Source: Myxococcota bacterium (GTDB lineage: Bacteria; Myxococcota; B64-G9). Taken from it: 64,000 nucleotides of DNA. The stretch spans positions 62,001 through 126,000 of the forward strand of contig JAKLGA010000004.1 in NCBI GenBank assembly GCA_022710975.1. The letters are read 5' to 3'. Positions 1 to 64,000 of this stretch are shown one piece after another; positions within the stretch are counted from its first letter, which is position 1; each line of letters begins with the position of its first letter. The notes beneath the pieces were generated by a model that did not search any database, was not told the origin of the DNA, and saw only the letters and a list, made by a program, of their open reading frames with translations. A program made the position numbers and the translations under genes.

Positions 1-1
1 G

Positions 2-1981
2 CTGGGGTTGGGCGCCTGGGACGACCGCAGCCGAACGAGCCAGGTCGCCCTGATCGGGAAGCTGGCCGAGCTCGTCAGTGCCTCGGTGCTCATGGAAGCC
101 ACCCGCTACCATGGCCGACCCAGCCACATCCACATCAACTTGCGGCCCGTGGGCCTGCCGCAGGGCCGGCTCCACGCCAAGGTGCTGCTCCTGGTGCATC
201 GCGAGGCGGTCCGCCTCTTTGTGGGCAGCGCCAACCTGACCCAACCGGGCTACCGCACCAACCGCGAAGTGGCCGCCTGGATCGAGGCCGGTCCCAAGCA
301 GATCGAGTCCGCTTCACTCCTGCTCTCGGCCATCGACGGCCTGGACGAGGTCCTCGGGCGCTGGCTCGACAGATCGGACCGCCAGGTCCTCCAGGATGCA
401 GGGGACAAGCTGCGCACCTGGCGGGCGGCCCGGCTAGTTCGTGCCGACAGACCAGAGGACACCTTCCTGTGGTCCGGCGCGGGCCGGCCGCTGTGGAGGA
501 GCTTCCTGGAACGCTGGCCCGCCGGCGAGCCGGTGGAGCGAATCGCCATCGTGTCGCCCTTCTGGTCCAAGGGCCACGCAGCCTCCACCCTGGGGACCTT
601 CCTGGGCGAGCTCCGACGCCGGGAATGCCTGGCCTCCGGCGCCCAGGTCGAGCTCTACTGCTCCGGCTTCGCCGCCACCCAGCATGGGCTCGTTCCACTG
701 CTGCCAGAGGACCACTGGCGCTTCGACCTGGCTGCCCTGGGCGCGACCGGAACAGCCCGGGCCGTGAGGCTTGTGCCCGATAGCGGCGAGGCACCCGACA
801 TCGAAGACTACCAGGGCGTGCGACCGCTCCATGCCAAGGTGGTGCTGCTCACGGGCAAGTCCTCGTCGCTGGCCTACCTGGGCTCGGCCAACTTCACGCT
901 TCGCGGCTGGGGCTTCGGCCTGCCTCATGTCGTACCCAACGTGGAAGCCGGGGTGGCGTTGCTCCGCCAGGGCAAGGACAGGGAGTCGCTCTCGGCGCTA
1001 TTGCCTCCCTTCGAAGGCGAGAAGCTGACGATCGGCCCGTCGGCATCGAAGGCCGTGGCCGAGTACGAGATCGAGGTGAAGGAGGAAGACGCGCCCTGCT
1101 GGCCCATGTTCCTGCGCGAGGCGCGGCTCGAACCTTGCTCGCCCGGGACGCAGGACCTCCGCCTCGTCCTGGTGACCGAGCCTGACAAGCAGCCCGCCTC
1201 CTGGACGGCCTCCGTCGGTGGGGACGGTGGTCCCGACACCCTCTTGCTCGAGGTGAGCGGCAAGTCTGCCCTTGCCGAGCACGCTGTCGCCCTGGACAAG
1301 GACCTGCGCCGGAGGCTCCTCGCCCAGAAGCAGGTGCTGGTGGCCTGGCCCGCGGCCCCGGCGCCGGTGGCCTTCCCGGTCAACCTCTCGGAGGAGGGTC
1401 GGCTGGAGCTGCCCCTCGGCGAGCTGCGCGACGATCTCAGCGAGGCGAGCCTCCTGGACTACTTCCGGGGCCGGATCTCCTGGGAGGAGGCCGTGGCTGG
1501 AAGCGAGGAGGAGCGGTCGCCTCTGAGCCTCCAGCCCATGACCGAGAGCGAGGTCGATAAGTCCCGCATCCAGTCCTACCAGGTCCGGGAATTCGTCGAG
1601 GCCTTGCCGGGCGTCCGCGCTGTCCTGGCGGATTCCAGGTTGATCGCCAACAGGATGCGGATTGCCCTGCTCGGCCCGCTGAGCCCGCTTGCGCTTGCAC
1701 GGAAAGCTCTCGAGGCGGTGAAGGCCGGGCGCCGGACCGCGGTGGCGGGGGCGTTCGAGGTGGTCGAGCTCATGGCCTGCGTGCGCGAGGTTCTCCAGGC
1801 CGCGGACCAGGTCGACGCAGGCAAGGTCTGGCGCGAGCACGCCCAGGAGGCCCTGCGGCAGCTCGAACAGGTGCTGGCCGAGCTCCAGGGAGGCCGGGCC
1901 GAGTTCGGCGGGCGAAGCGCCTTCCGTAAGTACCAGAACATGGTGGCCAGCCTGCGCGGAGACGAGGAGGTGGGTTCGTGA
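2..1981 (+). CDS. PLD-like nuclease domain protein (5' partial)
   Basis: The frame is open to the left window edge; a TTG at 8 is the first possible start, but the protein is probably cut by the edge. Two phospholipase D-type half-sites are visible: LHAKVLLL followed by GSANLT (about 170-240), and LHAKVVLL followed by GSANFT (about 828-897). In both, the His and Lys of the HxK(x4)D motif and the GSxN segment are present, but the usual Asp is not. The two halves would form one active site of a PLD-fold nuclease, as in BfiI-type and helicase-associated PLD nucleases. The C-terminal third is helical and has no motif I recognise. Its last codons overlap the helicase start (GTGA), so the two are translationally coupled and probably act together on DNA. 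Role in phage defence or DNA repair is inference. Confidence 0.75.
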   Translation: MGLGAWDDRSRTSQVALIGKLAELVSASVLMEATRYHGRPSHIHINLRPVGLPQGRLHAKVLLLVHREAVRLFVGSANLTQPGYRTNREVAAWIEAGPKQIESASLLLSAIDGLDEVLGRWLDRSDRQVLQDAGDKLRTWRAARLVRADRPEDTFLWSGAGRPLWRSFLERWPAGEPVERIAIVSPFWSKGHAASTLGTFLGELRRRECLASGAQVELYCSGFAATQHGLVPLLPEDHWRFDLAALGATGTARAVRLVPDSGEAPDIEDYQGVRPLHAKVVLLTGKSSSLAYLGSANFTLRGWGFGLPHVVPNVEAGVALLRQGKDRESLSALLPPFEGEKLTIGPSASKAVAEYEIEVKEEDAPCWPMFLREARLEPCSPGTQDLRLVLVTEPDKQPASWTASVGGDGGPDTLLLEVSGKSALAEHAVALDKDLRRRLLAQKQVLVAWPAAPAPVAFPVNLSEEGRLELPLGELRDDLSEASLLDYFRGRISWEEAVAGSEEERSPLSLQPMTESEVDKSRIQSYQVREFVEALPGVRAVLADSRLIANRMRIALLGPLSPLALARKALEAVKAGRRTAVAGAFEVVELMACVREVLQAADQVDAGKVWREHAQEALRQLEQVLAELQGGRAEFGGRSAFRKYQNMVASLRGDEEVGS

Positions 1982-4900
1982 TCGCCTTCTCGGACCAGAT
2001 CGACCTGGGGCTGGACCACACCCGACTGAAGGACCCGAACGACGGCGAGCGGCAGATGGCCACGGCCCAGGTCCTGCTGGACCGCTTCTACCACCGGCGG
2101 CAGAGCAGCCGATGGGAGCTGCAGATCCTGGCGGACGAAGTCGGCATGGGAAAGACCTTCGTGGCCCTGGCCGTGGCCTACTCGATCCTGCTCGAGTTCA
2201 AGAAGGAAGAGATGGAGCCTGAGTTCTCAAGCAGCTACCGGCGGGTGGTGATCCTGACCCCGCAGAACCCGGCGCTGTTCGACAAGTGGGTGCGGGAGGT
2301 GGGTGAGTTCGTCAAGCGTTGCGTCAAGGAGCCCTTCCGCAAGGAGGCCCAGGCCTGGTTCGCCCCAAGGAGGGTCGAGCGTCTGGACGAGCTAGCCCTG
2401 GCGCTCCGGGACCGGAGCGTCAACGACCGGGTGATCGTGGCCAGCATGGGCATCTTCTCGGGCGGGAGGCTGAGCAAGTACGACCTCAAACGGCGCTTCA
2501 TCCTGCAGGCACTGTTTCGCCACTGGGCGAGGGCGTTCACCCGGGACCAGCGCCACCGCCTGCTCAAGGGCGCGCCCGACAACTGGCCACGCGACCCCGA
2601 TGCATTGATGGACGAGGAGGAGAAGGACAACGGGGAAATGTTCACCCAGGAAGAGGCGCTCGGGGCACTCAGGAAGCTGAGAGGTGCAGACGAGGAGGAG
2701 CTGGAAAAACTGCTCATGGAGTGTCGAGAAATCGCCGAACCTTTCGCTCGAGACCGGGAGGCGAAGCTCAAGAAGTTGGACGACCGTCTCAACGACGTCT
2801 ACCGGTCCATCGTGCCGCACCTGCTGCTCCGGCACATCCCTCTAGTGATCGTGGACGAGGCGCACAACTGGAAGAACCACAAGAACGGCTACGACAGGTT
2901 CATCGAGGTCCTGGCACCGCGCACCCGGCGGGCGCTCCTGCTCACCGCGACCCCGTTCCAGCTCCGGCCCGAGGAGATCCTGAGCGTGCTCCAGGTCTCC
3001 GACCACATGGGCATGGGCAACGGCGCGGGAGAACGGAAGGAACGCCAGGAGCATCTCGGGAGGCACCGCGAGGAGACCATCCGCCCGGTCCTGGAGCGCT
3101 CCGAGAACTGCAGCCGTGCGGTGGCCAAGGCCTGGCGCAGGCTGCCCGCTGGCGTGAACAGCGCCGACCTGGACAGGGTTTGGCGCTCCCCAGCCCTGAT
3201 GACCGCGCGGGAGCAGCTCTACGACCTGGCCACCCAGAGGGGCACGCTCGACGAGAAGGCGATGCGCGCCATCGTAGATCCGGCCGTGGCTCCGCTGGAC
3301 CCCAACCTGCGCGAGCTGGTCCGAGTGGCCCTGCAGCTCTACGCCTACAACGCGGACTACTCCCAGGAGCTGGGGGCGCTGGTCGTCCGCCACCGCAGGC
3401 GGACCCTGCATCGGGCCTTCCTGGTGGGCCGGGAGTATCCCGCCGGTGTGTCCGCCGTGGCCAGGCGGTCGGACCGACACCTCATCCACGCGTCACCGGG
3501 CATCGACGTGCGTGGCGAGGGGGAGCTGCCCCACTACCTGCTCATGCGCTGCGTATCCCTATGGAACAAGGGCAGGGGCAAGACCGCGCTGGGGAGCGAG
3601 CTCACCGGCTGCTACTCGACCCTGCTCCACAGCGAGAAGGGCCGCAAGGTGGACCGGGAGCTCGGCGCCACCGGGAAGGGCAAGGCCTACCTCGAGCTGC
3701 TCCGGGAGCTGGTCTCGCCCGAACAGGACCCGCAGCATCCCAAGGTGAAGGCCATGGCCGAGAGGGTCATGGCGGCCTGGCGCGCGGGCGAGAAGACCCT
3801 GATCTTCTGCTTCCGGTTGAACACGGCCGAGCGGCTCCGGGACATCCTCGACGAGCACATCCGCAAGGAGCTGGCCCGGAGGCGCGAGCGCTGCCTGGGT
3901 GGCAAGGAGTCGCTGAAGGCGCTCCGCAGCCGCCTGCAGGGCAGGGACCGGGATCTCATCACCCTGGGGCTGGACCGGGTGCTGTGGTCCTGGTACTGGG
4001 GGCGGCCTGAGGGCGCACCTGCGCCTTTCGACCCCGAGGACCTCGATCTCCAGGGTAAGGACTTCGAGGAGCTGGCGCGGCTGTCCCTGAGCTACCGCAA
4101 CGTGGATTTCCGCGGCGAAAAGGTGGACCGGGTGTTCCTGAACCGGGCGACCGAGCACGTGCTCGCTCATCGGTTGCTGGATCGGCCCGGGCTCGATGCC
4201 TGGGGTCGGGCCCTCCTCGAGCGGATGTCCGATCTCCAGTGGGTCGATCGGCCCTACGGCGACGACCTGGACGTGGATGACGACCAGGTCGAGAACAAGG
4301 ACGAGGGTGCGGAGCGCGCCGAGTTCGACGAACGGGGTATCCACACCGTCTACGAACGTAAGGCCGCCGAGCCTGGAGAATCCGAGGTGGCGGCTCTGGC
4401 CGCCGTGCTCGAGGACCGTTGGAAGCGGACCCAGACGACAGCAGGCGGCATCTTTGGGGCGTATAGCCAGGGACCGAGCCTGTGGCTGGGGGCCGACCCG
4501 CGGACACTGGCCGTGAAGGACCGCGCGTCTGCCGTTGTCAGGGCCCTGCACCGCGAGCTCCAGGCGTTGACCACGGAGGAAGGTGAGACCGGTTGGGCCA
4601 CCCGGCGACTGGTCCTCCAGGCTCTTCGCCGGACGCTGCTACGGGAGTCGGTCCTCTTGCGCCTGCTGCCCGAGCGCTCGGAGCTGGCCGAGGAGGGCTG
4701 GGGCCACCTGCTGGTGGAGCGCTTCTTCGCGCCGCTCGAGGGGCAGGTGGAGAGCATGGCGGACCGCATGGTCGCCTTCCTGGAGGATCTCCGGGCCGCG
4801 AGCGGGAACGCCTGGGAGGGCGCTACGACCCGGGGATCGCTCCTGGAGGCGACACGCTTCAAGGACCGCTACGTCGCACTGGTGACCGGCTCGCAAGGCA

Positions 4901-5397
4901 AGGAGACGAGGAGTCGCATCTTCAACGGCTTCAACACCCCGCTGCTCCCGGAGATACTCATCTGCACCTCGGTGGGGCAGGAGGGCATCGACCTCCATCG
5001 TCATTGCCGTAACGTGATCCACTACGACCTGGCCTGGAACCCGGCCGTGCTCGAACAGCGGACGGGGAGAACCGACCGGATCGGCAGCAAGGCCGACCGG
5101 GAGCATGCCGCCAGGAAGAACGAGGCCTTCCTGGAGATCGGCCTGCCGTTCCTGGCCGGAACCTACGACGAACGCATGTTCGAGGAACTGCGCCTCCGCG
5201 CCCAGGCCTTCGAGTTCCTCACCGGAGGCGACCTGGCCGCCGCGGACCGGGAGGGTTCGGACGAGCACGACCTGGCCGAGGGTGCCTCCGGCCAGCTCGA
5301 TCTGGTTCCCTTGCCGGAGAGCATGGTCGAGGATCTGAGGGTGAAGCTCCACGTGTGGCAAGCAGAAAGGAGACCAGTATGCAGGATAAAGAGATAG
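1978..5397 (+). CDS. Large SNF2/RapA-like DEAD/DEAH-box helicase
   Basis: A 1139-residue superfamily 2 ATPase. Walker A is DEVGMGKT (Lys59), motif II is VDEAH (residues 292-296), motif III is LTATP (about 322), and the C-terminal lobe carries SVGQEGIDL followed by HYDLAWNP and the arginine-finger motif QRTGRTDR (about 1027). The two RecA lobes are separated by a very long insertion (roughly residues 340-960) with charged helical stretches, much longer than in RapA. ATP-driven translocation on duplex DNA is the family activity. The GTG start overlaps the stop of the PLD gene, and the 3' end overlaps the next gene by 19 bp, so the three form one transcriptional unit. The PLD plus SNF2 pairing recalls DISARM (DrmC/DrmD), but no DrmA, DrmB or methylase is visible here. 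Confidence 0.85.
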   Translation: MIAFSDQIDLGLDHTRLKDPNDGERQMATAQVLLDRFYHRRQSSRWELQILADEVGMGKTFVALAVAYSILLEFKKEEMEPEFSSSYRRVVILTPQNPALFDKWVREVGEFVKRCVKEPFRKEAQAWFAPRRVERLDELALALRDRSVNDRVIVASMGIFSGGRLSKYDLKRRFILQALFRHWARAFTRDQRHRLLKGAPDNWPRDPDALMDEEEKDNGEMFTQEEALGALRKLRGADEEELEKLLMECREIAEPFARDREAKLKKLDDRLNDVYRSIVPHLLLRHIPLVIVDEAHNWKNHKNGYDRFIEVLAPRTRRALLLTATPFQLRPEEILSVLQVSDHMGMGNGAGERKERQEHLGRHREETIRPVLERSENCSRAVAKAWRRLPAGVNSADLDRVWRSPALMTAREQLYDLATQRGTLDEKAMRAIVDPAVAPLDPNLRELVRVALQLYAYNADYSQELGALVVRHRRRTLHRAFLVGREYPAGVSAVARRSDRHLIHASPGIDVRGEGELPHYLLMRCVSLWNKGRGKTALGSELTGCYSTLLHSEKGRKVDRELGATGKGKAYLELLRELVSPEQDPQHPKVKAMAERVMAAWRAGEKTLIFCFRLNTAERLRDILDEHIRKELARRRERCLGGKESLKALRSRLQGRDRDLITLGLDRVLWSWYWGRPEGAPAPFDPEDLDLQGKDFEELARLSLSYRNVDFRGEKVDRVFLNRATEHVLAHRLLDRPGLDAWGRALLERMSDLQWVDRPYGDDLDVDDDQVENKDEGAERAEFDERGIHTVYERKAAEPGESEVAALAAVLEDRWKRTQTTAGGIFGAYSQGPSLWLGADPRTLAVKDRASAVVRALHRELQALTTEEGETGWATRRLVLQALRRTLLRESVLLRLLPERSELAEEGWGHLLVERFFAPLEGQVESMADRMVAFLEDLRAASGNAWEGATTRGSLLEATRFKDRYVALVTGSQGKETRSRIFNGFNTPLLPEILICTSVGQEGIDLHRHCRNVIHYDLAWNPAVLEQRTGRTDRIGSKADREHAARKNEAFLEIGLPFLAGTYDERMFEELRLRAQAFEFLTGGDLAAADREGSDEHDLAEGASGQLDLVPLPESMVEDLRVKLHVWQAERRPVCRIKR

Positions 5398-6173
5398 CTG
5401 AACTTGAGAAGATTGTTCAAGAAAAAACCTATGTTGCATTCGCCGATGTCCTTGGATATCGCTCTATTCTCCTTGGTAGTGGTATCGAGAAAGATTATTC
5501 TAGACTGAAATATCTTCTCGATCTCTGGGAATCTCTAGGCCAGGCCATCTCAGCAGCAAATGGACGAATTCCTGGAGTTGAGTCTGTATTTTTTTCGGAC
5601 TCGTTCTTCTTGAAGTCCGACGACCTCGGCTATTTGATAAACTTTCTAGTCGAGGTCATGGTCGAAAACTACTGTTACTATGAGATCACCGACGACCGTT
5701 GGATGCCATGGATTCGCTGCGGTATTGCATTTGATTGGATGGTGGAATTCAAAGATCTTAGTGTCGCGGGACTTCTGAAAGATGAGAAGTTCGCGTACCG
5801 CAATCCTGCGGGGCCAGCGGTGGCGAACGCCTACATCCTCTCCGAGAAGTTGGGCTTCAAGGGGATGCGTATTCTTCTCCCCCAACAACTCTACGCCGAA
5901 GCCTGGATGAGCGCGAAGCGCTCGACGACAGGCAACGCCTTCATCGACAAAGCCAATTTGCTTCTTGGCAAGAAGAGTTGGCCGGAGTCATGCGACAACC
6001 ACGGAGAATTGGTATACGATATTCCATGGTGGTGGTGCATTGATGACGGTCTTCCGCCAGACAGAATCATCAAGAGGCATGAATGGCAGGTTGGCATTGC
6101 TGGAAAGCCAGAGGAGGCACGGCTTCACTACGATAAAACTGTCGAGCTCCTTCAGTTGGCATCCGAAGATTAG
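5379..6173 (+). CDS. Class III nucleotide-cyclase-like protein
   Basis: A 264-residue protein. ATG 5379 was chosen because AAAGGAG lies just upstream; an upstream GTG at 5355 has no such site. The landmarks of a class III cyclase homology domain occur in order: FADVLGY (metal Asp23), FFSDSFFL (second metal Asp74, replacing the usual GDG turn), RCGIAFD (Arg113, like R-x-GIxxG) and GPAVANAYILSEKL (Asn150, like GxxVNxAxRL). Both putative metal aspartates are kept, so catalysis is possible. Pycsar PycC cyclases share this fold and make cCMP or cUMP after phage infection; whether this protein does so is inference. The gene is clearly richer in A+T than the helicase before it, which suggests separate acquisition. 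No Pycsar-type TIR or transmembrane effector is adjacent. Confidence 0.6.
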   Translation: MQDKEIAELEKIVQEKTYVAFADVLGYRSILLGSGIEKDYSRLKYLLDLWESLGQAISAANGRIPGVESVFFSDSFFLKSDDLGYLINFLVEVMVENYCYYEITDDRWMPWIRCGIAFDWMVEFKDLSVAGLLKDEKFAYRNPAGPAVANAYILSEKLGFKGMRILLPQQLYAEAWMSAKRSTTGNAFIDKANLLLGKKSWPESCDNHGELVYDIPWWWCIDDGLPPDRIIKRHEWQVGIAGKPEEARLHYDKTVELLQLASED

Positions 6174-6241
6174 GTACGCTCGAAATGGCGCTGCGAAGCC
6201 TCTGATTGGAAATCAAACCAAAGAAATGATGGCGTAAAGAG

Positions 6242-7489
6242 CTGAAATTTTGCATCCACCGCGGTGCCGATGAGATCGGCGGCAACTGCGTCGAAGTCGA
6301 GGCGTCCACCGGCGAACGCCTGGTACTCGACCTCGGTAGGCCCCTCGACGCGACTTCTGACGACGTGATCCCTCTCCCGCCCATCGATGGCCTGTCCAGT
6401 GGAGACGACCCGATGCTACTCGGGGTCATCATCTCCCACCCGCACCAGGACCACTGGGGGCTGGTGACCCAGGTGTCGCCACGAGTCCCGATCTTCATGG
6501 GCGAGGCCGCGCACCGAATCCTGCGCGAGGCCCTGTTCTTCTCGTCCGCTGGCGCGGACATCAAGCCCGCCGGTTTCCTTCGCGATCGGACCTCCTTCCA
6601 CCTCGGTCCGTTCACCATCACCCCGTACCTGATGGACCACAGCGCCTTCGATGCCTACGCTCTGCTGGTCGAGGCCGATGGCGGACACCTCTTCTACACA
6701 GGGGACCTGCGCGGACACGGCCGGAAGGCAGCGCTGTTCGAGCGCCTGCTCCGCGAGCCACCCAGCCCCATCGACACATTGCTGATGGAAGGCACCCTGG
6801 TCGGGGCCGAGATGGATGACCCACGAGGCCTGGCCACCGAGGCCGACGTAGAGCACGAGTGCATCGCCCTGTTCAAGGAGACCCAAGGACTCGCTCTGGC
6901 CGCCTACTCGAGCCAGAACATCGACCGGCTCGTCACCCTCTACCGCGCCACCATCCAGGCGGACCGCGACTTCGTCATGGACCTCTACACAGCGACCGTT
7001 GCGGTCGCGACCGGCCACCCGACCATCCCCAGACCCGGCTGGGAGCGGGTCCGGGTGTTCGTTCCATTCCGCCAGCGGTTGCAGGTCAAGGAGTCGGGCG
7101 ATTTTTCGCGGGTGGACTCGATCAAGGTGAGCCGCATCTTCCCCGAGGAGCTCGCTTCCACCCCGGCGAAGTTCGTTCTGACCTTCCGGGCTTCCATGTC
7201 GCGGGACCTCGAGCGAGCGAAGTGCCTGCTGGGCGCCAGGCTTATATGGTCGCTGTGGCGAGGCTACTTGGAGGCGGACAATCGCACGCGGGCCTTCTGC
7301 CAGGACCATGGTATCACCATCCACCATGTGCACTCCTCCGGGCATGCGTTCGTGCACGACCTACAGCGACTCGCGGATGCGTTGAAGCCGCGCGTGGTGG
7401 TGCCCATCCACACGACCGGCGCCAAGGGGTTTGAACAGCTCTTCGAATGGGTGGCACTTAGACCCGACAGGACTTGGTGGGAGGTGTAG
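6242..7489 (+). CDS. RNase J-like MBL-fold/beta-CASP hydrolase
   Basis: The metallo-beta-lactamase motifs are present: SHPHQDHWG (His66, His68, Asp70, His71 counted from 6242), MDHSAFDAY, YTGDLRGHG, and near the C-terminus HVHSSGHA followed by KPRVVVPIHTTG. The last pair is the arrangement of RNase J and other beta-CASP nucleases, so a nucleic-acid hydrolase is the most likely function. The N-terminus IHRGADEIGGNCVEVE is typical of the family and lies upstream of the first ordinary start (GTG 6365). The frame closes at a TGA at 6227-6229, and the only sensible start in between is CTG 6242, after AAAGAG. A rare CTG start, or a sequencing error hiding an ATG, must be assumed. It sits 68 bp after the cyclase-like gene and 3 bp before the next gene. 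Confidence 0.75.
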   Translation: MKFCIHRGADEIGGNCVEVEASTGERLVLDLGRPLDATSDDVIPLPPIDGLSSGDDPMLLGVIISHPHQDHWGLVTQVSPRVPIFMGEAAHRILREALFFSSAGADIKPAGFLRDRTSFHLGPFTITPYLMDHSAFDAYALLVEADGGHLFYTGDLRGHGRKAALFERLLREPPSPIDTLLMEGTLVGAEMDDPRGLATEADVEHECIALFKETQGLALAAYSSQNIDRLVTLYRATIQADRDFVMDLYTATVAVATGHPTIPRPGWERVRVFVPFRQRLQVKESGDFSRVDSIKVSRIFPEELASTPAKFVLTFRASMSRDLERAKCLLGARLIWSLWRGYLEADNRTRAFCQDHGITIHHVHSSGHAFVHDLQRLADALKPRVVVPIHTTGAKGFEQLFEWVALRPDRTWWEV

Positions 7490-7492
7490 GTA

Positions 7493-8494
7493 ATGTCGAG
7501 GGCGTCGGAGTGGGACAGAGTCATTGGGACGCTGAGATCCAAGCCAGGGTTCGCCCGCGTCAGGGAGCCCGGGGTGGGGAAATGGAGTACGTCGAGTGAG
7601 GGAGAAGACCTACGGCTGGAGCTCGAGATGGATGTCGCGAAACTGGCTGGCAGCATCCAGGGGAACGCCGCTGCGAGTCCCACTTTCCTCTGGGTGTTCG
7701 CCTGGTGGCTGAAGCGACTTGAGGGAGCCGAGGTCAGGTCGCGCCTGACGCTGACGGGCCAAGTCCCAGGAAGGAATCTTCTGCACGTCCGTCGCAATGC
7801 ATTCGTTCTGAACGAGTACTGCATGCTGCTTGGCGATCGATTCGAGATCCGCGGCACACAGCTGCCATGGGAGTGGCCAAATGAACCCAAATTCAACGTC
7901 GAGAGTGGTGAGCGGGACTGTGATCTCTTGAAGGTCGAACCCGGTTCGGAGGCCTGGTTCGAGCGGTTGCTCTGTGGTGGCGCTGGCGAGCAGATCCGTG
8001 AGGCGCTGAACGCCAGGTTGTCACCAGGGGAAAGGTTCACGGACATGAGGCGGCAGCTACCCGTCGGGATGTTCGACCGGAAGGTGAACGACGCCAACCG
8101 GTGGACCCTTGGCGGAAAGGCGGCCGTCGATGCTTGGGCGCTATCCGATGACAAGAATGTGCTCCACCTCTTCGAGCTCAAGGTGAAGCGCAATGTCAAG
8201 GTCGGGATCATCCCGGAGGCTCTCTACTACGCATCCGTTGTCAGTTTCATTCGAGATGCTGAATCGCCAATGGGTACAGAAAAGAGCCAGGTGTTCTCGG
8301 ATATGCGCGAACTCCATCCTCGGATCGTCATGTGGCTCGTGGCCCCATCTTTCCATCCTTTGGTCCACCGCAAACGAGCAAGTGGATGGGTCTCACCGCT
8401 CGAGGACCTCAACGAGGCCCTTGTGAAGCGCCGAATCGAGTTCCGCATCCTACCTTACGACCATGATGGCGGGAAGTTCTTGGGCTGGCGGTGA
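7493..8494 (+). CDS. Putative PD-(D/E)XK-fold nuclease
   Basis: A 333-residue protein with no family I can name. Its start follows GGAGGTG and lies 3 bp after the MBL stop, so co-translation is likely. The central part carries a candidate PD-(D/E)XK signature: a strand with Asp213 (AAVDAW), a hydrophobic strand ending in FELKVK (Glu228, Lys230), then a helix beginning IIPEALYYA. This D...E-x-K spacing followed by a helix is what many restriction-like nucleases show. The N-terminal half contains aromatic-rich segments (FLWVFAWWLKRL) and could bind a partner or substrate. The nuclease assignment rests on motif reading only; an inactive relative or a structural subunit is also possible. Confidence 0.5.
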   Translation: MSRASEWDRVIGTLRSKPGFARVREPGVGKWSTSSEGEDLRLELEMDVAKLAGSIQGNAAASPTFLWVFAWWLKRLEGAEVRSRLTLTGQVPGRNLLHVRRNAFVLNEYCMLLGDRFEIRGTQLPWEWPNEPKFNVESGERDCDLLKVEPGSEAWFERLLCGGAGEQIREALNARLSPGERFTDMRRQLPVGMFDRKVNDANRWTLGGKAAVDAWALSDDKNVLHLFELKVKRNVKVGIIPEALYYASVVSFIRDAESPMGTEKSQVFSDMRELHPRIVMWLVAPSFHPLVHRKRASGWVSPLEDLNEALVKRRIEFRILPYDHDGGKFLGWR

Positions 8495-8571
8495 GCCGAA
8501 GGTTGGGGTCTGCGCTGACTACTCTTCTGTCCAAGTAGTGCAACTGTGGGGCGCCCTGGAGCGGAAAGACT

Positions 8572-9909
8572 ATGAGCAAGTGCCTTTTTCTTGGCGTCGA
8601 ACTGGCAGAATCAAACAAGAACGAACATACCATCCCACGTTCTCTGGGAGGGCGCGTGGAATCAAGCCGGGTGTCCTCCTCGGAGTTCAACAATAAATGC
8701 AGCCAAATCGACTCAGTTGCCGCGAAGCCGTTTGAAGTATACATGAATCGGCTCAGTCCACTCCTGCCATCTGATACCAAAGGGAAGAGCCTCATTGCGA
8801 AGCGTCAAGGGATGGATCTTGGTACAATCATCGAGCCAGGGGGAGCAGTCCGTGATGATGGAATCATGGTCGTCGAAAAACATCCTGACGGCAGGCCGAA
8901 GTCCATTCTGGGAGAAGAAAAGCGGGCGAAGGAATTCATTGCCAGGCTGCCCTATAGACCAGAAACAGTGAGCGAGGAACCAATCACACTTCCGAAGTCG
9001 CTGAATCTGGATTGGCAGTGGGCACTATCACCACCAATGGAACTCTGCCTGGCTAAGTCTGCGTTGCTTACTTTCGACCACGAACTCGGTGAGTTGGGAT
9101 TCCCGCGAAGTGTAGCGCTCAGAGAAATTCGTGATTCAATTGTCGAGATGGTGGAAAACGAAGAACATACACTAAGGTTTGCGAAACACGTTCTTGGAAT
9201 CGACTATTCCATTGCACTGCAATTGCGAGAACTTCGGTCGAAGTATCTCGGAAATGAAGAATCACCATTCGAGCATCTTCTGGTCGTTGTCTCGAATCCC
9301 GCAACAAAGACTCTTGATCTTGTTTTCTCTCTTTTCGGGTTCGAGCCACACAAGTTTCGGCTGAGTACCTGCTGGGAGGGACAAGGTGCTGGAATGATCG
9401 CAGCATGTGGGGTTCTGCGGGGAACGCGCGCATTGCATTGCGGGGAACTGCCTTGCCAGGTCAGGATTGGGGGGAAAACCAATCTGCGACCATTCTACGC
9501 TGAAGAGCCGAGTAGCACTGAGGTAGATGAGGCCAGAGAAACGATAAGACTCAGTAGGTCACAGGCCTACTTCGATTGCTGTTTCTTCGTGGAGAACACA
9601 GCCGATGAATTCCTGTTGAGCCTGATCAGCAAAGCGCATCCTGACCGTGAACAGCTTGAATTGGAAGGACTCCACGGGTTCTTCCTCGATAGAGCGATGG
9701 AGCTATTTGGTTACGAGAGGATGAATGAAAACAAGAAGCAGACTTTTCTTGGGTTGTTCGATGATTCGCTTGTAGAACCAGAACAACCAACAGCAACAGG
9801 ATGGCTGAGGGCCTACCGTTCTGCGATACAGGTCATGAAAACGAAACTATGGCCAGCTGATCCGCTCGGTCTCGATAAGCACCAATTCTTCTCGAAAAGG
9901 ATGAGGTAG
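8572..9909 (+). CDS. HNH-like protein with eroded zinc site
   Basis: A 445-residue protein. The first 55 residues resemble the HNH_5-type fold (CxxC, then EHxIPxSLGG, then CxxCNN and D). Here CLFL replaces CxxC, NEHTIPRSLGG is kept, and SSSEFNNK replaces the CxxCNN segment, so three of the four expected zinc cysteines are missing while the central EH and NN residues remain. The other ~390 residues are an uncharacterised extension. The gene is noticeably richer in A+T than its neighbours, with many AGA, AAA and GAA codons, which suggests recent horizontal acquisition. It starts 77 bp after the nuclease gene behind a GGAGCGGAAAG site and ends 7 bp before the next gene. It may be a degenerate or zinc-independent nuclease; function is unknown. 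Confidence 0.5.
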   Translation: MSKCLFLGVELAESNKNEHTIPRSLGGRVESSRVSSSEFNNKCSQIDSVAAKPFEVYMNRLSPLLPSDTKGKSLIAKRQGMDLGTIIEPGGAVRDDGIMVVEKHPDGRPKSILGEEKRAKEFIARLPYRPETVSEEPITLPKSLNLDWQWALSPPMELCLAKSALLTFDHELGELGFPRSVALREIRDSIVEMVENEEHTLRFAKHVLGIDYSIALQLRELRSKYLGNEESPFEHLLVVVSNPATKTLDLVFSLFGFEPHKFRLSTCWEGQGAGMIAACGVLRGTRALHCGELPCQVRIGGKTNLRPFYAEEPSSTEVDEARETIRLSRSQAYFDCCFFVENTADEFLLSLISKAHPDREQLELEGLHGFFLDRAMELFGYERMNENKKQTFLGLFDDSLVEPEQPTATGWLRAYRSAIQVMKTKLWPADPLGLDKHQFFSKRMR

Positions 9910-9916
9910 CCCTGGA

Positions 9917-10990
9917 ATGGCCTCACCATCGAACCGGTCGTCAGACACTGCTGTGACAGCGTGGACCGAGCACTGGCGCACCAACGAGGAGGACCAGCTC
10001 CTCATCGCGAACGGACAGACGTGCTGCCTCTGCCTGGAAGAAGGCGACGCTCACGTCCGGAGGCTTGCCGACGACGCCCAAGCTCCGTCCGACCTGGCCG
10101 TCCTCTGTGAGCGCTGCAGCAAGCGGCTGGACGGGTTTCCCAGCCGGCAGCGATCCGTCGGTCCAAACGGCATCCGCATCGCCCAGCGGGCCTTCCTGGC
10201 CTACGTGAAGCGGCCGAGCGAAGTCTTCGCCTCTTCAGATGAAGATACCGGATTGTTGAGCACGGCCTCCGTGCTGTGGGGCGACGGCTTCAAGACCAAG
10301 AACGTGGAGCCCGTCTACGCCACCTGGTTCGCTATGACCGCGTGCCAGGTCCTCGGCGACCCGAGCAACGTGCCTCAGGCGGAACGGCTGCTGGGCACGC
10401 TCACGCAGGCGTTCTTCTGGCGCAAGGACCCGACGATTCGCCTCATGGTCTACGACGCCATCAGCCGTGTCGCGGAATGCCACTGGAGAAAGCCATTCTC
10501 GCCGCTGGTGCCAGCAGTGGCTCATGCCCTGGGTTCCTTGGGTGCCCACCTCATCCACCCAGAGGACGTCGAGGAGAAGAAGAAGGCTGACGAGGACGAC
10601 TGGGCAGCCAGGCGGATCGACGCCAAGCCATGGGTGAAGGCAAACGCATGGTTGGCGGCGCCACTTTTCCGGCTCGAGAGCCTCGGCAGCCGAGCTCTTA
10701 CGGTCCCGGGCGTCGACGCGGTTGCGACCGAGGTTGAGAACACCTTCGTTCGTGGGCTGTGGTGCAAGGACGCTGAAGTCGTCTCCGCTGCTGCGAAAGC
10801 CATCTCCATGATGCTCAAGAAGCACCGCGGCGGTGACGACGGCCGGCCTCCCTTCCCAGAGGGCGAGGCCCGGCTACAGATGGCGGCTGTGGGCCTGCTC
10901 GAGCTCCTGCATGGGGAGAAGTCGAGGGACTGGAAGGGCCCGAGGAAAGTGCTGAGGGCGCTGGCGGGGCGGCCAGCAAGGGAGGTGTAG
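9917..10990 (+). CDS. Zinc-finger protein of unknown function
   Basis: A 357-residue protein. An N-terminal four-cysteine cluster (Cys36/Cys39 in CCLC and Cys64/Cys67 in CERC) looks like a treble-clef or HNH-type zinc site; the spacing and the segment LAVLCERCSKRLDGF are similar to the second half of HNH fingers, though no clear catalytic His is present. The remainder is helical with repeated Trp and Ala-rich helices (for example VSAAAKAISMMLKKH), perhaps HEAT-like. It follows the HNH-like gene by 7 bp and is the last gene of the left-hand cluster. A decayed fragment of a homologous gene lies at 29643-29809 next to the integrase, which suggests this family travels on mobile DNA. Confidence 0.55.
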   Translation: MASPSNRSSDTAVTAWTEHWRTNEEDQLLIANGQTCCLCLEEGDAHVRRLADDAQAPSDLAVLCERCSKRLDGFPSRQRSVGPNGIRIAQRAFLAYVKRPSEVFASSDEDTGLLSTASVLWGDGFKTKNVEPVYATWFAMTACQVLGDPSNVPQAERLLGTLTQAFFWRKDPTIRLMVYDAISRVAECHWRKPFSPLVPAVAHALGSLGAHLIHPEDVEEKKKADEDDWAARRIDAKPWVKANAWLAAPLFRLESLGSRALTVPGVDAVATEVENTFVRGLWCKDAEVVSAAAKAISMMLKKHRGGDDGRPPFPEGEARLQMAAVGLLELLHGEKSRDWKGPRKVLRALAGRPAREV

Positions 10991-11087
10991 TTTGGGGCCA
11001 GCCACTGGGGTCGGGACAATCCTTCGCCATTGCTCCTGGCATCCAACCAGGCTTAGCATCTTTCCAGGATCACCTTGGAGGACCGGG

Positions 11088-12221
11088 ATGCGCACAGCCC
11101 CACTGGCCGCTGGCCTGCTTGGCATCGCCTTCGCCCTAACCTCGAGCTCCATCGCCCTCGCCCAAGACCGCCCCATCGTGGCGGTGTTCGACATCGAGCC
11201 GCGGGGGGTGAAGCTCTCGAAGGCCGTGCGGGACAACCTGAGCGACTACCTGGGCGGGCTCCTGTCGGTCAGGGGCTACCAGGTGGTGCCGCGCTCGCAG
11301 CTCAGGGAGAGGCTTATCGCCCAGAAGAAGGCGTCGTACAAGGAGTGCTACGACCAGAGCTGCCAGGTGGAGCTGGGCAAGGAACTGGCGGCCGACAAGT
11401 CGCTCTCTACCCGGGTGTTCGCCCTGGGCGGCAAGTGCCGAGTGGTGGTGACGCTGTACGACCTGAAGCGCTCGGCCAGCGAGGGCGCCGGCATGGCGGT
11501 GGACGCCTGCGACGAGCCCGCTATCGTGCGGTCGCTGGAGAAGGCCGTGGAGCAGTTGGGCGGCGGCGTGGTCGCGGGAGGTAAGGCGGCACCACCGGCC
11601 TTGCCGGAGCCGCCCGCCAACCCCGCGGCGCTCACCTGGCTGCCGAGCCGCCCGGCGGGGATCGAGTTCGCTAAGAGCGAGGTGACCGTGGCGCAGTACC
11701 GCGCCTGCGTGGACGCTGGGAAGTGCAGCCCACCCAACAACAAGAGCGACAGCCAATTCTGCAACTGGGGCTACCCGGATCGCGACAGCCACCCGGTCAA
11801 CTGTGTGGACTGGAACCAGGCCCAGGCCTTCTGCGCCTGGGCCGGCGGCAGGCTGCCGACCGAGCAGGAGTGGAGAGACGAGGCCAATGACGGCGGCAAG
11901 CGCCCGTACCCCTGGGGGCACCAGGAAGGAAGCTGTGAACGAGCTGTCTGGGGACTTGGAGGAAGAGGTTGTGGAAGGAATTCAACTTGGCCAGTATGCT
12001 CTAAACCCACCGGGAGCAGTGTGAGTAGGCTGTGCGACTTGTACGGAAACGTGGAGGAGTGGGTTCTATTGAAAGAAGGCAACGCTGGAGTGTCGATCGG
12101 TGGCTCGTGGGGTCTTGAGGTGGATATCGAACCAATTCTCTACTCGATTCTAAGGGTAAAGCCAGGCACTGAAGGCAGCAGTGCCGACATCGGATTCCGG
12201 TGTGTTCGCGAGTCCAGATGA
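11088..12221 (+). CDS. Secreted FGE/SUMF1-fold protein, copy 1
   Basis: A 377-residue exported protein. ATG 11088 follows GGAGGACC and begins a clear signal peptide ending IALA-QD. The mature N-terminal domain (RPIVAVFDIE, VVPRSQL, CYDQSCQVELGKELAADKS) is the TolB-N/CsgG-like module seen in two other genes of this window. The C-terminal domain is a formylglycine-generating-enzyme/SUMF1 fold: EVTVAQYRACVDAGKCS, CVDWNQAQAFCAWAGGRLPTE, YPWG, GNVEEW and GFRC. Most bacterial proteins with this fold in such architectures are not known sulfatase activators; a binding or envelope role is equally possible. The last third (from about 11930) is visibly less GC-rich than the first two thirds, as if that part were replaced by recombination. 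Confidence 0.75.
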   Translation: MRTAPLAAGLLGIAFALTSSSIALAQDRPIVAVFDIEPRGVKLSKAVRDNLSDYLGGLLSVRGYQVVPRSQLRERLIAQKKASYKECYDQSCQVELGKELAADKSLSTRVFALGGKCRVVVTLYDLKRSASEGAGMAVDACDEPAIVRSLEKAVEQLGGGVVAGGKAAPPALPEPPANPAALTWLPSRPAGIEFAKSEVTVAQYRACVDAGKCSPPNNKSDSQFCNWGYPDRDSHPVNCVDWNQAQAFCAWAGGRLPTEQEWRDEANDGGKRPYPWGHQEGSCERAVWGLGGRGCGRNSTWPVCSKPTGSSVSRLCDLYGNVEEWVLLKEGNAGVSIGGSWGLEVDIEPILYSILRVKPGTEGSSADIGFRCVRESR

Positions 12222-12246
12222 CGCCAGTCCGCCTTGGAGGCGACGT

Positions 12247-12486
12247 ATGCGCATTGGCTTGTCCTTGACTGTTCTTGTTCTTGCGGGTGGCTCAGCTCTC
12301 GCCCAGGACCGCCCCATCGTGGCGGTGTTCCGCATCGAGGACAGGGCCCACGCTGCCGACAAGGCCACCCTGGAAAAGCTCACCGACTACCTGGGCGCGG
12401 CCATCGCCGAGGGCGGGGTGTTCAGGCGAGTGCCGCCGGGCGACCTGGCGTGGTTCGACCAGCGCAGCCAGGTGAATCGGCAATGA
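12247..12486 (+). pseudogene. Truncated paralogue of the FGE-protein N-terminal domain
   Basis: ATG 12247 starts a signal peptide (ending GSALA-QD) followed by RPIVAVFRIEDR and KLTDYLGAAIAEGG, closely matching the start of the FGE-fold proteins at 11088, 25928 and 58796. The frame stops after 79 residues, before the conserved Cys-x-x-Ser-Cys segment, and no FGE domain follows. A compatible second half of the domain appears in another frame at 12509-12745, so a frameshift or small deletion probably split an older gene that sat in tandem with copy 1. It could still make a short exported peptide. Confidence 0.55.
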
Positions 12487-12508
12487 AGGTTGTAACGGAG
12501 GGTGGACG

Positions 12509-12745
12509 GTGACAGTGAAACACGATTTGAAGGGTGAGTGGCGCAAGACACAGGGCGGGCGGGTCTTCGAGGTCTTGGCAGTCGACCCGTCCAGTGGGCG
12601 TATCCTCGCACGGGCAAGTTGTACCGTGCCAACGGACGCAAGCACTGATCTCGTCCTCTACTTTGGCAGAGTGGGATTGGACGAGGTGGAGCGTTCGGTG
12701 CGCGAACTCTGCGTCAACCTGGCCGACCGAATTGACCAGCGGTAG
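12509..12745 (+). CDS. Small ORF, probable second half of the split domain
   Basis: A 78-residue ORF from GTG 12509. GGRVFEVLAVD, then ARASC, then a helix VERSVRELCVNLADRI occupy the same order as the end of the N-terminal domain of the FGE-fold proteins, where a strand pair is followed by a Cys and an amphipathic helix. It is in a different frame from 12247-12486 and starts 22 bp after that stop. I read it as the displaced C-terminal half of that decayed gene rather than as an independent gene, but it might be expressed. Confidence 0.35.
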   Translation: MTVKHDLKGEWRKTQGGRVFEVLAVDPSSGRILARASCTVPTDASTDLVLYFGRVGLDEVERSVRELCVNLADRIDQR

Positions 12746-13013
12746 GCAGCTGCTCGCCCGAATTGTGCGTGCGCATCTACTTCAAGTGGGTGCCAGTGCG
12801 GAAGATCATCGCGGTGGGCTGGGTCGGGCGACATCCAGACTGAGGGCAGCACACTTGGATGGTGGAGGGTGGTGCTCCATGGTTCACAGGTTTGCAGCCA
12901 GTGTGGCGCCGAAGTTTTCCTGGCGACGACAGGCAGCATTGACATCCACCGGTTCGCCGCCTACCTGGGCGTCGAGTGCGCCGAGAGCATGGGTTCTGTG
13001 GAAACCCACCTTG
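12746..13013. other. Intergenic debris
   Basis: No convincing gene is present. A plus-strand stretch ending at the TGA at 12841-12843 reads CVRIYFKWVPVRKIIAVGWV and then GRHPD. This looks like the tail of a small protein, but there is no start or upstream domain, so it is probably a decayed remnant. The segment also separates the plus-strand debris from the 3' end of the long minus-strand gene set. Confidence 0.3.
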
Positions 13014-13670
13014 TCAGAACTGGGGTCGCCAGTTCTTTAACAGCTCCTGGAGCTCGAGCAGTGAGTCGCGATGCACGCGAGCTGCCAGGAAGCCCGTGTA
13101 GATCTGCGTCCAGCCGGTCTTTAGATGGTAGAGCCATCCATCGATAAAGCTGGCGAACCGAGCTTCCAACTCTGCTTCGTTCTGGAGAAGATCCTTCCTT
13201 ACTTGGTCGTGTCCCGCCCGGTAGGTTGGGTAGCGCACTGCTATCGTGGGATCCAGTGACTCGGCATCGAGCGAGGGCGATTCACGGAGTTCGAACTGAC
13301 CGGAGGTTGAGAGGACGAGCCCTTGCTCGAGAGCTGCATTCTGTTCTTCCGTGGTCATTCGAAGCTGGCCCATGGAAGGAAGCGCAGGGAGTGCTCGCCT
13401 GAAGCACTTCGATCTCGTCTCGAGCACGTTGTCACCCAGGTGGAACATCCTCGGATTGATCCGGAAGACGGCCGCATCGATTTCGAGGCATGAACAGCCC
13501 GGCGGGCTCAGGGCGATCACGTCGTGCGGCAGATCCGAGCGATAGTCGGAATCAACGAGATCGAGGTAGTCACCCAGGAGCCGCCAGCGCTTGTCGCGCT
13601 GCAGCCTGTAGCTCACCTGACCGACCTCTGCGTCGAGACCATACAACTCGACCGTGTATACGATGTCCAT
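13014..13670 (-). CDS. Hypothetical protein at the end of the efflux gene set
   Basis: A 218-residue protein. ATG 13670 is preferred over an upstream start at 13733 because CAGGAGCAG lies directly before it. The protein begins MDIVYTVELYGLDAEVGQV and has a C-terminal helical part rich in Glu, Leu and aromatic residues (FIDGWLYHLKTGWTQIY). There is no signal peptide, membrane segment or motif I recognise. It is the last gene of the minus-strand run that starts with the periplasmic adaptor at 23331, 59 bp after the glycosyltransferase remnant, so it may be co-transcribed with the flippase and radical SAM genes. Confidence 0.55.
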   Translation of the reverse strand: MDIVYTVELYGLDAEVGQVSYRLQRDKRWRLLGDYLDLVDSDYRSDLPHDVIALSPPGCSCLEIDAAVFRINPRMFHLGDNVLETRSKCFRRALPALPSMGQLRMTTEEQNAALEQGLVLSTSGQFELRESPSLDAESLDPTIAVRYPTYRAGHDQVRKDLLQNEAELEARFASFIDGWLYHLKTGWTQIYTGFLAARVHRDSLLELQELLKNWRPQF

Positions 13671-13729
13671 GACTGCTCCTGGATAAGTGCACCCCGCCGA
13701 ATCGTCGAACCTCTTGCCTCTGTGCGTGA

Positions 13730-13942
13730 TCACGGGACCATGCCTTTCTCAGCGGGCAGTCGCTCGTACACCACCAAGGTCTCGTCGACAGGCAGTGCAG
13801 GGGATCGGGCGAAGAGTTCATAGACGCGGGCCCGACCTAGGGCGCCCATGGCCCTGCGCTCTTCTTGGGAGAGCCCCTGCATGCGCTCGATGCCACCCTG
13901 CTGCAGGTTGGGGATGAAGTAGAAGATCTTGATCCGACTCAT
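13730..13942 (-). pseudogene. Glycosyltransferase remnant with internal deletion
   Basis: The 70-residue ORF joins two ends of a GT-B glycosyltransferase. The first 20 residues (MSRIKIFYFIPNLQQGGIER) match the classic GT4 N-terminus with its glycine-rich loop. The next part, GLSQEERRAMGALGRARVYELFA, matches the final helix of GT4 proteins. About 300 residues normally between them, including the whole catalytic region, are missing without breaking the frame. This is best explained by an in-frame internal deletion, so no activity is expected. It lies 19 bp after the flippase gene in the same direction, where a functional glycosyltransferase would make sense. Confidence 0.6.
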
Positions 13943-13961
13943 GAAGTGCTCCTTGGCCCGC

Positions 13962-15509
13962 TCATCTCCCGTGAGTGCCCAGCCAGCGTTTGAGCGCCGT
14001 CCACGACCGGACGACGAGCTCCCGCTCCTCGGCCTCCAGCCGGAGCAGGAGCAGGGCGACCAGGTAGAGGCAGAGGAAGAGCAGCGTGCCGAGCGCCAGG
14101 CGCAGCGGCAGGACCAGCCCGTCGAGCGGCAGGAGGTGCATCACGCCCAGGGACAGCGCTGCGGCCAGGCAGGCCTTGAGGAAGCCCAGGGAGAACGGCT
14201 GCACCCTGTGGATCGCGACGACCTCGATCAGGATGAGGAGCTGGAGCAGGCAGACGGAGGTCAGCGCCGCCAGGCTGGCGCCCAGCATGCCGAGGTTGGG
14301 TAACAGCCACAGCGACAGTCCCACGTTGGTCGCGGCGGCCGCCAGGTTGTTCCCCAGCACCAGGTTGGAGCGCCCGCCCATGGCAACCGCCCAGTTGCTC
14401 AGCCCCAGGGTGCCGTTCACCAGGTGGCGCAGCAGGAACAGGGGAAAGAGCCCGGCCGCCGCCAGAAACTCCCTGGGGAACAGGCGCAGCAGATCGTCCT
14501 GGAAGAGCAGCAGGAAGCCGAACACCGGGAAGCTGAGAAGCGCGACCCAGCGGGTCATGAGCTTCAGGTTGTAGCTCAGGCGCGGCCGGTCGCGCTGGCG
14601 CAGGGCCTCGGCCAGGACCGGGGAGGCCACCGGATCGAAGGCGTAGCGCACGTTGGCCACGACGCGGCTGACGGTCTCCAGGCCGGCGTACACGCCCACC
14701 GACTCCAGGCCGGTGTAGAAGCCGAGCAGGATCATGTCGGCGCGCTGGTGCACGGCGTTGAGGAACTCGGCCAGGCCCATGGGGATGGAGAAGCGCACCA
14801 TGTCCCAGTGCAGCCGCGGCCCGCGGGCCTCCCGCCGGCAGAGCCACTCGCGGGCCGGCACCTCCGGGAAGACCTTCCAGGCCGCCCACACGGCCAGCGT
14901 GGCGGTCAGCACGCTGGCGCTCACCTGGGCCCCGCACAGGCCGGCCAGGGTGGGGGACAGCAGGCCGATCGCCAGGGCCATGACCAGCAGGAGCAGCGGC
15001 TGGGCGAGGCCGCGCACCAGCAGGTTGTAGCGCATCAGCTTGGCGCCCATGGTCGCCGAGATGAGCACCAGCACCAGGGCGGCGAAGGGGATCGAGGGGG
15101 CCAGCAGGCGGATGGCTCCCGCGGAGGTGGGCTGGTTCTGCAGCCGCGCTAGCGGGCCGGCCAGGCAGAACACCAGCAGTGCCAGTCCGAAGCCGCCGAG
15201 CAGGGTCAGCCAGCAGGCCGTGCGCAGGCTGGCGCGCTCGAGCTCGGGCTCGCCGGCCACCCGGTGGGACGCGATGTGGCGCAGGAGGCCCTTGTCCGAG
15301 CCGAGCGGGCTCAGGCGCAGGAACGGCTCCAGAATGCCGTAGCCGAAGCGGTACGTCCCGTAGACGGCCACGCCGAACAGATGGGCCACGACCGGATGGA
15401 AGGCGAATTCCGACAAGCCGGCCAGGATGGTCAGGAAGTTCGTGCCCGCGCCGACCGCGGCGTGGCGTGCGTCCCGGGAGCGGGTGTCCGCGGGCCGATC
15501 GGCGCTCAT
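13962..15509 (-). CDS. MOP-superfamily oligosaccharide flippase (Wzx-like)
   Basis: A 515-residue polytopic membrane protein with about 12-14 hydrophobic helices spread evenly along the chain and short basic loops, the size and layout of Wzx/MurJ-like lipid-linked oligosaccharide flippases. The N-terminal segment (NFLTILAGLSEFAFHPVVAHLFGVAVYGTY) has the family pattern of a first helix followed by an 'LG..YGxY' turn. It would move an undecaprenyl-linked or similar glycolipid across the inner membrane. The start overlaps the radical SAM stop (ATGA), showing translational coupling, and the neighbouring glycosyltransferase remnant supports a surface-glycan role. Substrate is unknown. Confidence 0.75.
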   Translation of the reverse strand: MSADRPADTRSRDARHAAVGAGTNFLTILAGLSEFAFHPVVAHLFGVAVYGTYRFGYGILEPFLRLSPLGSDKGLLRHIASHRVAGEPELERASLRTACWLTLLGGFGLALLVFCLAGPLARLQNQPTSAGAIRLLAPSIPFAALVLVLISATMGAKLMRYNLLVRGLAQPLLLLVMALAIGLLSPTLAGLCGAQVSASVLTATLAVWAAWKVFPEVPAREWLCRREARGPRLHWDMVRFSIPMGLAEFLNAVHQRADMILLGFYTGLESVGVYAGLETVSRVVANVRYAFDPVASPVLAEALRQRDRPRLSYNLKLMTRWVALLSFPVFGFLLLFQDDLLRLFPREFLAAAGLFPLFLLRHLVNGTLGLSNWAVAMGGRSNLVLGNNLAAAATNVGLSLWLLPNLGMLGASLAALTSVCLLQLLILIEVVAIHRVQPFSLGFLKACLAAALSLGVMHLLPLDGLVLPLRLALGTLLFLCLYLVALLLLRLEAEERELVVRSWTALKRWLGTHGR

Positions 15510-16552
15510 GCCGGTTCATCGGTCCCTGCCTGCGAGCCGGGCTGGGGACGCAGCTCGTCCACCTTGCTGTTGTTTCGCACGCATCCTATGGTGCACCAGG
15601 CTGCGCAAGCTTTCGGCTGGTTGAATTGGCGCACCAGATCCGCGTACGTGTAGGTCAGCAGGTCCTTCGAGAACCAGTCCCGCTTCTGGGAGCAGTATTT
15701 CACCTTGCCGAGCTCGTCCACGTAGAGGTAGCGGGAGCCGGCCCGGCACTTGAAGGCTGCGGGTTTACCCGCGAGCATCTTGGGGAGGTACTCGCGAGCC
15801 AGGCGAAACTGGCTCTTTCCTAGGGCCCTGGAGAGGTCGTGGTAGACTGTGCGCTGCTCGTCGCTAAGCTTGATGGCACCGTTCCCGTCGTGGATGAGTC
15901 CTACCCGGGGGATGAAACCCAGCGAGCGGGCAACGCGCAGCACCTCAGTTGCCTCCCGCGGGTCCGTGGAGCCGATGACCGCGTTGAGGGTCACCTTGAA
16001 GGTGGCCTTCTGCGCCAGCAGCTCGAGCTTCCCCTGGAGGTTATCCAGGGTTTTCCTGGTCCGCGCGTTGCACGACACCCCGTCCACGCTGATCTGGAGA
16101 TCGGTCAGGCCGGCTTGGCCCAGCTCCAGGATGCGCTGCTCGTCGAGCAGCAACCCGTTGGTGATGAGCATCCGCTTGACGAAACCGCGAAAGGTGCAGT
16201 GCGCCACGAGCTCCACGACGTCTGGGTGGAGCAGCGGCTCGCCGCCGGTGAATTCGATGGCGAACGTGCCCAGGGAGCGGATCTTGTCCACTCGTGCGCG
16301 GAGCACATCTGTCGGCACCGGGGTGGAGTCGTGGTTGTGCTCGTTGCAGTAGGCGCAAGCCAGGTTGCAGCGGCGGGTGACCACGAGCTGGACCAGGAAG
16401 GGGGAGTAGAGCAGCCTTCGGAAGCCGAACACCTCCGCACCCCTCGAGAAGGGCTTGGCCGCATGTGGCATGGCGTCACTGTGTTCCGAGGCTGGTGATC
16501 CCTGAGCCCTTCTCGCACCTCTCGCCGACGGTGCCTCATTCTGATGGAGCAT
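15506..16552 (-). CDS. Radical SAM/SPASM-type enzyme
   Basis: A 348-residue protein. The radical SAM 4Fe-4S motif CNLACAYC is at residues 62-69, followed by FTGGEPLLHPD (SAM-binding GGE) and ISVDGV. The C-terminal part carries further cysteines (CRAGSRYLYVDELGKVKYC and CAAWCTIGC) in a SPASM/Twitch-like arrangement, so it probably holds an auxiliary cluster. ATG 16552 has a strong GGAGAGGAGGG site and overlaps the stop of the LolA-like gene by 17 bp. SPASM enzymes modify peptides, sugars or cofactors; here the flippase directly downstream and the envelope genes upstream suggest modification of a surface molecule, but no precursor peptide is visible. Confidence 0.8.
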   Translation of the reverse strand: MLHQNEAPSARGARRAQGSPASEHSDAMPHAAKPFSRGAEVFGFRRLLYSPFLVQLVVTRRCNLACAYCNEHNHDSTPVPTDVLRARVDKIRSLGTFAIEFTGGEPLLHPDVVELVAHCTFRGFVKRMLITNGLLLDEQRILELGQAGLTDLQISVDGVSCNARTRKTLDNLQGKLELLAQKATFKVTLNAVIGSTDPREATEVLRVARSLGFIPRVGLIHDGNGAIKLSDEQRTVYHDLSRALGKSQFRLAREYLPKMLAGKPAAFKCRAGSRYLYVDELGKVKYCSQKRDWFSKDLLTYTYADLVRQFNQPKACAAWCTIGCVRNNSKVDELRPQPGSQAGTDEPA

Positions 16553-17372
16553 CGAGCCCTCCTCTCCGTCCGCGCTCCAGATGTTCGGTGGTGAAGAGAT
16601 CATCTTGGATTTCGAGGTCGGTTGTCGCTGACTCAATCACGACGTCGGTACGATGCAGGTTCTGGTTGTTCGTTATGCTCAAGTGTGTCGGCAACCAGAG
16701 GTGTAATCCCGGGTCAATCTCCCTGGGCTCGCTGGCCAGAAGGGTCTTCAGGAGTTTCCCCTGATGGTCGTAGAACTCGACTTTCGTGATGTACTGCATG
16801 TTCTTCCCCACCCAACTCAGGGTCCGGCCGTACCAACTCATGCCGGCGGCTCGTTTGGGGGTCGTCTCGACTACCAATGTCTCGCCCTCGGGCAGTGTCT
16901 CTGTACGAACCACTCTGTGGAGAAAGAGTTCATCGCAGGGGAAGAACAGGTCGACGTAGAATAGGTCGCTGCCGACGATGGAATCCATGAACTCATCGGC
17001 CGCAAGAGGGCGAGCTCGCTGGAAAAGTGGCGAGTAGCTCCAGATGTTCTGCTGGCTCCATTGTTCCTGGATTGCCAGTAGACTGGTGCCCCTCATCTCG
17101 CTTGGAGCGATGAAGGCCAGCAGGCGGCGTTGGTGGATGCCTGCCGAATCGTTCTTGTTGAAGAACACGAACTTCATCGACTTCGTGCCACCGGTCGCAT
17201 CCGTGGTATTCAGCACCCCGTTCGCGCGAAGGTTGGTCGCACGAAAGGCGGGCTGTAACCTCTCGATGAGTGAATTGGGCGGACCCTCAGATTGCGGTGT
17301 TTTCCTGCTATCACACGGCGTCGCGCAGAGGAGCGACACCATCGCTACAATGCCTTTGGTCATTAATGTCAA
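16536..17372 (-). CDS. LolA-like outer-membrane lipoprotein-sorting protein
   Basis: A 278-residue exported protein with a short hydrophobic N-terminus ending in a cysteine (MVSLLCATPCDS), perhaps a lipoprotein signal; a second Met at 17363 could be the start. The body matches the LolA-like domain often encoded beside RND exporters: LLAFIAPSEMRGTSLL, QNIWSYSPLFQRARPLA, a middle 'F..DL' segment, YITKVEFYDHQGKLLKTL and a final set of beta strands. Members bind lipids in a half-barrel and carry cargo across the periplasm. It lies 61 bp after the small lipoprotein gene and overlaps the radical SAM start, so it belongs to the efflux operon. Confidence 0.65.
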   Translation of the reverse strand: MTLMTKGIVAMVSLLCATPCDSRKTPQSEGPPNSLIERLQPAFRATNLRANGVLNTTDATGGTKSMKFVFFNKNDSAGIHQRRLLAFIAPSEMRGTSLLAIQEQWSQQNIWSYSPLFQRARPLAADEFMDSIVGSDLFYVDLFFPCDELFLHRVVRTETLPEGETLVVETTPKRAAGMSWYGRTLSWVGKNMQYITKVEFYDHQGKLLKTLLASEPREIDPGLHLWLPTHLSITNNQNLHRTDVVIESATTDLEIQDDLFTTEHLERGRRGGLDAPSE

Positions 17373-17433
17373 GCGCCACCTCCATTCCTGCGCTCGAGAG
17401 ATCGGCCCCTATCAGCAGATAGCGAGAGTTGGA

Positions 17434-17826
17434 TCACAGGCGCGCTCCCCTCTCAGGCTCGAGGATCGGGACAACCCCTTCCTCGCAGAGGAGTGGATTT
17501 CCTCGATTCGCCTCAGAAAGGAAAACTCCCTGGCTGTCGAACTCGAGGACGCGCACGACCCTGGCGCCTAAGCAGTAGACCCATCGCTCTGTCCACAGGC
17601 GGGTGCGCCAGCGAGTGGTCGGCGGCCCCTGCTTGGCGATAGTCGAGCGCTGGTCCGCAGACACGCTGGCAGATAGGTCCACTCCGGGGAGTTGTGCCCA
17701 ACCATCCGGAATGCGGTGGGGCTGACTCACGCAACCCATGGCTGATCCAAGGTTGACCCATAGGCAGGTCGCGAAAATGAGCCCAAGCAGGAATCGCCCT
17801 GGAAGATGCTTCCGATCCTGAATCAC
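17434..17826 (-). CDS. Small putative lipoprotein
   Basis: A 130-residue exported protein. The GTG start at 17826 overlaps the stop codon of the RND-TolC fusion gene (GTGA), so its translation is coupled to the pump. A hydrophobic signal segment (FLLGLIFATCLWVNL) is followed by GSAMGCVS, a plausible lipobox. The mature part has several Trp and Arg residues and two further cysteines (YCLG and LLCEE). No family is recognised. Its position suggests an accessory or periplasmic partner of the pump. Confidence 0.5.
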   Translation of the reverse strand: MIQDRKHLPGRFLLGLIFATCLWVNLGSAMGCVSQPHRIPDGWAQLPGVDLSASVSADQRSTIAKQGPPTTRWRTRLWTERWVYCLGARVVRVLEFDSQGVFLSEANRGNPLLCEEGVVPILEPERGARL

Positions 17827-20800
17827 GGCGCCTCCGTAACTCCCCCTCGGCCGACCGAGCGCAAGTAGGCGAGGCGTTTCAATCCGAAATCGCTTTGAGC
17901 GTCGGTATGCCTGTCGGTCGCCTGCCGATGCTGCACCTGCGCCTCGAGGACCTTGGAGAGCGTCTCCAGTCCGTTCTCATACTTGTCCGACGCCTCGCTG
18001 AGGTTCACTTCGGCCTGCGTCACACTAATCCCCGCGACCTGGTACTCCAACCAGGCCGCATCGAGGGCGTCCCAACTTTTTTGAGCGTCGAGGGCCAAGA
18101 GCTCTTGCGTAGAAGCCAAGCGCTGCTCGGCGATCTCCTCCTCTTCCTCCTGGGCGGCTAGAGAGTGAAGGCCTTCCCAGATTCCCGAGATTGGGATGCT
18201 TGCCATCCCGAACCCCAGCACATTGTTGGTGGCCCCCAGACCAGCCACGTCGTAACGCATCAGGACAGTGCCCACCGAAACCGTGGGTAGCATTTCGCCG
18301 AGCTTGAGCGAGGTCTGCAGGCGCGCGGCCGCGACACCCAACTGCAGCAAGGCTGTCTCGGGCCGGCGCTCAACAGCGGCCAAACGCTCGTCGGCGAGCG
18401 CGGCCGGGTCTTCAACCGCGGCAAGAGTGTCTGTGAGTATCAGGTGGGTCCCCTTGGGCAGCCTCAAGTGGCGGCGCAGATCCTCCGTGGCCAGCGCAAT
18501 GCCGTTCTCGAGTCGGCGCCGATCCACCTCGAGCTGGCGGCGCTGAAGGGCGACCTTCAGCTCGTCATTGCGGGTGATCAGGCCGGAGGCGACCGCGTCG
18601 CGGGCCTCCCGCTCAAGCGCTTCCAGCAGGGAATCGGCGCTGTCGAGAGTCTTCAGCTTCTCGTTTAGGCTCACGATGCGCCAGTACTTCTCTTCGCTCT
18701 CGGCCACAGCGTCGCGGCGGGCGAGTCCGACCTTCCTCCGGGCCGCCTCTACGCCGAGCTCCGCCAGGCGGTTGCCGTTCAGGATGCGTCCGCCGGCGTA
18801 GACAGGCTGGACCGCGGTCAAGCTGAGCATGTAGGCGTTGTCAGCGGCCTCAATGCTTCCTGGCGGCATGTAGGCGAACTCTGTAGCAGTAGGGAGGTTC
18901 GCGGGGTTTCCGTCGTACACCGGAAGATTGCCACCCGGGGTGTGGATCTTCAGCAGCGAGTCCAGAGCGGCGAAACCGGCGATCGAGGCGGAGACCTGGG
19001 GAAAGTATTTTGTGAACACCGCTGCGCTGGTCTCGCGGGCGGCCTCCACCACGTGCTCCGCCTCGCGCACCTGGGCGTTCTGCTCGACAGTGAGGGTACG
19101 ACATTCCTCCAGCGAAAGGCGCATGCCCTGCGCCTGAGCGAGAGCGGGGCTCAGCACCAGGAAAAGGAGGAGGCCGACCGCCGCGGTCCTTCCTCCCAGA
19201 GGCTGGCTGGCCTTGGTGTCCTTCTCTGTGCCCGCTACCAATGAGTAGGCCACGGGCAGGACGAACAGGGTCAGAAGCATGCCGAACAGCAGTCCGAAGC
19301 AAGTCACCGTTCCAAGAGGTCCCCACAACGTCGACCGGCTGAGGATCATGGGCACGACCCCGACCGCGGCAGCCATTGAGGTCAGGTAGATGGGTCGCAT
19401 GCGCCGCTTGCCCGCGGCCAGCCCAGCCTCCCTGGCCCCCAACCCCTGGTCGCGCCGCAGTTCCTCTGCGTAGGTGACCAGGATGATGCCGTTACGCACG
19501 ACAATGCCCAGCAGACCGATGATGCCAATGAAGGCGGTCAGCCCGAACGGATAGCCCATGATCAATAGGCCCAAGAACGCACCTGGCAGGCTCAATGGCA
19601 TCGCCAGCATGGTGACCAGCACCCGACGGAAGCGCTGGAACTGACACAGCAGCACGAGAAAAATGAGCACGATGCTTACGACCATCGAGATCGTCATGGG
19701 AGTGAAGACTCTCCCGGCCAGTTCCTTCTGGCCGCCATACTCGAGCCGCACCCCTGCCAGGTCGAGGGTCTTCACGTACTGCTCGACCTGTTTCTGCACT
19801 TCAGACGCCAGCACCCCCATGCCAACGTCCATGCTCACAGTCAGCGTCTGAACCCCGTTGCGCCGGACGATGGCACCTTCGTTCCAGGCAGGACGCAAAG
19901 ACGCGAGCTGTTCCAGAGGCACCGCAACCGCCGTGACCGCCGACGAGACGTACTGCTGGCTCAATCCCTCGATGCTGGTCGCGGCTTCCGAAACGTCCTG
20001 CAACAGTATGCGTATCGGGTACTCGTCCTCCCAGAGGGTGCCTACCGGAAAACCCTGCGAGCCCAGAGCCAGCGACATCTGCAGCATCGCTGGCGGAATG
20101 CCCAGCCGGGCGCATGCGTCCGCGTCAGGCACCACGTCGATGGTCGGCAGCGCGTCCTCGTAGTCGTCGCGGACCCATGTGGTTCCCGGGATCGATTGCG
20201 CATGGACCTTGATCTTAGCCGCAATGTCCTTGAGCGCCGCGAGGTCCGCCCCCGACAGGCGAACTTCGATGGGATTACCGAGGCTCAGCTCCAGTTGCCT
20301 CCACTGCACCCAGGCCTCGGGGAAGGCTCCGCTCAGCCGTGTCTGGGAGTCACGCAACACCTCCACGGTCGCCTCCGCGTCCACGGTGTTGACCAGCAGT
20401 TGGCCGTAGTTTCGAGCCGGCATATGGGGCGCATAGGCCGTATGGAATCGCGGCGAGCTCTGCCCTACGAAGGCGGTGACATTCATCACTCGCTTGTCAC
20501 CAAGCAGTTCCGCTTCCAGGCGACGGATGACAGCGTCGGTCTGCTTCAGGCTGCGCCCGTTGGGCAGGTAGACTTCCACTGCGAACTGGTTCCGATCCAC
20601 CTTGGGGAACATCTGCTGCGGTAGAGCGGCGGCGATGACCAGCGCCACCAGCACCGCGGCGGCGCCCACCACCAACGTGAGCCCGCGGTGACGGAAGGCA
20701 GCTTCGAGGCTGCGATCGAATACTCCCTGTAGGCGGTCCAATATCGAGCGACGCTTTCCGTTGCGGTGCAGGCCCCGCCGAATGAATTGCCAGTTCATGA

Positions 20801-22271
20801 CTGGGATCAGCAGCACTGCGACCGCCATGCTGGTCACCAGTGCCACCGCGATGGTCAGCGGCAAGCTGCCCACGAAGTCCCCCTCCATTCCGGTGAGGAA
20901 CAGCGTCAGAGGGGAGTAGGAGAGGATGATGGCGACGGTGGCAGTGAAGACCGGCACCGCCAATTCGCGTGCGCTCTTCCAGGCGGCGGTCCAGGGGTCC
21001 AGGCCCCGGTCAAGCTTGTCCACGTGGTCGTCGATGACCACGATGGCGTTGTCCACCACCATGCCCAATACCACGATGAGCCCGGCCAGCGAGACGGTCT
21101 GGAGCTGGACCCCGAGGGCATTGAGCACACCGAGCGTGATGGCGATGGACAGCGGAATGCTGATGGCGGCCACCGCTGCCACCCGGACAGGCAGCAGCAG
21201 CATGGTCACCAGGATCACGGCGGCGATGGCCAGGCCGAAATCGCGCAGAAAATGCCCCACTGATGTCCGAACCACCTGGGGCTGGTCGGCGACTCGCGTG
21301 ATGGTTACTCCCGGGGGCAGCTCGCGGCGGGTTGCATCAAGGGCACGTTCGACCTGATCCCCAAAGCGTGTGATGTCGTGACCCGACTGCATCTCGATGG
21401 ACAGCACCATGGCGGTCTTGCCGTCGAAACGCACGTAGGCATCGTCGTGTCCGTATTCCCGCTTGATCTCCGCCACGTCCTTCAATCGAACGAGCTGACC
21501 GGTCGGAATGGACAGCAGGATGGTGTCGCCAAGCTCGGCCTCGGAGCGCAGTGCCTTGCTGACGTGAATCGGAATCTCCAGCTCGTCCGTGTCCAGACGG
21601 GCCGGAGCAGGTGCTCCACCGAGCCCTTGCAGGGAAGCCCACACCATGGCTGGGCGGATTCCGTAGCGTGCAAGACGCTCTCGTGAGATAGTGACGCGAA
21701 TGACCTCCTGCTGGGCGCCATAGGTGCGCAGCTTGGAGGTGGCATCGATTCTTCTCAGATGGGACTGAAGCACCTCGATGTACTTCTCGAGATCCCTGGG
21801 GCTCCGCCCCTCGGCCACCACAGTGAAGAGCAGGGCGCTGGTGTCACCGAAGTCATTGTTACCGATGAGCGCCAGCACCTGTCCCGGAAGTTTCTGTGCC
21901 TTCAGCTCGTTCAGGCCGTGGCGGAGCTTGGCCCAGAAGGCAGGGGCCTCCTGCCCCTTGATCTCGCCACCCAACTCGACGAACACCACCACCTGGCCTT
22001 CCTTCGAGACAGAGTAGGTCTTCTTCTTGTCGACCTCGTTGAAGCTGAACAGGAAGTCCTCGACCGGCCGGGTGAGCCGCTCCTCAACTTCCTTCGAGGT
22101 GGCGCCGGGCATCACCCCCACGACGATCCCCTGGCGAATGGTGAAGTCAGGAAACTCCTGCCGTTGCATTGTCATGAGGGAATAGCCACCGAACCCGACC
22201 AGAATCGCGCAAATAGTGACGACGATTCGCCACTGCTCCATCCCGCGCTCGATGATGCTCTTGGATTGCAT
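17823..22271 (-). CDS. RND efflux permease fused to a TolC-like outer-membrane factor
   Basis: A 1482-residue fusion. Residues 1 to about 1010 are an AcrB/CusA-type RND pump: an N-terminal helix, large periplasmic loops, a helix block with VDNAIVVIDDHVDKLDRG (the RND motif with acidic residues for proton transfer), a second periplasmic half, and final helices ending near VAYSLVAG. After a short linker comes a hydrophobic segment ending SPALAQA-QG (about residues 1028-1046) that looks exactly like a Sec signal peptide, then about 435 residues of TolC/OMF sequence (LSLEECRTLTVEQNAQVREAE, later YENGLETLSKVLEAQVQ and DAQSDF). ATG 22271 is four bases after the adaptor gene. Signal peptidase could release the outer-membrane part from the pump. 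A lost stop codon between two genes is the alternative. Confidence 0.85.
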   Translation of the reverse strand: MQSKSIIERGMEQWRIVVTICAILVGFGGYSLMTMQRQEFPDFTIRQGIVVGVMPGATSKEVEERLTRPVEDFLFSFNEVDKKKTYSVSKEGQVVVFVELGGEIKGQEAPAFWAKLRHGLNELKAQKLPGQVLALIGNNDFGDTSALLFTVVAEGRSPRDLEKYIEVLQSHLRRIDATSKLRTYGAQQEVIRVTISRERLARYGIRPAMVWASLQGLGGAPAPARLDTDELEIPIHVSKALRSEAELGDTILLSIPTGQLVRLKDVAEIKREYGHDDAYVRFDGKTAMVLSIEMQSGHDITRFGDQVERALDATRRELPPGVTITRVADQPQVVRTSVGHFLRDFGLAIAAVILVTMLLLPVRVAAVAAISIPLSIAITLGVLNALGVQLQTVSLAGLIVVLGMVVDNAIVVIDDHVDKLDRGLDPWTAAWKSARELAVPVFTATVAIILSYSPLTLFLTGMEGDFVGSLPLTIAVALVTSMAVAVLLIPVMNWQFIRRGLHRNGKRRSILDRLQGVFDRSLEAAFRHRGLTLVVGAAAVLVALVIAAALPQQMFPKVDRNQFAVEVYLPNGRSLKQTDAVIRRLEAELLGDKRVMNVTAFVGQSSPRFHTAYAPHMPARNYGQLLVNTVDAEATVEVLRDSQTRLSGAFPEAWVQWRQLELSLGNPIEVRLSGADLAALKDIAAKIKVHAQSIPGTTWVRDDYEDALPTIDVVPDADACARLGIPPAMLQMSLALGSQGFPVGTLWEDEYPIRILLQDVSEAATSIEGLSQQYVSSAVTAVAVPLEQLASLRPAWNEGAIVRRNGVQTLTVSMDVGMGVLASEVQKQVEQYVKTLDLAGVRLEYGGQKELAGRVFTPMTISMVVSIVLIFLVLLCQFQRFRRVLVTMLAMPLSLPGAFLGLLIMGYPFGLTAFIGIIGLLGIVVRNGIILVTYAEELRRDQGLGAREAGLAAGKRRMRPIYLTSMAAAVGVVPMILSRSTLWGPLGTVTCFGLLFGMLLTLFVLPVAYSLVAGTEKDTKASQPLGGRTAAVGLLLFLVLSPALAQAQGMRLSLEECRTLTVEQNAQVREAEHVVEAARETSAAVFTKYFPQVSASIAGFAALDSLLKIHTPGGNLPVYDGNPANLPTATEFAYMPPGSIEAADNAYMLSLTAVQPVYAGGRILNGNRLAELGVEAARRKVGLARRDAVAESEEKYWRIVSLNEKLKTLDSADSLLEALEREARDAVASGLITRNDELKVALQRRQLEVDRRRLENGIALATEDLRRHLRLPKGTHLILTDTLAAVEDPAALADERLAAVERRPETALLQLGVAAARLQTSLKLGEMLPTVSVGTVLMRYDVAGLGATNNVLGFGMASIPISGIWEGLHSLAAQEEEEEIAEQRLASTQELLALDAQKSWDALDAAWLEYQVAGISVTQAEVNLSEASDKYENGLETLSKVLEAQVQHRQATDRHTDAQSDFGLKRLAYLRSVGRGGVTEAP

Positions 22272-22275
22272 GCGC

Positions 22276-23331
22276 CTAGTCCGCCTTCGAGGGTTGGCCC
22301 GCGAGGCGCACCGAAAGCCCGTTGGACAGCATGGGGGTGCCCGAAGTGACGACCCACTCTCCTGCGGTGACCCCCTTCGAAACTGCCGTCCCTTCACCCA
22401 CGAAGCCCACGATCTCGACCCGCCGGCGCTCCAGTCGCTGGTCGTCGGACACGACGAAGACGCATGGTTTGCCCTGCTCATCGACACGGACCGCCTCGGG
22501 TGGCACTACCAGGCTGGCCGCACCACGCTCGACGCGCAGGCGCACGTCCACTACCATGCCCACCCTGAGTTCGCCCTCGGGGTTGGGGATGGCGGCCTTG
22601 ATCTCATAGGTTCGGGTCAACGGATCCGCCATTACCCCGAGGTCGCGAACCGTTGCTTCGTAGCTCTTGCCGAGCGCTGCCACGATCACTCGCACCGGAT
22701 CGCCTCGATGTACCCGCGCGATCTGGGTCTCGGGCACCGGAGCGGTGGCTAGCATGGTCTTGGTCTGCACGATCAGGAAGGCTGGCAGGCCCGGGGTAGC
22801 CGACATGCCCGGCTCTGCGGTGCGCCGGGCCACGATGCCCGCCTCCGGGGCGCGCAGCACGGTGTCCGCGAGGTTTTTCTGGGCGATGGAAAGGGCCAGT
22901 CGCGCCTGCTGCAGGCCCGCCTCCATCTCGACCCACTTGACCTCGGGCAGGGTCTTGTTGCGGTGCATGGGCAGAAGACGCCGGTAGGCATCCTCGGCCT
23001 GATCGGCCTTGGCTTGCGCCATGCCCATGGTGTCCCTGTAGATGCTCGGGTAGAGCCGCGCCAGAGGTTGGCCTCGAGTGACTGCTTCGCCTTCCTGGAC
23101 TAGCACCTGCCCGACGGTGCCAATTGTGGAGAAGCTCAAGGCGATTGTGCGTTCAGCCTCGAGGGTTCCGCTCAGGTGTAACTCGCGGGAGGCATCGGAC
23201 AGCGCCACCTCGGCGACTTTGACCGTGGGCGGCGGGAGGGGCAGGGGAGAGGGTTGCTCGCAGGCCACGAAAGAAGCCCCCAGCATCAGCCAGGAAATTG
23301 TCCAAGCGGAGTTTGCTTGCCAGAATCTCAT
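22276..23331 (-). CDS. RND periplasmic adaptor (membrane fusion) lipoprotein
   Basis: A 351-residue adaptor. ATG 23331 follows GGAGG and begins a signal with lipobox-like GASFVAC. The typical order is present: a first beta strand (VKVAEVALSD), a biotinyl-lipoyl half (GTVGQVLVQEGEAVTRGQPLARLY), an alpha-helical hairpin (about residues 105-160), the second lipoyl half (LRAPEAGIVARRTAEPG), a beta barrel and a membrane-proximal domain ending GEWVVTSGTPMLSNGLSVRL. It links the inner-membrane pump to the outer-membrane channel encoded by the next gene. It is the first gene downstream of a sigma54-type promoter and two operator dyads. Confidence 0.85.
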   Translation of the reverse strand: MRFWQANSAWTISWLMLGASFVACEQPSPLPLPPPTVKVAEVALSDASRELHLSGTLEAERTIALSFSTIGTVGQVLVQEGEAVTRGQPLARLYPSIYRDTMGMAQAKADQAEDAYRRLLPMHRNKTLPEVKWVEMEAGLQQARLALSIAQKNLADTVLRAPEAGIVARRTAEPGMSATPGLPAFLIVQTKTMLATAPVPETQIARVHRGDPVRVIVAALGKSYEATVRDLGVMADPLTRTYEIKAAIPNPEGELRVGMVVDVRLRVERGAASLVVPPEAVRVDEQGKPCVFVVSDDQRLERRRVEIVGFVGEGTAVSKGVTAGEWVVTSGTPMLSNGLSVRLAGQPSKAD

Positions 23332-23356
23332 TTGTTGACCTCCGCCGGCAGCCCTA

Positions 23357-23372
23357 AGCACGGACCGCGCCA
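23357..23372 (-). promoter_or_regulatory. Candidate sigma54 (-24/-12) promoter of the efflux operon
   Basis: On the minus strand the sequence reads TGGCGCGGTCCGTGCT. Against the consensus TGGCACGNNNNTTGCW it keeps the invariant GG and GC pairs at the correct 10-bp distance and matches 9 of 11 defined positions. The start of transcription would be near 23346, about 15 bases before the adaptor start codon. The divergent gene encodes a sigma54 activator and two operator dyads lie 117-200 bp upstream, as expected for enhancer binding. Not tested experimentally. Confidence 0.6.
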
Positions 23373-23488
23373 ATCTTCGGACTTGGCTCGTGTTCCCCGC
23401 TGAAGATTACGAAACGCTTATTATTACGATACGTTATGGAATCTGCGGGCGAAGTTTCTCGTCGGGATGCGAACTTCATGTACTACTA

Positions 23489-23506
23489 GATGCTAAATAA
23501 AGCATC
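23489..23506. promoter_or_regulatory. Operator/UAS dyad 1 (GATGCT-N6-AGCATC)
   Basis: A perfect inverted repeat with 6-bp arms GATGCT and AGCATC around an AT-only spacer. An identical-arm dyad lies 51 bp away (centre to centre, about five helical turns). The size, symmetry and position upstream of a -24/-12 promoter fit an enhancer site for the neighbouring activator. Confidence 0.65.
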
Positions 23507-23539
23507 ATGGGGCGAAATATCGTTTGCTGCATCCGTCGA

Positions 23540-23557
23540 GATGCTGTATTTAGCATC
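23540..23557. promoter_or_regulatory. Operator/UAS dyad 2 (GATGCT-N6-AGCATC)
   Basis: The same arms as dyad 1 with a different spacer (gtattt), so the arms are conserved while the spacer is not. The site ends one base before the preferred ATG of the activator gene and takes the place of its ribosome-binding site. Binding there could therefore also repress the activator's own expression. Confidence 0.65.
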
Positions 23558-23558
23558 C

Positions 23559-25136
<1,578 letters not shown>

Positions 25137-25168
25137 GTAGCCCCGGCCGTGCGGACGCAGCCGGCTCC

Positions 25169-25750
25169 CTACTTGCCCCTAGCCAGGAAGCCCTCGAGCA
25201 CCATCTGGAGGAGCGCGTCGAGCTGCTCCTTCTTGGCCCTCGGGTTGCGCGTGTACACCGTGCCCTGGTCGAAGCCGTGCAGGCAGTTGCTCAACATCTT
25301 GGCTGCCGCGTCCGGATTAGCCACCGTGAGCTTGCCGTTCGCGTTGCCCTGCCTGAGGACGCTCGCGTAGAGATCCTGCTCGGCCCCGCGGAGGACGGGG
25401 ATCACCTCCCGGGCGATGGGCTCGATGTCGAGCGCGGTCTCCAGGCTCCAGGTCAAGGGCCCGCCCTCGCGCGACAGGAACTCGGCGCGGGCGCGCAGGA
25501 TGGCCCTGAGCTTGGTTGCGGGGTCCGCGGTGTGCTCGGCAGCGCGCTCCAGGGCTGTCATCATCCTCGTCCCCTCGCGCATGATCAGGGCGCGGACCAT
25601 GTCCTGCTTGTTGGCGAAGTAGTGGTAGATGGCGCTCTTGGTGAGCCCGACCCGCTTGCCGACCCCCTCCAGGGTCACCCGGTGGGAGCCCTGCTTGCCG
25701 ATGATGTCCAGGGCCGCATCCAGGATTTGCTCTGCACGGACTTCGCTCAT
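25169..25750 (-). CDS. TetR-family transcriptional regulator
   Basis: A 193-residue protein with the TetR N-terminal DNA-binding domain: ILDAALDIIGKQGSHRVTLEGVGKRVGLTKSAIYHYFANKQDMV, here visible as helix 1, the turn and the recognition helix ending SAIYHYFANK. The C-terminal helical domain would bind a small ligand. It converges on the sigma54 activator gene (33 bp between the stops) and is divergent from the FGE-fold gene at 25928, so either could be a target; its closeness to an efflux operon suggests sensing of a toxic compound. Confidence 0.8.
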   Translation of the reverse strand: MSEVRAEQILDAALDIIGKQGSHRVTLEGVGKRVGLTKSAIYHYFANKQDMVRALIMREGTRMMTALERAAEHTADPATKLRAILRARAEFLSREGGPLTWSLETALDIEPIAREVIPVLRGAEQDLYASVLRQGNANGKLTVANPDAAAKMLSNCLHGFDQGTVYTRNPRAKKEQLDALLQMVLEGFLARGK

Positions 25751-25927
25751 GTTTCTAGCCTCCCGGCTTGGACGGCCGTTTGAACAAAGTATCCAGTTGT
25801 TCGAAGAAGTTCAAGGGCCGGCACGAGACGGGGCTGAAGCCGGCGCCTTTCCAGGAAGGCGCCCAGCCTCTTCGGCGTGTCCCCATGGTACGCTCGGTTG
25901 GTCGTCATCCACGAGGAGGCAAGTGAG

Positions 25928-27496
25928 ATGAGGTTGCGTGCTTGGCCCTTGGTTGGTCTCGGCCTGTTGCTTGGCGTTGCGGCTGCCGCCCAGGACCGCC
26001 CTATCGTGGCGGTCTTCGACCTCGAGGTGAAGGGCACGAAGCTCGACAAGGGCACGATCGATAGGCTCACGGACTACCTCGGCTCCCTGATGGCCCGGAA
26101 GGGCTTCAAGGTCGTCCCTCGCTCCCAGCTCAAGGAACGGCTCACGGAAGCCAAGAAGGGCACCTACAAGGAGTGCTACGAGGAGAGCTGCCAGATCGAG
26201 GTCGGCAAGGAACTCGCAGCGCAGAAGTCGCTTGCCAGCCAGGTCTTGAAGATCGGCAAGCAGTGCAAGGTGACGGTGAACCTCTTCGATCTGAAGACGG
26301 CCGCGAGCGATGGGGCAGGGGCGGGGAGCGGAGATTGCGACGAGGATGGGGTAGTGAAGAGCCTGGAAGATGCAGTTGGGGACCTGTTCGGTGGGGCAGG
26401 GTCCTCGGCGGCTGTCGACCTCCCCGGGCCGGGCGGGCCTGCGGCGCCTGCCACGGACGACAAGAAGGCCTACCGGAAGGAGCTTGAGAAGGCCTGGGTG
26501 GGCTTGGCAGGGGCGGTGAGGAAGTTGGGCCCCCAGGAGCAGCTCGAGAGGTACCAGGCCTTTCTGGCGAACTACCCGGTGGATAACCCCTACGCGGGGA
26601 AGGTGCAGAAGGCGGTTGAGGGGCTGGAGGCCAGGCTGGACAAGGAAGCCGAAGCGAAGCGCAAGGCCGAGGAGAAGGCGGCGTCCCTGGAGGCCGAGCG
26701 CCAGCGGGCGGCAGAGCTCAAGAAGGCCTGCGACGACCTGAAGGCCTTGACCGGCCCGGCGGCGGACCAGCTTGAGGCTTGGAAGAAGTTCTTGGCCGAC
26801 TATCCGGACCGGAACCCTTACCTGAGCACCGCGAAGCGGAAAGTGGCCGAGCTGGAAGCCCGAGCCAAGAAGGAAGCAGCCCTCGCCGCCGCGGAGGCCA
26901 AGAAGGCGCCGACCCGCAGTCTCGTTTGGGTGGCAAGCCGTCCAGCAGGTATCGAGTTCACCAAGACCGAGGTAACCGTGGAGCAGTACCAGGCCTGTGT
27001 GAAGGCCGGGAAGTGCAGCGCGCCGGTCGTGCTCGCGGGCTGCAACTGGAGTCAGCCCGGCAGGGAGCAGCACCCGGAAGGTTGCGTGGACTGGAACCAG
27101 GCGACGGACTTCTGCACGTGGGCTGGCGGCCGGCTGCCCACGGAGCAGGAGTGGTACGCCGAGGCCTCGGACAACGGCAAGCGGCAGTACCCCTGGGGGG
27201 ACGAGGCGGTGAGCTGCGAGCGGGCGATCTGGAGCCATGGAGGCGCAGGCTGCGGGAAGGACTCGACCTGGCCGGTGTGCTCGAAGCCCGCGGGGAACAG
27301 CGTGAGCGGGCTTTGCGACATGAGCGGGAATGCCTGGGAGTGGACCTCTTCCCTGCAGGGCTCCGCCCGCGTGGTGCGCGGGGGGGTGTTGGCCAGCGAC
27401 GACCCAGACATGCTGCGCGCGTCGGGCCGGGCCTGGTTCGAGCCGTCGGCCGGGCGCGGCCTCAGCGGCTTCCGGTGCGCGCGGTCCGCCCAGTGA
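25928..27496 (+). CDS. Secreted FGE/SUMF1-fold protein, copy 2
   Basis: A 522-residue exported protein and the longest of three paralogues. Signal peptide ends AAA-QD, then the shared N-terminal module (RPIVAVFDLEV, VVPRSQLKERL, CYEESCQIEVGKELAAQKS). A middle insert holds two similar helical units with YQAFLANYPVDNPYAGKV and WKKFLADYPDRNPYLSTA, separated by a Glu/Lys/Ala-rich coiled coil; copy 1 lacks this insert. The C-terminal FGE fold shows EVTVEQYQACVKAGKCS, CVDWNQATDFCTWAGGRLPTEQEW, YPWG, GNAWEW and GFRC. The GGA-containing leader before ATG 25928 is modest. Likely periplasmic or outer-membrane associated; no enzymatic activity is proven for this architecture. Confidence 0.75.
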   Translation: MRLRAWPLVGLGLLLGVAAAAQDRPIVAVFDLEVKGTKLDKGTIDRLTDYLGSLMARKGFKVVPRSQLKERLTEAKKGTYKECYEESCQIEVGKELAAQKSLASQVLKIGKQCKVTVNLFDLKTAASDGAGAGSGDCDEDGVVKSLEDAVGDLFGGAGSSAAVDLPGPGGPAAPATDDKKAYRKELEKAWVGLAGAVRKLGPQEQLERYQAFLANYPVDNPYAGKVQKAVEGLEARLDKEAEAKRKAEEKAASLEAERQRAAELKKACDDLKALTGPAADQLEAWKKFLADYPDRNPYLSTAKRKVAELEARAKKEAALAAAEAKKAPTRSLVWVASRPAGIEFTKTEVTVEQYQACVKAGKCSAPVVLAGCNWSQPGREQHPEGCVDWNQATDFCTWAGGRLPTEQEWYAEASDNGKRQYPWGDEAVSCERAIWSHGGAGCGKDSTWPVCSKPAGNSVSGLCDMSGNAWEWTSSLQGSARVVRGGVLASDDPDMLRASGRAWFEPSAGRGLSGFRCARSAQ

Positions 27497-27788
27497 GGAT
27501 TTTTTGGGGACCTACAGGGGACCTGACTCTGCGGAACAGGACGGTTCTCGACGGACCAGGACGGAACCAGACGGAACGGAGCATCTCGGCGTCTGCATAG
27601 CGAAAATGGTCTAACGGCACACGCCATCATTGTTTCTTGAAAAGCCGCTCAGACAAATTCGAACCTTGTCCACCCGACAGCGAATCTCCGTAACTCCGTG
27701 CTGTGGGCTTAGGGATGGACGGGCGACAACCGTGGAGCAGGCAGAGAGGACTATGCGGAGCCTCGGATGACCACGGAGCGGACTGCAG
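27497..27788. other. Intergenic region without recognisable gene
   Basis: Only short unrelated ORFs occur here. A run of related short motifs (ACGG..GGACCAGGACGGA..CAGACGGAACGGA, about 27540-27580) looks like a small degenerate repeat. No promoter, RNA or coding signal is convincing. Confidence 0.4.
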
Positions 27789-28559
27789 CTATCTGTCCTG
27801 ATCGTCTGCGGCCAAGATCCTCTCGAGCATGTGCGCCGGGTTGGCCAAGAATTCCTTCATCACGGCGAAGTGCTCGGTCTCCTCCTAGCGCACACTATGG
27901 TAGCCGGTTCCATCGACCAAGTAGATCCTGGCCTTTGGGAAAGCCATAAGGATTGGCGAGTGGGTGGCGATGATGAACTGCGAGTCCTTCTCCACGAGCT
28001 GGTGGATGCGCCGGAGGACGGCGAGCTGTCGTGAAGGCGACAGGGCGGCCTCGGGCTCGTCAAGGATGTACAGTCCATGGCCATGAAGGCGTTCGAGCAT
28101 CAGGGTCAGGAAGGCCTCACCGTGTGACTGCTCGTGGAGCGAGAGTCCGCCGTAAGAGTCGATGATGCGCGGACCAGGCCCGGGTTCGTCATCAAGGCGT
28201 TCGATGTCAGTGGCCACGTTGAAGAAGCTCTCCGCCCGCAGGAAGAAACCGTCCCGGGGTCGGTGGATGGATTTCGTCAGGCGTAGGCGGGTATGGAGGT
28301 CTGAATGGGAGGCTCGGGTGGAGAAACGGAAGTTCTTCGAGCCGCCTTCCGGGTTGAATCCCCAGGCCACAGCGATGGCCTCCAGCAGGGTCGACTTGCC
28401 GCACCCGTTCTCGCCCACGAGGAAGGTGACATCGGGGTTCAACACGAGGTCCTTGAGCTCGCGAACGGCGGGGATGCTGAACGGGTACTTCGAGTAACTT
28501 TCGATGCCTTCTCGCTTGAGCGAGACCTCGCGTAGGAATGGACGGTTGCCAATCGCCAT
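27789..28559 (-). pseudogene. AAA ATPase (RecF/ABC-like) interrupted by an in-frame amber codon
   Basis: The frame encodes a 224-residue ATPase with Walker A GENGCGKST, an ABC-like signature LHEQSHGEAF, Walker B LYILDEPEAALS and a switch His in IATHSP, the pattern of small AAA_21/AAA_23 proteins. It stops at a TAG (27885-27887), but the same frame continues for 31 more codons to a second TAG at 27789 and reads EETEHFAVMKEFLANP, which is the normal C-terminal end of this family. The amber codon therefore removes only the last 31 residues. The core ATPase could still fold, so it is either a recent pseudogene, a slightly shortened functional protein, or read through by a suppressor. Confidence 0.7.
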
Positions 28560-28562
28560 GGG

Positions 28563-28931
28563 TCACCGGGCAGCCGGTAGTCGATCGAGCCACCAGCCAA
28601 GGCCAAGGTTGGCGCGTTTGTTGTCGGGTTCGCGCGCAAGCACCGCGGCGAACTGCCGGCCAACCTGAGACGCAGCCGGGCTCGGTAGCTCCTCAGCTAA
28701 CGTGCGGAGGGGAGAGACGCACACAGCCTGGGTCAGGGCACTGGCCTCGGTGAGCCACACCATCATACCTCCGAAGACCCGCCACGGACTTCCGGCCCAA
28801 CCTTTGCAATGGGACGGCCGGCTTTCATTCCTGGACAGGATCGAGCTGATGGGTTCAGGAGTCAACCAAGCCCCAGGACGCCCGGCCATTCGTTTCCAAG
28901 GCGCCATGCAATCAGTCATTTCGAGAGCCAC
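28563..28931 (-). CDS. Possible small ORF upstream of the AAA ATPase
   Basis: An ORF of up to 122 residues ends 3 bp before the ATPase start; an internal start at 28766 would give about 67 residues. The C-terminal part (QVGRQFAAVLAREPDNKRANLG) has a TPR-like helix pattern, but nothing else is recognisable, and there is no clear ribosome-binding site. It may be a short partner gene, the tail of a decayed gene, or chance. It covers most of the otherwise empty 430 bp between the ATPase and the gene at 28991, which must also contain the divergent promoters. Confidence 0.25.
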   Translation of the reverse strand: MALEMTDCMAPWKRMAGRPGAWLTPEPISSILSRNESRPSHCKGWAGSPWRVFGGMMVWLTEASALTQAVCVSPLRTLAEELPSPAASQVGRQFAAVLAREPDNKRANLGLGWWLDRLPAAR

Positions 28932-28990
28932 CCACCGGCGGGAGTGCTAGGCTAGCGCTGATCGATTCCTTCTAAAAAGGGGGATCTCCC

Positions 28991-29584
28991 ATGCGGACGA
29001 TTCGTGGTTGGATGCTCTTCTCGGCGATTCTGGTCCTGGGGCTTGCGTCTGCTGGTGCGACGGGCGCCGAGCCACCAGCCGCAGGCCAGGCCGCCGACAC
29101 TGCGACCTTCTACAAGGAGCTGGACGCCCGCTTCCCGCAGAACAAGCGGCTACGGGCCAACCGCGTCCCGGCCAAGGATCTGCGCGAGCAAGGGGCCAAG
29201 CTCAAGGGCTGGTACTACGTGCTGGACTTGAGCACGGTCCAGTTCATCCGCGAGCTCACCACGGACGACAAGGTGGCCACCTGGCTGGTGTGGATCCCGG
29301 CCACCGGCTCGGGCCCGGACTTGGCGCCCATGGCCCTCCAGATGCCGGTCAACGACTGGGTGAAGAAGCGGAAGCTCCGGCGCGACGAGGGCGGGGCCGG
29401 GTACTCGTACTCCTGCGGCCCGCAGGCCTGCGACCAGACCACCGTGGTCGGGGAGCCGACCGGGATCAACCTCGACCTGCCCGTAGGCGATCAGGCAGTG
29501 GTCATGAAGGTGCCCAAGATCGAGATCGTCGGCGTGGCAGACAAAAACGGCGCCTGGCTACCCGCCCAGGCTGACAAGAAGTAG
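28991..29584 (+). CDS. Secreted hypothetical protein
   Basis: A 197-residue exported protein; ATG 28991 follows AAAAAGGGGGATC and begins a signal peptide (LFSAILVLGLASAGATGA). The mature part includes YKELDARFPQNKRLRAN, a 'WYYVLDLSTVQFIREL' strand-helix and two cysteines in YSCGPQACDQTT that could pair. It ends with beta-rich sequence. No known family is recognised. It stands alone between the interrupted ATPase and the pseudogene next to the integrase. Confidence 0.6.
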   Translation: MRTIRGWMLFSAILVLGLASAGATGAEPPAAGQAADTATFYKELDARFPQNKRLRANRVPAKDLREQGAKLKGWYYVLDLSTVQFIRELTTDDKVATWLVWIPATGSGPDLAPMALQMPVNDWVKKRKLRRDEGGAGYSYSCGPQACDQTTVVGEPTGINLDLPVGDQAVVMKVPKIEIVGVADKNGAWLPAQADKK

Positions 29585-29642
29585 GTTCGGCGCCTCGGTC
29601 GCACCGACCTGAAGAGGGACACCAGCCACCGATCGGACAGCC

Positions 29643-29809
29643 GCACCTGGCATCGACGCGTTGATGGCCGGCATCGAAGGCACCTTCGTCCGTGGCCTGT
29701 GCTGCAGGAGGAGCAGATGATGAAAGGGTGCGTGAAGGCAATCGCCGCCTTGGTGGAGAAGTCAGTGCTGGCAGGCAAGACTGACCGCCGTTTCCTGAGG
29801 GTGTGGTAA
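29643..29809 (+). pseudogene. Decayed fragment of a zinc-finger-protein homologue (see 9917-10990)
   Basis: One frame reads GIDALMAGIEGTFVRGLCC, matching GVDAVATEVENTFVRGLWC in the intact protein at 9917-10990, and stops at 29718-29720. A second frame starting at the ATG at 29720 continues with CVKAIAALVEKS, matching the intact protein's AAAKAISMMLKK, and stops at 29809. The two pieces are in the right order and spacing, so this is a frameshifted C-terminal remnant of a homologous gene. Confidence 0.5.
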
Positions 29810-30389
29810 GGGAGCTCCAAGGCGCTTCCGCCATGCTTTGGGCTCCTGCATGGCGAGCATGCATCGGACTGACGTTGCCAGGGAAAGGTTCTGCGGGGGC
29901 TTCTGTCGGGGTAGAACCGGTTGCCTTGATCTCGCCAAGGGTCGTTTTGCCATTAGAAATCAGTCAGCTATCAACACCGTTGACATTGCTGCCTTCGACC
30001 TGTAGGTCTCGAATTGTCCGCGCCAGACGTGTCTTGTGAGGCCACTTCTGGGCGGGCAAGACATCGCCACGGAAGCCCACTAGGTAATTTTGAGAAGCGG
30101 CTCGCGGCGGTGTTGCAGGTCTCGGTTCTTTTCCTGCTGCCACTGCTGCCAAGCCGCTAGGCCTGGGTGAGGTGCACCCAGAGTTCGTGGGCGGTGGCAT
30201 GCGCCAGCGGCGACCAGAGGCTCCAGACCAGGACGAATCCGCAGCTGCCCGGCAGCGCGCGGTGACCGGCCTGGCTGATGCGGCCGCTGGCATGGGACTC
30301 CTCAAAGAGTTGATGGACGAGCTGTCCCGACGGTGTGGTACCATTCCTGACGCTGCCAATCCGGAGCGCCAGGAAAGGAGGGCAGAAGC
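29810..30389. other. Region upstream of the integrase
   Basis: No gene can be supported with confidence. Base composition drops around 29960-30070 (caccgttgacattgctgcct and following), which could hold the integrase promoter or excision-related sites. A plus-strand ORF from 30172 overlaps the integrase in another frame and is probably chance. A good ribosome-binding site (GGAAAGGAGGG) lies just before 30390. Confidence 0.4.
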
Positions 30390-31529
30390 ATGGCGCGACA
30401 GCGGAGAGGCTACCGTGTACTCGGGCCTTACCGGCACCGATCCAGATGGAGGGTCTACCTCGTGGGACCTGATGGCCGACGAAGCGTGGAGACGTTTGAG
30501 GCGCAAGCGGCCGCGGAGGCAGCGAAGCGAGCGCTCCAGCGCAAGGCGCCGGGCAGAGTGACGCTCGACCAGACGATAGACCGGTACATGCAGCATCAGC
30601 GGGCCAAGGGCAACAAGGCATCGAGCATCGAGCGCACGGAGCGCAGGCTGAGGGCGTTCCATGACCTTGACCAGTCGGTTGCTGACGTGACGCTAGCGAT
30701 GGTCACGGCCTGGTATAAGGCGCGCTCCGCCAAGCTGGCGGCCGACTCGCACAGAAACGAGCTGAATGAGGCCAAGACCTTCTGGCGGTGGTGCGTTCAC
30801 TCTGGCCTGGTCGCCAAGTCCCCGGCCGAGGGAGTCGAGCCCCAGGGGCGCAGGCATCGCGGCAAGCTCCAGCTAAGGCGCGCGGAGGCGAGGACCCTGT
30901 TCGTCGAGGCCCATCGTCAGGCGGTCGAAGGAGATGACGGGGCGCTAGCAGTGCTCGCACTACTGCTCCTGGGCACGAGGTCGGGCGAGCTGCTGTGTCG
31001 GTGTGTGCGCGATGTGGACGTGGGTGCGGATCAGGAAGGCGTTCTCCTCTGGGTGGACGCTGGTAAGACCGAATCGGCCCGACGCTGCATCGAGGTCCCG
31101 GAGCCGGTGGCCGGGCTCCTGGCCGCGCGGGTACGGAACCAACCCCCGTCCGGCTGGCTGTTCCCGGCCTCAACATCGACCGGGCACCGGCGTCTTGAGT
31201 GGGCCATCGACGCCACCCGCAGACTGTGCCTTGCGGCCGGCGTCCCTGTGGTCTGCCCGCACGGCCTGCGCGGCACCTGGGCGACCATGGCTCGCGAGGC
31301 TGGGCTCGCGACGCAAGTAGTAGCCCGCGAGCTTGGGCACGCCAGCGACCAGGTAACCAAGCGCCACTACCTGGCGCCCGGGGCGGACGACGCGGCTAGG
31401 ACGCGCACGGCGCTCCGGGTCATCACGGGCGGCGCGGCGCAAGGGATGGGAAACGATTGCCCGTCGAATCGTTTCCCGCAGGATCCGGACGAAAGCACGC
31501 GAGGAAAAACGGTAGCCGGTACGAGCTGA
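30390..31529 (+). CDS. Tyrosine recombinase (integrase)
   Basis: A 379-residue site-specific recombinase. An N-terminal arm-type DNA-binding part (GYRVLGPYRHRSRWRVYLVG) is followed by a SAM-like core-binding domain (about 58-150) and the catalytic domain with all expected residues: Arg197 (LGTRSGELL), Lys226, His291 and Arg294 (HGLRGTWATM), His317 (ELGHASDQVT) and the nucleophile Tyr327. The start follows GGAAAGGAGGG. The gene points at tRNA-Leu, which begins 8 bp after its stop. A perfect inverted repeat lies in its C-terminal coding tail. It marks the right side of an island-like region or an old insertion. Confidence 0.9.
   Translation: MARQRRGYRVLGPYRHRSRWRVYLVGPDGRRSVETFEAQAAAEAAKRALQRKAPGRVTLDQTIDRYMQHQRAKGNKASSIERTERRLRAFHDLDQSVADVTLAMVTAWYKARSAKLAADSHRNELNEAKTFWRWCVHSGLVAKSPAEGVEPQGRRHRGKLQLRRAEARTLFVEAHRQAVEGDDGALAVLALLLLGTRSGELLCRCVRDVDVGADQEGVLLWVDAGKTESARRCIEVPEPVAGLLAARVRNQPPSGWLFPASTSTGHRRLEWAIDATRRLCLAAGVPVVCPHGLRGTWATMAREAGLATQVVARELGHASDQVTKRHYLAPGADDAARTRTALRVITGGAAQGMGNDCPSNRFPQDPDESTRGKTVAGTS
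31448..31477. repeat. Perfect 11-bp inverted repeat with 8-bp spacer (candidate crossover site)
   Basis: Arms GGGAAACGATT and AATCGTTTCCC are perfect complements around the spacer GCCCGTCG. The layout, about 11-bp arms flanking an 8-bp core, is that of core sites bound by tyrosine recombinases. It lies in the tail of the integrase gene (codons about 353-363, after the catalytic Tyr) and 60 bp before tRNA-Leu. There is no following T-run, so an intrinsic terminator is less likely. Whether it is the attachment site is inference. Confidence 0.5.
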
Positions 31530-31537
31530 TAGGTAAC

Positions 31538-31621
31538 GCCGGGGTGGTGGAACGGGCAGACACAAGGGACTTAAAATCCCTTGGCCTTCGGGCCGTGCGG
31601 GTTCGAGTCCCGCTCCCGGCA
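31538..31621 (+). tRNA. tRNA-Leu (anticodon UAA)
   Basis: The acceptor stem pairs GCCGGGG (31538-31544) with TCCCGGC (31614-31620) through one G-U. The anticodon stem AGGGA/TCCCT encloses the loop CTTAAAA with anticodon TAA at 31572-31574. A long variable arm (ttggccttcgggccgt) and a T arm GCGGG-TTCGAGT-CCCGC follow. The long variable arm identifies a leucine-type tRNA. The discriminator is A; CCA is not encoded. It lies directly downstream of an integrase gene and is the likely landmark for the island edge. Confidence 0.95.
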
Positions 31622-31646
31622 TTTGCGAGTCGAAGCGAGGAAGACC

Positions 31647-32657
31647 ATGCGGTGGACGATTTCCTTCCCTGTCCTCGTGGGCGCATGCCTCCTGGTCGCG
31701 CTCACCCTGGCCCCGGCCTGCAAGCGCTCGCCGGAGCCCGACCCGAGGTGGGCCGCGCTCGGCCTGCCGCTGCTCGCCGAGCTCGAGGTCGAGCGGGCGT
31801 TCGAGGAGAGCCTGACGCTGCGCTTCGACCCCGGCAAGGCCTCGGAGGCGGAGACGCTCGTGCGCCTGACCAGGGAGCTCGGGGCGGCCGGCTGGACGCG
31901 GGTCCACTTCGACGAGCACCGGCCCAGCGCGTCGTTCGCCAGGGCGGACCGGCGGGACGTCGTCGAGGCTTACACCGGCCACGGCGTGCTCGAGCTCCGC
32001 TTCCGGGAGCTCGGTGACCAGGATCGGGTCTGGCTGGCCGCGGCCGGCAAGACCACCGAGCAGAAGCGCGCCGAGCTGGTGCAGCTCGCCACGGAGCTCC
32101 GCGCCGCCGCCGCCAGGCTCGGCGAGGCCCGTGCGCTGGAGGGGAAGAAGTGCCCCGACGCGCGCCTGCGCGAGCTCGTGCCCGCTGAGCTCGCGAGCTA
32201 CCCGCCGATCTACGTGCCGCCTGCGGCCGGGGACCCGCGGCTCCTCGAGCTCATCGGCGACACCGTGGGGGCGGAGGAGATCCCCGACCCCGCGGGGTAC
32301 GCCGCGCGGAGCCCGCAGGACATCGACGCCCTGTGGATCCAGCTCCAGCGCAGCCTGCGCTCGGGGATCGCGCTGTTCGTCGTGCCGAAGCTGGGGACGG
32401 AGGCGGAGATCGTGGACGAGGCGTCGTTCCGCGGGGGCAACCTGTGGGCCTCGTTCGTGGTGTCGGAGCGCGCCTCGGGAGGCCCCCTGTGCGCCGGGGT
32501 GTTCGGCGCCGGCAGCAGCGAGGCGGTCTGGGCGCGCGTCAAGGACCGCGCCAGGGCCGAGACCGACGTGGGCGCCGACCTGTCCCGGAACGCGAGCGAG
32601 GGCCTCGACCAGGCGCTCTCCCGCCTCTCGGCCGTGCTCCGCTTCCAGCCGCGTTAG
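31647..32657 (+). CDS. Putative lipoprotein of unknown function
   Basis: A 336-residue exported protein. ATG 31647 opens a signal peptide with lipobox LAPAC. The mature protein is rich in Ala, Leu and Arg, with helical stretches (KRAELVQLATELRAAAARLGEARAL) and a two-cysteine region (CPDARLRELVPAELASYPPIY). It contains a strand-rich middle part (IALFVVPKLGTEAEIVDEASF). No family is recognised. It is the first gene to the right of tRNA-Leu and converges with the minus-strand gene ending at 32723. Confidence 0.6.
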   Translation: MRWTISFPVLVGACLLVALTLAPACKRSPEPDPRWAALGLPLLAELEVERAFEESLTLRFDPGKASEAETLVRLTRELGAAGWTRVHFDEHRPSASFARADRRDVVEAYTGHGVLELRFRELGDQDRVWLAAAGKTTEQKRAELVQLATELRAAAARLGEARALEGKKCPDARLRELVPAELASYPPIYVPPAAGDPRLLELIGDTVGAEEIPDPAGYAARSPQDIDALWIQLQRSLRSGIALFVVPKLGTEAEIVDEASFRGGNLWASFVVSERASGGPLCAGVFGAGSSEAVWARVKDRARAETDVGADLSRNASEGLDQALSRLSAVLRFQPR

Positions 32658-32667
32658 CCCCACCAGC

Positions 32668-32688
32668 TGCAGGTGGCAGGCACCTGCA
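32668..32688. terminator. Hairpin between convergent genes
   Basis: TGCAGGTG and CACCTGCA form a perfect 8-bp stem with a 5-base loop. It sits in the 65-bp gap between two convergent genes, 11 bp after one stop and 34 bp from the other. No T-run follows, so it may be only a partial or Rho-assisted terminator. Confidence 0.35.
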
Positions 32689-32722
32689 AGGGGGGGCACC
32701 AACAAGGGGGGGGAGGGGAGGA

Positions 32723-33460
32723 TCAGCCCGGGCCGAGGGGCTTCGGCGGACCGTCGCTCTGGACCTCGCCCAGGCCGCCCCCGTCGGGCGTGGCCAGGGC
32801 CGGAGTCGGGCCGCGGACCGCGCGGAGCACCTTGCGGAGCGCCAGCCCCAGCACCACCAGGCCGGCCGCGAAGGCCCCGAGCGACAGCCACGGCTGGGGC
32901 CGGGCGCCCTCCTCCAGGATGACGAAGTCGGGCGTGAGCTCGTCGGCCAGCCCGGCGATCTCGCGCCGGTCCTCGTCCTCCAGCTCGAGGCCGAAGCGGA
33001 TCAGCCCCTGCACGTCGCGCCTGGGGAACAGCGTCGCGGCGTGCTCCAGCACGTACGCCTCGGCCTCCGCGTCGCTGAGATCCTGCCGCCTGTCCAGCGC
33101 CAGCACCTCCTGGTAAGCGGCCAGCAGGCCCGGGTCGCGCGTCTCCACCACCAGGCCGGTCTTGGCCCCCGGTTCGGCGTCGGAGGCGTGCACCGGGATG
33201 AACAGCCGGTTGGGCCTGGAGGCGCTGCCCAGATCGTGCTCGTAGATCGCGTCGGTGAGCCGGAGCTGGCAGCCCGCGAGGGCGAGCCACTCGGCGTCCG
33301 GGCGCTGCGTGAGGTACGCGTCGCAGGTGAGCTCTGCCGGGCTCGGGTTGCGCAGGTAGACGTACAGCCCCTGCCCGCCCCAGCCCAGCAGCCCGGCCAG
33401 GATGCCGATCAAGATCAGGTACTTCAGGGCGCACCTCCCTCGGTTCGGCCGCGACGACAT
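32723..33460 (-). CDS. Membrane-anchored protein of unknown function
   Basis: A protein of about 245 residues with two membrane helices: one near the N-terminus (YLILIGILAGLLGWGGQGLY) and one near the C-terminus (WLSLGAFAAGLVVLGLAL). Between them is a soluble part starting with two cysteines (LTCDAYL and LAGCQLRL). ATG 33460 is used, but a CTG at 33427 directly before the first helix has a far better ribosome-binding site (GGGAGGTG), so translation may really start there. The tail is Pro/Gly-rich. No family is recognised. Confidence 0.5.
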   Translation of the reverse strand: MSSRPNRGRCALKYLILIGILAGLLGWGGQGLYVYLRNPSPAELTCDAYLTQRPDAEWLALAGCQLRLTDAIYEHDLGSASRPNRLFIPVHASDAEPGAKTGLVVETRDPGLLAAYQEVLALDRRQDLSDAEAEAYVLEHAATLFPRRDVQGLIRFGLELEDEDRREIAGLADELTPDFVILEEGARPQPWLSLGAFAAGLVVLGLALRKVLRAVRGPTPALATPDGGGLGEVQSDGPPKPLGPG

Positions 33461-33506
33461 GATAGACGGATCCGGGGGGTGGGTTCGAGCCCCTCGTGCG
33501 CGGGGG

Positions 33507-34934
33507 CTACGGGCTGGGCCGGTCGCTGATGCGCTGCGCCAGCGTCCAGGGGTAGATGTCCGCCCGCTCGTAGACAGGGTTCCAGATGGCGTGGCCGGAG
33601 TCCGCGTAGTCCGCGGGATCGAACAGGAAGAGGTCCTGGACCGCGTCACAGCGGGTGGCCAGGTTGGCGTCCAGGGCCGGGGTGGCGTTGGCCGAGTCGT
33701 AGTCGACCGTGGTGTCCGCGGTGCCGTGGAACCCCCAGATGGGGAAGTCCCGCAGATCGCACAGGTGACGGCCGTCGGCCTCGGGCACCGGGGGGTAGTC
33801 GGGCGCCGGGCCCCAGCGGTTGTACAGGCTGGTGTCCGAGCAGATCGGCACGAAGGCCGAGATCCTCTCCCGGTTGCGGATCACCAGCGACCAGCCGCGG
33901 ATGCCCCCGCCGCTCAGCCCGGTCACGATCACCCGATCCGCGTCCACGCGGAAGTCCTCCAGCAGCTGCAGGAACATGCGCTCCATGCGGTCGATCTGGA
34001 ACCAGCAGTCGCCCGAGCTCACCCCCGGGGCCCGGCAGTGGGGCGAGATCACGATCGCCCCGAAGCTCCCGGCGAAGGCGGCGTCGCTGGCCAGGTGCCG
34101 GCTCAGGCCCTCGGGGTTGGCGTGCATGGCGTCGTAGGCCGGGGTCAGGATCATGCCCCCGATGCCGTGGTAGGCGAAGACGATGGGCCAGGTGGCGGAC
34201 CGATCGTCGTTGTAGCCGGCGGGCAGGAACAGCCCGTAGTGGTAGTCCGGGTGGGGCTGGGGGCGCTGGGCGATCAGCGGGCAAGCCTGGGGCGCGTCGG
34301 GCCCGTCGCTGGGGCGGCCCCAGGCCTCCAGCGAGCGCAGGGCGCAGCGACCCTCGTCCAGGCACACGAAGCGCAGCCGCTCGGCGGGCAGCGGCGGATC
34401 CAGCTCCAGGGTCACGGCCACCTGGTCGGGCGGGTGGCCCGCGAAACGGCCGCCGGGCAGGTCCTGCCAGCAGCCGTCCCAGTGCTGCAGGGCGAAGGCG
34501 GCTGGCGCGCCGCCGACGCCGTCCGCGCCCAGGGCGGCCTCGACCCGCTCCAGCGCGTGGAAGCCGCCGAGCCGCACCTCCACGAACGCCCCGGAGCGGT
34601 CGCTCCAGTCGGACTGCCAGGCCGTGGCCGGATCCCCGTCCACGATCCGCGCGTGGCCGTGCTGGACTGGATCCGCGTCGCGCACCGTGGAGGCCCGGGT
34701 CTCCCGGCCGGCGCAGACCTCCACCGGCTCCTCCGCTCCGTCGTCGGCGCCCCCGTCCCAATCGTCGGCGCCTCCGTCCCAATCGTCGGCCCCTCCGTCC
34801 CCGTCCTCGAAGGACCCATCCGCGTCCCCGCCGCCGTCGGCCGGGCCGGCGATCGTGCCCGCCCCGCAACCGGGGCAGGTCAGCAGGACGAGGAGCGGGA
34901 ACCAGGACCAGGAGGAGCGGCGCGCGTGGCCCAT
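33507..34934 (-). CDS. Secreted esterase/alpha-beta hydrolase with a discoidin-like domain
   Basis: A 475-residue exported protein. ATG 34934 begins a signal with cysteines (LLTCPGC) that could be lipidated. An Asp/Gly-rich linker with the tandem unit GGADDWD follows, then an F5/8 type C-like (discoidin) domain ending in the RSLEAWG strand, and a C-terminal alpha/beta hydrolase of the PHB-depolymerase/esterase type. The nucleophile elbow is TGLSGGG (Ser about 339), with Asp in GFHGTADTT (about 405) and His in DSGHAIW (about 448). The discoidin part probably binds polysaccharide, so hydrolysis of a surface or plant polymer ester is plausible; substrate is unknown. Confidence 0.75.
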   Translation of the reverse strand: MGHARRSSWSWFPLLVLLTCPGCGAGTIAGPADGGGDADGSFEDGDGGADDWDGGADDWDGGADDGAEEPVEVCAGRETRASTVRDADPVQHGHARIVDGDPATAWQSDWSDRSGAFVEVRLGGFHALERVEAALGADGVGGAPAAFALQHWDGCWQDLPGGRFAGHPPDQVAVTLELDPPLPAERLRFVCLDEGRCALRSLEAWGRPSDGPDAPQACPLIAQRPQPHPDYHYGLFLPAGYNDDRSATWPIVFAYHGIGGMILTPAYDAMHANPEGLSRHLASDAAFAGSFGAIVISPHCRAPGVSSGDCWFQIDRMERMFLQLLEDFRVDADRVIVTGLSGGGIRGWSLVIRNRERISAFVPICSDTSLYNRWGPAPDYPPVPEADGRHLCDLRDFPIWGFHGTADTTVDYDSANATPALDANLATRCDAVQDLFLFDPADYADSGHAIWNPVYERADIYPWTLAQRISDRPSP

Positions 34935-34953
34935 GGGCCGACCTGTCACGGCG

Positions 34954-36486
34954 TCACTTGGCCACGCGCTCCAGCCACCTGACCATCAGGAGCATGGTCA
35001 GCATGGACAGCGTGCACGCGACCACGAACACGGTCCAGGTCAACCAGATGGGCACGGACTCGTAGAGGATGGCGCCGATGAAGAGCAGCTGGTTGCCGAC
35101 GGCGGTGGCGCCGAGCCAGCCGCCCTGCATCACGCCCTGGTACTGCGGCGGCGCCACCTTGGAGACGAACGAGATGCCGAGGGGGCTGATGAAGAGCTCG
35201 GCCACGGTCAGGATGAAGTAGGTCCCGATCAGCAGGAACGGCGTCACCCGGGCGGTGTCGGCCAGCCCGCCCACGGCGTCCACCTCCGCCTTCGACGGCA
35301 GACCCAGCGAGCCGAGGGTCATCACCAGGTAAGCGCTGGCGGCGATGCCCATCCCGAGGGCGATCTTCCTGGGGGTCGAGGGCTCCCGGCCCCTGGCCCG
35401 CAGCCAGCCGAACAGGCCCATGATGATCGGGGTCAGCAGCACGATGAACAGCGGGTTGATGGACTGGAAGATCTCCGCACCCTGGATGGTGAACAGGCCG
35501 AGATCGATGTGGATCGCGGAGAGGTCCGTGAAGTCCTTGGCGAAGTAGGTCAGGGTCAGGCCGTTCTGGTGGAACGAGAACCAGAAGAAGATGACGATCC
35601 CGAACACGGCGAACAGCGCGTACAGCCGCTGGCGGATCTCCCGGCTCTCCATCTCCACCGCGGCCCCGCCGGCGGCGGCCTTGGCCTTCTTGGGGGCCGG
35701 GTTCGGGAAGCTCTTCTTCTTGGCGAGGTAGATGCCCAGGGAGATGAGCATCGCCAGCACCGAGATCCCGAAGGCGTAGTGGAACCCCTGGGCGAACACG
35801 TCGAGGTAGCTCGCGGCGAAGGCCGAGAGGTCCGTCGGCGGCGTGGCCGACACCTGGGAGGCCAGCTCGGAGAGCCGCCGCGCCGCGTCGGGGGTGATGG
35901 TGCCGTCGAGGTGGGCGTGGCACAGCTCCGGCAGGCTGGAGTGGTACGCCAGGCCGTGCCGGGCGAGCCAGGCGTTGCGCATGCCGACGGCGGCGATGGG
36001 CGAGAACAGCGCGCCCACGTTGATGAACATGTAGAACAGCGAGAACCCGGAGTCGCGCATCTTGGCGTAGGTCTCGTTGTCGTACATCTGCCCGACCAGC
36101 GCCTGCAGGTTGCCCTTGAACAGGCCGTTGCCGAAGGCGATGGTGAACAGCCCCAGGCAGGTCAGGACCAGGAACAGGGTGGGGTTCGGCGAGGGGGTCG
36201 GGGTCGGCAGCGCGACCAGGACATAGCCCACGGCCATGATCACCAGGCCGACCAGGATCGTACCCTTGTACCCGCGGGTGCGGTCCGCGATCAGGCCGCC
36301 GACGAAGGCCAGGATGTAGATCGAGAAGTAGAAGACGGAGTAGATGATGCCGGCGTGGGTCCCGCTCAGCCCGAACTTGGCCTGCAGGAACAGGACCAGG
36401 ATCGCCATCATGGTGTAGAAGCCGAAGCGCTCGCCCATGTTGGCCAGGGCCGCGGACAGCAGTCCTTTGGGGTGGTTCTTGAACAT
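34954..36486 (-). CDS. POT/PTR-family peptide transporter
   Basis: A 510-residue inner-membrane protein with the proton-dependent oligopeptide transporter signature at the N-terminus (GERFGFYTMMAI, the ExxERF motif) and at FYFSIYILAFVGGLIADRTRG. About 12-14 membrane helices are spaced across the protein, with a charged cytoplasmic loop rich in Lys (KKKSFPNPAPKKAKA) in the middle. Members import di- or tripeptides using the proton gradient. It stands as a single minus-strand gene between the esterase and the divergent small Cys-rich gene at 36695. Confidence 0.85.
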   Translation of the reverse strand: MFKNHPKGLLSAALANMGERFGFYTMMAILVLFLQAKFGLSGTHAGIIYSVFYFSIYILAFVGGLIADRTRGYKGTILVGLVIMAVGYVLVALPTPTPSPNPTLFLVLTCLGLFTIAFGNGLFKGNLQALVGQMYDNETYAKMRDSGFSLFYMFINVGALFSPIAAVGMRNAWLARHGLAYHSSLPELCHAHLDGTITPDAARRLSELASQVSATPPTDLSAFAASYLDVFAQGFHYAFGISVLAMLISLGIYLAKKKSFPNPAPKKAKAAAGGAAVEMESREIRQRLYALFAVFGIVIFFWFSFHQNGLTLTYFAKDFTDLSAIHIDLGLFTIQGAEIFQSINPLFIVLLTPIIMGLFGWLRARGREPSTPRKIALGMGIAASAYLVMTLGSLGLPSKAEVDAVGGLADTARVTPFLLIGTYFILTVAELFISPLGISFVSKVAPPQYQGVMQGGWLGATAVGNQLLFIGAILYESVPIWLTWTVFVVACTLSMLTMLLMVRWLERVAK

Positions 36487-36694
36487 GCTCGGGCTCTCCT
36501 CCTTGCTCCAGCCGCCGCGATGACAGGGACCCGCGGTCGCGAAAACAGAAGCATTGAGTCCGAGCCCGTGTCAATGACAACCGTGTTGCTCCGCGAGGCC
36601 CGGCCACAACCCGGGAGCCGAAGTCGCCCCTTGCAATCGAGGCCTGATGGAGTAGGCTCAGGGCGTCTGTCACCAACCCAAGCAGGAGGGAACC

Positions 36695-37087
36695 ATGATC
36701 CGCGTCGTCACGATCCTCAGCGTCGCTTGCGCCCTGGTCGGTGTGCTGTTCCTGGCCACGAGCTCCTCGGCCGTGCCGATGGAGAGCCCGCGCTTCGTGG
36801 CCGTGTCCACGGTGGACGGGATCCTGGTGGCGGCCAAGAGCTGCTCCACGAGCTCGGACTGCCCCCACAGCAAGTGCAGCGGCGGCCAGTGCGGCGGCTG
36901 CTCGACCACCTCGGACTGCGGCTTCGGCCAGTGCAGCGGCGGCAAGTGCGGCGCCTGCTCGACCACCTCCGACTGCAAGGGCTGGGGCTCCTGCTCGGGC
37001 GGCCAGTGCGGCTCCTGCTCGACCAGCTCGGACTGCGGTTCGTGGGGCTCCTGCTCGAGCGGTCGCTGCGAGAAGACCCCCTACTGA
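36695..37087 (+). CDS. Small secreted protein with four Cys-rich repeats
   Basis: A 130-residue exported protein; ATG 36695 follows AGGAGGGAACC. After a signal peptide (LVGVLFLATSSSA) come four tandem units of about 19-20 residues, each with the pattern C-S-T-(S/T)-S-D-C...C-S-(G/S)-G-(Q/K/R)-C, that is four cysteines per unit. The repeat copies are nearly identical at the DNA level, pointing to recent duplication. Each unit is probably disulfide-bonded. Function is unknown: toxin-like, matrix or adhesion roles are all possible. Confidence 0.65.
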   Translation: MIRVVTILSVACALVGVLFLATSSSAVPMESPRFVAVSTVDGILVAAKSCSTSSDCPHSKCSGGQCGGCSTTSDCGFGQCSGGKCGACSTTSDCKGWGSCSGGQCGSCSTSSDCGSWGSCSSGRCEKTPY

Positions 37088-37120
37088 CGGTCCCCCCTCG
37101 TCCCCTGGACCGCCCCTCGC

Positions 37121-38143
37121 TCAGCGGCCGTAGCTGTTCAGCTCGATGAAGGCCCGGCCGGTGGCGGCGCCGCTGACCACGGCCGCGCCTTCCCAGTACC
37201 TGGGCAGGCTGCTCCACAGCTCCTGGTCCTCGAGGACCGGCGTGAGCAGCAGGTCCTGGTCCTTGATCCTCAGGCTCCACTGGCGCGGGTAGGCGCAGCC
37301 GGAGTGCGGGCTCCGCCACGAGCCCACGGGGGTGATCGAGACCTCCTCGGGCCCCAGGCGGAGGGTGTGCCCGTCCGCGGCGGTGTAGCTCCCCCCGCGG
37401 AGCTTCTCCTCGCCGTGGACGCGCATGCGGAAGGCCATGATCTCGCGGTCGTCGTCGAGCTGGATCCCGAACCAGTCCCAGCTCTGCTCGAACACGTTGC
37501 CCATGTCGCCCCACTGGTGATCGAACCAGGCGCTGCCGGTCACCGGGAGCTCCTGGCCGGCGATGCGCAGGCCGCCGCGGGCGTCCATGCGCTCGCGCGA
37601 GTAGTAGTGGGTGGAGCCGCCGAAGGGGTAGTCGATGTAGCCGCGGTCGTGCTGCAGGACCGGGGCCTTGCGCGCCGCGAGCGCCAGCTCGAGCTGGTAG
37701 TCGTCCACCTGGCCGTGCAGGCTGTCGCGGCCGTCCGCGCCCCGGGCCCACAGACCGGCGTGGGACAGGTCGATGGCCCGGGCGGGGGGCTGCTCCGCCT
37801 TCAGCCCCCGCTCGATCCGGAAGTGGAAGCTGCTGTCCTGGACGTCGGTCAGGGCGTGGTGGGTCACCTGGAGCGTGGTGCCGAGCAGCCGCACCTCGAA
37901 GAACACCAGCTCGAAGCCGAACCAGCGCTCGGCGCCGGTCCGCAGGTGGCCGGTCCAGTACCACCACTCGATCCGGGCCTGGTGGGCGCCGTCGTCGCGG
38001 GGGAGCACGACCCGGGCGTCGCTGCGCGCTGGGGCGGCCTCGGCGCCTGCTCGCTCGCCCTGGCCGCTCCCGGGCGAGATGGCCGCGGCCACGCTGCGGA
38101 GGATGGAGGCCAGGGCCCGGCGGATGGAGAATGGGTGCCGCAT
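37121..38143 (-). CDS. AttH/CrtC-like lipocalin-fold protein
   Basis: A 340-residue protein. ATG 38143 gives a basic, hydrophobic N-terminus (SIRRALASILRSVAAAIS), perhaps a signal. The body has the AttH/hydroxyneurosporene-dehydratase (CrtC) pattern: EWWYWTGHL, FGFELVFFEV, SHAGLW, GSAWFDHQWG and later GSYTAADG and SPHSGCAYPRQWSL. Family members are carotenoid 1,2-hydratases or lipid-binding lipocalin-like proteins; the absence of other carotenoid genes makes the second more likely. It is convergent with the small Cys-rich gene. Confidence 0.7.
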   Translation of the reverse strand: MRHPFSIRRALASILRSVAAAISPGSGQGERAGAEAAPARSDARVVLPRDDGAHQARIEWWYWTGHLRTGAERWFGFELVFFEVRLLGTTLQVTHHALTDVQDSSFHFRIERGLKAEQPPARAIDLSHAGLWARGADGRDSLHGQVDDYQLELALAARKAPVLQHDRGYIDYPFGGSTHYYSRERMDARGGLRIAGQELPVTGSAWFDHQWGDMGNVFEQSWDWFGIQLDDDREIMAFRMRVHGEEKLRGGSYTAADGHTLRLGPEEVSITPVGSWRSPHSGCAYPRQWSLRIKDQDLLLTPVLEDQELWSSLPRYWEGAAVVSGAATGRAFIELNSYGR

Positions 38144-38275
38144 CTGGTGGCCCTCTTCTAACCCGAAGCCGCTGCCCGGCACAACCTCCGGGCGGCGGAC
38201 CGCGCCCGCACCGGAAACGCTTGCCACGCGGGGGCGGGGCGGGCTCTACTCTCCTGGGCGCAGAGGGCCAGCGGC

Positions 38276-38806
38276 ATGGAAGACACGGAGCGGCAGAGTT
38301 TCCTGTCCCTGTTGCTCTCCCACCACCCGGTGGAGCAGTGGCACCTGTGCTACCGCGTCCGGCTGGCGGGCAGGCAGTGGGCCCTGTGCGCCCGCTGCCT
38401 GGGGATCTACCCGGCCCTGGCGGTGACCCTGCTCCTCGGTCAGCTCGGCGGGCCCTGGCCCGCCTGGGCCGAGTGGGCGGTGCTCATGGTCCCCCCGCTC
38501 CCGGCCCTGGTGGACTGGGCGACCACGGCCGTCGAGCGCAAGCCCGAGCGCCCGAACTGGTTCCGCCTGGTCACCGGCCTCGGCATGGGGGTGGGCATCG
38601 GCGGGGCCTTCCACGTCAACTCGTACGCGCTGCTCAGCGAGCCGGTGGTCGCGCAGTTCGCCTACATCGTGTTGACCGTCTTCCTGGTGCGCCTGGTGGG
38701 GTTCCTCCGCTTCGGGATCGAGAAGCGCAGGCGGGTCAAGGCGCGCCTGGCCAGCCGGCCGACCCTGGAGGAGTACATCCGCGACAACTTCCGGCCCGGG
38801 GAGTGA
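38276..38806 (+). CDS. DUF2085-like membrane protein
   Basis: A 176-residue inner-membrane protein. Near the N-terminus it carries the DUF2085 pattern, with HxxxQWHLC and then WALCARCLGIYPAL; the spaced cysteines may bind metal or form a redox site. Three or four membrane helices follow and the C-terminal tail is basic (GIEKRRRVKARLASRP). Function of the family is unknown. It is a single plus-strand gene between two minus-strand genes. Confidence 0.65.
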   Translation: MEDTERQSFLSLLLSHHPVEQWHLCYRVRLAGRQWALCARCLGIYPALAVTLLLGQLGGPWPAWAEWAVLMVPPLPALVDWATTAVERKPERPNWFRLVTGLGMGVGIGGAFHVNSYALLSEPVVAQFAYIVLTVFLVRLVGFLRFGIEKRRRVKARLASRPTLEEYIRDNFRPGE

Positions 38807-38849
38807 GCGGAGCCGCTGCTGGCTGATGTCGGGCCGGCGCCCCGCGGGT

Positions 38850-40007
38850 TCACTCGCACGGGTAGGGCGTGCTGACCGAGGCCACGCGGGCGGGCCGGCC
38901 GAGTCCCTGCTCCGGCCCGGCCAGGAGCTCCGCGCTCCCGTCCGCGTGGATCGCATAGAGCGCGGGCCCGGGTCCCTCCACGGTCGCGTACAGCAGGCCG
39001 GCGGCGTCCGTGTCCAGGCCCCGCAGGACCGCGCCCGGCGAGGAGATGCCCTGCGCCGCGAGGGTCACGGCCCCGGCCGCGTCGATCCGGTGGATCCGGC
39101 CGGTGCTCGTGTCGGGATCGATGCCTCCGACGTAGACCTGGTCGCTGGCGAGCACGGTGAGCCCGTAGGGCGAGTTCAGCCCCTCCTCCGGGCCCGCGAG
39201 CGTGCAGCTCGTGCCGTCCGCCGCGATGCGGATCACGCTCTCGGTCACGAAAGGGTCCGTCAGGTAGACGTTGCCGCGGCGATCCAGGTCGATCTCGCCG
39301 ACGCCGTGGCCGGCGGGGATGGCCCACCAGGCGGTCAGCGATACCTCGCCCGCCGGTCGCCTGTAGATCGCGTCGTCGTAGGCGACGAACAGCGTGCCCA
39401 GGTGATCGAACGCCAGCGCGATGTTGCCGCCGTTCTTGCCGGCCGGCATGGGCAGGGTGCGCACCAGGTTGCCGCTGGCGTCGAGCTCGCGGATCTCGAA
39501 GACCGGCACCCACCAGTCGCTCACCGAGACCAGGAGGTTCCCGGTCAGCGGATCGAGCACCAGGTCGCTCATGCCGGTGACGCCCTCGGCCTGGGGGAGC
39601 ACGGTCCGGACCACGTCGCCCGCGGGCGAGAGCTGGAGGATGAAGTCCGTGCCCTCCGAGGCCATGGAGGGGGCGTCCAGGAGCAGCAGGTCGCCGAGCG
39701 CGAAGCCGGTCCAGCCGGCCGTCAGGCAGGCGTGCGCGGGGGGCGCCCCGCCGAGCGGCGGGCAGCGCTCGACCGGCGTGTCGTCGCCTCCGCTGTCCGC
39801 GCCGCCGTCGTCTCCAGTGTCGGCGTCGTCGCCTGCGTCGCTGGCGCCCTCGTCCTCGCCGGCGTCCCCGTCGTCCCCGGCATCGCTGGCATCGCCGCCG
39901 TCGCCGCCGTCGTGCTCCGCCCCGTCCGGGTCGCTGCCGATGGAGCCGTCACAGGAGAGAGCCCAGAAGGACAGGGCGCACAGGATCAGCAACCACCTGG
40001 TAGGCAT
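38850..40007 (-). CDS. Lipoprotein with NHL/SMP-30-like beta-propeller
   Basis: A 385-residue exported protein. ATG 40007 starts a lipoprotein signal (ALSFWALSC). A long acidic linker made of repeated DGGD/DAGDD/DTGDD units follows, then a beta-propeller with repeated blades of the type GVTGMSDLVLDPLTGNLLVS, VGEIDLDRRGNVYLTD and RGLDTDAAGLLYATV, the pattern of NHL/SMP-30-type propellers. Cysteines in SCTLAG and YPCE may pair. Ligand binding or enzymatic activity cannot be told. The linker probably keeps the propeller away from the membrane. Confidence 0.7.
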   Translation of the reverse strand: MPTRWLLILCALSFWALSCDGSIGSDPDGAEHDGGDGGDASDAGDDGDAGEDEGASDAGDDADTGDDGGADSGGDDTPVERCPPLGGAPPAHACLTAGWTGFALGDLLLLDAPSMASEGTDFILQLSPAGDVVRTVLPQAEGVTGMSDLVLDPLTGNLLVSVSDWWVPVFEIRELDASGNLVRTLPMPAGKNGGNIALAFDHLGTLFVAYDDAIYRRPAGEVSLTAWWAIPAGHGVGEIDLDRRGNVYLTDPFVTESVIRIAADGTSCTLAGPEEGLNSPYGLTVLASDQVYVGGIDPDTSTGRIHRIDAAGAVTLAAQGISSPGAVLRGLDTDAAGLLYATVEGPGPALYAIHADGSAELLAGPEQGLGRPARVASVSTPYPCE

Positions 40008-40052
40008 TTGCTCCCTCCGTGCCCGCATCCTACCAGCCGATTCCACGCCCGG

Positions 40053-41660
40053 CTACTTCGCCGGGATCTCGAACGCCAGGGGCGGGGAGTCGGGCAGGTG
40101 GTTCACGTGGGGCGAGCCCTGGAAGCGCGCGGTGTACCTGCCCGGCGGGAGCGCGTGGTCCTTGCGGAGATCCACCCGGGCCTCGAGCACCTGGCCGGGC
40201 GCGAGCTCGACGAAGTCCTCGGGCTGGGGCATGGGGCCGGCCTGCTTCACGCCCGTGCGCAGGGCCGAGGCCCCCTGGCTGTCGCGCACGTCCAGGTGGA
40301 ACCGGTCGCGCTGCTCGAACGGGGTGAACACCGTGCACACCCGCTTCGCCCCGGCGCCTTTGTTCCGCAGGCGGAAGAGGATCTCCACCGGGCCCTCGGC
40401 CGCGAACGAGCCGGCCGCGACCAGGCTCACCTCCAGCCCGGACTCGGTGAAGGGCACGCTGTCGGGGTTGCTCGGCATGGGCACGACGTTCGGCGCGGGG
40501 CCGGGCTCGGGCATGGGCTCCTCCGGGCGCGCCCCCCGGGCCGTGAGCAGCAGGGTGCCCCGGGGCCAGGGGGAGCTGGTCAGCAGCCAGCGGTCGTGCG
40601 GGCGCGTCCCCTCGCGGGCCGGGGGCTCGGCGGTCACCCACAGGTGGCCGGCGGGATCCACGGCCTGGCTCACGGGCTCGAGCGCCTGGCCCTGCGGATC
40701 CAGGAGCGTCTCCTGGCGCCAGGCGCCGTCGTAGCGCCACAGCGTGGGGGCCAGCCGCTCCGGCCCGTCCTCCACGTAGATCCGGGCCCACAGCCCCCCG
40801 CCGGGCGCGGAGTCGGCCGCGTGCACCTCGAGCGCCCGCCGCGGCAGGGCCGGCCCGGTCGCCACCGCGCCGCCCTCGAGATCCACGAGCAGCGGCAGGA
40901 GCTCCGAGCAGGTTCGGAGATCGTCCCGCTTCACCAGCACCAGGGCGCGCGCCCCCTGCAGCAGCACCGCCTCGGGGTGCAGCTCCTTGCCCAGCGGGAT
41001 GCGCCGGGGAGCCTTGCGGCCCAGGTCGTACAGGGCTAGCTCGGCCGGCTCCTCCCGGCTGCAGCCCGACAGCGCCACCGCGAGCCGGCCCTCGCCCGGG
41101 TCCGCGTCCAGGGCCGCGGGGATCAGCCGCTGGCAGGCCGGTCCGAGCGCGGGCGAGAGCCCGGGCACGGCGTGGGCCTGGGACGGGAACCGGAGCCGCC
41201 CACCCCGCCACCACACCTGGCGCTCGCTGAGCTTGCCCACCGGCACCTCGGCCAGCGCGGCCCAGGGCTTCCCCTTCACCAGCCACAGCAGCGAGGCGCG
41301 CTCGTGCGGGCGCGGGAGCCGCTCGAGTCGGTTGCCGCGCAGCGCGGCGACCCGCTCCTCGCCCTGGCTCCAGCCGAACACCACGGGCCCGTCGCCGCGG
41401 GCCTCGGCGCGCCAGGCGCGCTCGAACCCGGGCAGCTTCGAGGTGGTGAGCTTGCCGACGCCGCTCTCCCGCCAGCGGAACAGGGTGGGCTCCTGGCCCG
41501 ACAGGACCAGCCACACCCCTTCCGCGCCCCGGCCGACCTGCAGCTCGGCCTCGGCCCGGGCGACCACCCTGAGCGGCGCACCTTCCTGCGCCCCCGCCGG
41601 CGGTCCGACCAGGAGCAGGCCGGCCAGGATCGGCCAGACCGGCAGGGCGTGGCGGGGCAT
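40053..41660 (-). CDS. Secreted protein with propeller-like and Ig-like parts
   Basis: A 535-residue exported protein. ATG 41660 overlaps the stop of the serine hydrolase gene by one base, so the two are coupled. A signal peptide ends PAGA-QE. The first 350 residues have short repeated beta-strand blades with Trp (VWLVLSGQ, LWLVKGKPWAAL, LWVTAEPP), and the C-terminal part is a beta-sandwich (VSLVAAGSFAAEGPVEILFRLRN, RFHLDVRDSQG, PPGRYTARFQGSPHV) like intracellular proteinase-inhibitor or Ig domains. No enzyme motif is visible. It may bind the hydrolase or its substrate. Confidence 0.55.
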   Translation of the reverse strand: MPRHALPVWPILAGLLLVGPPAGAQEGAPLRVVARAEAELQVGRGAEGVWLVLSGQEPTLFRWRESGVGKLTTSKLPGFERAWRAEARGDGPVVFGWSQGEERVAALRGNRLERLPRPHERASLLWLVKGKPWAALAEVPVGKLSERQVWWRGGRLRFPSQAHAVPGLSPALGPACQRLIPAALDADPGEGRLAVALSGCSREEPAELALYDLGRKAPRRIPLGKELHPEAVLLQGARALVLVKRDDLRTCSELLPLLVDLEGGAVATGPALPRRALEVHAADSAPGGGLWARIYVEDGPERLAPTLWRYDGAWRQETLLDPQGQALEPVSQAVDPAGHLWVTAEPPAREGTRPHDRWLLTSSPWPRGTLLLTARGARPEEPMPEPGPAPNVVPMPSNPDSVPFTESGLEVSLVAAGSFAAEGPVEILFRLRNKGAGAKRVCTVFTPFEQRDRFHLDVRDSQGASALRTGVKQAGPMPQPEDFVELAPGQVLEARVDLRKDHALPPGRYTARFQGSPHVNHLPDSPPLAFEIPAK

Positions 41661-43669
41661 CACTTCGCTCCCACCTCGGTGAACACGTACTCGTGCTGCG
41701 CGTCGCGCATGACCAGGGTGCGCTTCTCGCCCGCGCCGACCACCACCTCGAAGCCCGCCACCCCGGGCGCGGTGGTCACGAACGACACGCTCCCGTCGGG
41801 GTTCTTCTTGGTGGCGACCTCGCTCTTCCACTCGCCGCAGTCGAACAGCGTGGCCGCGCCCGCGCGGATCACGGCGATACCCCCGAGCGCGTCGTTGGCG
41901 TAGCGGCTCGCCAGCTTGGCCACCTCGGCCGGGTCCGCCGGGACGGTGAGCAGCTTGCGCTGGGTGGCCAGGTTCTCGAAGTAGTTCTTCGCCCGCGCGG
42001 CCAGGGCCGCGTCGGCCTCGGGCTGCCCGTCGAACAGCACCTCGAGCAGCTTGCGCTGGAACAGATCGCGTAGCGTCCAGCCCGGGTCGCCGTTGGTCAG
42101 CACCACCGCCCCCACGCCGTGCTCCGGCAGCCACAGCATGTCGCTGTGGAAGCCGATCATGTCCCCGCCGTGGTGCACCACCGGCGTGCCGTAGGTCGAG
42201 TCCACCATCAGGCCCATGCCGTAGACGGCGTCCTTGCCGATGGCCACCTGCGGCGCCCGCCGCGCGAGCAGGGTCTCCCGCGCCAGGTAGCGGGTGCCGT
42301 CAGGCAGCGCGCCCTCGGCCAGCTCCGCGGCCACGTAGGCCAGGAGATCCCGCACGTTGCTCCAGGCCGCCCCGGCCGGCCGCAGGGGGATGACCGAGTA
42401 GTTGATCTCCATGAGCGCCAGGGCCGTGCGGCCGTCGACGTCCTGCGAGTGCGGCCGGGCGTGGTCGGCGGCCAGCGCGCGGGCGTAGTCGAAGGTGGTG
42501 GCCCGCATGCCCAGCGGCTCGAACACCCGCGTGCGCATGGCCTCGTCGTACGCGGCGCCCAGCTCGAGCTCCGGGAAGGCGACGTGGCCGCCGACGAAGC
42601 CGCCCGCCCCGGCCAGCAGGTTGGAGTACTGGAACATCTCCCCGAAGCCGCTGGTCGGCTGGACCTTGGCGAGGGTCGCCATGGCCCCCTCGGGTGTCAT
42701 CTGGCCGTACTCGAGCAGCCACTCGAGATCCTGGCGCGGCAGGCCGGTGCAGGCGCAGATCAGGTGCTTGACCAGGACGCGCCTGGTGGTGTCCGCGTCC
42801 CCGAGCTTGAAGCCCGGCAGCAGGGCGGTCACCGGCGACTCCCAGGTCAGCTTCTGCTCGTCCACCAGCCTGGCCAGCATGAGCGTGGTGAGCGCCTTGG
42901 TGTTCGAGGCGATCATGAACAGGGTGTCGGCGCCCGGCCTGTCCGGCTTGCCGAGCTCTCTCACCCCGAAGCCGTCCGCGAACACCACCTGGCCGCCCTG
43001 CACCAGGCCGACGGCCACGCCCGGGATCCCGAGCTGCTTCATGCCAGACTCGACGAAGGCCGAGAGCTGGGCGAGGCGGGCTGCGTCGAGGGGGTGCGCC
43101 CGCTTGCCGGCGAAGGACTCCCGGGCGAACCCCTTGGGCAGCAGCCGGTCGAAGATCAGCGCGACCGCGGCCCCGCGCTTCTCGCCGACCGCCTGGTCCA
43201 TGTCGTAGATCACCACCGTCCACAGCTCCCCGGCCCGCAGGGTCATGGCGACCACGTCGCGCTTCTCGTTGGGCGAGGTCTGGTAGTTGTACGCCCGCCG
43301 GTCGGTCCAGCCGTCCTTGTCGGGCTGGGGGTTCACCACCAGGAGCGGCCAGGCCGCGTCGGGCTTGTAGGCGGCCCAGGCCGCGGCCACGGCGGCGTCG
43401 GCGTCCTTGGCGCGGAGGTCGACGAGCGCGATGCGCGAGCCCCCCTCGGGCGGGCTGAGCAGGGTGGCGGGCCCGTCCACCGCGACGCTCCAGCCGGCCG
43501 GGGCGATGAGCGGGTTGCCCTCGACGGTCGCGATGGGCGTGTCGGCGGCGAGCGGCGCGCCTTGACTCGGGCCCGGATCGGCCCTGCGGGCCTGGCCCGC
43601 CGGGGCGCAGGCGCAGGCGAGCAGCGCGCAGCAGGACAGGGCAGAGATCCCTCGGGCGAGTGTCTTCAT
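41660..43669 (-). CDS. Serine beta-lactamase-fold hydrolase (class C-like) lipoprotein
   Basis: A 669-residue exported protein; ATG 43669 follows AGGAGG. The signal is followed by cysteines (ALLACACAP) suitable for lipidation. An N-terminal domain of about 170 residues precedes the beta-lactamase/DD-peptidase domain with Ser255-x-x-Lys258 (MIASNTK), Tyr348-x-Asn (QYSN) and His-x-Gly (VVHHGGDM, about 500). These are the serine hydrolase motifs of class C beta-lactamases, esterases and D-aminopeptidases. An extra C-terminal beta-rich domain follows. Coupled to the gene at 40053. Peptidase or esterase activity on envelope components is more likely than antibiotic resistance. Confidence 0.8.
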   Translation of the reverse strand: MKTLARGISALSCCALLACACAPAGQARRADPGPSQGAPLAADTPIATVEGNPLIAPAGWSVAVDGPATLLSPPEGGSRIALVDLRAKDADAAVAAAWAAYKPDAAWPLLVVNPQPDKDGWTDRRAYNYQTSPNEKRDVVAMTLRAGELWTVVIYDMDQAVGEKRGAAVALIFDRLLPKGFARESFAGKRAHPLDAARLAQLSAFVESGMKQLGIPGVAVGLVQGGQVVFADGFGVRELGKPDRPGADTLFMIASNTKALTTLMLARLVDEQKLTWESPVTALLPGFKLGDADTTRRVLVKHLICACTGLPRQDLEWLLEYGQMTPEGAMATLAKVQPTSGFGEMFQYSNLLAGAGGFVGGHVAFPELELGAAYDEAMRTRVFEPLGMRATTFDYARALAADHARPHSQDVDGRTALALMEINYSVIPLRPAGAAWSNVRDLLAYVAAELAEGALPDGTRYLARETLLARRAPQVAIGKDAVYGMGLMVDSTYGTPVVHHGGDMIGFHSDMLWLPEHGVGAVVLTNGDPGWTLRDLFQRKLLEVLFDGQPEADAALAARAKNYFENLATQRKLLTVPADPAEVAKLASRYANDALGGIAVIRAGAATLFDCGEWKSEVATKKNPDGSVSFVTTAPGVAGFEVVVGAGEKRTLVMRDAQHEYVFTEVGAK

Positions 43670-43854
43670 GGCTTCCTCCTGCCCCGAGCGACCGCTCCGG
43701 GGACCGCCGACCTGTATCGCGGCGGTCCCCGCGGGTCAACGCCCGCCACCCACCTCGGGGCTTGATTTCGAGGTCCGCCTGGTGTCACCTGGAGCCCTGA
43801 TCGGCGCGTCGGGGGAAGACGCGCGTGCGCCAACTCCACTCGCAGGGGAATCCC

Positions 43855-46800
43855 ATGACCAGACAGGGATGCACGCTCTTCGCCGTGGTGGTGCTGCTCG
43901 CCGCGCGGACCTCGGACCTCGCGTCGGCCGCGCAGCCGCCGGCCCGGCCGGACGGGCTGGGCGCGAGCCTGCCCTTCATCCTGAACCAGGGCCAGGCCGA
44001 CCCCTGTGTCGTGTTGCAGGCCCACACCCCGAGCGGAGCGCTGGCGGTCGCGGAGACGGGCGAGCTCCTGCTGGCGGTGCCCGGAGCGGCGGGCGGGGAG
44101 GGGAGGCCGGCCATCCTCGAGCAGCGCCTGCGCGGAGCCCGGGCCATCGAGGTCCGGCCCCGGGCGCCCGTGGAGACCCGCGTGCACGTGTTCCACGGCG
44201 CGGACGCGCGGGCCTGGACGTCCGGCCTGGCCGCGTTCCGGGAGGTCTCGCTGGGCGAGCCGTACCCGGGCATCGAGCTCGAGCTGCGGGCGCGCCCGCG
44301 CAACGTGGAGCAGATCTACCGGCTGGCGCCGGGCGCGGATCCGGACCTCATCCGGGTCGAGCTCGTCGGCGCCGGGCGGGTGTGGGTGACGGAGGCCGGC
44401 GCGCTGGCCATCGAGCTGCCCGTGGGGGTGGTCGAGTACAGCCCGCCCCGGGCCTACCAGCCCGCGGACGGGCAGGAGCGCCCGGTGGAGGTCGCCTACA
44501 GGCTCCTGTCGGACGGCTACGGCTTCGCGCTCGGGGACTACGACCCGAGCCGGCCGCTCGTCATCGATCCCCTGCTGGCCACCTACCTGGGGGGCGACGC
44601 GCTGGAGCACGGCTACGCCCTGGCCGTCCAGCAGGCCCCGGGCGGCGGCGAGCTCCACGCCTACGTGGCCGGCAGCACCGAGTCGCTGGCCGCCAGCTTC
44701 CCGGCCCACGGGAGCGGCGCGCAGGCCGATCCGGGCGGCGGCCAGGACGCGTTCGTCGCTCGCCTGGACCACGACCTCGGCGTCCTGGAGCTGACCTTCC
44801 TGGGCGGCAGCGGGAGCGACGCGGCCTTCGACGTGGTGGTGCACCCCGACACGCTCGCGGTCTACGTGGTGGGCATGACCGACTCGCCGGACTTCCCCAC
44901 GGCGCCCACCGCCGGCCGCGGCCGGGGCGACGGGCTCGACGCCTTCGTGGTGCGCCTGAGCGCCGACCTGAGCGTGCTCGAGCAGGCCCGCTACCTGGGG
45001 GGCGCCGGCGCCGACGCGGGCCTCGCCATCGCCCTCGACGACCTGCCGGCCGGCTCGCCCGAGCAAGACAGCCTGTACGTGGCGGGCGACACCCGCTCGG
45101 CCGACCTGCCGCAGACCGCAGGCTCCGCCCAGCCGGTGCACGGCAGCGTGTCGCTGTCGGACGGGTTCGTGGCCCACCTGGGAGAGGATCTCGAGGTGGC
45201 GCAGGCGAGCTACCTCGGCTGCGGCGCCAGCGTCGACAACGCGATGGCCGTCGCGGTCGACGCCGTCACCCACACGGTGTTCGTGTCCGGACAGACCTCC
45301 TACAACTCGTCGCAGGGCGCCTCCGTCGGCTGCTTTCCCTGGACCGCCGGCGGCGCGCGCGCCTTCGGCGGCGACTACGACGGCTTCGTGGTGCGGCTGA
45401 CGGCCGATCTGACCCAGGCCCTCCAGGCGACCTACCTGGGCGGCGCCCGCCCGGACACGGCCGCGGCGCTGGCGATCGATCCGCTCAAGGGCGACGTGTA
45501 CGTGGGCGGGCGCACCAACGAGGCCTGGGCGGACTTCCCGGCCGGCGGCGCGGACACGAGCTTCGGCGGCACCATGGAGGGGTACGTGGCCCACCTCGAG
45601 GTGACCCTGACCCAGCTCCTGGGTGCCACCTACCTGGGCGGGACGGGCTTCGATCGCGTCTCGGATCTGCTCATCCCCTACCCGGGCGCGGAGGTGATCT
45701 ACGCGCTGGGCAGCACCGCCTCCACCGACTTCCCCGGGACCGCGGGCGGCGCCTGCGCGGTGGCCGGGGGCAACGACGACCTCTTCGTGGCGCTCCTGGA
45801 CTACGACCTCGGCGTGCTGAGCCAGGCCACCTACTTCGGCGGCGCCTGGGGCGAGTACAGCGAGGGCCACGGGCTGGGCTGGGGCCGGGATCCGGCCGAC
45901 GGCAGCGAGCGCGTGTTCGCGGCGGGCTACTCCGAGTCCTCCGACCTGCCGGGGGTCGGCGCGGGCGTGGCGCAGCCGGCCAACCTGGGATCGGCGGACG
46001 CCTTCGCCGCGCGCTTCGACGGCGCGCTCACCGGCGCGGCAGGCCCCGAGGACACCGATCAGGACGGCGTGCCCGACCCGGAGGACAACTGCCCGGCGGT
46101 GTCCAATGCCCTGCAGCTCGACGTGGACCTGGACGGCGTCGGCACCCGCTGCGACAACTGCCCGCAGGTGGCCAACGCCGACCAGCTCGACGCCGACACC
46201 GACGGGGTGGGCGATGCCTGCACCGGGCCGTGGGCGGGGCCGGCGTTGCTCGTGGTGCAGGAACCGGCCGATCCGCTGCTGGGGGACAAGGTGACCTACA
46301 GCGTGCAGGCCGCGGTGCCCGCGGAGATCGGCTCGATCGCCCTGTTCGTCGACGGCCGGCCGCTCAAGACCTGCTTCGACTCCGTGTGCACCTTCACCAC
46401 CCGGCGGGTGGCCGACGCCCCAGCGTTCGGGGCCGTGGGCACCGACCTGCTCGGCTACTGTCGCGCCGCCGGTGTGGTGCCCGAGTCCGCGACCGACTTC
46501 CCCACCGAGGTCGCCCTCGAGGACACCGACGGCGACGGCCGGCCGAACCTGAGGGACAACTGCCGGGAGGCGGACAACCCGACCCAGGAGGACACGGACG
46601 GCGACGGCGTGGGCGACACCTGCGACGCGTGCTGCCCGCGCTGCAGGGAGACCGCCATCGAGGTCGCCTACTGCTGCGGGGCCTCCGGCTACGGCCCGGC
46701 CGGCGGCTGCACCGACGACCTGCGCGTCGGCTCGGGCGCCTGGTACTGGCAGCTCATGTACGACGCCATCGACACCCGCGGTTGCGGGTGCTTCGACAGC

Positions 46801-48363
46801 GACGGCGAGGACCACTACAACGAGGGCTACGTCGCGGTCGAGCAGGAGACCGCACAGGACTGCCGCTTCGTGCTGGGGCACCTCATCTGCGAGCCGGCCA
46901 CCAGCACCTGCGAGGTGACCCGGGACACCTGCGTCGACGGCGGCACGGTCCGGGAGTACCGCTGCGGACCGGACGGGGTGGAGTTCGAGGACGTGCGCTG
47001 CCCCGCCGCGGATCCGGTCTGCGAGGACGGCCGCTGCAACTGCCCCGACACCGACGGCGGGACCAAGTACTACGTGCGCGGCACGCTGCTGGGCAACACC
47101 GACGAGTGCGCCGTCCCGCCCGGGGAGGCCAGGCTGCACCTGATCGAGTACTTCTGCGAGCGCGACTGGGACGGCAGCCTGCAGGTGGGGCAGCACGCGA
47201 TCGAGTGCCCGGACGGCTGCGAGGAGGGGAAGTGCCGGTGCGAGGACTCGGACGGGGGCATCTCCCCGGAGACCCTCGGCCACATGGGGCTCGAGGGCGA
47301 CGAGTGCCTCGACGCGCGCACCCTGGCCGAGGTCTACCCGCTGGTGGTCGACGACGGCACCGGCGATTGCCAGGTCGCGACCGCGGAGGTCGCCTGCGAG
47401 GGCCTGTGCCACGAGGGTGTGTGCCAGCCGCCGAGCTGCACCGACCGGGTGCAGAACCAGGGGGAGGAGGACGTCGACTGTGGCGGCCCCTGCGCGCTGC
47501 CCTGCGATGCCTGCCACGCGGCCGGCCTGCCGGTGCGCTTCAACTGGGCCGACTGGCGCGGGCGCTCGTGGGTGTCGGAGATCGAGGACCAGGAGCAGTG
47601 CGGCTCTTGCTGGGCCTTCTCCGCGGTGGCGGCGGTGGAGGCCAAGTACCTCATCGAGCACACCGACGGCTGGATCCCCGAGCACTTCTTCGATCCCCCC
47701 GACGGCAGCGCCTGGGTGCTGCCCAACCTGTCCGAGCAGAACCTGGTCTCGGAGTGCGGCGCCTCCTGGGGCGACTGCACCGGCGGCCTCAAGAACGACG
47801 CGCTGGACGAGATCCAGACGGACGGCATCGTGGACGAGGACTGCTTCCCTTACACCTCGGGCTCCTGCCTGAACACGGACGGCGACTGCCTGTGCGGCAG
47901 CGCGGCCCACTGCACGGACCCCGTCGACTGCCCGGCCACCTGCAACGACACGGGCCTGGCCGAGTGGGACTCGCGCCGCTGGAGCATCGACTCCCACCAC
48001 TACGTCCGGGACGAGAACAGCGTGGAGAACGTGAAGCGGGCCTTGCTGTGCCACGGCCCGCTGGCCGTGTGCAGCTCGGACTGGGGCCACTGCGTGGCGC
48101 TGGTGGGCTGGGACAACGACTCCCAGCTCTGCCGCGACCACTACCACGGCGAGAGCGCCTGCTGGATCATCAAGAACAGCCACGGCAGGCCGACCGACCC
48201 GGTCATGGAGACCAACGGCTCGGCCTATGACGAGGAGGTCCTGCTGGACACGGACGGCTACTCCTACCTGCCGCTCGAGGGGCATGACTTCAGCCGGGGC
48301 GTGCGCTCCAACCCGCACTACGTCGACGGGGTACACCCGGCGACCACCTGGGTCTGGCCATGA
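43855..48363 (+). CDS. Giant secreted SBBP-repeat/TSP3 protein with a papain (C1A) domain
   Basis: A 1502-residue exported protein. After a signal peptide come beta-propeller (SBBP-type) repeats of the form ATYLGG...A.A...D...VYV.G.T.S.DFP (about residues 200-720), then calcium-binding thrombospondin type 3-like repeats (DTDQDGVPDPEDNC, DADTDGVGDAC, DTDGDGVGDTC), an Ig-like part and a Cys-rich stretch. The C-terminal 270 residues are a papain-family peptidase with the oxyanion Gln and Cys1252 in EQCGSCWAFS, His1412 in WGHCVALVGW and Asn1441 in IIKNSHG. All catalytic residues are present. No usual papain propeptide is visible, so the long N-terminal part may control activity. It could digest prey or host proteins. 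Confidence 0.85.
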   Translation: MTRQGCTLFAVVVLLAARTSDLASAAQPPARPDGLGASLPFILNQGQADPCVVLQAHTPSGALAVAETGELLLAVPGAAGGEGRPAILEQRLRGARAIEVRPRAPVETRVHVFHGADARAWTSGLAAFREVSLGEPYPGIELELRARPRNVEQIYRLAPGADPDLIRVELVGAGRVWVTEAGALAIELPVGVVEYSPPRAYQPADGQERPVEVAYRLLSDGYGFALGDYDPSRPLVIDPLLATYLGGDALEHGYALAVQQAPGGGELHAYVAGSTESLAASFPAHGSGAQADPGGGQDAFVARLDHDLGVLELTFLGGSGSDAAFDVVVHPDTLAVYVVGMTDSPDFPTAPTAGRGRGDGLDAFVVRLSADLSVLEQARYLGGAGADAGLAIALDDLPAGSPEQDSLYVAGDTRSADLPQTAGSAQPVHGSVSLSDGFVAHLGEDLEVAQASYLGCGASVDNAMAVAVDAVTHTVFVSGQTSYNSSQGASVGCFPWTAGGARAFGGDYDGFVVRLTADLTQALQATYLGGARPDTAAALAIDPLKGDVYVGGRTNEAWADFPAGGADTSFGGTMEGYVAHLEVTLTQLLGATYLGGTGFDRVSDLLIPYPGAEVIYALGSTASTDFPGTAGGACAVAGGNDDLFVALLDYDLGVLSQATYFGGAWGEYSEGHGLGWGRDPADGSERVFAAGYSESSDLPGVGAGVAQPANLGSADAFAARFDGALTGAAGPEDTDQDGVPDPEDNCPAVSNALQLDVDLDGVGTRCDNCPQVANADQLDADTDGVGDACTGPWAGPALLVVQEPADPLLGDKVTYSVQAAVPAEIGSIALFVDGRPLKTCFDSVCTFTTRRVADAPAFGAVGTDLLGYCRAAGVVPESATDFPTEVALEDTDGDGRPNLRDNCREADNPTQEDTDGDGVGDTCDACCPRCRETAIEVAYCCGASGYGPAGGCTDDLRVGSGAWYWQLMYDAIDTRGCGCFDSDGEDHYNEGYVAVEQETAQDCRFVLGHLICEPATSTCEVTRDTCVDGGTVREYRCGPDGVEFEDVRCPAADPVCEDGRCNCPDTDGGTKYYVRGTLLGNTDECAVPPGEARLHLIEYFCERDWDGSLQVGQHAIECPDGCEEGKCRCEDSDGGISPETLGHMGLEGDECLDARTLAEVYPLVVDDGTGDCQVATAEVACEGLCHEGVCQPPSCTDRVQNQGEEDVDCGGPCALPCDACHAAGLPVRFNWADWRGRSWVSEIEDQEQCGSCWAFSAVAAVEAKYLIEHTDGWIPEHFFDPPDGSAWVLPNLSEQNLVSECGASWGDCTGGLKNDALDEIQTDGIVDEDCFPYTSGSCLNTDGDCLCGSAAHCTDPVDCPATCNDTGLAEWDSRRWSIDSHHYVRDENSVENVKRALLCHGPLAVCSSDWGHCVALVGWDNDSQLCRDHYHGESACWIIKNSHGRPTDPVMETNGSAYDEEVLLDTDGYSYLPLEGHDFSRGVRSNPHYVDGVHPATTWVWP

Positions 48364-48377
48364 AAGGAGCGGGACCC

Positions 48378-49043
48378 ATGGGCAAGATCAGGCTGACGAT
48401 CGCGCTGGGGCTGCTCGGGGCCGGGCTGCTCGCGGCCGCGCCCGCCGCGGCCGCCCTCAACCCGTCCGTGGTGCACTGCCGGGCGCTGGGCTACGAGTAC
48501 GTGGAGGCCGAGACGCCCAAGGGGCCGCGGGGGCTGTGCCGGCTGCCGGGGGAGCGGCTGGTGGACGCCTGGCAGTTCTTCACCGGCCGGGTGGCCGTGG
48601 ACGCCAACTACTGCGGCCTGCACGGCCAGGCCACCCGGTACGTCGAGAGCGGCGAGGCCTGCCGGACCTGCGCGGTGTGCGTGCTGCCCGACGGCAGCGA
48701 GGTGCCCGTGGTCCAGGCCATGGGCCTGAGCTTCCGCGAGTCGACCTGCGGCGACGGGCGCTGCGGCTCCGCGGAGAGCTTCGGTAGCTGCCCGGAGGAC
48801 TGTGTCTCCGGGCTGTACGACGGGTCCTGCGATGGCCTGGCCGACGGCACCTGCGACAAGGACTGCCAGGACATGGAGCAGCCCGATCCCGACTGCAAGG
48901 CGTCCGGAGCGGAGGGCTGCGGCTGCGGCGCGGGCCCGGGCGGCGCGGCTGGGGCGGAGGCCGGCCTGCTGGCGGGGCTGGCGCTGGCCGCCTGGCGCGG
49001 GCGGCGGCGAGTCGCCCGGGCAGGGCGGGCCCGCCACCCGTGA
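48378..49043 (+). CDS. DUF333-like secreted protein with MYXO-CTERM-like tail
   Basis: A 221-residue exported protein. ATG 48378 has GGAGCGGG upstream; a second Met at 48360 overlaps the previous stop. After the signal peptide (GLLAAAPAAAA) comes a DUF333-like domain with paired cysteines (PSVVHCRALGYEY, GLCRLPGERLVDAWQFFTG, NYCGLHG). The middle part holds more cysteines (CGDGRCGSAESFGSCPEDC). The C-terminus is GCGCGAGPGG followed by a hydrophobic helix (LLAGLALAAW) and an Arg cluster, the MYXO-CTERM arrangement used for cell-surface anchoring in myxobacteria. It is 15 bp after the papain-type gene. Confidence 0.7.
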   Translation: MGKIRLTIALGLLGAGLLAAAPAAAALNPSVVHCRALGYEYVEAETPKGPRGLCRLPGERLVDAWQFFTGRVAVDANYCGLHGQATRYVESGEACRTCAVCVLPDGSEVPVVQAMGLSFRESTCGDGRCGSAESFGSCPEDCVSGLYDGSCDGLADGTCDKDCQDMEQPDPDCKASGAEGCGCGAGPGGAAGAEAGLLAGLALAAWRGRRRVARAGRARHP

Positions 49044-49600
49044 GCGACGCCGCGGGCATGACCGACGCCGAGCTCCTGGCGCAGCTCGCCCGGCGCGACG
49101 GGTGGAGCCCGAGCGTGACCGAGGTGGTCTTCGCCCTGGCCGAGGTGCGCCGGCGGCGCCTGGCCGCGGCCGCGCCGGCCGCGCTCTCCTGGCTGCGGGA
49201 CTCGGACATCTGCATCGTGGACTCGGTCTGCGACACGCTCGTCGCCCTGGAGGCCCACGAGGCCATCCCCGAGCTGCTCGACCTCCTGCGGCCCGAGGCC
49301 GAGGACGAGCGCCGCATCAACTGCGTGGTGGATCCGTTCGGCTGGTACGAGCCGCCCCCGCGCGAGGCCGCGGCCCTGGCCCTGGGCGCCCTCGGGGCGC
49401 GCGAGGCCATCCCCGCGCTCCTGCGCCAGCTCGGCGACGAGTTCGCCGGCCCGCGCGCCGGGGCGGCCGAGGCGCTGGGGCGGCTCGGGGCCAGGGAGGC
49501 CCGCGCGGCGATCGAGGCACTGCTCCAGGACCCCGACGCCCACGTGAGGAGGAAGGCCGAGGAGGCGCTCAGGGCGCTCCACACAGCGGTTGGACCGTGA
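49040..49600 (+). CDS. HEAT-repeat protein
   Basis: A 186-residue soluble protein; its GTG start overlaps the stop of the previous gene (GTGA), so they are coupled. Several HEAT/PBS-lyase-type helical pairs are visible: AREAIPALLRQLGDEFAGPRAGAAEALGRLG, AREARAAIEALL and DAHVRRKAEEALRAL. The central part includes CVVDPFGWYEPPPREAAALALGALG. Such repeats are scaffolds for protein binding. No signal peptide is present, unlike its neighbours. Confidence 0.7.
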   Translation: MSDAAGMTDAELLAQLARRDGWSPSVTEVVFALAEVRRRRLAAAAPAALSWLRDSDICIVDSVCDTLVALEAHEAIPELLDLLRPEAEDERRINCVVDPFGWYEPPPREAAALALGALGAREAIPALLRQLGDEFAGPRAGAAEALGRLGAREARAAIEALLQDPDAHVRRKAEEALRALHTAVGP

Positions 49601-49708
49601 GGAGGAGGCTGTCTGCCCGCATGTCTCCCCGCCGCCGAGGAGTCTGACCCGTCGCCGTGCACGGAGGGAAGATACCCCCTCGCTGGGGGACACACGTCGG
49701 GAGGGAGC

Positions 49709-51691
49709 ATGCTCGAGACCACGGTCCGGAGTTCACTTCGTCGCCAGTACACTGACTTAGACCTCTGGAGAGGACACCTCGGCGCTCCGGTGTACGCACT
49801 GCTCTTGCTGGGCGCGCTCTGGCTGGCGGCCTGCGACGGCGTCGGGGATGGCCGGGAGTGGATCACCATCACCCAGGCTGGGCTCGAGCACGTGTTCGGG
49901 AACGGTGTCACCCTGAGGGTGCCGGCTGGGGCTGTCGACGAGGACACCCGCTTCTACCTGCGGACGCTGGCGCCCGAGGAGATCGCCTTCTTCACCCAGG
50001 CCCGGGGCCTCGAGCCACAGGCGCTGCTCTTCGCCCTGGAGGGGACGGACGGGGTGACCTTCGTCGAGGACGTGACGCTGATCGTGCCCGCGCCCAACCT
50101 GGCGGCCGGGGACGTGCCCATTGTCCACACCCTCGATCTGGCGCAGCGGACCTTCTCCCAGCAGCGCGCCGCGGTGGTGGTCCAGCCGGAGGCCGGGACG
50201 CTTGAGTTCCGGGTCGGACACTTCTGCGGGCTGACTGCCGAGGCGAAGGCAGAGCTCAAGCGCGCGGCCGAGGAGTGCACCAACCCCGCCACGGCCTGCC
50301 GCTGCAAGGAGATCGAGGTCCTGCAGGAGGACTTCGCCGGCTCGTGCAGCCAGGGCGACTGCCAGGTCATCCGCTCGCAAGGGTCGGTCCGATTCCTGGG
50401 TTGCCCGAACACCCCGACCGAGAGCTACCTCTTCGAGGAGGTCAGCTCGGGCTGCGCGACCGGGCTCACCCTCACCCCAGGGCGTGCGGTCCTCGAGCCC
50501 GGCGGCCAGACCGCGGTGGTGGCCCAGGCGACCATCGGCTGCGCGCCGCTCGGGGACCAGGCCGTGCAGTTCTCGGTGGCCGGTCCCGGCACAATCGACA
50601 CCCTCGACGCGCGGACCGACGCCGGTGGCGAGGCGCGCACCACGCTGACTGCCGGCCAGGAGCAGGGCCTGGTCACCGTGGCGGTCGAGGCCGACCTCGT
50701 GTACTACGCCGCCCGCATCGTGATTCAGGGCCAGGTGCAGAAGGAGGAGCGGCGCACGGATCACCTGCTGAAGAGCGCCGACGTGGTCGTGGTGGCCGTG
50801 CCGGTGCTCGAGCTGGCGGCCGCGCGCGCGACGATGAGGACAGACGAGAGCGTCGCCCTCGAGGCCGCTGTCCGCGCAGACGGTCAGCTGCTCGCCGACC
50901 AGACGGTGACCTTCCGGGTGAGCGGCCCGGCCCGGGTGGATCCGGCCAGCGCCACGACCAGCGCGGACGCGCCGGCGCGCGCCACGCTCACCGCGCAGGG
51001 CGAGGGCACGGCCACGGTGACCGCCTCCTGCACCGTCCGCGTCAGGCTCCCCACGGGGCGGGACCAGGAGGTCGTGCTCGAGCAGCAGCTCGAGGTGAGG
51101 ATCTCCGATGAGCAGGCGGTCGAGACCTGGAGCGGCAGCTACCACGCTGACACGCTCGGGAAGTTCGCGATGAACTCCGCCGACATCGAGTACGAGGTGG
51201 CGGCGACCCTCGAGTTCACGGCCTTCGACCCGACCTGCCCGGCGCGGAACCCGGCGGGCTACGAGAGCGACTCCTGGAACCTTTGTGGGACGGGGACGGT
51301 CGACGTGGCGCTCACCCCGGTGGATGATCCCTACGGGTGCACCCTGGTCTCGCCCCGCAGCGCGTCGTTCCCTGTTGTCCTGGTTGGCCAGTCAATCGAG
51401 GTATCTGGGCAGCGCCGTCTGACGCTGGTTGACTTCCAACCGGCCGACCCGTCCGCGCGCTGTTCGATGACGTACAGCTGCTGCGACGGCGACACCTGCG
51501 AGGACCAGGTGCTGAGCGGGGGGGTGGGTTGCCACGGAAATGCGCTGGTCCCAAGTCCAGCCAATATCTGTGTGCCAACGCCCGTGCTCGAGGACCCAGG
51601 CCCGCAGGCGACCGTCTCGGGGACCTGGCTCACGGAGTGCGACCAAACCGACGGCGGCGGCTGGGAGGTCACCATCACCCGGATCGACTAG
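49709..51691 (+). CDS. Lipoprotein with Ig-like (Big) domains
   Basis: A 660-residue exported protein. ATG 49709 has a strong GGGAGGGAGC site; an internal GTG at 49790 would begin just at the hydrophobic core. The signal ends ALWLAAC (Cys about 42). The first 170 residues have an Ig/ZU5-like sandwich (GVTLRVPAGAVDEDTRFYLRTL), then a Cys pair region (CTNPATACRCKEIEVLQEDFAGSC). Two Big_1-like domains follow (LTPGRAVLEPGGQTAVVAQA...GEARTTLTAG and ARATMRTDESVALEAAV...ARATLTAQGEG). The last part has several disulfide-rich strands. It is likely an outer-surface structural or adhesive protein. Confidence 0.7.
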   Translation: MLETTVRSSLRRQYTDLDLWRGHLGAPVYALLLLGALWLAACDGVGDGREWITITQAGLEHVFGNGVTLRVPAGAVDEDTRFYLRTLAPEEIAFFTQARGLEPQALLFALEGTDGVTFVEDVTLIVPAPNLAAGDVPIVHTLDLAQRTFSQQRAAVVVQPEAGTLEFRVGHFCGLTAEAKAELKRAAEECTNPATACRCKEIEVLQEDFAGSCSQGDCQVIRSQGSVRFLGCPNTPTESYLFEEVSSGCATGLTLTPGRAVLEPGGQTAVVAQATIGCAPLGDQAVQFSVAGPGTIDTLDARTDAGGEARTTLTAGQEQGLVTVAVEADLVYYAARIVIQGQVQKEERRTDHLLKSADVVVVAVPVLELAAARATMRTDESVALEAAVRADGQLLADQTVTFRVSGPARVDPASATTSADAPARATLTAQGEGTATVTASCTVRVRLPTGRDQEVVLEQQLEVRISDEQAVETWSGSYHADTLGKFAMNSADIEYEVAATLEFTAFDPTCPARNPAGYESDSWNLCGTGTVDVALTPVDDPYGCTLVSPRSASFPVVLVGQSIEVSGQRRLTLVDFQPADPSARCSMTYSCCDGDTCEDQVLSGGVGCHGNALVPSPANICVPTPVLEDPGPQATVSGTWLTECDQTDGGGWEVTITRID

Positions 51692-51731
51692 CCGGCCTCG
51701 AGCTCACATCGTCCTCTGGTGGGCATCGGTG

Positions 51732-51766
51732 ACCAGACACCAGACACCAGACACCAGCGACCAGAC
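51732..51766. repeat. Short 7-bp tandem repeat (ACCAGAC)
   Basis: Three full copies of ACCAGAC plus a partial copy run from 51732 to about 51757, and a further copy follows at 51760-51766 after a CG interruption. It lies between two convergent genes. Slippage may vary the copy number; no function is evident. Confidence 0.6.
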
Positions 51767-51782
51767 ACTACGCAACACCCCG

Positions 51783-52529
51783 CTACTCCTTCGCCGCCCG
51801 CAGGTAATCCCACTCGCTGGAGTAGTGCTCCTCGAGGGTCGCCTCGAGGCCGGGCGCGAGGGCCAGGGGCAGACTGCCCTGGATGAAGAGCCGCCGCGAT
51901 CGCTCGCGCACGCGTTCGTGCTCGAAGCTCAGGATAGGTTGGCTCGTGCCGCACAGCAGGACCGGGGCGCAGGCGGGGGCAGGCGCCGGGCCGCCGTCCA
52001 CGCCCGAGCCGAGCGGAGGATCGAGCCGCACCGAGGCCGGCTCGCACACGACCTCCAGGGACGCGGGCCCGCTCTTCTCCGGCTTCCAGTCGCCGCCGCC
52101 CCAGAGCTGGGCGGTGCTCTCCTGGCTGGTGAAAGTGGCCACCAGCGCCGCGCCGCGCTTCACGGCCTTCCCCTTCCAGCGCGCCCGCAGGCGGGAGTCC
52201 TGGTGGGTGAACTCGTGGTCGCCCTGCTTGTACCGGCCGAAGGACGGCCCGAAGGTGTGGGCGTGGAAGAGGTCGAGCTCCAGGGTGGCCGCGCCCGCCC
52301 CGTCCACCGCGAGCGTGAGCGTGCCCACCTCGCCGAAGCGCTCCATGGACTGGGAGCAGCCGTGCTCCCAGCCGACGTGCAGCTTGAGCTTGAGGGTGTA
52401 GGGCGCCGCGGGCAGGGCGGCCGCGCCGGCCTGGGTGTCCGCGCACAGGCGGTGATCTCCCGTGGCCGCCTCCTGACCCGCGGCCGGGAGCGAGAGGCAC
52501 AGCGCGAACAGCACCGCGAACCGCCTCAT
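51783..52529 (-). CDS. Secreted hypothetical protein
   Basis: A 248-residue exported protein. ATG 52529 starts a signal peptide ending PAAG-QE. The body is beta-rich (YTLKLKLHVGWEHGCSQSMERFG, TLTLAVDGAGAATLELDLFHAHTFGP, LRARWKGKAVKRGAALVATF) with two cysteine pairs. A tail of acidic and aromatic residues ends LEEHYSSEWDYLRAAKE. No known family is recognised. It lies between the convergent Big-domain lipoprotein and the following Big-domain lipoprotein gene, with which it shares strand. Confidence 0.5.
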   Translation of the reverse strand: MRRFAVLFALCLSLPAAGQEAATGDHRLCADTQAGAAALPAAPYTLKLKLHVGWEHGCSQSMERFGEVGTLTLAVDGAGAATLELDLFHAHTFGPSFGRYKQGDHEFTHQDSRLRARWKGKAVKRGAALVATFTSQESTAQLWGGGDWKPEKSGPASLEVVCEPASVRLDPPLGSGVDGGPAPAPACAPVLLCGTSQPILSFEHERVRERSRRLFIQGSLPLALAPGLEATLEEHYSSEWDYLRAAKE

Positions 52530-52621
52530 GCCATCCTCCACGCCCCGTGAGACGGAACCAGTCCTGCCCCTCGCGACCTGCCTCGGATTCTTCACGGTCC
52601 GATCCGAGACCGCGGCGCGGC

Positions 52622-54973
52622 TCACTGGCAGTTGTCGGGGTTGGCGTCGTACACGCCCGCGTAGCCCGGGACGCTCAGGTCGAGGCTCTCGGCGTCGCCT
52701 TCGCCGGCCGACTCGCGGTAGGCGAGGTGCAGGGACACGCTGGTGGCGGCCGGCGCGGGCGGCTCCGCCGCCGGTCCGGCCACGACGAGCTGCCCGGTGA
52801 GCTGGTGGTCCGTCCAGCCTCCCACCCCCAGCACCTGGTAGCAGATCTCGTCGGTCGGCGCGCACTCCGGTGAGGCGGCGTCTGGCCCCGCGCGCTTGGT
52901 GTAACCGATGTCCACCCCCAGGAGGTCCGGGGAGGTGTAGGGCAGCTCGGGCGCGCTGGCCTGGAGAGCGAGCTCCTGCCCCAGGACCGCGTCGAGGACC
53001 AGGCTGGGGTTGATGGGGTTCAGGTGGTCGTCGCTGACGCCGTAGGTGAACGTGCGGACGAAGCCCGGACACAGCCAGGCGAAGCCCCAGCCCAGGTCGG
53101 GGTAGGTGAAGTCCAGGTCCGGGCACAGGTAGGTGCCCTGAGGAGACCCGGCGCAGGTCCCGTCGGCTTGCCCCCCGTCCGGGCGGCCGGACCACACCAT
53201 CCAGGTGCTCGCCCAGATCAGGGTCTCCCCGTCCCACTGACCGTTCGGGCCGTCGTACTCCCCGTTTGAGTTCGAGTCCACGCAGGCTTCCTCTGCGGTG
53301 TAGATCCCGTCATCGTCCTTGTCGAGTAGTGGCTCGCCCACGTCCACGAAGGGCTCGCCGGGGTCGTACTGCCCGTCGCCGTCGAGATCGGTGAACTCCT
53401 CTTCTCCGACGGTGTAAGCCAGGATGGTCACCAGGCCGTCGCGCGGGTTGTCGAAGAGCGGTCCCGCACCCACGAAGGGCTCGCCCGGGAAAGGTGCGAC
53501 ATCCTCCGGAATGTTGTCGCCAGTGCGAATGGTGGTCACCGCCGAGCCCATGTCCGGGCCCGAGTCGGAGATTTGTACGGAAGATTCGATCTGGCCAGCC
53601 TCGGTCGTGAAGAGCACCCAGGTCGGGAACCCGATCTTGTTGTTGAAGCGATCGGCCAGCCAGACCGTGCAGGCGGTCTGCACGTTGGCCCGGTTGAACC
53701 CGCCCACGTTGTTCTCCTCGCACACGAAAGTGAACTGCCCCTGGCTGGGCCTGGCGCCCACGATGGCGAAGGCTGGCGAGGTGGCGGGGATCTGCACATT
53801 GCCCACGATGGCCTCGGCGGTGACCCTCACGATTGTGGCCATCGTGCCCGAGCGCAGGGTGGTGACCGCCAGCCCCTCACCATCTGTGAGGGTCGAACGA
53901 GGGTCGACCGCGACGCCCGGGGCGGGGGAGAGGGTGAAGTCCACCTGCACGCCCTCGAACGGCAGGCCGGCCGTGTCCTTGACCAGGAACGTCACCTGGG
54001 AAGTCTCGTTCACCCCGGAGCCCAGGACGCCGAGCTTGAGCGTGTCGGCCGAGAGGAGCTCCACGGAGCCCACCTGGCGGACGTTGATCTGCGCCTGGCC
54101 GTGAGCGTGCTGCCCGTCCAGGTAGATGGCCGCGTAGACGGTGGCCAGCCCGCCGTTGCTGCCGACCTGGAAGGTGGCGTGGGCCCTGCCCTCCGCGTCG
54201 GTGCCGACCGTGTAGATAGGCGTGTTGCTCTCGGAGAACGTGCCGAGATCGGTCGTGAAGTCCACCGTCACCCCCGCGCCCGCCGGGGCGCCGCCCGGCA
54301 GGAACACCTCGGCGGTCAGCGCGGCCGTGGACTGGTCATCGGCCATAAGCTCGCTCGCGTCCGCGCTCAGCACCACCCGCAGCCCCAGGCACACGCCTTC
54401 GGCGCTGCACTCCTCGCCCGCCTGGCACTCTCCGCAGGACTCCCCGCAGACAGGATCCAGGCCGCAGTTCCTCCCGGCGCAGTCGGGGACGCAGGTCGGC
54501 TGGTAGGCGGCGTCGACGCAGATCTGGCCGGTGGCGGCGCAGTCGAGGACCGCGCCCCAGCTCCCCAGGGAGCACACCTCGACCACGTCCAGGGCGCAGC
54601 GGGTCTGGCCGGTGCGGCAGCCCACGCACTGCCCGGCCTCGCAGAGCTGGGAGGCGGAGGCGCAGTCCGCGACCGTCTGCCAGGCGTTCGAGACGCAGAT
54701 CTCGGCCACCTCGCCCGTGCAGCGCCGGTCCCCGTCCGCGCAGGTCGTCGGGCAGTCGCCCAGGCACGCGAGGCCGTCCGCGCCGCAGCCGCACTCGCAG
54801 TCCTGCAGGGCCTCGCCCAGCTCGCCGCAGGAGTTTACCCAGTAGATGACCCCGCTCACGCAGGCCGTGCGGGCCTCCGGTGTGCAGGTCTCGTCCCCAC
54901 CCCCGCCGCAGCCCGCGAGGATCAGCACCCAGGCGAGCGTGATGCCCAGCCACCCCCGACCCCGGCTCGTCAT
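52622..54973 (-). CDS. Big_1-domain lipoprotein with Cys-rich N-terminus
   Basis: A 783-residue exported protein; ATG 54973 has AAAGGGG upstream. The signal peptide ends VLILAGC. The first 190 residues are a Cys-rich region with repeated units such as C..GDRRCTGEVAEICVSNAWQTVADC and CRTGQTRCALDVVEVCSLGSW, like the 'tryptophan/cysteine' repeats of myxobacterial surface proteins. Two or three Ig-like Big_1 domains follow (VVLSADASELMADDQSTAALTAEV, GSVELLSADTLKLGVLGSG, and a third). A calcium-binding-like stretch DLDGDGQYDPGEPF and a Tyr/Pro-rich C-terminal part end the protein. An outer-surface adhesion or structural role is likely. Confidence 0.7.
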   Translation of the reverse strand: MTSRGRGWLGITLAWVLILAGCGGGGDETCTPEARTACVSGVIYWVNSCGELGEALQDCECGCGADGLACLGDCPTTCADGDRRCTGEVAEICVSNAWQTVADCASASQLCEAGQCVGCRTGQTRCALDVVEVCSLGSWGAVLDCAATGQICVDAAYQPTCVPDCAGRNCGLDPVCGESCGECQAGEECSAEGVCLGLRVVLSADASELMADDQSTAALTAEVFLPGGAPAGAGVTVDFTTDLGTFSESNTPIYTVGTDAEGRAHATFQVGSNGGLATVYAAIYLDGQHAHGQAQINVRQVGSVELLSADTLKLGVLGSGVNETSQVTFLVKDTAGLPFEGVQVDFTLSPAPGVAVDPRSTLTDGEGLAVTTLRSGTMATIVRVTAEAIVGNVQIPATSPAFAIVGARPSQGQFTFVCEENNVGGFNRANVQTACTVWLADRFNNKIGFPTWVLFTTEAGQIESSVQISDSGPDMGSAVTTIRTGDNIPEDVAPFPGEPFVGAGPLFDNPRDGLVTILAYTVGEEEFTDLDGDGQYDPGEPFVDVGEPLLDKDDDGIYTAEEACVDSNSNGEYDGPNGQWDGETLIWASTWMVWSGRPDGGQADGTCAGSPQGTYLCPDLDFTYPDLGWGFAWLCPGFVRTFTYGVSDDHLNPINPSLVLDAVLGQELALQASAPELPYTSPDLLGVDIGYTKRAGPDAASPECAPTDEICYQVLGVGGWTDHQLTGQLVVAGPAAEPPAPAATSVSLHLAYRESAGEGDAESLDLSVPGYAGVYDANPDNCQ

Positions 54974-55079
54974 GTCGCGCCCCTTTCCCTCCCGTGGATC
55001 CCTCGGAATCTTACCACCACGCCCGGCGAGATCCCATGCCCGCGTTGCCGTCCTGTCCCATTCCTGCCAGGATCCTGCC

Positions 55080-55520
55080 ATGGGGCCTGCCTCGAAGCTC
55101 GGTCTGTGTGGGGTCCTGCTGGCCGTCGTGTCCCTGGCCGGCACCGCCCGGGCCGCCGACCTGCCGGACGTGCGCGTGTCCCTCGGCAAGCTCACGGTGA
55201 TGGGCTCGCTGGACAAGGCCATCATCCGCCGGATCATGCTCCGGCGGCAGCCCGAGCTGCGGGCCTGCTACCTGGACGCGCTGCACAAGAAACCCTCGCT
55301 CGCGGGCCGGCTGGACCTGCGCTTCATCATCCACGCCGCGGGCCACGTGAGCCACACCGAGGCCAGGGGAGGGGAGCTGGCGAGGACCGGGCTCGCCCGC
55401 TGCGTGGTCGCGCGGGTGGAGGGCTGGCGCTTCCACGGCGGCTGCAAGGGCGGGGGGATCGTGATCGTGGACGCGCCGATCTGGTTTGAGGTGGCGCGCT
55501 CCGAGCCGGGCAAGCCATGA
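55080..55520 (+). CDS. AgmX/PglI-type C-terminal-domain protein
   Basis: A 146-residue exported protein. ATG 55080 begins a signal peptide ending ARAA. The mature domain shows the AgmX/PglI pattern: IRRIMLRRQPELRACYLDAL, then GRLDLRFIIHAAGHVSHTE, then RCVVARVEGWRFHGGCKGGGIVIVDAPIWFEV. This resembles the TonB C-terminal fold and occurs widely in Myxococcota. Two conserved cysteines can form a disulfide. The stop overlaps the next gene's start, so they are co-translated. Confidence 0.7.
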   Translation: MGPASKLGLCGVLLAVVSLAGTARAADLPDVRVSLGKLTVMGSLDKAIIRRIMLRRQPELRACYLDALHKKPSLAGRLDLRFIIHAAGHVSHTEARGGELARTGLARCVVARVEGWRFHGGCKGGGIVIVDAPIWFEVARSEPGKP

Positions 55521-56188
55521 GAGTCCTCCTGTTCTTCACCCCCTGGCGCCTCGCTGCCCGGCAGGCGCCCCTGTCGTCCCTTCGCCTCGGGCTCACGGCC
55601 TGGGCGCTCGGGCTGCTCGTGCTGCCGGCGTTCGGGCTCGGCGGCCTGCTGCGCGACCTCCTCCACCCGGTCGCGCTCGAGGGGCTGCCCGCGCCGCAGG
55701 CAGGCCTCCTGGCGGCGATCACCGAGGGGCTCATGGAGACCCAGCCCGCGCCGCCCTGGGAGATCGCCCTGGCGGTGCTCGGCTGGCTCGCGGGCGGGCT
55801 CGCGGCCGGGCTCCTGGGCGCGCTGCTGAACACGCTCGTGCTGCTCGGCCTCTCGAGGGAGGCGCCGGACACCAGGCGGCGGACCTGGGCGCTCGGCGAG
55901 TGGGGGCTCGGCTACACGCTCGTCGGCCTGCCGGCCTTCATCTGCCTCGGGCAAGGCGAGCTGGCCCAGGTGCTGCTCGCCTCCGCGCTCTTGCTCACGG
56001 CCTCGCTCGGCTGCGGCGCGCTCGGCTTCGGCGCCTGGCGCCTGGCCGGCACGGGCAGGGCGCGCGCCGCGGTGAACGCCACCCTGTACGGTCTCGTCAT
56101 CTGGGCGCTCGCGCCGTTCGTGCTGGAGACGGCCATGCTCCTGACCTGGCTCCCGGCGCGCCTGGCCGAGCGGCTGGCCGGGGGCTGA
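55517..56188 (+). CDS. Polytopic membrane protein
   Basis: A 223-residue inner-membrane protein with about five hydrophobic helices (LRLGLTAWALGLLVLPAFGLG, EIALAVLGWLAGGLAAGLLGALLNTLVLLGL, LGYTLVGLPAFICLG, QVLLASALLLTASLGCGALGF, LYGLVIWALAPFVLETAMLL). The layout recalls Yip1-like proteins but no motif confirms it. It overlaps the stop of the AgmX-like gene (ATGA), so the two are made together and may form an envelope complex. Confidence 0.55.
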   Translation: MRVLLFFTPWRLAARQAPLSSLRLGLTAWALGLLVLPAFGLGGLLRDLLHPVALEGLPAPQAGLLAAITEGLMETQPAPPWEIALAVLGWLAGGLAAGLLGALLNTLVLLGLSREAPDTRRRTWALGEWGLGYTLVGLPAFICLGQGELAQVLLASALLLTASLGCGALGFGAWRLAGTGRARAAVNATLYGLVIWALAPFVLETAMLLTWLPARLAERLAGG

Positions 56189-56223
56189 GCCGCGTCGCGT
56201 GGCGGGGGAGGGCCAGGCGGACC

Positions 56224-58179
56224 TCAGGGCGCCCCGGCCTCGAAGCGCTCCTTGGCCGGGAGGGCGCCCAGCTTCTCGGCCCCGAGCGGATCGACCCAGG
56301 GCCAGGGGCGGTCGCCGAAGAAGGCGGGCTTCCGGGTCAGGTACAGCGAGGCCGGCAGGTCGCGCCCGGCCGTGTCGGCGTCCCAGGCCACCGCGTCGGT
56401 CAGGTAGTCGAAGTTGCCGTGGCGGAAGGTGAGCTCCGCGACCCGCGGGTCCCCCGGGTAGGGCTCCCAGTCGTCCCAGCCGAGCAGCCACACGGCCGCG
56501 TCCTCCATGGACTGGCTCTCGTAGACCCAGCCGTCCATCTGCCCGGGCCGCCCCAGCACGTTGCCCACGAAGGAGTGCCAGTAGGAGTAGTACCCCAGGC
56601 CGGCGCAGCGCCTGGGGCCGGCATCGGTGTAGCTCAGGCGCTGGCCGCTCAGGTGGTTGCGGAAGAACACGTGGTGGATCGCGTTCCCGTGGGTCTTGTC
56701 GGAGTCGGCGTTGAACGAGTAGTTGCCCTCGAACAGCACGTGGTGCGAGCCCGCCATGTGGGAGCCGTTGATGCCGACCTCCACCCAGTCCGGGTTGCTG
56801 CCGATGTGGCCGTCGTCGGTGTAGTTGTAGCCCACCACCGAGCCGGCGCCCGCGCTGTTCATCACCATGACCTTGTCGGCGTCCACCGAGACGTTGTTCT
56901 CGATCAGGATCTCGGACGACCCGCCGCTCAGGCCGAGGTTGTAGGAGCCGCCGCCGGGCTCCATCCAGACCGGGTGGTGGAGGTAGCTGTCGCGCACCTC
57001 CACGCGGAAGGACTGCATCACCGCCACCCCCATGTCGAGGAAGGCGGTGACCTCCACGTCCTTGGCCCAGGAGTAGGCGGCGCACTCGAAGCGCAGCTCG
57101 CTGTTGTCCCCGCCGGTGAGCTTCAGGCTCTCGACGCCCGCGTAGGCCACGTGCCGGTTGGCCTCGTCGTAGACCGAGAGCTGCGCCGCGTGGGCCGTCC
57201 GGTAGTCGATGTGGAAGGGCGAGGTGAAGGTGACCGTGCGCGTCGCCCCGTCCCAGGCCAGGACCTCCTTGAGCTCGGCGATCGGCCGGTCGGTGCGGCC
57301 GTGCCAGCTCAGCGCGTCCGGGAACGGATCGTCGGTGCCCTGCTCCGGGTCGTGCCGCTGCCACACCACGCGGAAGTCCTGCGAGGCCCAGATCCGCCCC
57401 CGGCCGGCCGGATCGTCGCGCCAGTCGGCGCCGGACAGCTCGTCGACGAGCACGATCTGCCCCGGGGCGAGCCCGCCGGCCGGCGCCGCGGCGAGCTGGA
57501 CGGTGGTCGCGCCGCGCACCGCGTCGCCCGCCAGGTCGAAGGCCTCGCCGGGGCTGGGCCAGCGGTTCGGGCCGACCACCACGATCGGCATGGAGACCCC
57601 CGGGACGTAGGTGCCCTCGGTGGCGCCGTTGGTGCGCTGGAGCAGGGTGAGCTCCGCCCCGCGCCGGCCCGCGCCGCGCAGGGTGACGCCCTTGCGGAGG
57701 TAGAGGACGTCGGCGTCGATGGTGAACGTCCCGGCCGAGAGCTGGACCACCGCCCCCTCCGGGCAGGCGTCCAGGGCCGCCTGGATGCCGGCGGTGGCGT
57801 CCTGGGCGCCGTCCCCGTAGGTGGCGGCGGAGATGCTGGCGCACAGCTCCGAGCGCGCGGGGATGCCCCCCACGGAGTTCAACCCCGGGTTCCAGGTCGT
57901 GCGCCGGTCCTCGGGCAGGACGCCGAGATCGATCGGCCCGCCGCACACGTTCGGCGTGCCGCCGCCGCCGCAGGTCGCGGGCGGCGCGCAGGTGCCGCAG
58001 TCCGCGGTGCGCGGGGCGCCGCAGTTGTCGTCGCCGGAGAGCGGGTCGCAGCTCTTGCCGAGCCGTCCGCAGAACTCCGCGTCCGTCTCGGCCGTGCACT
58101 CGCCCTCGCCTCCGCCCTCGGAGCACGCGACCAGGGACGCCGCCAGTACACACGCGGGCAACCAAGGCATGCAACGCAT
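56224..58179 (-). CDS. Lipoprotein with right-handed beta-helix (pectate lyase 3-like)
   Basis: A 651-residue exported protein. ATG 58179 starts a signal with lipobox SLVAC. A short Cys-rich segment follows (CTAETDAEFCGRLGKSCDP, CGAPRTADCGTCAPPATC), then a beta-helix with the pectate-lyase-3/GDSL-type opening GDGAQDATAGIQAALDACPEGAVVQLSAGTF. Repeated short strands with NG, GS and H residues (VGYNYTDDGHIGSNPDWVEVGINGSHMAGSH) fill the rest. Such proteins usually bind or cleave polysaccharides. Catalytic residues cannot be assigned by eye. Confidence 0.7.
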   Translation of the reverse strand: MRCMPWLPACVLAASLVACSEGGGEGECTAETDAEFCGRLGKSCDPLSGDDNCGAPRTADCGTCAPPATCGGGGTPNVCGGPIDLGVLPEDRRTTWNPGLNSVGGIPARSELCASISAATYGDGAQDATAGIQAALDACPEGAVVQLSAGTFTIDADVLYLRKGVTLRGAGRRGAELTLLQRTNGATEGTYVPGVSMPIVVVGPNRWPSPGEAFDLAGDAVRGATTVQLAAAPAGGLAPGQIVLVDELSGADWRDDPAGRGRIWASQDFRVVWQRHDPEQGTDDPFPDALSWHGRTDRPIAELKEVLAWDGATRTVTFTSPFHIDYRTAHAAQLSVYDEANRHVAYAGVESLKLTGGDNSELRFECAAYSWAKDVEVTAFLDMGVAVMQSFRVEVRDSYLHHPVWMEPGGGSYNLGLSGGSSEILIENNVSVDADKVMVMNSAGAGSVVGYNYTDDGHIGSNPDWVEVGINGSHMAGSHHVLFEGNYSFNADSDKTHGNAIHHVFFRNHLSGQRLSYTDAGPRRCAGLGYYSYWHSFVGNVLGRPGQMDGWVYESQSMEDAAVWLLGWDDWEPYPGDPRVAELTFRHGNFDYLTDAVAWDADTAGRDLPASLYLTRKPAFFGDRPWPWVDPLGAEKLGALPAKERFEAGAP

Positions 58180-58322
58180 GGCGCGCTCCTCCTCCCCGCC
58201 GTCGCGATGGGCGGTGGGCCGATCATCCCAGAGACCGGCGCGGCCGGCAACCCCGGCCAGGTCCCCACAGACCCGATCCGCCCCGCGTCCGTCTACACGG
58301 GTGTGACCCGAGAGGAGGGCCC

Positions 58323-58529
58323 ATGTACGCCAAGGCGAAGCAGGGAGAGCTCTCCGACCTGTCGGAGCCCAGGGTGGAGCTGGTGCGCTGCGCGAGCGAG
58401 CTGAACTACCGGCTGCTCCTGTGCGCGGGGGACCCGTGGAACGATCCGAACCCCCGGGCCTGGCTGAAGATCAACAAGCTGGCGAAGCTCCTGCTGTCCG
58501 CGCCCGCCGTGTTCCTGCCGGACTGCTAG
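58323..58529 (+). CDS. Small protein of unknown function
   Basis: A 68-residue ORF with a good ribosome-binding site (GAGAGGAGGGCCC). The sequence has two close cysteines early and two late (LVRCASELN, LLLCAG, LPDC) and a helix (WLKINKLAKLLLSAPAVF). No family is recognised. It lies between a beta-helix gene and the third FGE-fold gene, both on the other strand, so if real it is transcribed alone. Confidence 0.4.
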   Translation: MYAKAKQGELSDLSEPRVELVRCASELNYRLLLCAGDPWNDPNPRAWLKINKLAKLLLSAPAVFLPDC

Positions 58530-58795
58530 CCGCCTGCATCGGTAGCGTGCGCAGTGCCTGTGCCCCGCTCGCAGTTGCTGCCATTCTCTGCGAAGGCGAA
58601 TGGGGCGGGACAGCTCCGCTTCACTCGCTCCGCTCGCTTGCTACGCTGCTACGCGGGACTCCTCCGTCGAGGGCGCCAGAGGAAATGTCGCCCTCGCCGG
58701 CGGAGCCCCGCTACGCCGACGGCTGGCGGCCTGCCTGGGTTCCGTGGGCATCGTGAACTCGCTGACTGATCCGATTCACGGCATGGAGCAGGTCT

Positions 58796-60184
58796 TCAGC
58801 GTCCCGGCGCCTGGTCGCTCGCGCAGCGGAACCCGTTCCAGTCGTTCCCGACCTCCGGGCGCTCCTCGCCGCGGTTCGAGGCCCGGGCGTGGTTGGAGGC
58901 GAAGTCCCAGGCGCCACCCTTCACGATCCGGCCCCTCCCGCTGCTCGGCCCGCGCGGATCCCGGGGCGGCGAATCCTTGTAGTAGTCCTCGGCGTACCAG
59001 TCCTCGCACCACTCCCACACGCCCCCGAGCATGTCGTGCAGGCCGAGGGCGTTGGGCTGCTTCTGCCCCACGGGGTGGGGCTGCTCGCCCGAGTTCTCCC
59101 GGTGCCAGGCGATGTCGTCGATCGGGCCGTACGTCGCGCCCGTGGTCCCGCCGCGGGCCGCCTTCTCCCACTCGGCCTCGGTGGGCAGCCGCTTGCCCGC
59201 CCACGCGCAGTACTGCCTGGCCTGGTCCCAGTCCACGCAGCCCAGCGCGTGCTGCTCCTTCCCGGCCACCTTCCAGTTGCACGGCTCTCCCGTCCCCGGC
59301 GCGCTGCACTTCCCGGCGGCCAGGCACCGCGCGTAGGCCGCCACCGTCACCTCGGTGAGATCGATCCAGAACTCGCCCACCCACACCCGGTGCGGCGGGC
59401 TCTCCTGGGGGAAGCACAGCTCGTCCCCGGGGCTGCAGCCCATGACGAACTCACCCTCGGGGACGCGGGCCATGCCGAGCAGGGCGACCCGCCTGGCCTC
59501 CTCGAGGGCAGCCAGCCTGCGCTGCGCGGTGCGCAGGTACGGGCCCTGGGCCAGGGTGGCGGCCAGGAGCTTCCGCCAGGCCCCGAACCCCTGGCCGATC
59601 GGGCCGGCCAGGGCCCTCCTGCGCTCGACCGCCCTGACCTGCTCCTTCGATGGCAGCGCCACGGCCTCGACCGGCGCCGGTCCACCCGGCTCGGGGGGCG
59701 GGCTGGCCGCCTCGCCGAACAGGTCCCGCACCGCGGCCTCGAGGCTGCGGACCACGCCCGCCTCGTCGCAGGGGCCCGAGGCGCTGCCGACCTTCTCGCT
59801 GGTGGCCCTGCCGAGATCGAACAGGGCCAGGTTCACCTTGCAGCTCGGCCCCAGCCGGATGATCTGGGTGGCCAGCGTCTTGTCCGCGGCCAGCTCCCTG
59901 CCCACCTCGATCTGGCAGCTCTTGTCGTAGCAGTCCTGGTAGGACTGCTTCTTGGCCTCGGTCAGCCGCGCCTTGAGCTGGGAGCGGGGCACGCCCTGGT
60001 AGCCGCGCTTGCCCATCAGGGTCCACAGGTGGTCGGCCAGCCCGTCGAGCACGTCCTTGCGGAGGTTGACCCGCTTGGCCTCGACGTCGAAGACGGCCAG
60101 GATGGGCCGGTCCTGGGCGAGGGCCAGTCCCTCGGCGAGGGGCAGCAGGGCCAGGGCGGCCGCGAGCGCGGTGGGGATGCGCAT
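58796..60184 (-). CDS. Secreted FGE/SUMF1-fold protein, copy 3
   Basis: A 462-residue exported protein; ATG 60184 begins a signal ending ALA-QD. The shared N-terminal module is clear (RPILAVFDVEAKR, GVPRSQLKARL, CYDKSCQIEVGRELAADKT, SCKVNLALFDL). The helical middle part has one unit related to those in copy 2 (AWRKLLAATLAQGPYLRTAQ). The C-terminal FGE fold is the most typical of the three: GMARVPEGEFVMGC, WIDLTEVTVAAYARC, CVDWDQARQYCAWAGKRLPTEAEWEKAARGG, GVWEWCEDWY, RIVKGGAWDF and GFRC. Whether it makes formylglycine or only shares the fold is not settled. Like the other copies it is not next to a sulfatase. Confidence 0.75.
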   Translation of the reverse strand: MRIPTALAAALALLPLAEGLALAQDRPILAVFDVEAKRVNLRKDVLDGLADHLWTLMGKRGYQGVPRSQLKARLTEAKKQSYQDCYDKSCQIEVGRELAADKTLATQIIRLGPSCKVNLALFDLGRATSEKVGSASGPCDEAGVVRSLEAAVRDLFGEAASPPPEPGGPAPVEAVALPSKEQVRAVERRRALAGPIGQGFGAWRKLLAATLAQGPYLRTAQRRLAALEEARRVALLGMARVPEGEFVMGCSPGDELCFPQESPPHRVWVGEFWIDLTEVTVAAYARCLAAGKCSAPGTGEPCNWKVAGKEQHALGCVDWDQARQYCAWAGKRLPTEAEWEKAARGGTTGATYGPIDDIAWHRENSGEQPHPVGQKQPNALGLHDMLGGVWEWCEDWYAEDYYKDSPPRDPRGPSSGRGRIVKGGAWDFASNHARASNRGEERPEVGNDWNGFRCASDQAPGR

Positions 60185-60361
60185 GGTGGGCCTCCGGGGG
60201 CATGCTACGCGAGCGGGGTGGTGAAGTACAGGCGGACCGCCGGCGCGGAGCGGGTTTCGCCCGGGGCGAGGGGCCCGCCGGGAACGGCGGGGGGCGCCGG
60301 CTGGCATATGGGCGGAGGAGCTGCGATCCTTCCGTCAGCTACCTGCTGGAGGAGCACGCAC

Positions 60362-61162
60362 ATGAGCTCGAGTCGCCTCTGGACGAACACGCCGCGGGCC
60401 CTGGCCGCGCTCCTGCTGGCCGGGCTCACGCCGATCGCCTCGGGCGGGCTGGCCGCCGAGCCGCCCGCCGCGAAGCCGGTTTCCGCGTGGCAAGCGCGGT
60501 GCGCGCAGCGCCTCGAGGCGGCCAGCCAGGAGGCGGCGAAGCTAGAGCGCGCGTTCGCCGGGGCCCGCGTCCAGGTCGAGGTCCTGGAGGCGGCGGACGG
60601 CGTCACCCGCGAGCTGGTCAAGGTGGTCTTGTCGCCGCCGAGCCACGCCGTGCCGGCCTTCTCGATCCGGATCGCCCGCCTGTCCGGCCAGGCGGCGCTC
60701 GGGTCCGGAGACCCGGGCTGGCAGCTCCGGGCGGAGAGCCTGCAGGGACGCTACCACGCCCTGTTCCGCCGCGTCGTCCCAGGCCACGAGGCCTCCGTGT
60801 CGTTCGACGGCTGGGCCTCGCCCCGGGTGGAGCAGCTCGCCCCCGTGTTCAAGAGGGCCGCCGACGCCTGCCTGGACCTGCCCGCATCGCCCTCCGCGGC
60901 GGGCGCGCTCCGCGACCCTCGCCGCTTCGACTGCCGGACCGACGCCGACTGCCTCAACTCCTGCGCCTGGGGCGCGGTCGCCTTCGCCTGGTACGCGCGC
61001 GCCGAGGGGCTGCCCGGTTTCAGCGAGTGCGAGGACGGCTGCAGCAACCAGGTCAGCGCCCCGCCGCGCTGCGAGGCGGGCGGCTGCGTCGCCTACCAGC
61101 GCGATCCCCGGGACGAGACGAGGATCTCCCCGCGCCCGGCCTGCACCCGGGTCGAGCCCTGA
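60362..61162 (+). CDS. Secreted Cys-rich hypothetical protein
   Basis: A 266-residue exported protein; ATG 60362 follows TGGAGGAGCACGCAC. The signal peptide ends GGLAA. The first 160 mature residues form helix and strand segments (QARCAQRLEAASQEAAKLERAF, PAFSIRIARLSG, GRYHALFRRVVPG). The last 75 residues are Cys-rich (FDCRTDADCLNSCAWGAVAFAWYA, CEDGCSNQVSAPPRCEAGGCVAY), a pattern of paired cysteines with DADC, common in exported myxobacterial proteins. No family is recognised. It directly precedes the repeat protein at 61260 on the same strand. Confidence 0.55.
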   Translation: MSSSRLWTNTPRALAALLLAGLTPIASGGLAAEPPAAKPVSAWQARCAQRLEAASQEAAKLERAFAGARVQVEVLEAADGVTRELVKVVLSPPSHAVPAFSIRIARLSGQAALGSGDPGWQLRAESLQGRYHALFRRVVPGHEASVSFDGWASPRVEQLAPVFKRAADACLDLPASPSAAGALRDPRRFDCRTDADCLNSCAWGAVAFAWYARAEGLPGFSECEDGCSNQVSAPPRCEAGGCVAYQRDPRDETRISPRPACTRVEP

Positions 61163-61259
61163 ACCCAGCGGGAGCGCCCGTTGACAGGTGCGCGGCCGGG
61201 CGCCCATACTGGCACGAAATCATGGCTGAGAGGGGCTGTCTTCGAACAGGAGGTGCCTG

Positions 61260-63884
61260 ATGAGGTGGGTCATGTGTGTCCTGGCGAGCGTGTGCGTGCT
61301 CGGCGCCCTGGGTTGCGCGGACGACAACGCGACCCTCTTCCCGTGCGGCGCGGACGTGAACCCCACCTGCGTGGAGAGCGCCTGCGACGACGGGGATGCC
61401 CAGACGCTGGACGACAGGTGCACCCTGGACGGGACCGCCTGCGTCTGCGCGGGGACGCCGGATGACACGAACCCCTGCGGCCAGGCCCTGAACCCCCAGT
61501 GCACGGCCGAGGCCTGCGACGACGGGGACGCCGGCACCACCGGCGACGCGTGCGCGCTGGTGGCCGGCGCCTGCGCCTGCCAGGGCACGGCCGCGCCGGA
61601 TCCCTGCGGCGCCGAGCTCAACCCGAGCTGCACCCCGGGGGCCTGCGACGACGGGGACGCCGACACCGCCGGCGACGTATGCGTGCTGGCGCTCGGCGCC
61701 TGCGTCTGCCAGGGGACGCCGATCGCGCACAACCCCTGCGGGGACGCGCTCAACCCGGGCTGCTCCGCGATGGCGTGCAACGACGGCAACCCGCTCACCG
61801 ACCAGGACGCGTGCGCGCCGGTGGTCGGCGCGGACTGCCTCTGCCAGGGCCAGCCGATCGAGGATCCGTGCGGCCTCGCGCTGAACCCCACCTGCGAGGC
61901 GCGCCCTTGCGACGACGGCGATCCGCGCACGCTCGGGGACGCCTGCGGGCTCATCCCGGGCGCGCTGCTGTGCGCCTGCAGCGGCACCCCCGTGGAGGAT
62001 CCGTGCAGCGACGCGCTGAACCCCACCTGCGAGGCGCGCGCCTGCGACGACGGGAACGCGAGCACGGCGGACGACGCCTGCGTCCAGGACCCGACCTCGG
62101 CCCGCTGCTACTGCCAGGGCGAGCCCGCGGTGGACGTGTGCTCCTCCGCGCTCAACCCGGCTTGCCTGGCCTACGTGTGCGACGACGGGAACCCGAACAC
62201 GCTCAACGACCTGTGCGCGCGGGACGACGCCGGGGGGTGCCGCTGCCAGGGCACGCCGGTGCTCGATCCCTGCAGCCCCGGGGCGAACCCCCAGTGCGTC
62301 GCGCTGCTGTGCGACGACGGCAACCCGGACACGGCGGGCGACACCTGCAGCCTGTCGCCGACCGGAGCCGGCGGGTGCCTGTGCCAGGGCACGGCCGTGC
62401 TGGGCCCCTGCAGCCGCGAGCTCAACCCCCAGTGCCTCGACTACCTGTGCGACGACGGGGACCCGCGGACCGTGGGCGACAGCTGCGTGTCCAGCGCGGA
62501 TGGGGCCTGCGCCTGCCAGGGCGGCGCGATGCCCGATCCCTGCGGCGGCGACCTCAACCCGCAGTGCCTGCCCTACGTGTGCGACGACGGGGACCCGAAC
62601 ACCTGGAACGATCTGTGCGCGCGGGGCGACGCCGGGGGGTGCGGGTGCCAGGGCGAGCTGGTGCTCGATCCCTGCAGCGATGCGCTCAACCCGGACTGCC
62701 GGCCGTACCAGTGCGACGACGGGAACCCGAGCACGACCGGCGACACCTGCCTCCTGGACCCGGCCGCGGATCGCTGCTCCTGCCAGGGCGTGGCCGTGGT
62801 CGACCCCTGCGGCGAAGCGCTGAACCCCGACTGCCGGCCGTACCAGTGCGACGACGGAGACCCGGGCACGATCGGCGACACCTGCACGCTGGACGTGACG
62901 GGCGCAGGCTGCGCCTGCCGGGGGGTGGCCGTGGCCGATCCGTGCGGCGACGAGCTCAACCCCGACTGCCGCCCGGCGCTGTGCGACGACGGGAACCCGG
63001 ACACGCTCAACGATCTGTGCGCGCAGAGCGCCGACGGGGCGTGCCTGTGCCGGGGCGAACCGGCGCTCGACCCCTGCGGCGACGCGCTCAACCCCGACTG
63101 CCGCCCGGCGCTGTGCGACGATGGGAACCCGAACACCTTCAACGACACCTGCGTCCAGGACCCGGGCGCGGATCGCTGCTCCTGCCAGGGCGTGGCCGTG
63201 GTCGACCCGTGCGGCTCGGAGCTCAACCCGAGCTGCACCGCGTTCCTGTGCGACGACGGGGACCCGGGCACGACCAACGACGCCTGCGCCCGGGACCCGG
63301 CCGCGGATCGCTGCACCTGCCGGGGCGTGGTCGTGGCCGACCCGTGCGGCCGCGAGCTGAACCCCGGGTGCGTCGCGGCCCTGTGCGACGACGGGGATCC
63401 GTCGACCGTCGGCGACTACTGCGCCCTCCTCGACGGCGGCGCCTGCGGGTGCCAGGGGGTCGGGGTGGCGGATCCCTGCGGCCGCGAGCTCAACCCGCAG
63501 TGCATCGAGTACCAGTGCGACGACGGGGACCCGAGCTCGACCAACGACCGGTGCCGGGTCTCGCCGGACACGCCCGACGGGTGCACCTGCGTCGGCGAGG
63601 CCGGCGTGGACCCCTGCAGCCCGGCGGTGAACCCCGACTGCCGCGCGGCGCTGTGCGACGACGGCGACCCGGGCACGATCAACGACGCCTGCCAGGCGAG
63701 CGCCGCGGGCGAGGCGTGCGCCTGCGTCGGGCTGGCCGCGGCGGACCCGTGCAGCAGCTTCATCAACCCCCAGTGCTTCGCCCTGGCCTGCGACGACGGG
63801 GACCCGGACACCAGGAACGACGCCTGCACGCTCCCCGCCGGCACGAACCAGTGCCTGTGCGCCGGCTCGTCCGACGTCCCCTGA
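61260..63884 (+). CDS. Lipoprotein built of nineteen six-cysteine repeats
   Basis: An 874-residue exported protein; ATG 61260 has AGGAGGTG upstream. A lipoprotein signal ends LGALGC. The whole mature protein consists of 19 tandem units of about 43-46 residues. Each has the pattern PC(G/S)xxLNPxC, then xxxCDDG(D/N)PxTxxDxC, then a variable loop and CxC(Q/R)G. That gives six cysteines per unit, probably three disulfides, and an acidic CDDG loop that may bind calcium. There is no other domain and no C-terminal anchor. It should form a long, stiff, disulfide-rich rod on the outer surface. I do not recognise this repeat as an established family. Confidence 0.75.
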   Translation: MRWVMCVLASVCVLGALGCADDNATLFPCGADVNPTCVESACDDGDAQTLDDRCTLDGTACVCAGTPDDTNPCGQALNPQCTAEACDDGDAGTTGDACALVAGACACQGTAAPDPCGAELNPSCTPGACDDGDADTAGDVCVLALGACVCQGTPIAHNPCGDALNPGCSAMACNDGNPLTDQDACAPVVGADCLCQGQPIEDPCGLALNPTCEARPCDDGDPRTLGDACGLIPGALLCACSGTPVEDPCSDALNPTCEARACDDGNASTADDACVQDPTSARCYCQGEPAVDVCSSALNPACLAYVCDDGNPNTLNDLCARDDAGGCRCQGTPVLDPCSPGANPQCVALLCDDGNPDTAGDTCSLSPTGAGGCLCQGTAVLGPCSRELNPQCLDYLCDDGDPRTVGDSCVSSADGACACQGGAMPDPCGGDLNPQCLPYVCDDGDPNTWNDLCARGDAGGCGCQGELVLDPCSDALNPDCRPYQCDDGNPSTTGDTCLLDPAADRCSCQGVAVVDPCGEALNPDCRPYQCDDGDPGTIGDTCTLDVTGAGCACRGVAVADPCGDELNPDCRPALCDDGNPDTLNDLCAQSADGACLCRGEPALDPCGDALNPDCRPALCDDGNPNTFNDTCVQDPGADRCSCQGVAVVDPCGSELNPSCTAFLCDDGDPGTTNDACARDPAADRCTCRGVVVADPCGRELNPGCVAALCDDGDPSTVGDYCALLDGGACGCQGVGVADPCGRELNPQCIEYQCDDGDPSSTNDRCRVSPDTPDGCTCVGEAGVDPCSPAVNPDCRAALCDDGDPGTINDACQASAAGEACACVGLAAADPCSSFINPQCFALACDDGDPDTRNDACTLPAGTNQCLCAGSSDVP

Positions 63885-63891
63885 GCGCCGC

Positions 63892-64000
63892 ATGCCACGC
63901 CTGGTCACCCTGACCGTCGCGCTCGTCTCCTCGCTCCTGGCGGCCGCGCCGGCCCGGGGCCAGGTGGTCGCGGAGCCCCCCGCCGGCGCGTTCCAGATGC
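63892..64000 (+). CDS. Secreted protein, 3' partial
   Basis: The frame starts at ATG 63892, 8 bp after the repeat-protein stop, and runs to the right edge. Only the first 36 codons are present: a signal peptide (LVTLTVALVSSLLAAAPARG) then QVVAEPPAGAF. It is probably co-transcribed with the repeat protein and exported with it. Nothing can be said about function. Confidence 0.5.
   Translation, partial: MPRLVTLTVALVSSLLAAAPARGQVVAEPPAGAFQM

Follow-up and report, generated by a model that had tools for sequence, protein, structure and literature searches.

Results

Pump and channel share one open reading frame

The window, i.e. the whole 64,000-nucleotide stretch of a Myxococcota contig that was analysed, harbours a single uninterrupted frame of 1482 codons on the minus strand (22271-17823; ORF list and sequence). 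It opens with an ATG, and an alternative GTG start would lengthen it to 22487. According to Pfam, a single protein contains both an ACR_tran domain (residues 15-1012, 525.6 bits) and an OEP domain (108.4 bits, in two stretches), i.e. pump half and channel half are encoded together. The features of the locus are the following (a slash within letters marks a predicted cut):

22276..23373, minus strand: periplasmic adaptor (MFP), a separate gene that ends just upstream of the fused gene (NCBIfam RND_mfp, Pfam HlyD_D23)
19236..22271, minus strand: RND pump half, residues 1-1012, HAE1-type, 12 TM (Pfam ACR_tran, solved-structure matches, TM scan)
19131..19235, minus strand: linker and internal Sec signal peptide, residues 1013-1047, with predicted signal peptidase I site AQA/QG (sequence, alignment with split OMFs, model)
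17826..19130, minus strand: TolC-family outer-membrane channel half, residues 1048-1482 (Pfam OEP, Foldseek, identity to split OMFs)
17823..17825, minus strand: stop codon TGA of the fused gene, which shares letters with the GTG start of the following ORF (GTGA; ORF list)
17434..17826, minus strand: putative lipoprotein ORF, 130 aa, overlapping the stop of the fused gene (ORF list; no Pfam match)

An earlier note, made from the sequence alone, had described this frame as an RND pump fused to a TolC-like channel. The open frame and the presence of both Pfam domains in one protein bear out the 1482-codon fusion, and the coordinates and residue counts that the note gave for both halves are correct. 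No stop codon occurs near 19200 in the fused frame of the DNA as assembled. Third-position GC is steady at 0.74-0.88 across codons 901-1225, junction included, which indicates that coding is continuous through the junction. A chance frame is excluded, since both halves score well beyond the cut-offs of their families and the frame is conserved in a 62% ortholog.

The pump half comprises a full ACR_tran domain with twelve TM-like segments in a hydropathy scan. Among the 60 solved chains listed in the pump search, MexK (9xwg/20yy, about 402 bits) and 6vej (383 bits) are the nearest pumps, and none of these chains spans pump and channel. In the alignment of the proton-relay region, TM4 reads VVDNAI with one Asp, where MexK has VDDAI. 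TM10 reads VVRNGI, with Arg where AcrB has Lys; the corresponding stretch of MexK is MRN.

The channel half shows two OEP repeats (Pfam) and a TolC fold (Foldseek on a moderate-confidence model), and it is 31-40% identical to the adjacent OMFs of split relatives. An AlphaFold model of residues 985-1482, built on an alignment of 4 sequences (mean pLDDT 69, the beta region being of poor quality), displays TM12, a low-confidence linker, a separate signal-peptide helix, and TolC-like long helices and strands. The best Foldseek matches of the modelled channel are TolC and its relatives (TolC 1ek9, E 5e-16). The adaptor of the window (RND_mfp, 183.7 bits versus a cut-off of 94.9; HlyD_D23) lies directly upstream on the same strand, and in the fused loci examined the adaptor is likewise a separate upstream gene.

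The lipoprotein ORF that follows the fused gene has a 62% paralogue in the same genome (G000:C1:876202-876447), just downstream of another RND gene. More distant copies (L152-L155, L160-L162) come mostly from the same family, and two of them lie beside an RND/MMPL-like frame. The small lipoprotein is possibly an accessory of RND pumps. Downstream of the pump operon and in its orientation lie genes for a LolA-like outer-membrane lipoprotein-sorting protein (16536-17372) and a radical SAM protein (15506-16636). A gene for a sigma-54 activator (23490-25136, plus strand) diverges from the adaptor gene, with a gene for a TetR regulator (25169-25750, minus strand) beyond it. As a TetR gene is found directly upstream of the adaptor gene in three other loci (L092, L093, L094), the gene order suggests that the sigma-54 activator may have been inserted between the TetR and adaptor genes.

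Fused and split relatives

A search of 58 related genomes revealed a fused, stop-free ortholog in the MAG of Myxococcota bacterium RA.bin128 (locus G042), which is 62% identical over residues 1-1475. Further fused members of the pump clade are encoded on plasmid records of Persicobacter psychrovividus NBRC 101262, Persicobacter sp. JZB09, and Gemmatirosa kalamazoonensis KBS708; the records of P. psychrovividus and G. kalamazoonensis are complete and stem from cultured bacteria. A Bacteroidetes MAG (L094) also has the fusion, its frame being cut by the contig end. The P. psychrovividus protein (WP_338399011.1; CDS of 4404 bp, 1467 aa), annotated only as 'efflux RND transporter permease subunit', shares with the window's protein the pump clade, an internal signal peptide leading into an OMF-like domain, and an adaptor gene upstream. 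However, its OMF half is about 25% identical over 230 aa, and it belongs to another branch of the pump tree.

The same layout occurs in other pump clades, namely at three loci from the window's own family (L052-L054) and two from another genome of the phylum (L055, L056). It is also seen in a CzcA-type protein (L098), which has kept a Met at the start of its signal peptide. With the junction and channel of L098 as query, stop-free frames of about 1440-1520 codons were detected in 42 of the 118 sampled Bacteroidota genomes, and the junctions inspected feature a positive stretch, a hydrophobic core, and a small-x-Ala cut site. These CzcA-type RND-TolC long proteins have the one-frame pump-signal peptide-channel layout of the window, but their pumps are of the heavy-metal (HME) type and form a different clade. 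Other long RND frames in the window's genome (C4, 1676 codons, and C29, 1649 codons; L003, L004) contain no fused channel; what makes them long is open sequence of GC-rich DNA that lies upstream or off-frame. The arrangement is not unique: it recurs, and among the CzcA-type pumps of Bacteroidota it is common. The pump-channel fusion is real, has arisen repeatedly across bacteria, and is little noticed rather than unique.

Relatives of the window's gene thus include both fused and split forms. Given the many split relatives, among them pairs that are just one in-frame stop apart, one might suspect that a missed stop or an indel in sequencing or assembly has joined two genes. Such an artefact is, however, most improbable: the RA.bin128 ortholog, independently assembled, is fused alike, the fusion recurs in complete plasmid records, and the codon GC pattern is even through the junction. 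Moreover, an artefact would hardly be expected to put a linker that stays in frame and aligned where the start region was. On the grounds of the fused ortholog, the plasmid records, and the even codon GC, a frameshift or assembly artefact was rejected, and the junction shows no sign of a stop codon or frameshift.

Bacteroidota members of the pump clade are 39-50% identical to the window's pump, mostly about 1030 aa long, and in most cases followed by a separate channel gene. In these split pairs, the stop of the pump gene and the start of the channel gene overlap as ATGA (L093, G231, G420, G358) or GTGA (G316), or the two genes overlap in another frame (G390, G342). In others (G457, G434; Parabacteroides distasonis) the channel lies in the pump's own frame after a stop. 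A patatin-like phospholipase gene is present in some split operons, where it either follows the channel gene or separates it from the pump gene (L093:7463-8434; L107:4568-5347); at G245 it separates the two. None was seen beside the window's fused gene. The P. distasonis genes (WP_121956779.1 / WP_005857439.1) exemplify the split Bacteroidota operons, which share the order adaptor-pump-channel with the window and encode related pumps and channels, but as two genes, the channel having an N-terminal signal peptide (one example from the split channels is MNKVILCIIAAALLSSSTAFA/QRSLSL). These N-terminal signal peptides align with the window's internal one, which therefore represents the N-terminus of a once-separate channel. 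Together with the split junctions and the 31-40% identity of the channels, this alignment indicates that the fusion joined neighbouring genes and left the signal peptide of the channel where it was.

In a tree of 23 pumps, the window's protein and that of RA.bin128 are sisters (100/100). The fused proteins of the pump clade do not form one group (AU test, p-AU 1e-46), and the tree requires a minimum of four switches between the fused and the split state. A single ancient fusion common to all fused members of the clade was therefore rejected. Grouping the window, RA.bin128, and the Bacteroidetes MAG is borderline (AU test, p 0.049), and these three may share one fusion. Since the channel halves of the Persicobacter and Gemmatirosa proteins are very distant from the window's, we favour, from the sequence comparisons, separate fusions in Persicobacter and Gemmatirosa. 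The contig of L093 (JAOZJV010000124.1) is binned as Krumholzibacteriia, and its pump is nested inside Bacteroidota sequences in the tree. It may have been misbinned or transferred, and it was given no taxonomic weight.

The junction contains an internal signal peptide

Behind the pump half and a short charged linker, the hydropathy scan reveals a 13th hydrophobic segment (residues 1029-1047). It corresponds to the Sec signal peptide that the earlier note had placed at the junction, with a charged part (EKDTKASQPLGGR), a hydrophobic part (TAAVGLLLFLVLS), and the cleavage site PALAQA/QG. The junction letters LSPALAQA/QGMRLSLEE span residues 1040-1056; the cut is predicted at 1047/1048, with A1045 and A1047 at positions -3 and -1. 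Signal peptides were called from hydropathy and the A-x-A rule, and cut sites were set by eye. The channel does possess a signal peptide for its export, though an internal one. When 20 fused junctions from several RND clades were compared, the residue before the cut placed by eye was Ala in 18 and Gly in two; position -3 is occupied by a small residue, and Gln follows the cut in 15 of 20.

These junctions bear on the fate of the polypeptide. Uncleaved signal anchors are tolerable in bacteria, and as the product is one polypeptide, the hydrophobic stretch could in principle serve as a 13th TM anchor that tethers the channel in a two-membrane chimera. We consider such an uncut chimera improbable. 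Against it stands the invariably Ala or Gly residue at -1 in all 20 fused proteins, despite widely differing linkers. In addition, the model leaves only about six residues between the helix of the signal peptide and that with which the OMF begins, so that an uncut channel could, given the known dimensions of TolC, hardly reach the outer membrane.

Alternatively, the channel could also arise from a second, internal translation start within the long frame, the pump not being cleaved. In favour of this, the genes overlap in the ancestral split state, where their translation would be coupled, and L098 has kept a Met where its signal peptide starts. Yet the fused gene of the window has no in-frame ATG, GTG, or TTG between codons 1012 and 1038; only TTG-1011 is present, with a 3-of-6 Shine-Dalgarno match. 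Internal initiation is therefore unlikely, slightly more so than the uncut chimera.

Discussion

The locus is best explained as an HAE1-type tripartite system in which pump and channel are made as one precursor that is cut by signal peptidase I, giving a 1:1 output (probability about 0.78). The mechanism that the earlier note had put forward, a cut by signal peptidase into two subunits in fixed 1:1 synthesis, is thereby supported. Judged from the junction sequences, the cleavage step is strongly suggested; we infer cleavage, 1:1 output, assembly, and efflux function from the features described above. The C-terminus of RND pumps is cytoplasmic. The ribosome would first make the 12-TM pump, its C-terminus ending in the cytoplasm, and the charged linker and Sec signal peptide would next engage the translocon again, forming a 13th hydrophobic segment. 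Because the pump C-terminus is cytoplasmic, the signal peptide would insert N-in and direct the channel domain to the periplasm, just as an N-terminal one does. Signal peptidase I would cut at AQA/QG, and the freed channel would assemble into trimers and enter the outer membrane.

Pump and channel would thereby be produced 1:1, while the adaptor, of which twice as much is needed, has a gene of its own. A 3:6:3 pump:adaptor:channel model is said to dominate the field (PMC4446572). A 1:1 ratio of pump to channel, with the twice-needed adaptor kept apart, fits this model. The fusion probably evolved through loss of a stop codon between adjacent, often overlapping genes. On a broader scale, we lean towards the view that polyproteins processed by signal peptidase serve diderm bacteria, repeatedly and so far unrecognised, to fix the 1:1 ratio of RND pump and channel, with several origins from overlapping gene pairs, and that the channel is possibly delivered beside its own pump.

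By textbook account, subunits that reside in different membranes are separate proteins. If the precursor is cleaved, the fusion would constitute a simple genetic device that sets the ratio of subunits in two membranes; natural before/after pairs for testing this are available among the split and fused relatives. We found no description of a natural RND-OMF fusion in the open-access literature searched, subscription papers lying outside that search; RND reviews therein mention fused adaptors or SecDF, but not a pump-channel fusion. The fused proteins are already in public databases, named simply 'RND permease'. Many such entries hide a channel, so that surveys of efflux systems across genomes count too few channel genes.

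Taken together, the fusion is a recurrent variant of the tripartite RND system that occurs across phyla. MexK (of MexJK) and 6vej, which we take to be TriC, both from Pseudomonas aeruginosa, have the 12-TM RND fold in common with the fused pump, but they are separate proteins, whereas the window's pump carries its channel in fusion. The MexJK and TriC operons are not known to carry a channel gene of their own and borrow OpmH or OprM. A precedent for the proposed processing is fbcH of Bradyrhizobium japonicum, whose cytochrome b/c1 precursor is split at an internal signal peptide. There, too, two subunits of a membrane complex are cut apart as proposed for the window, but the fbcH products belong to a respiratory complex and both reside in the inner membrane, while the window encodes a pump together with an outer-membrane channel.
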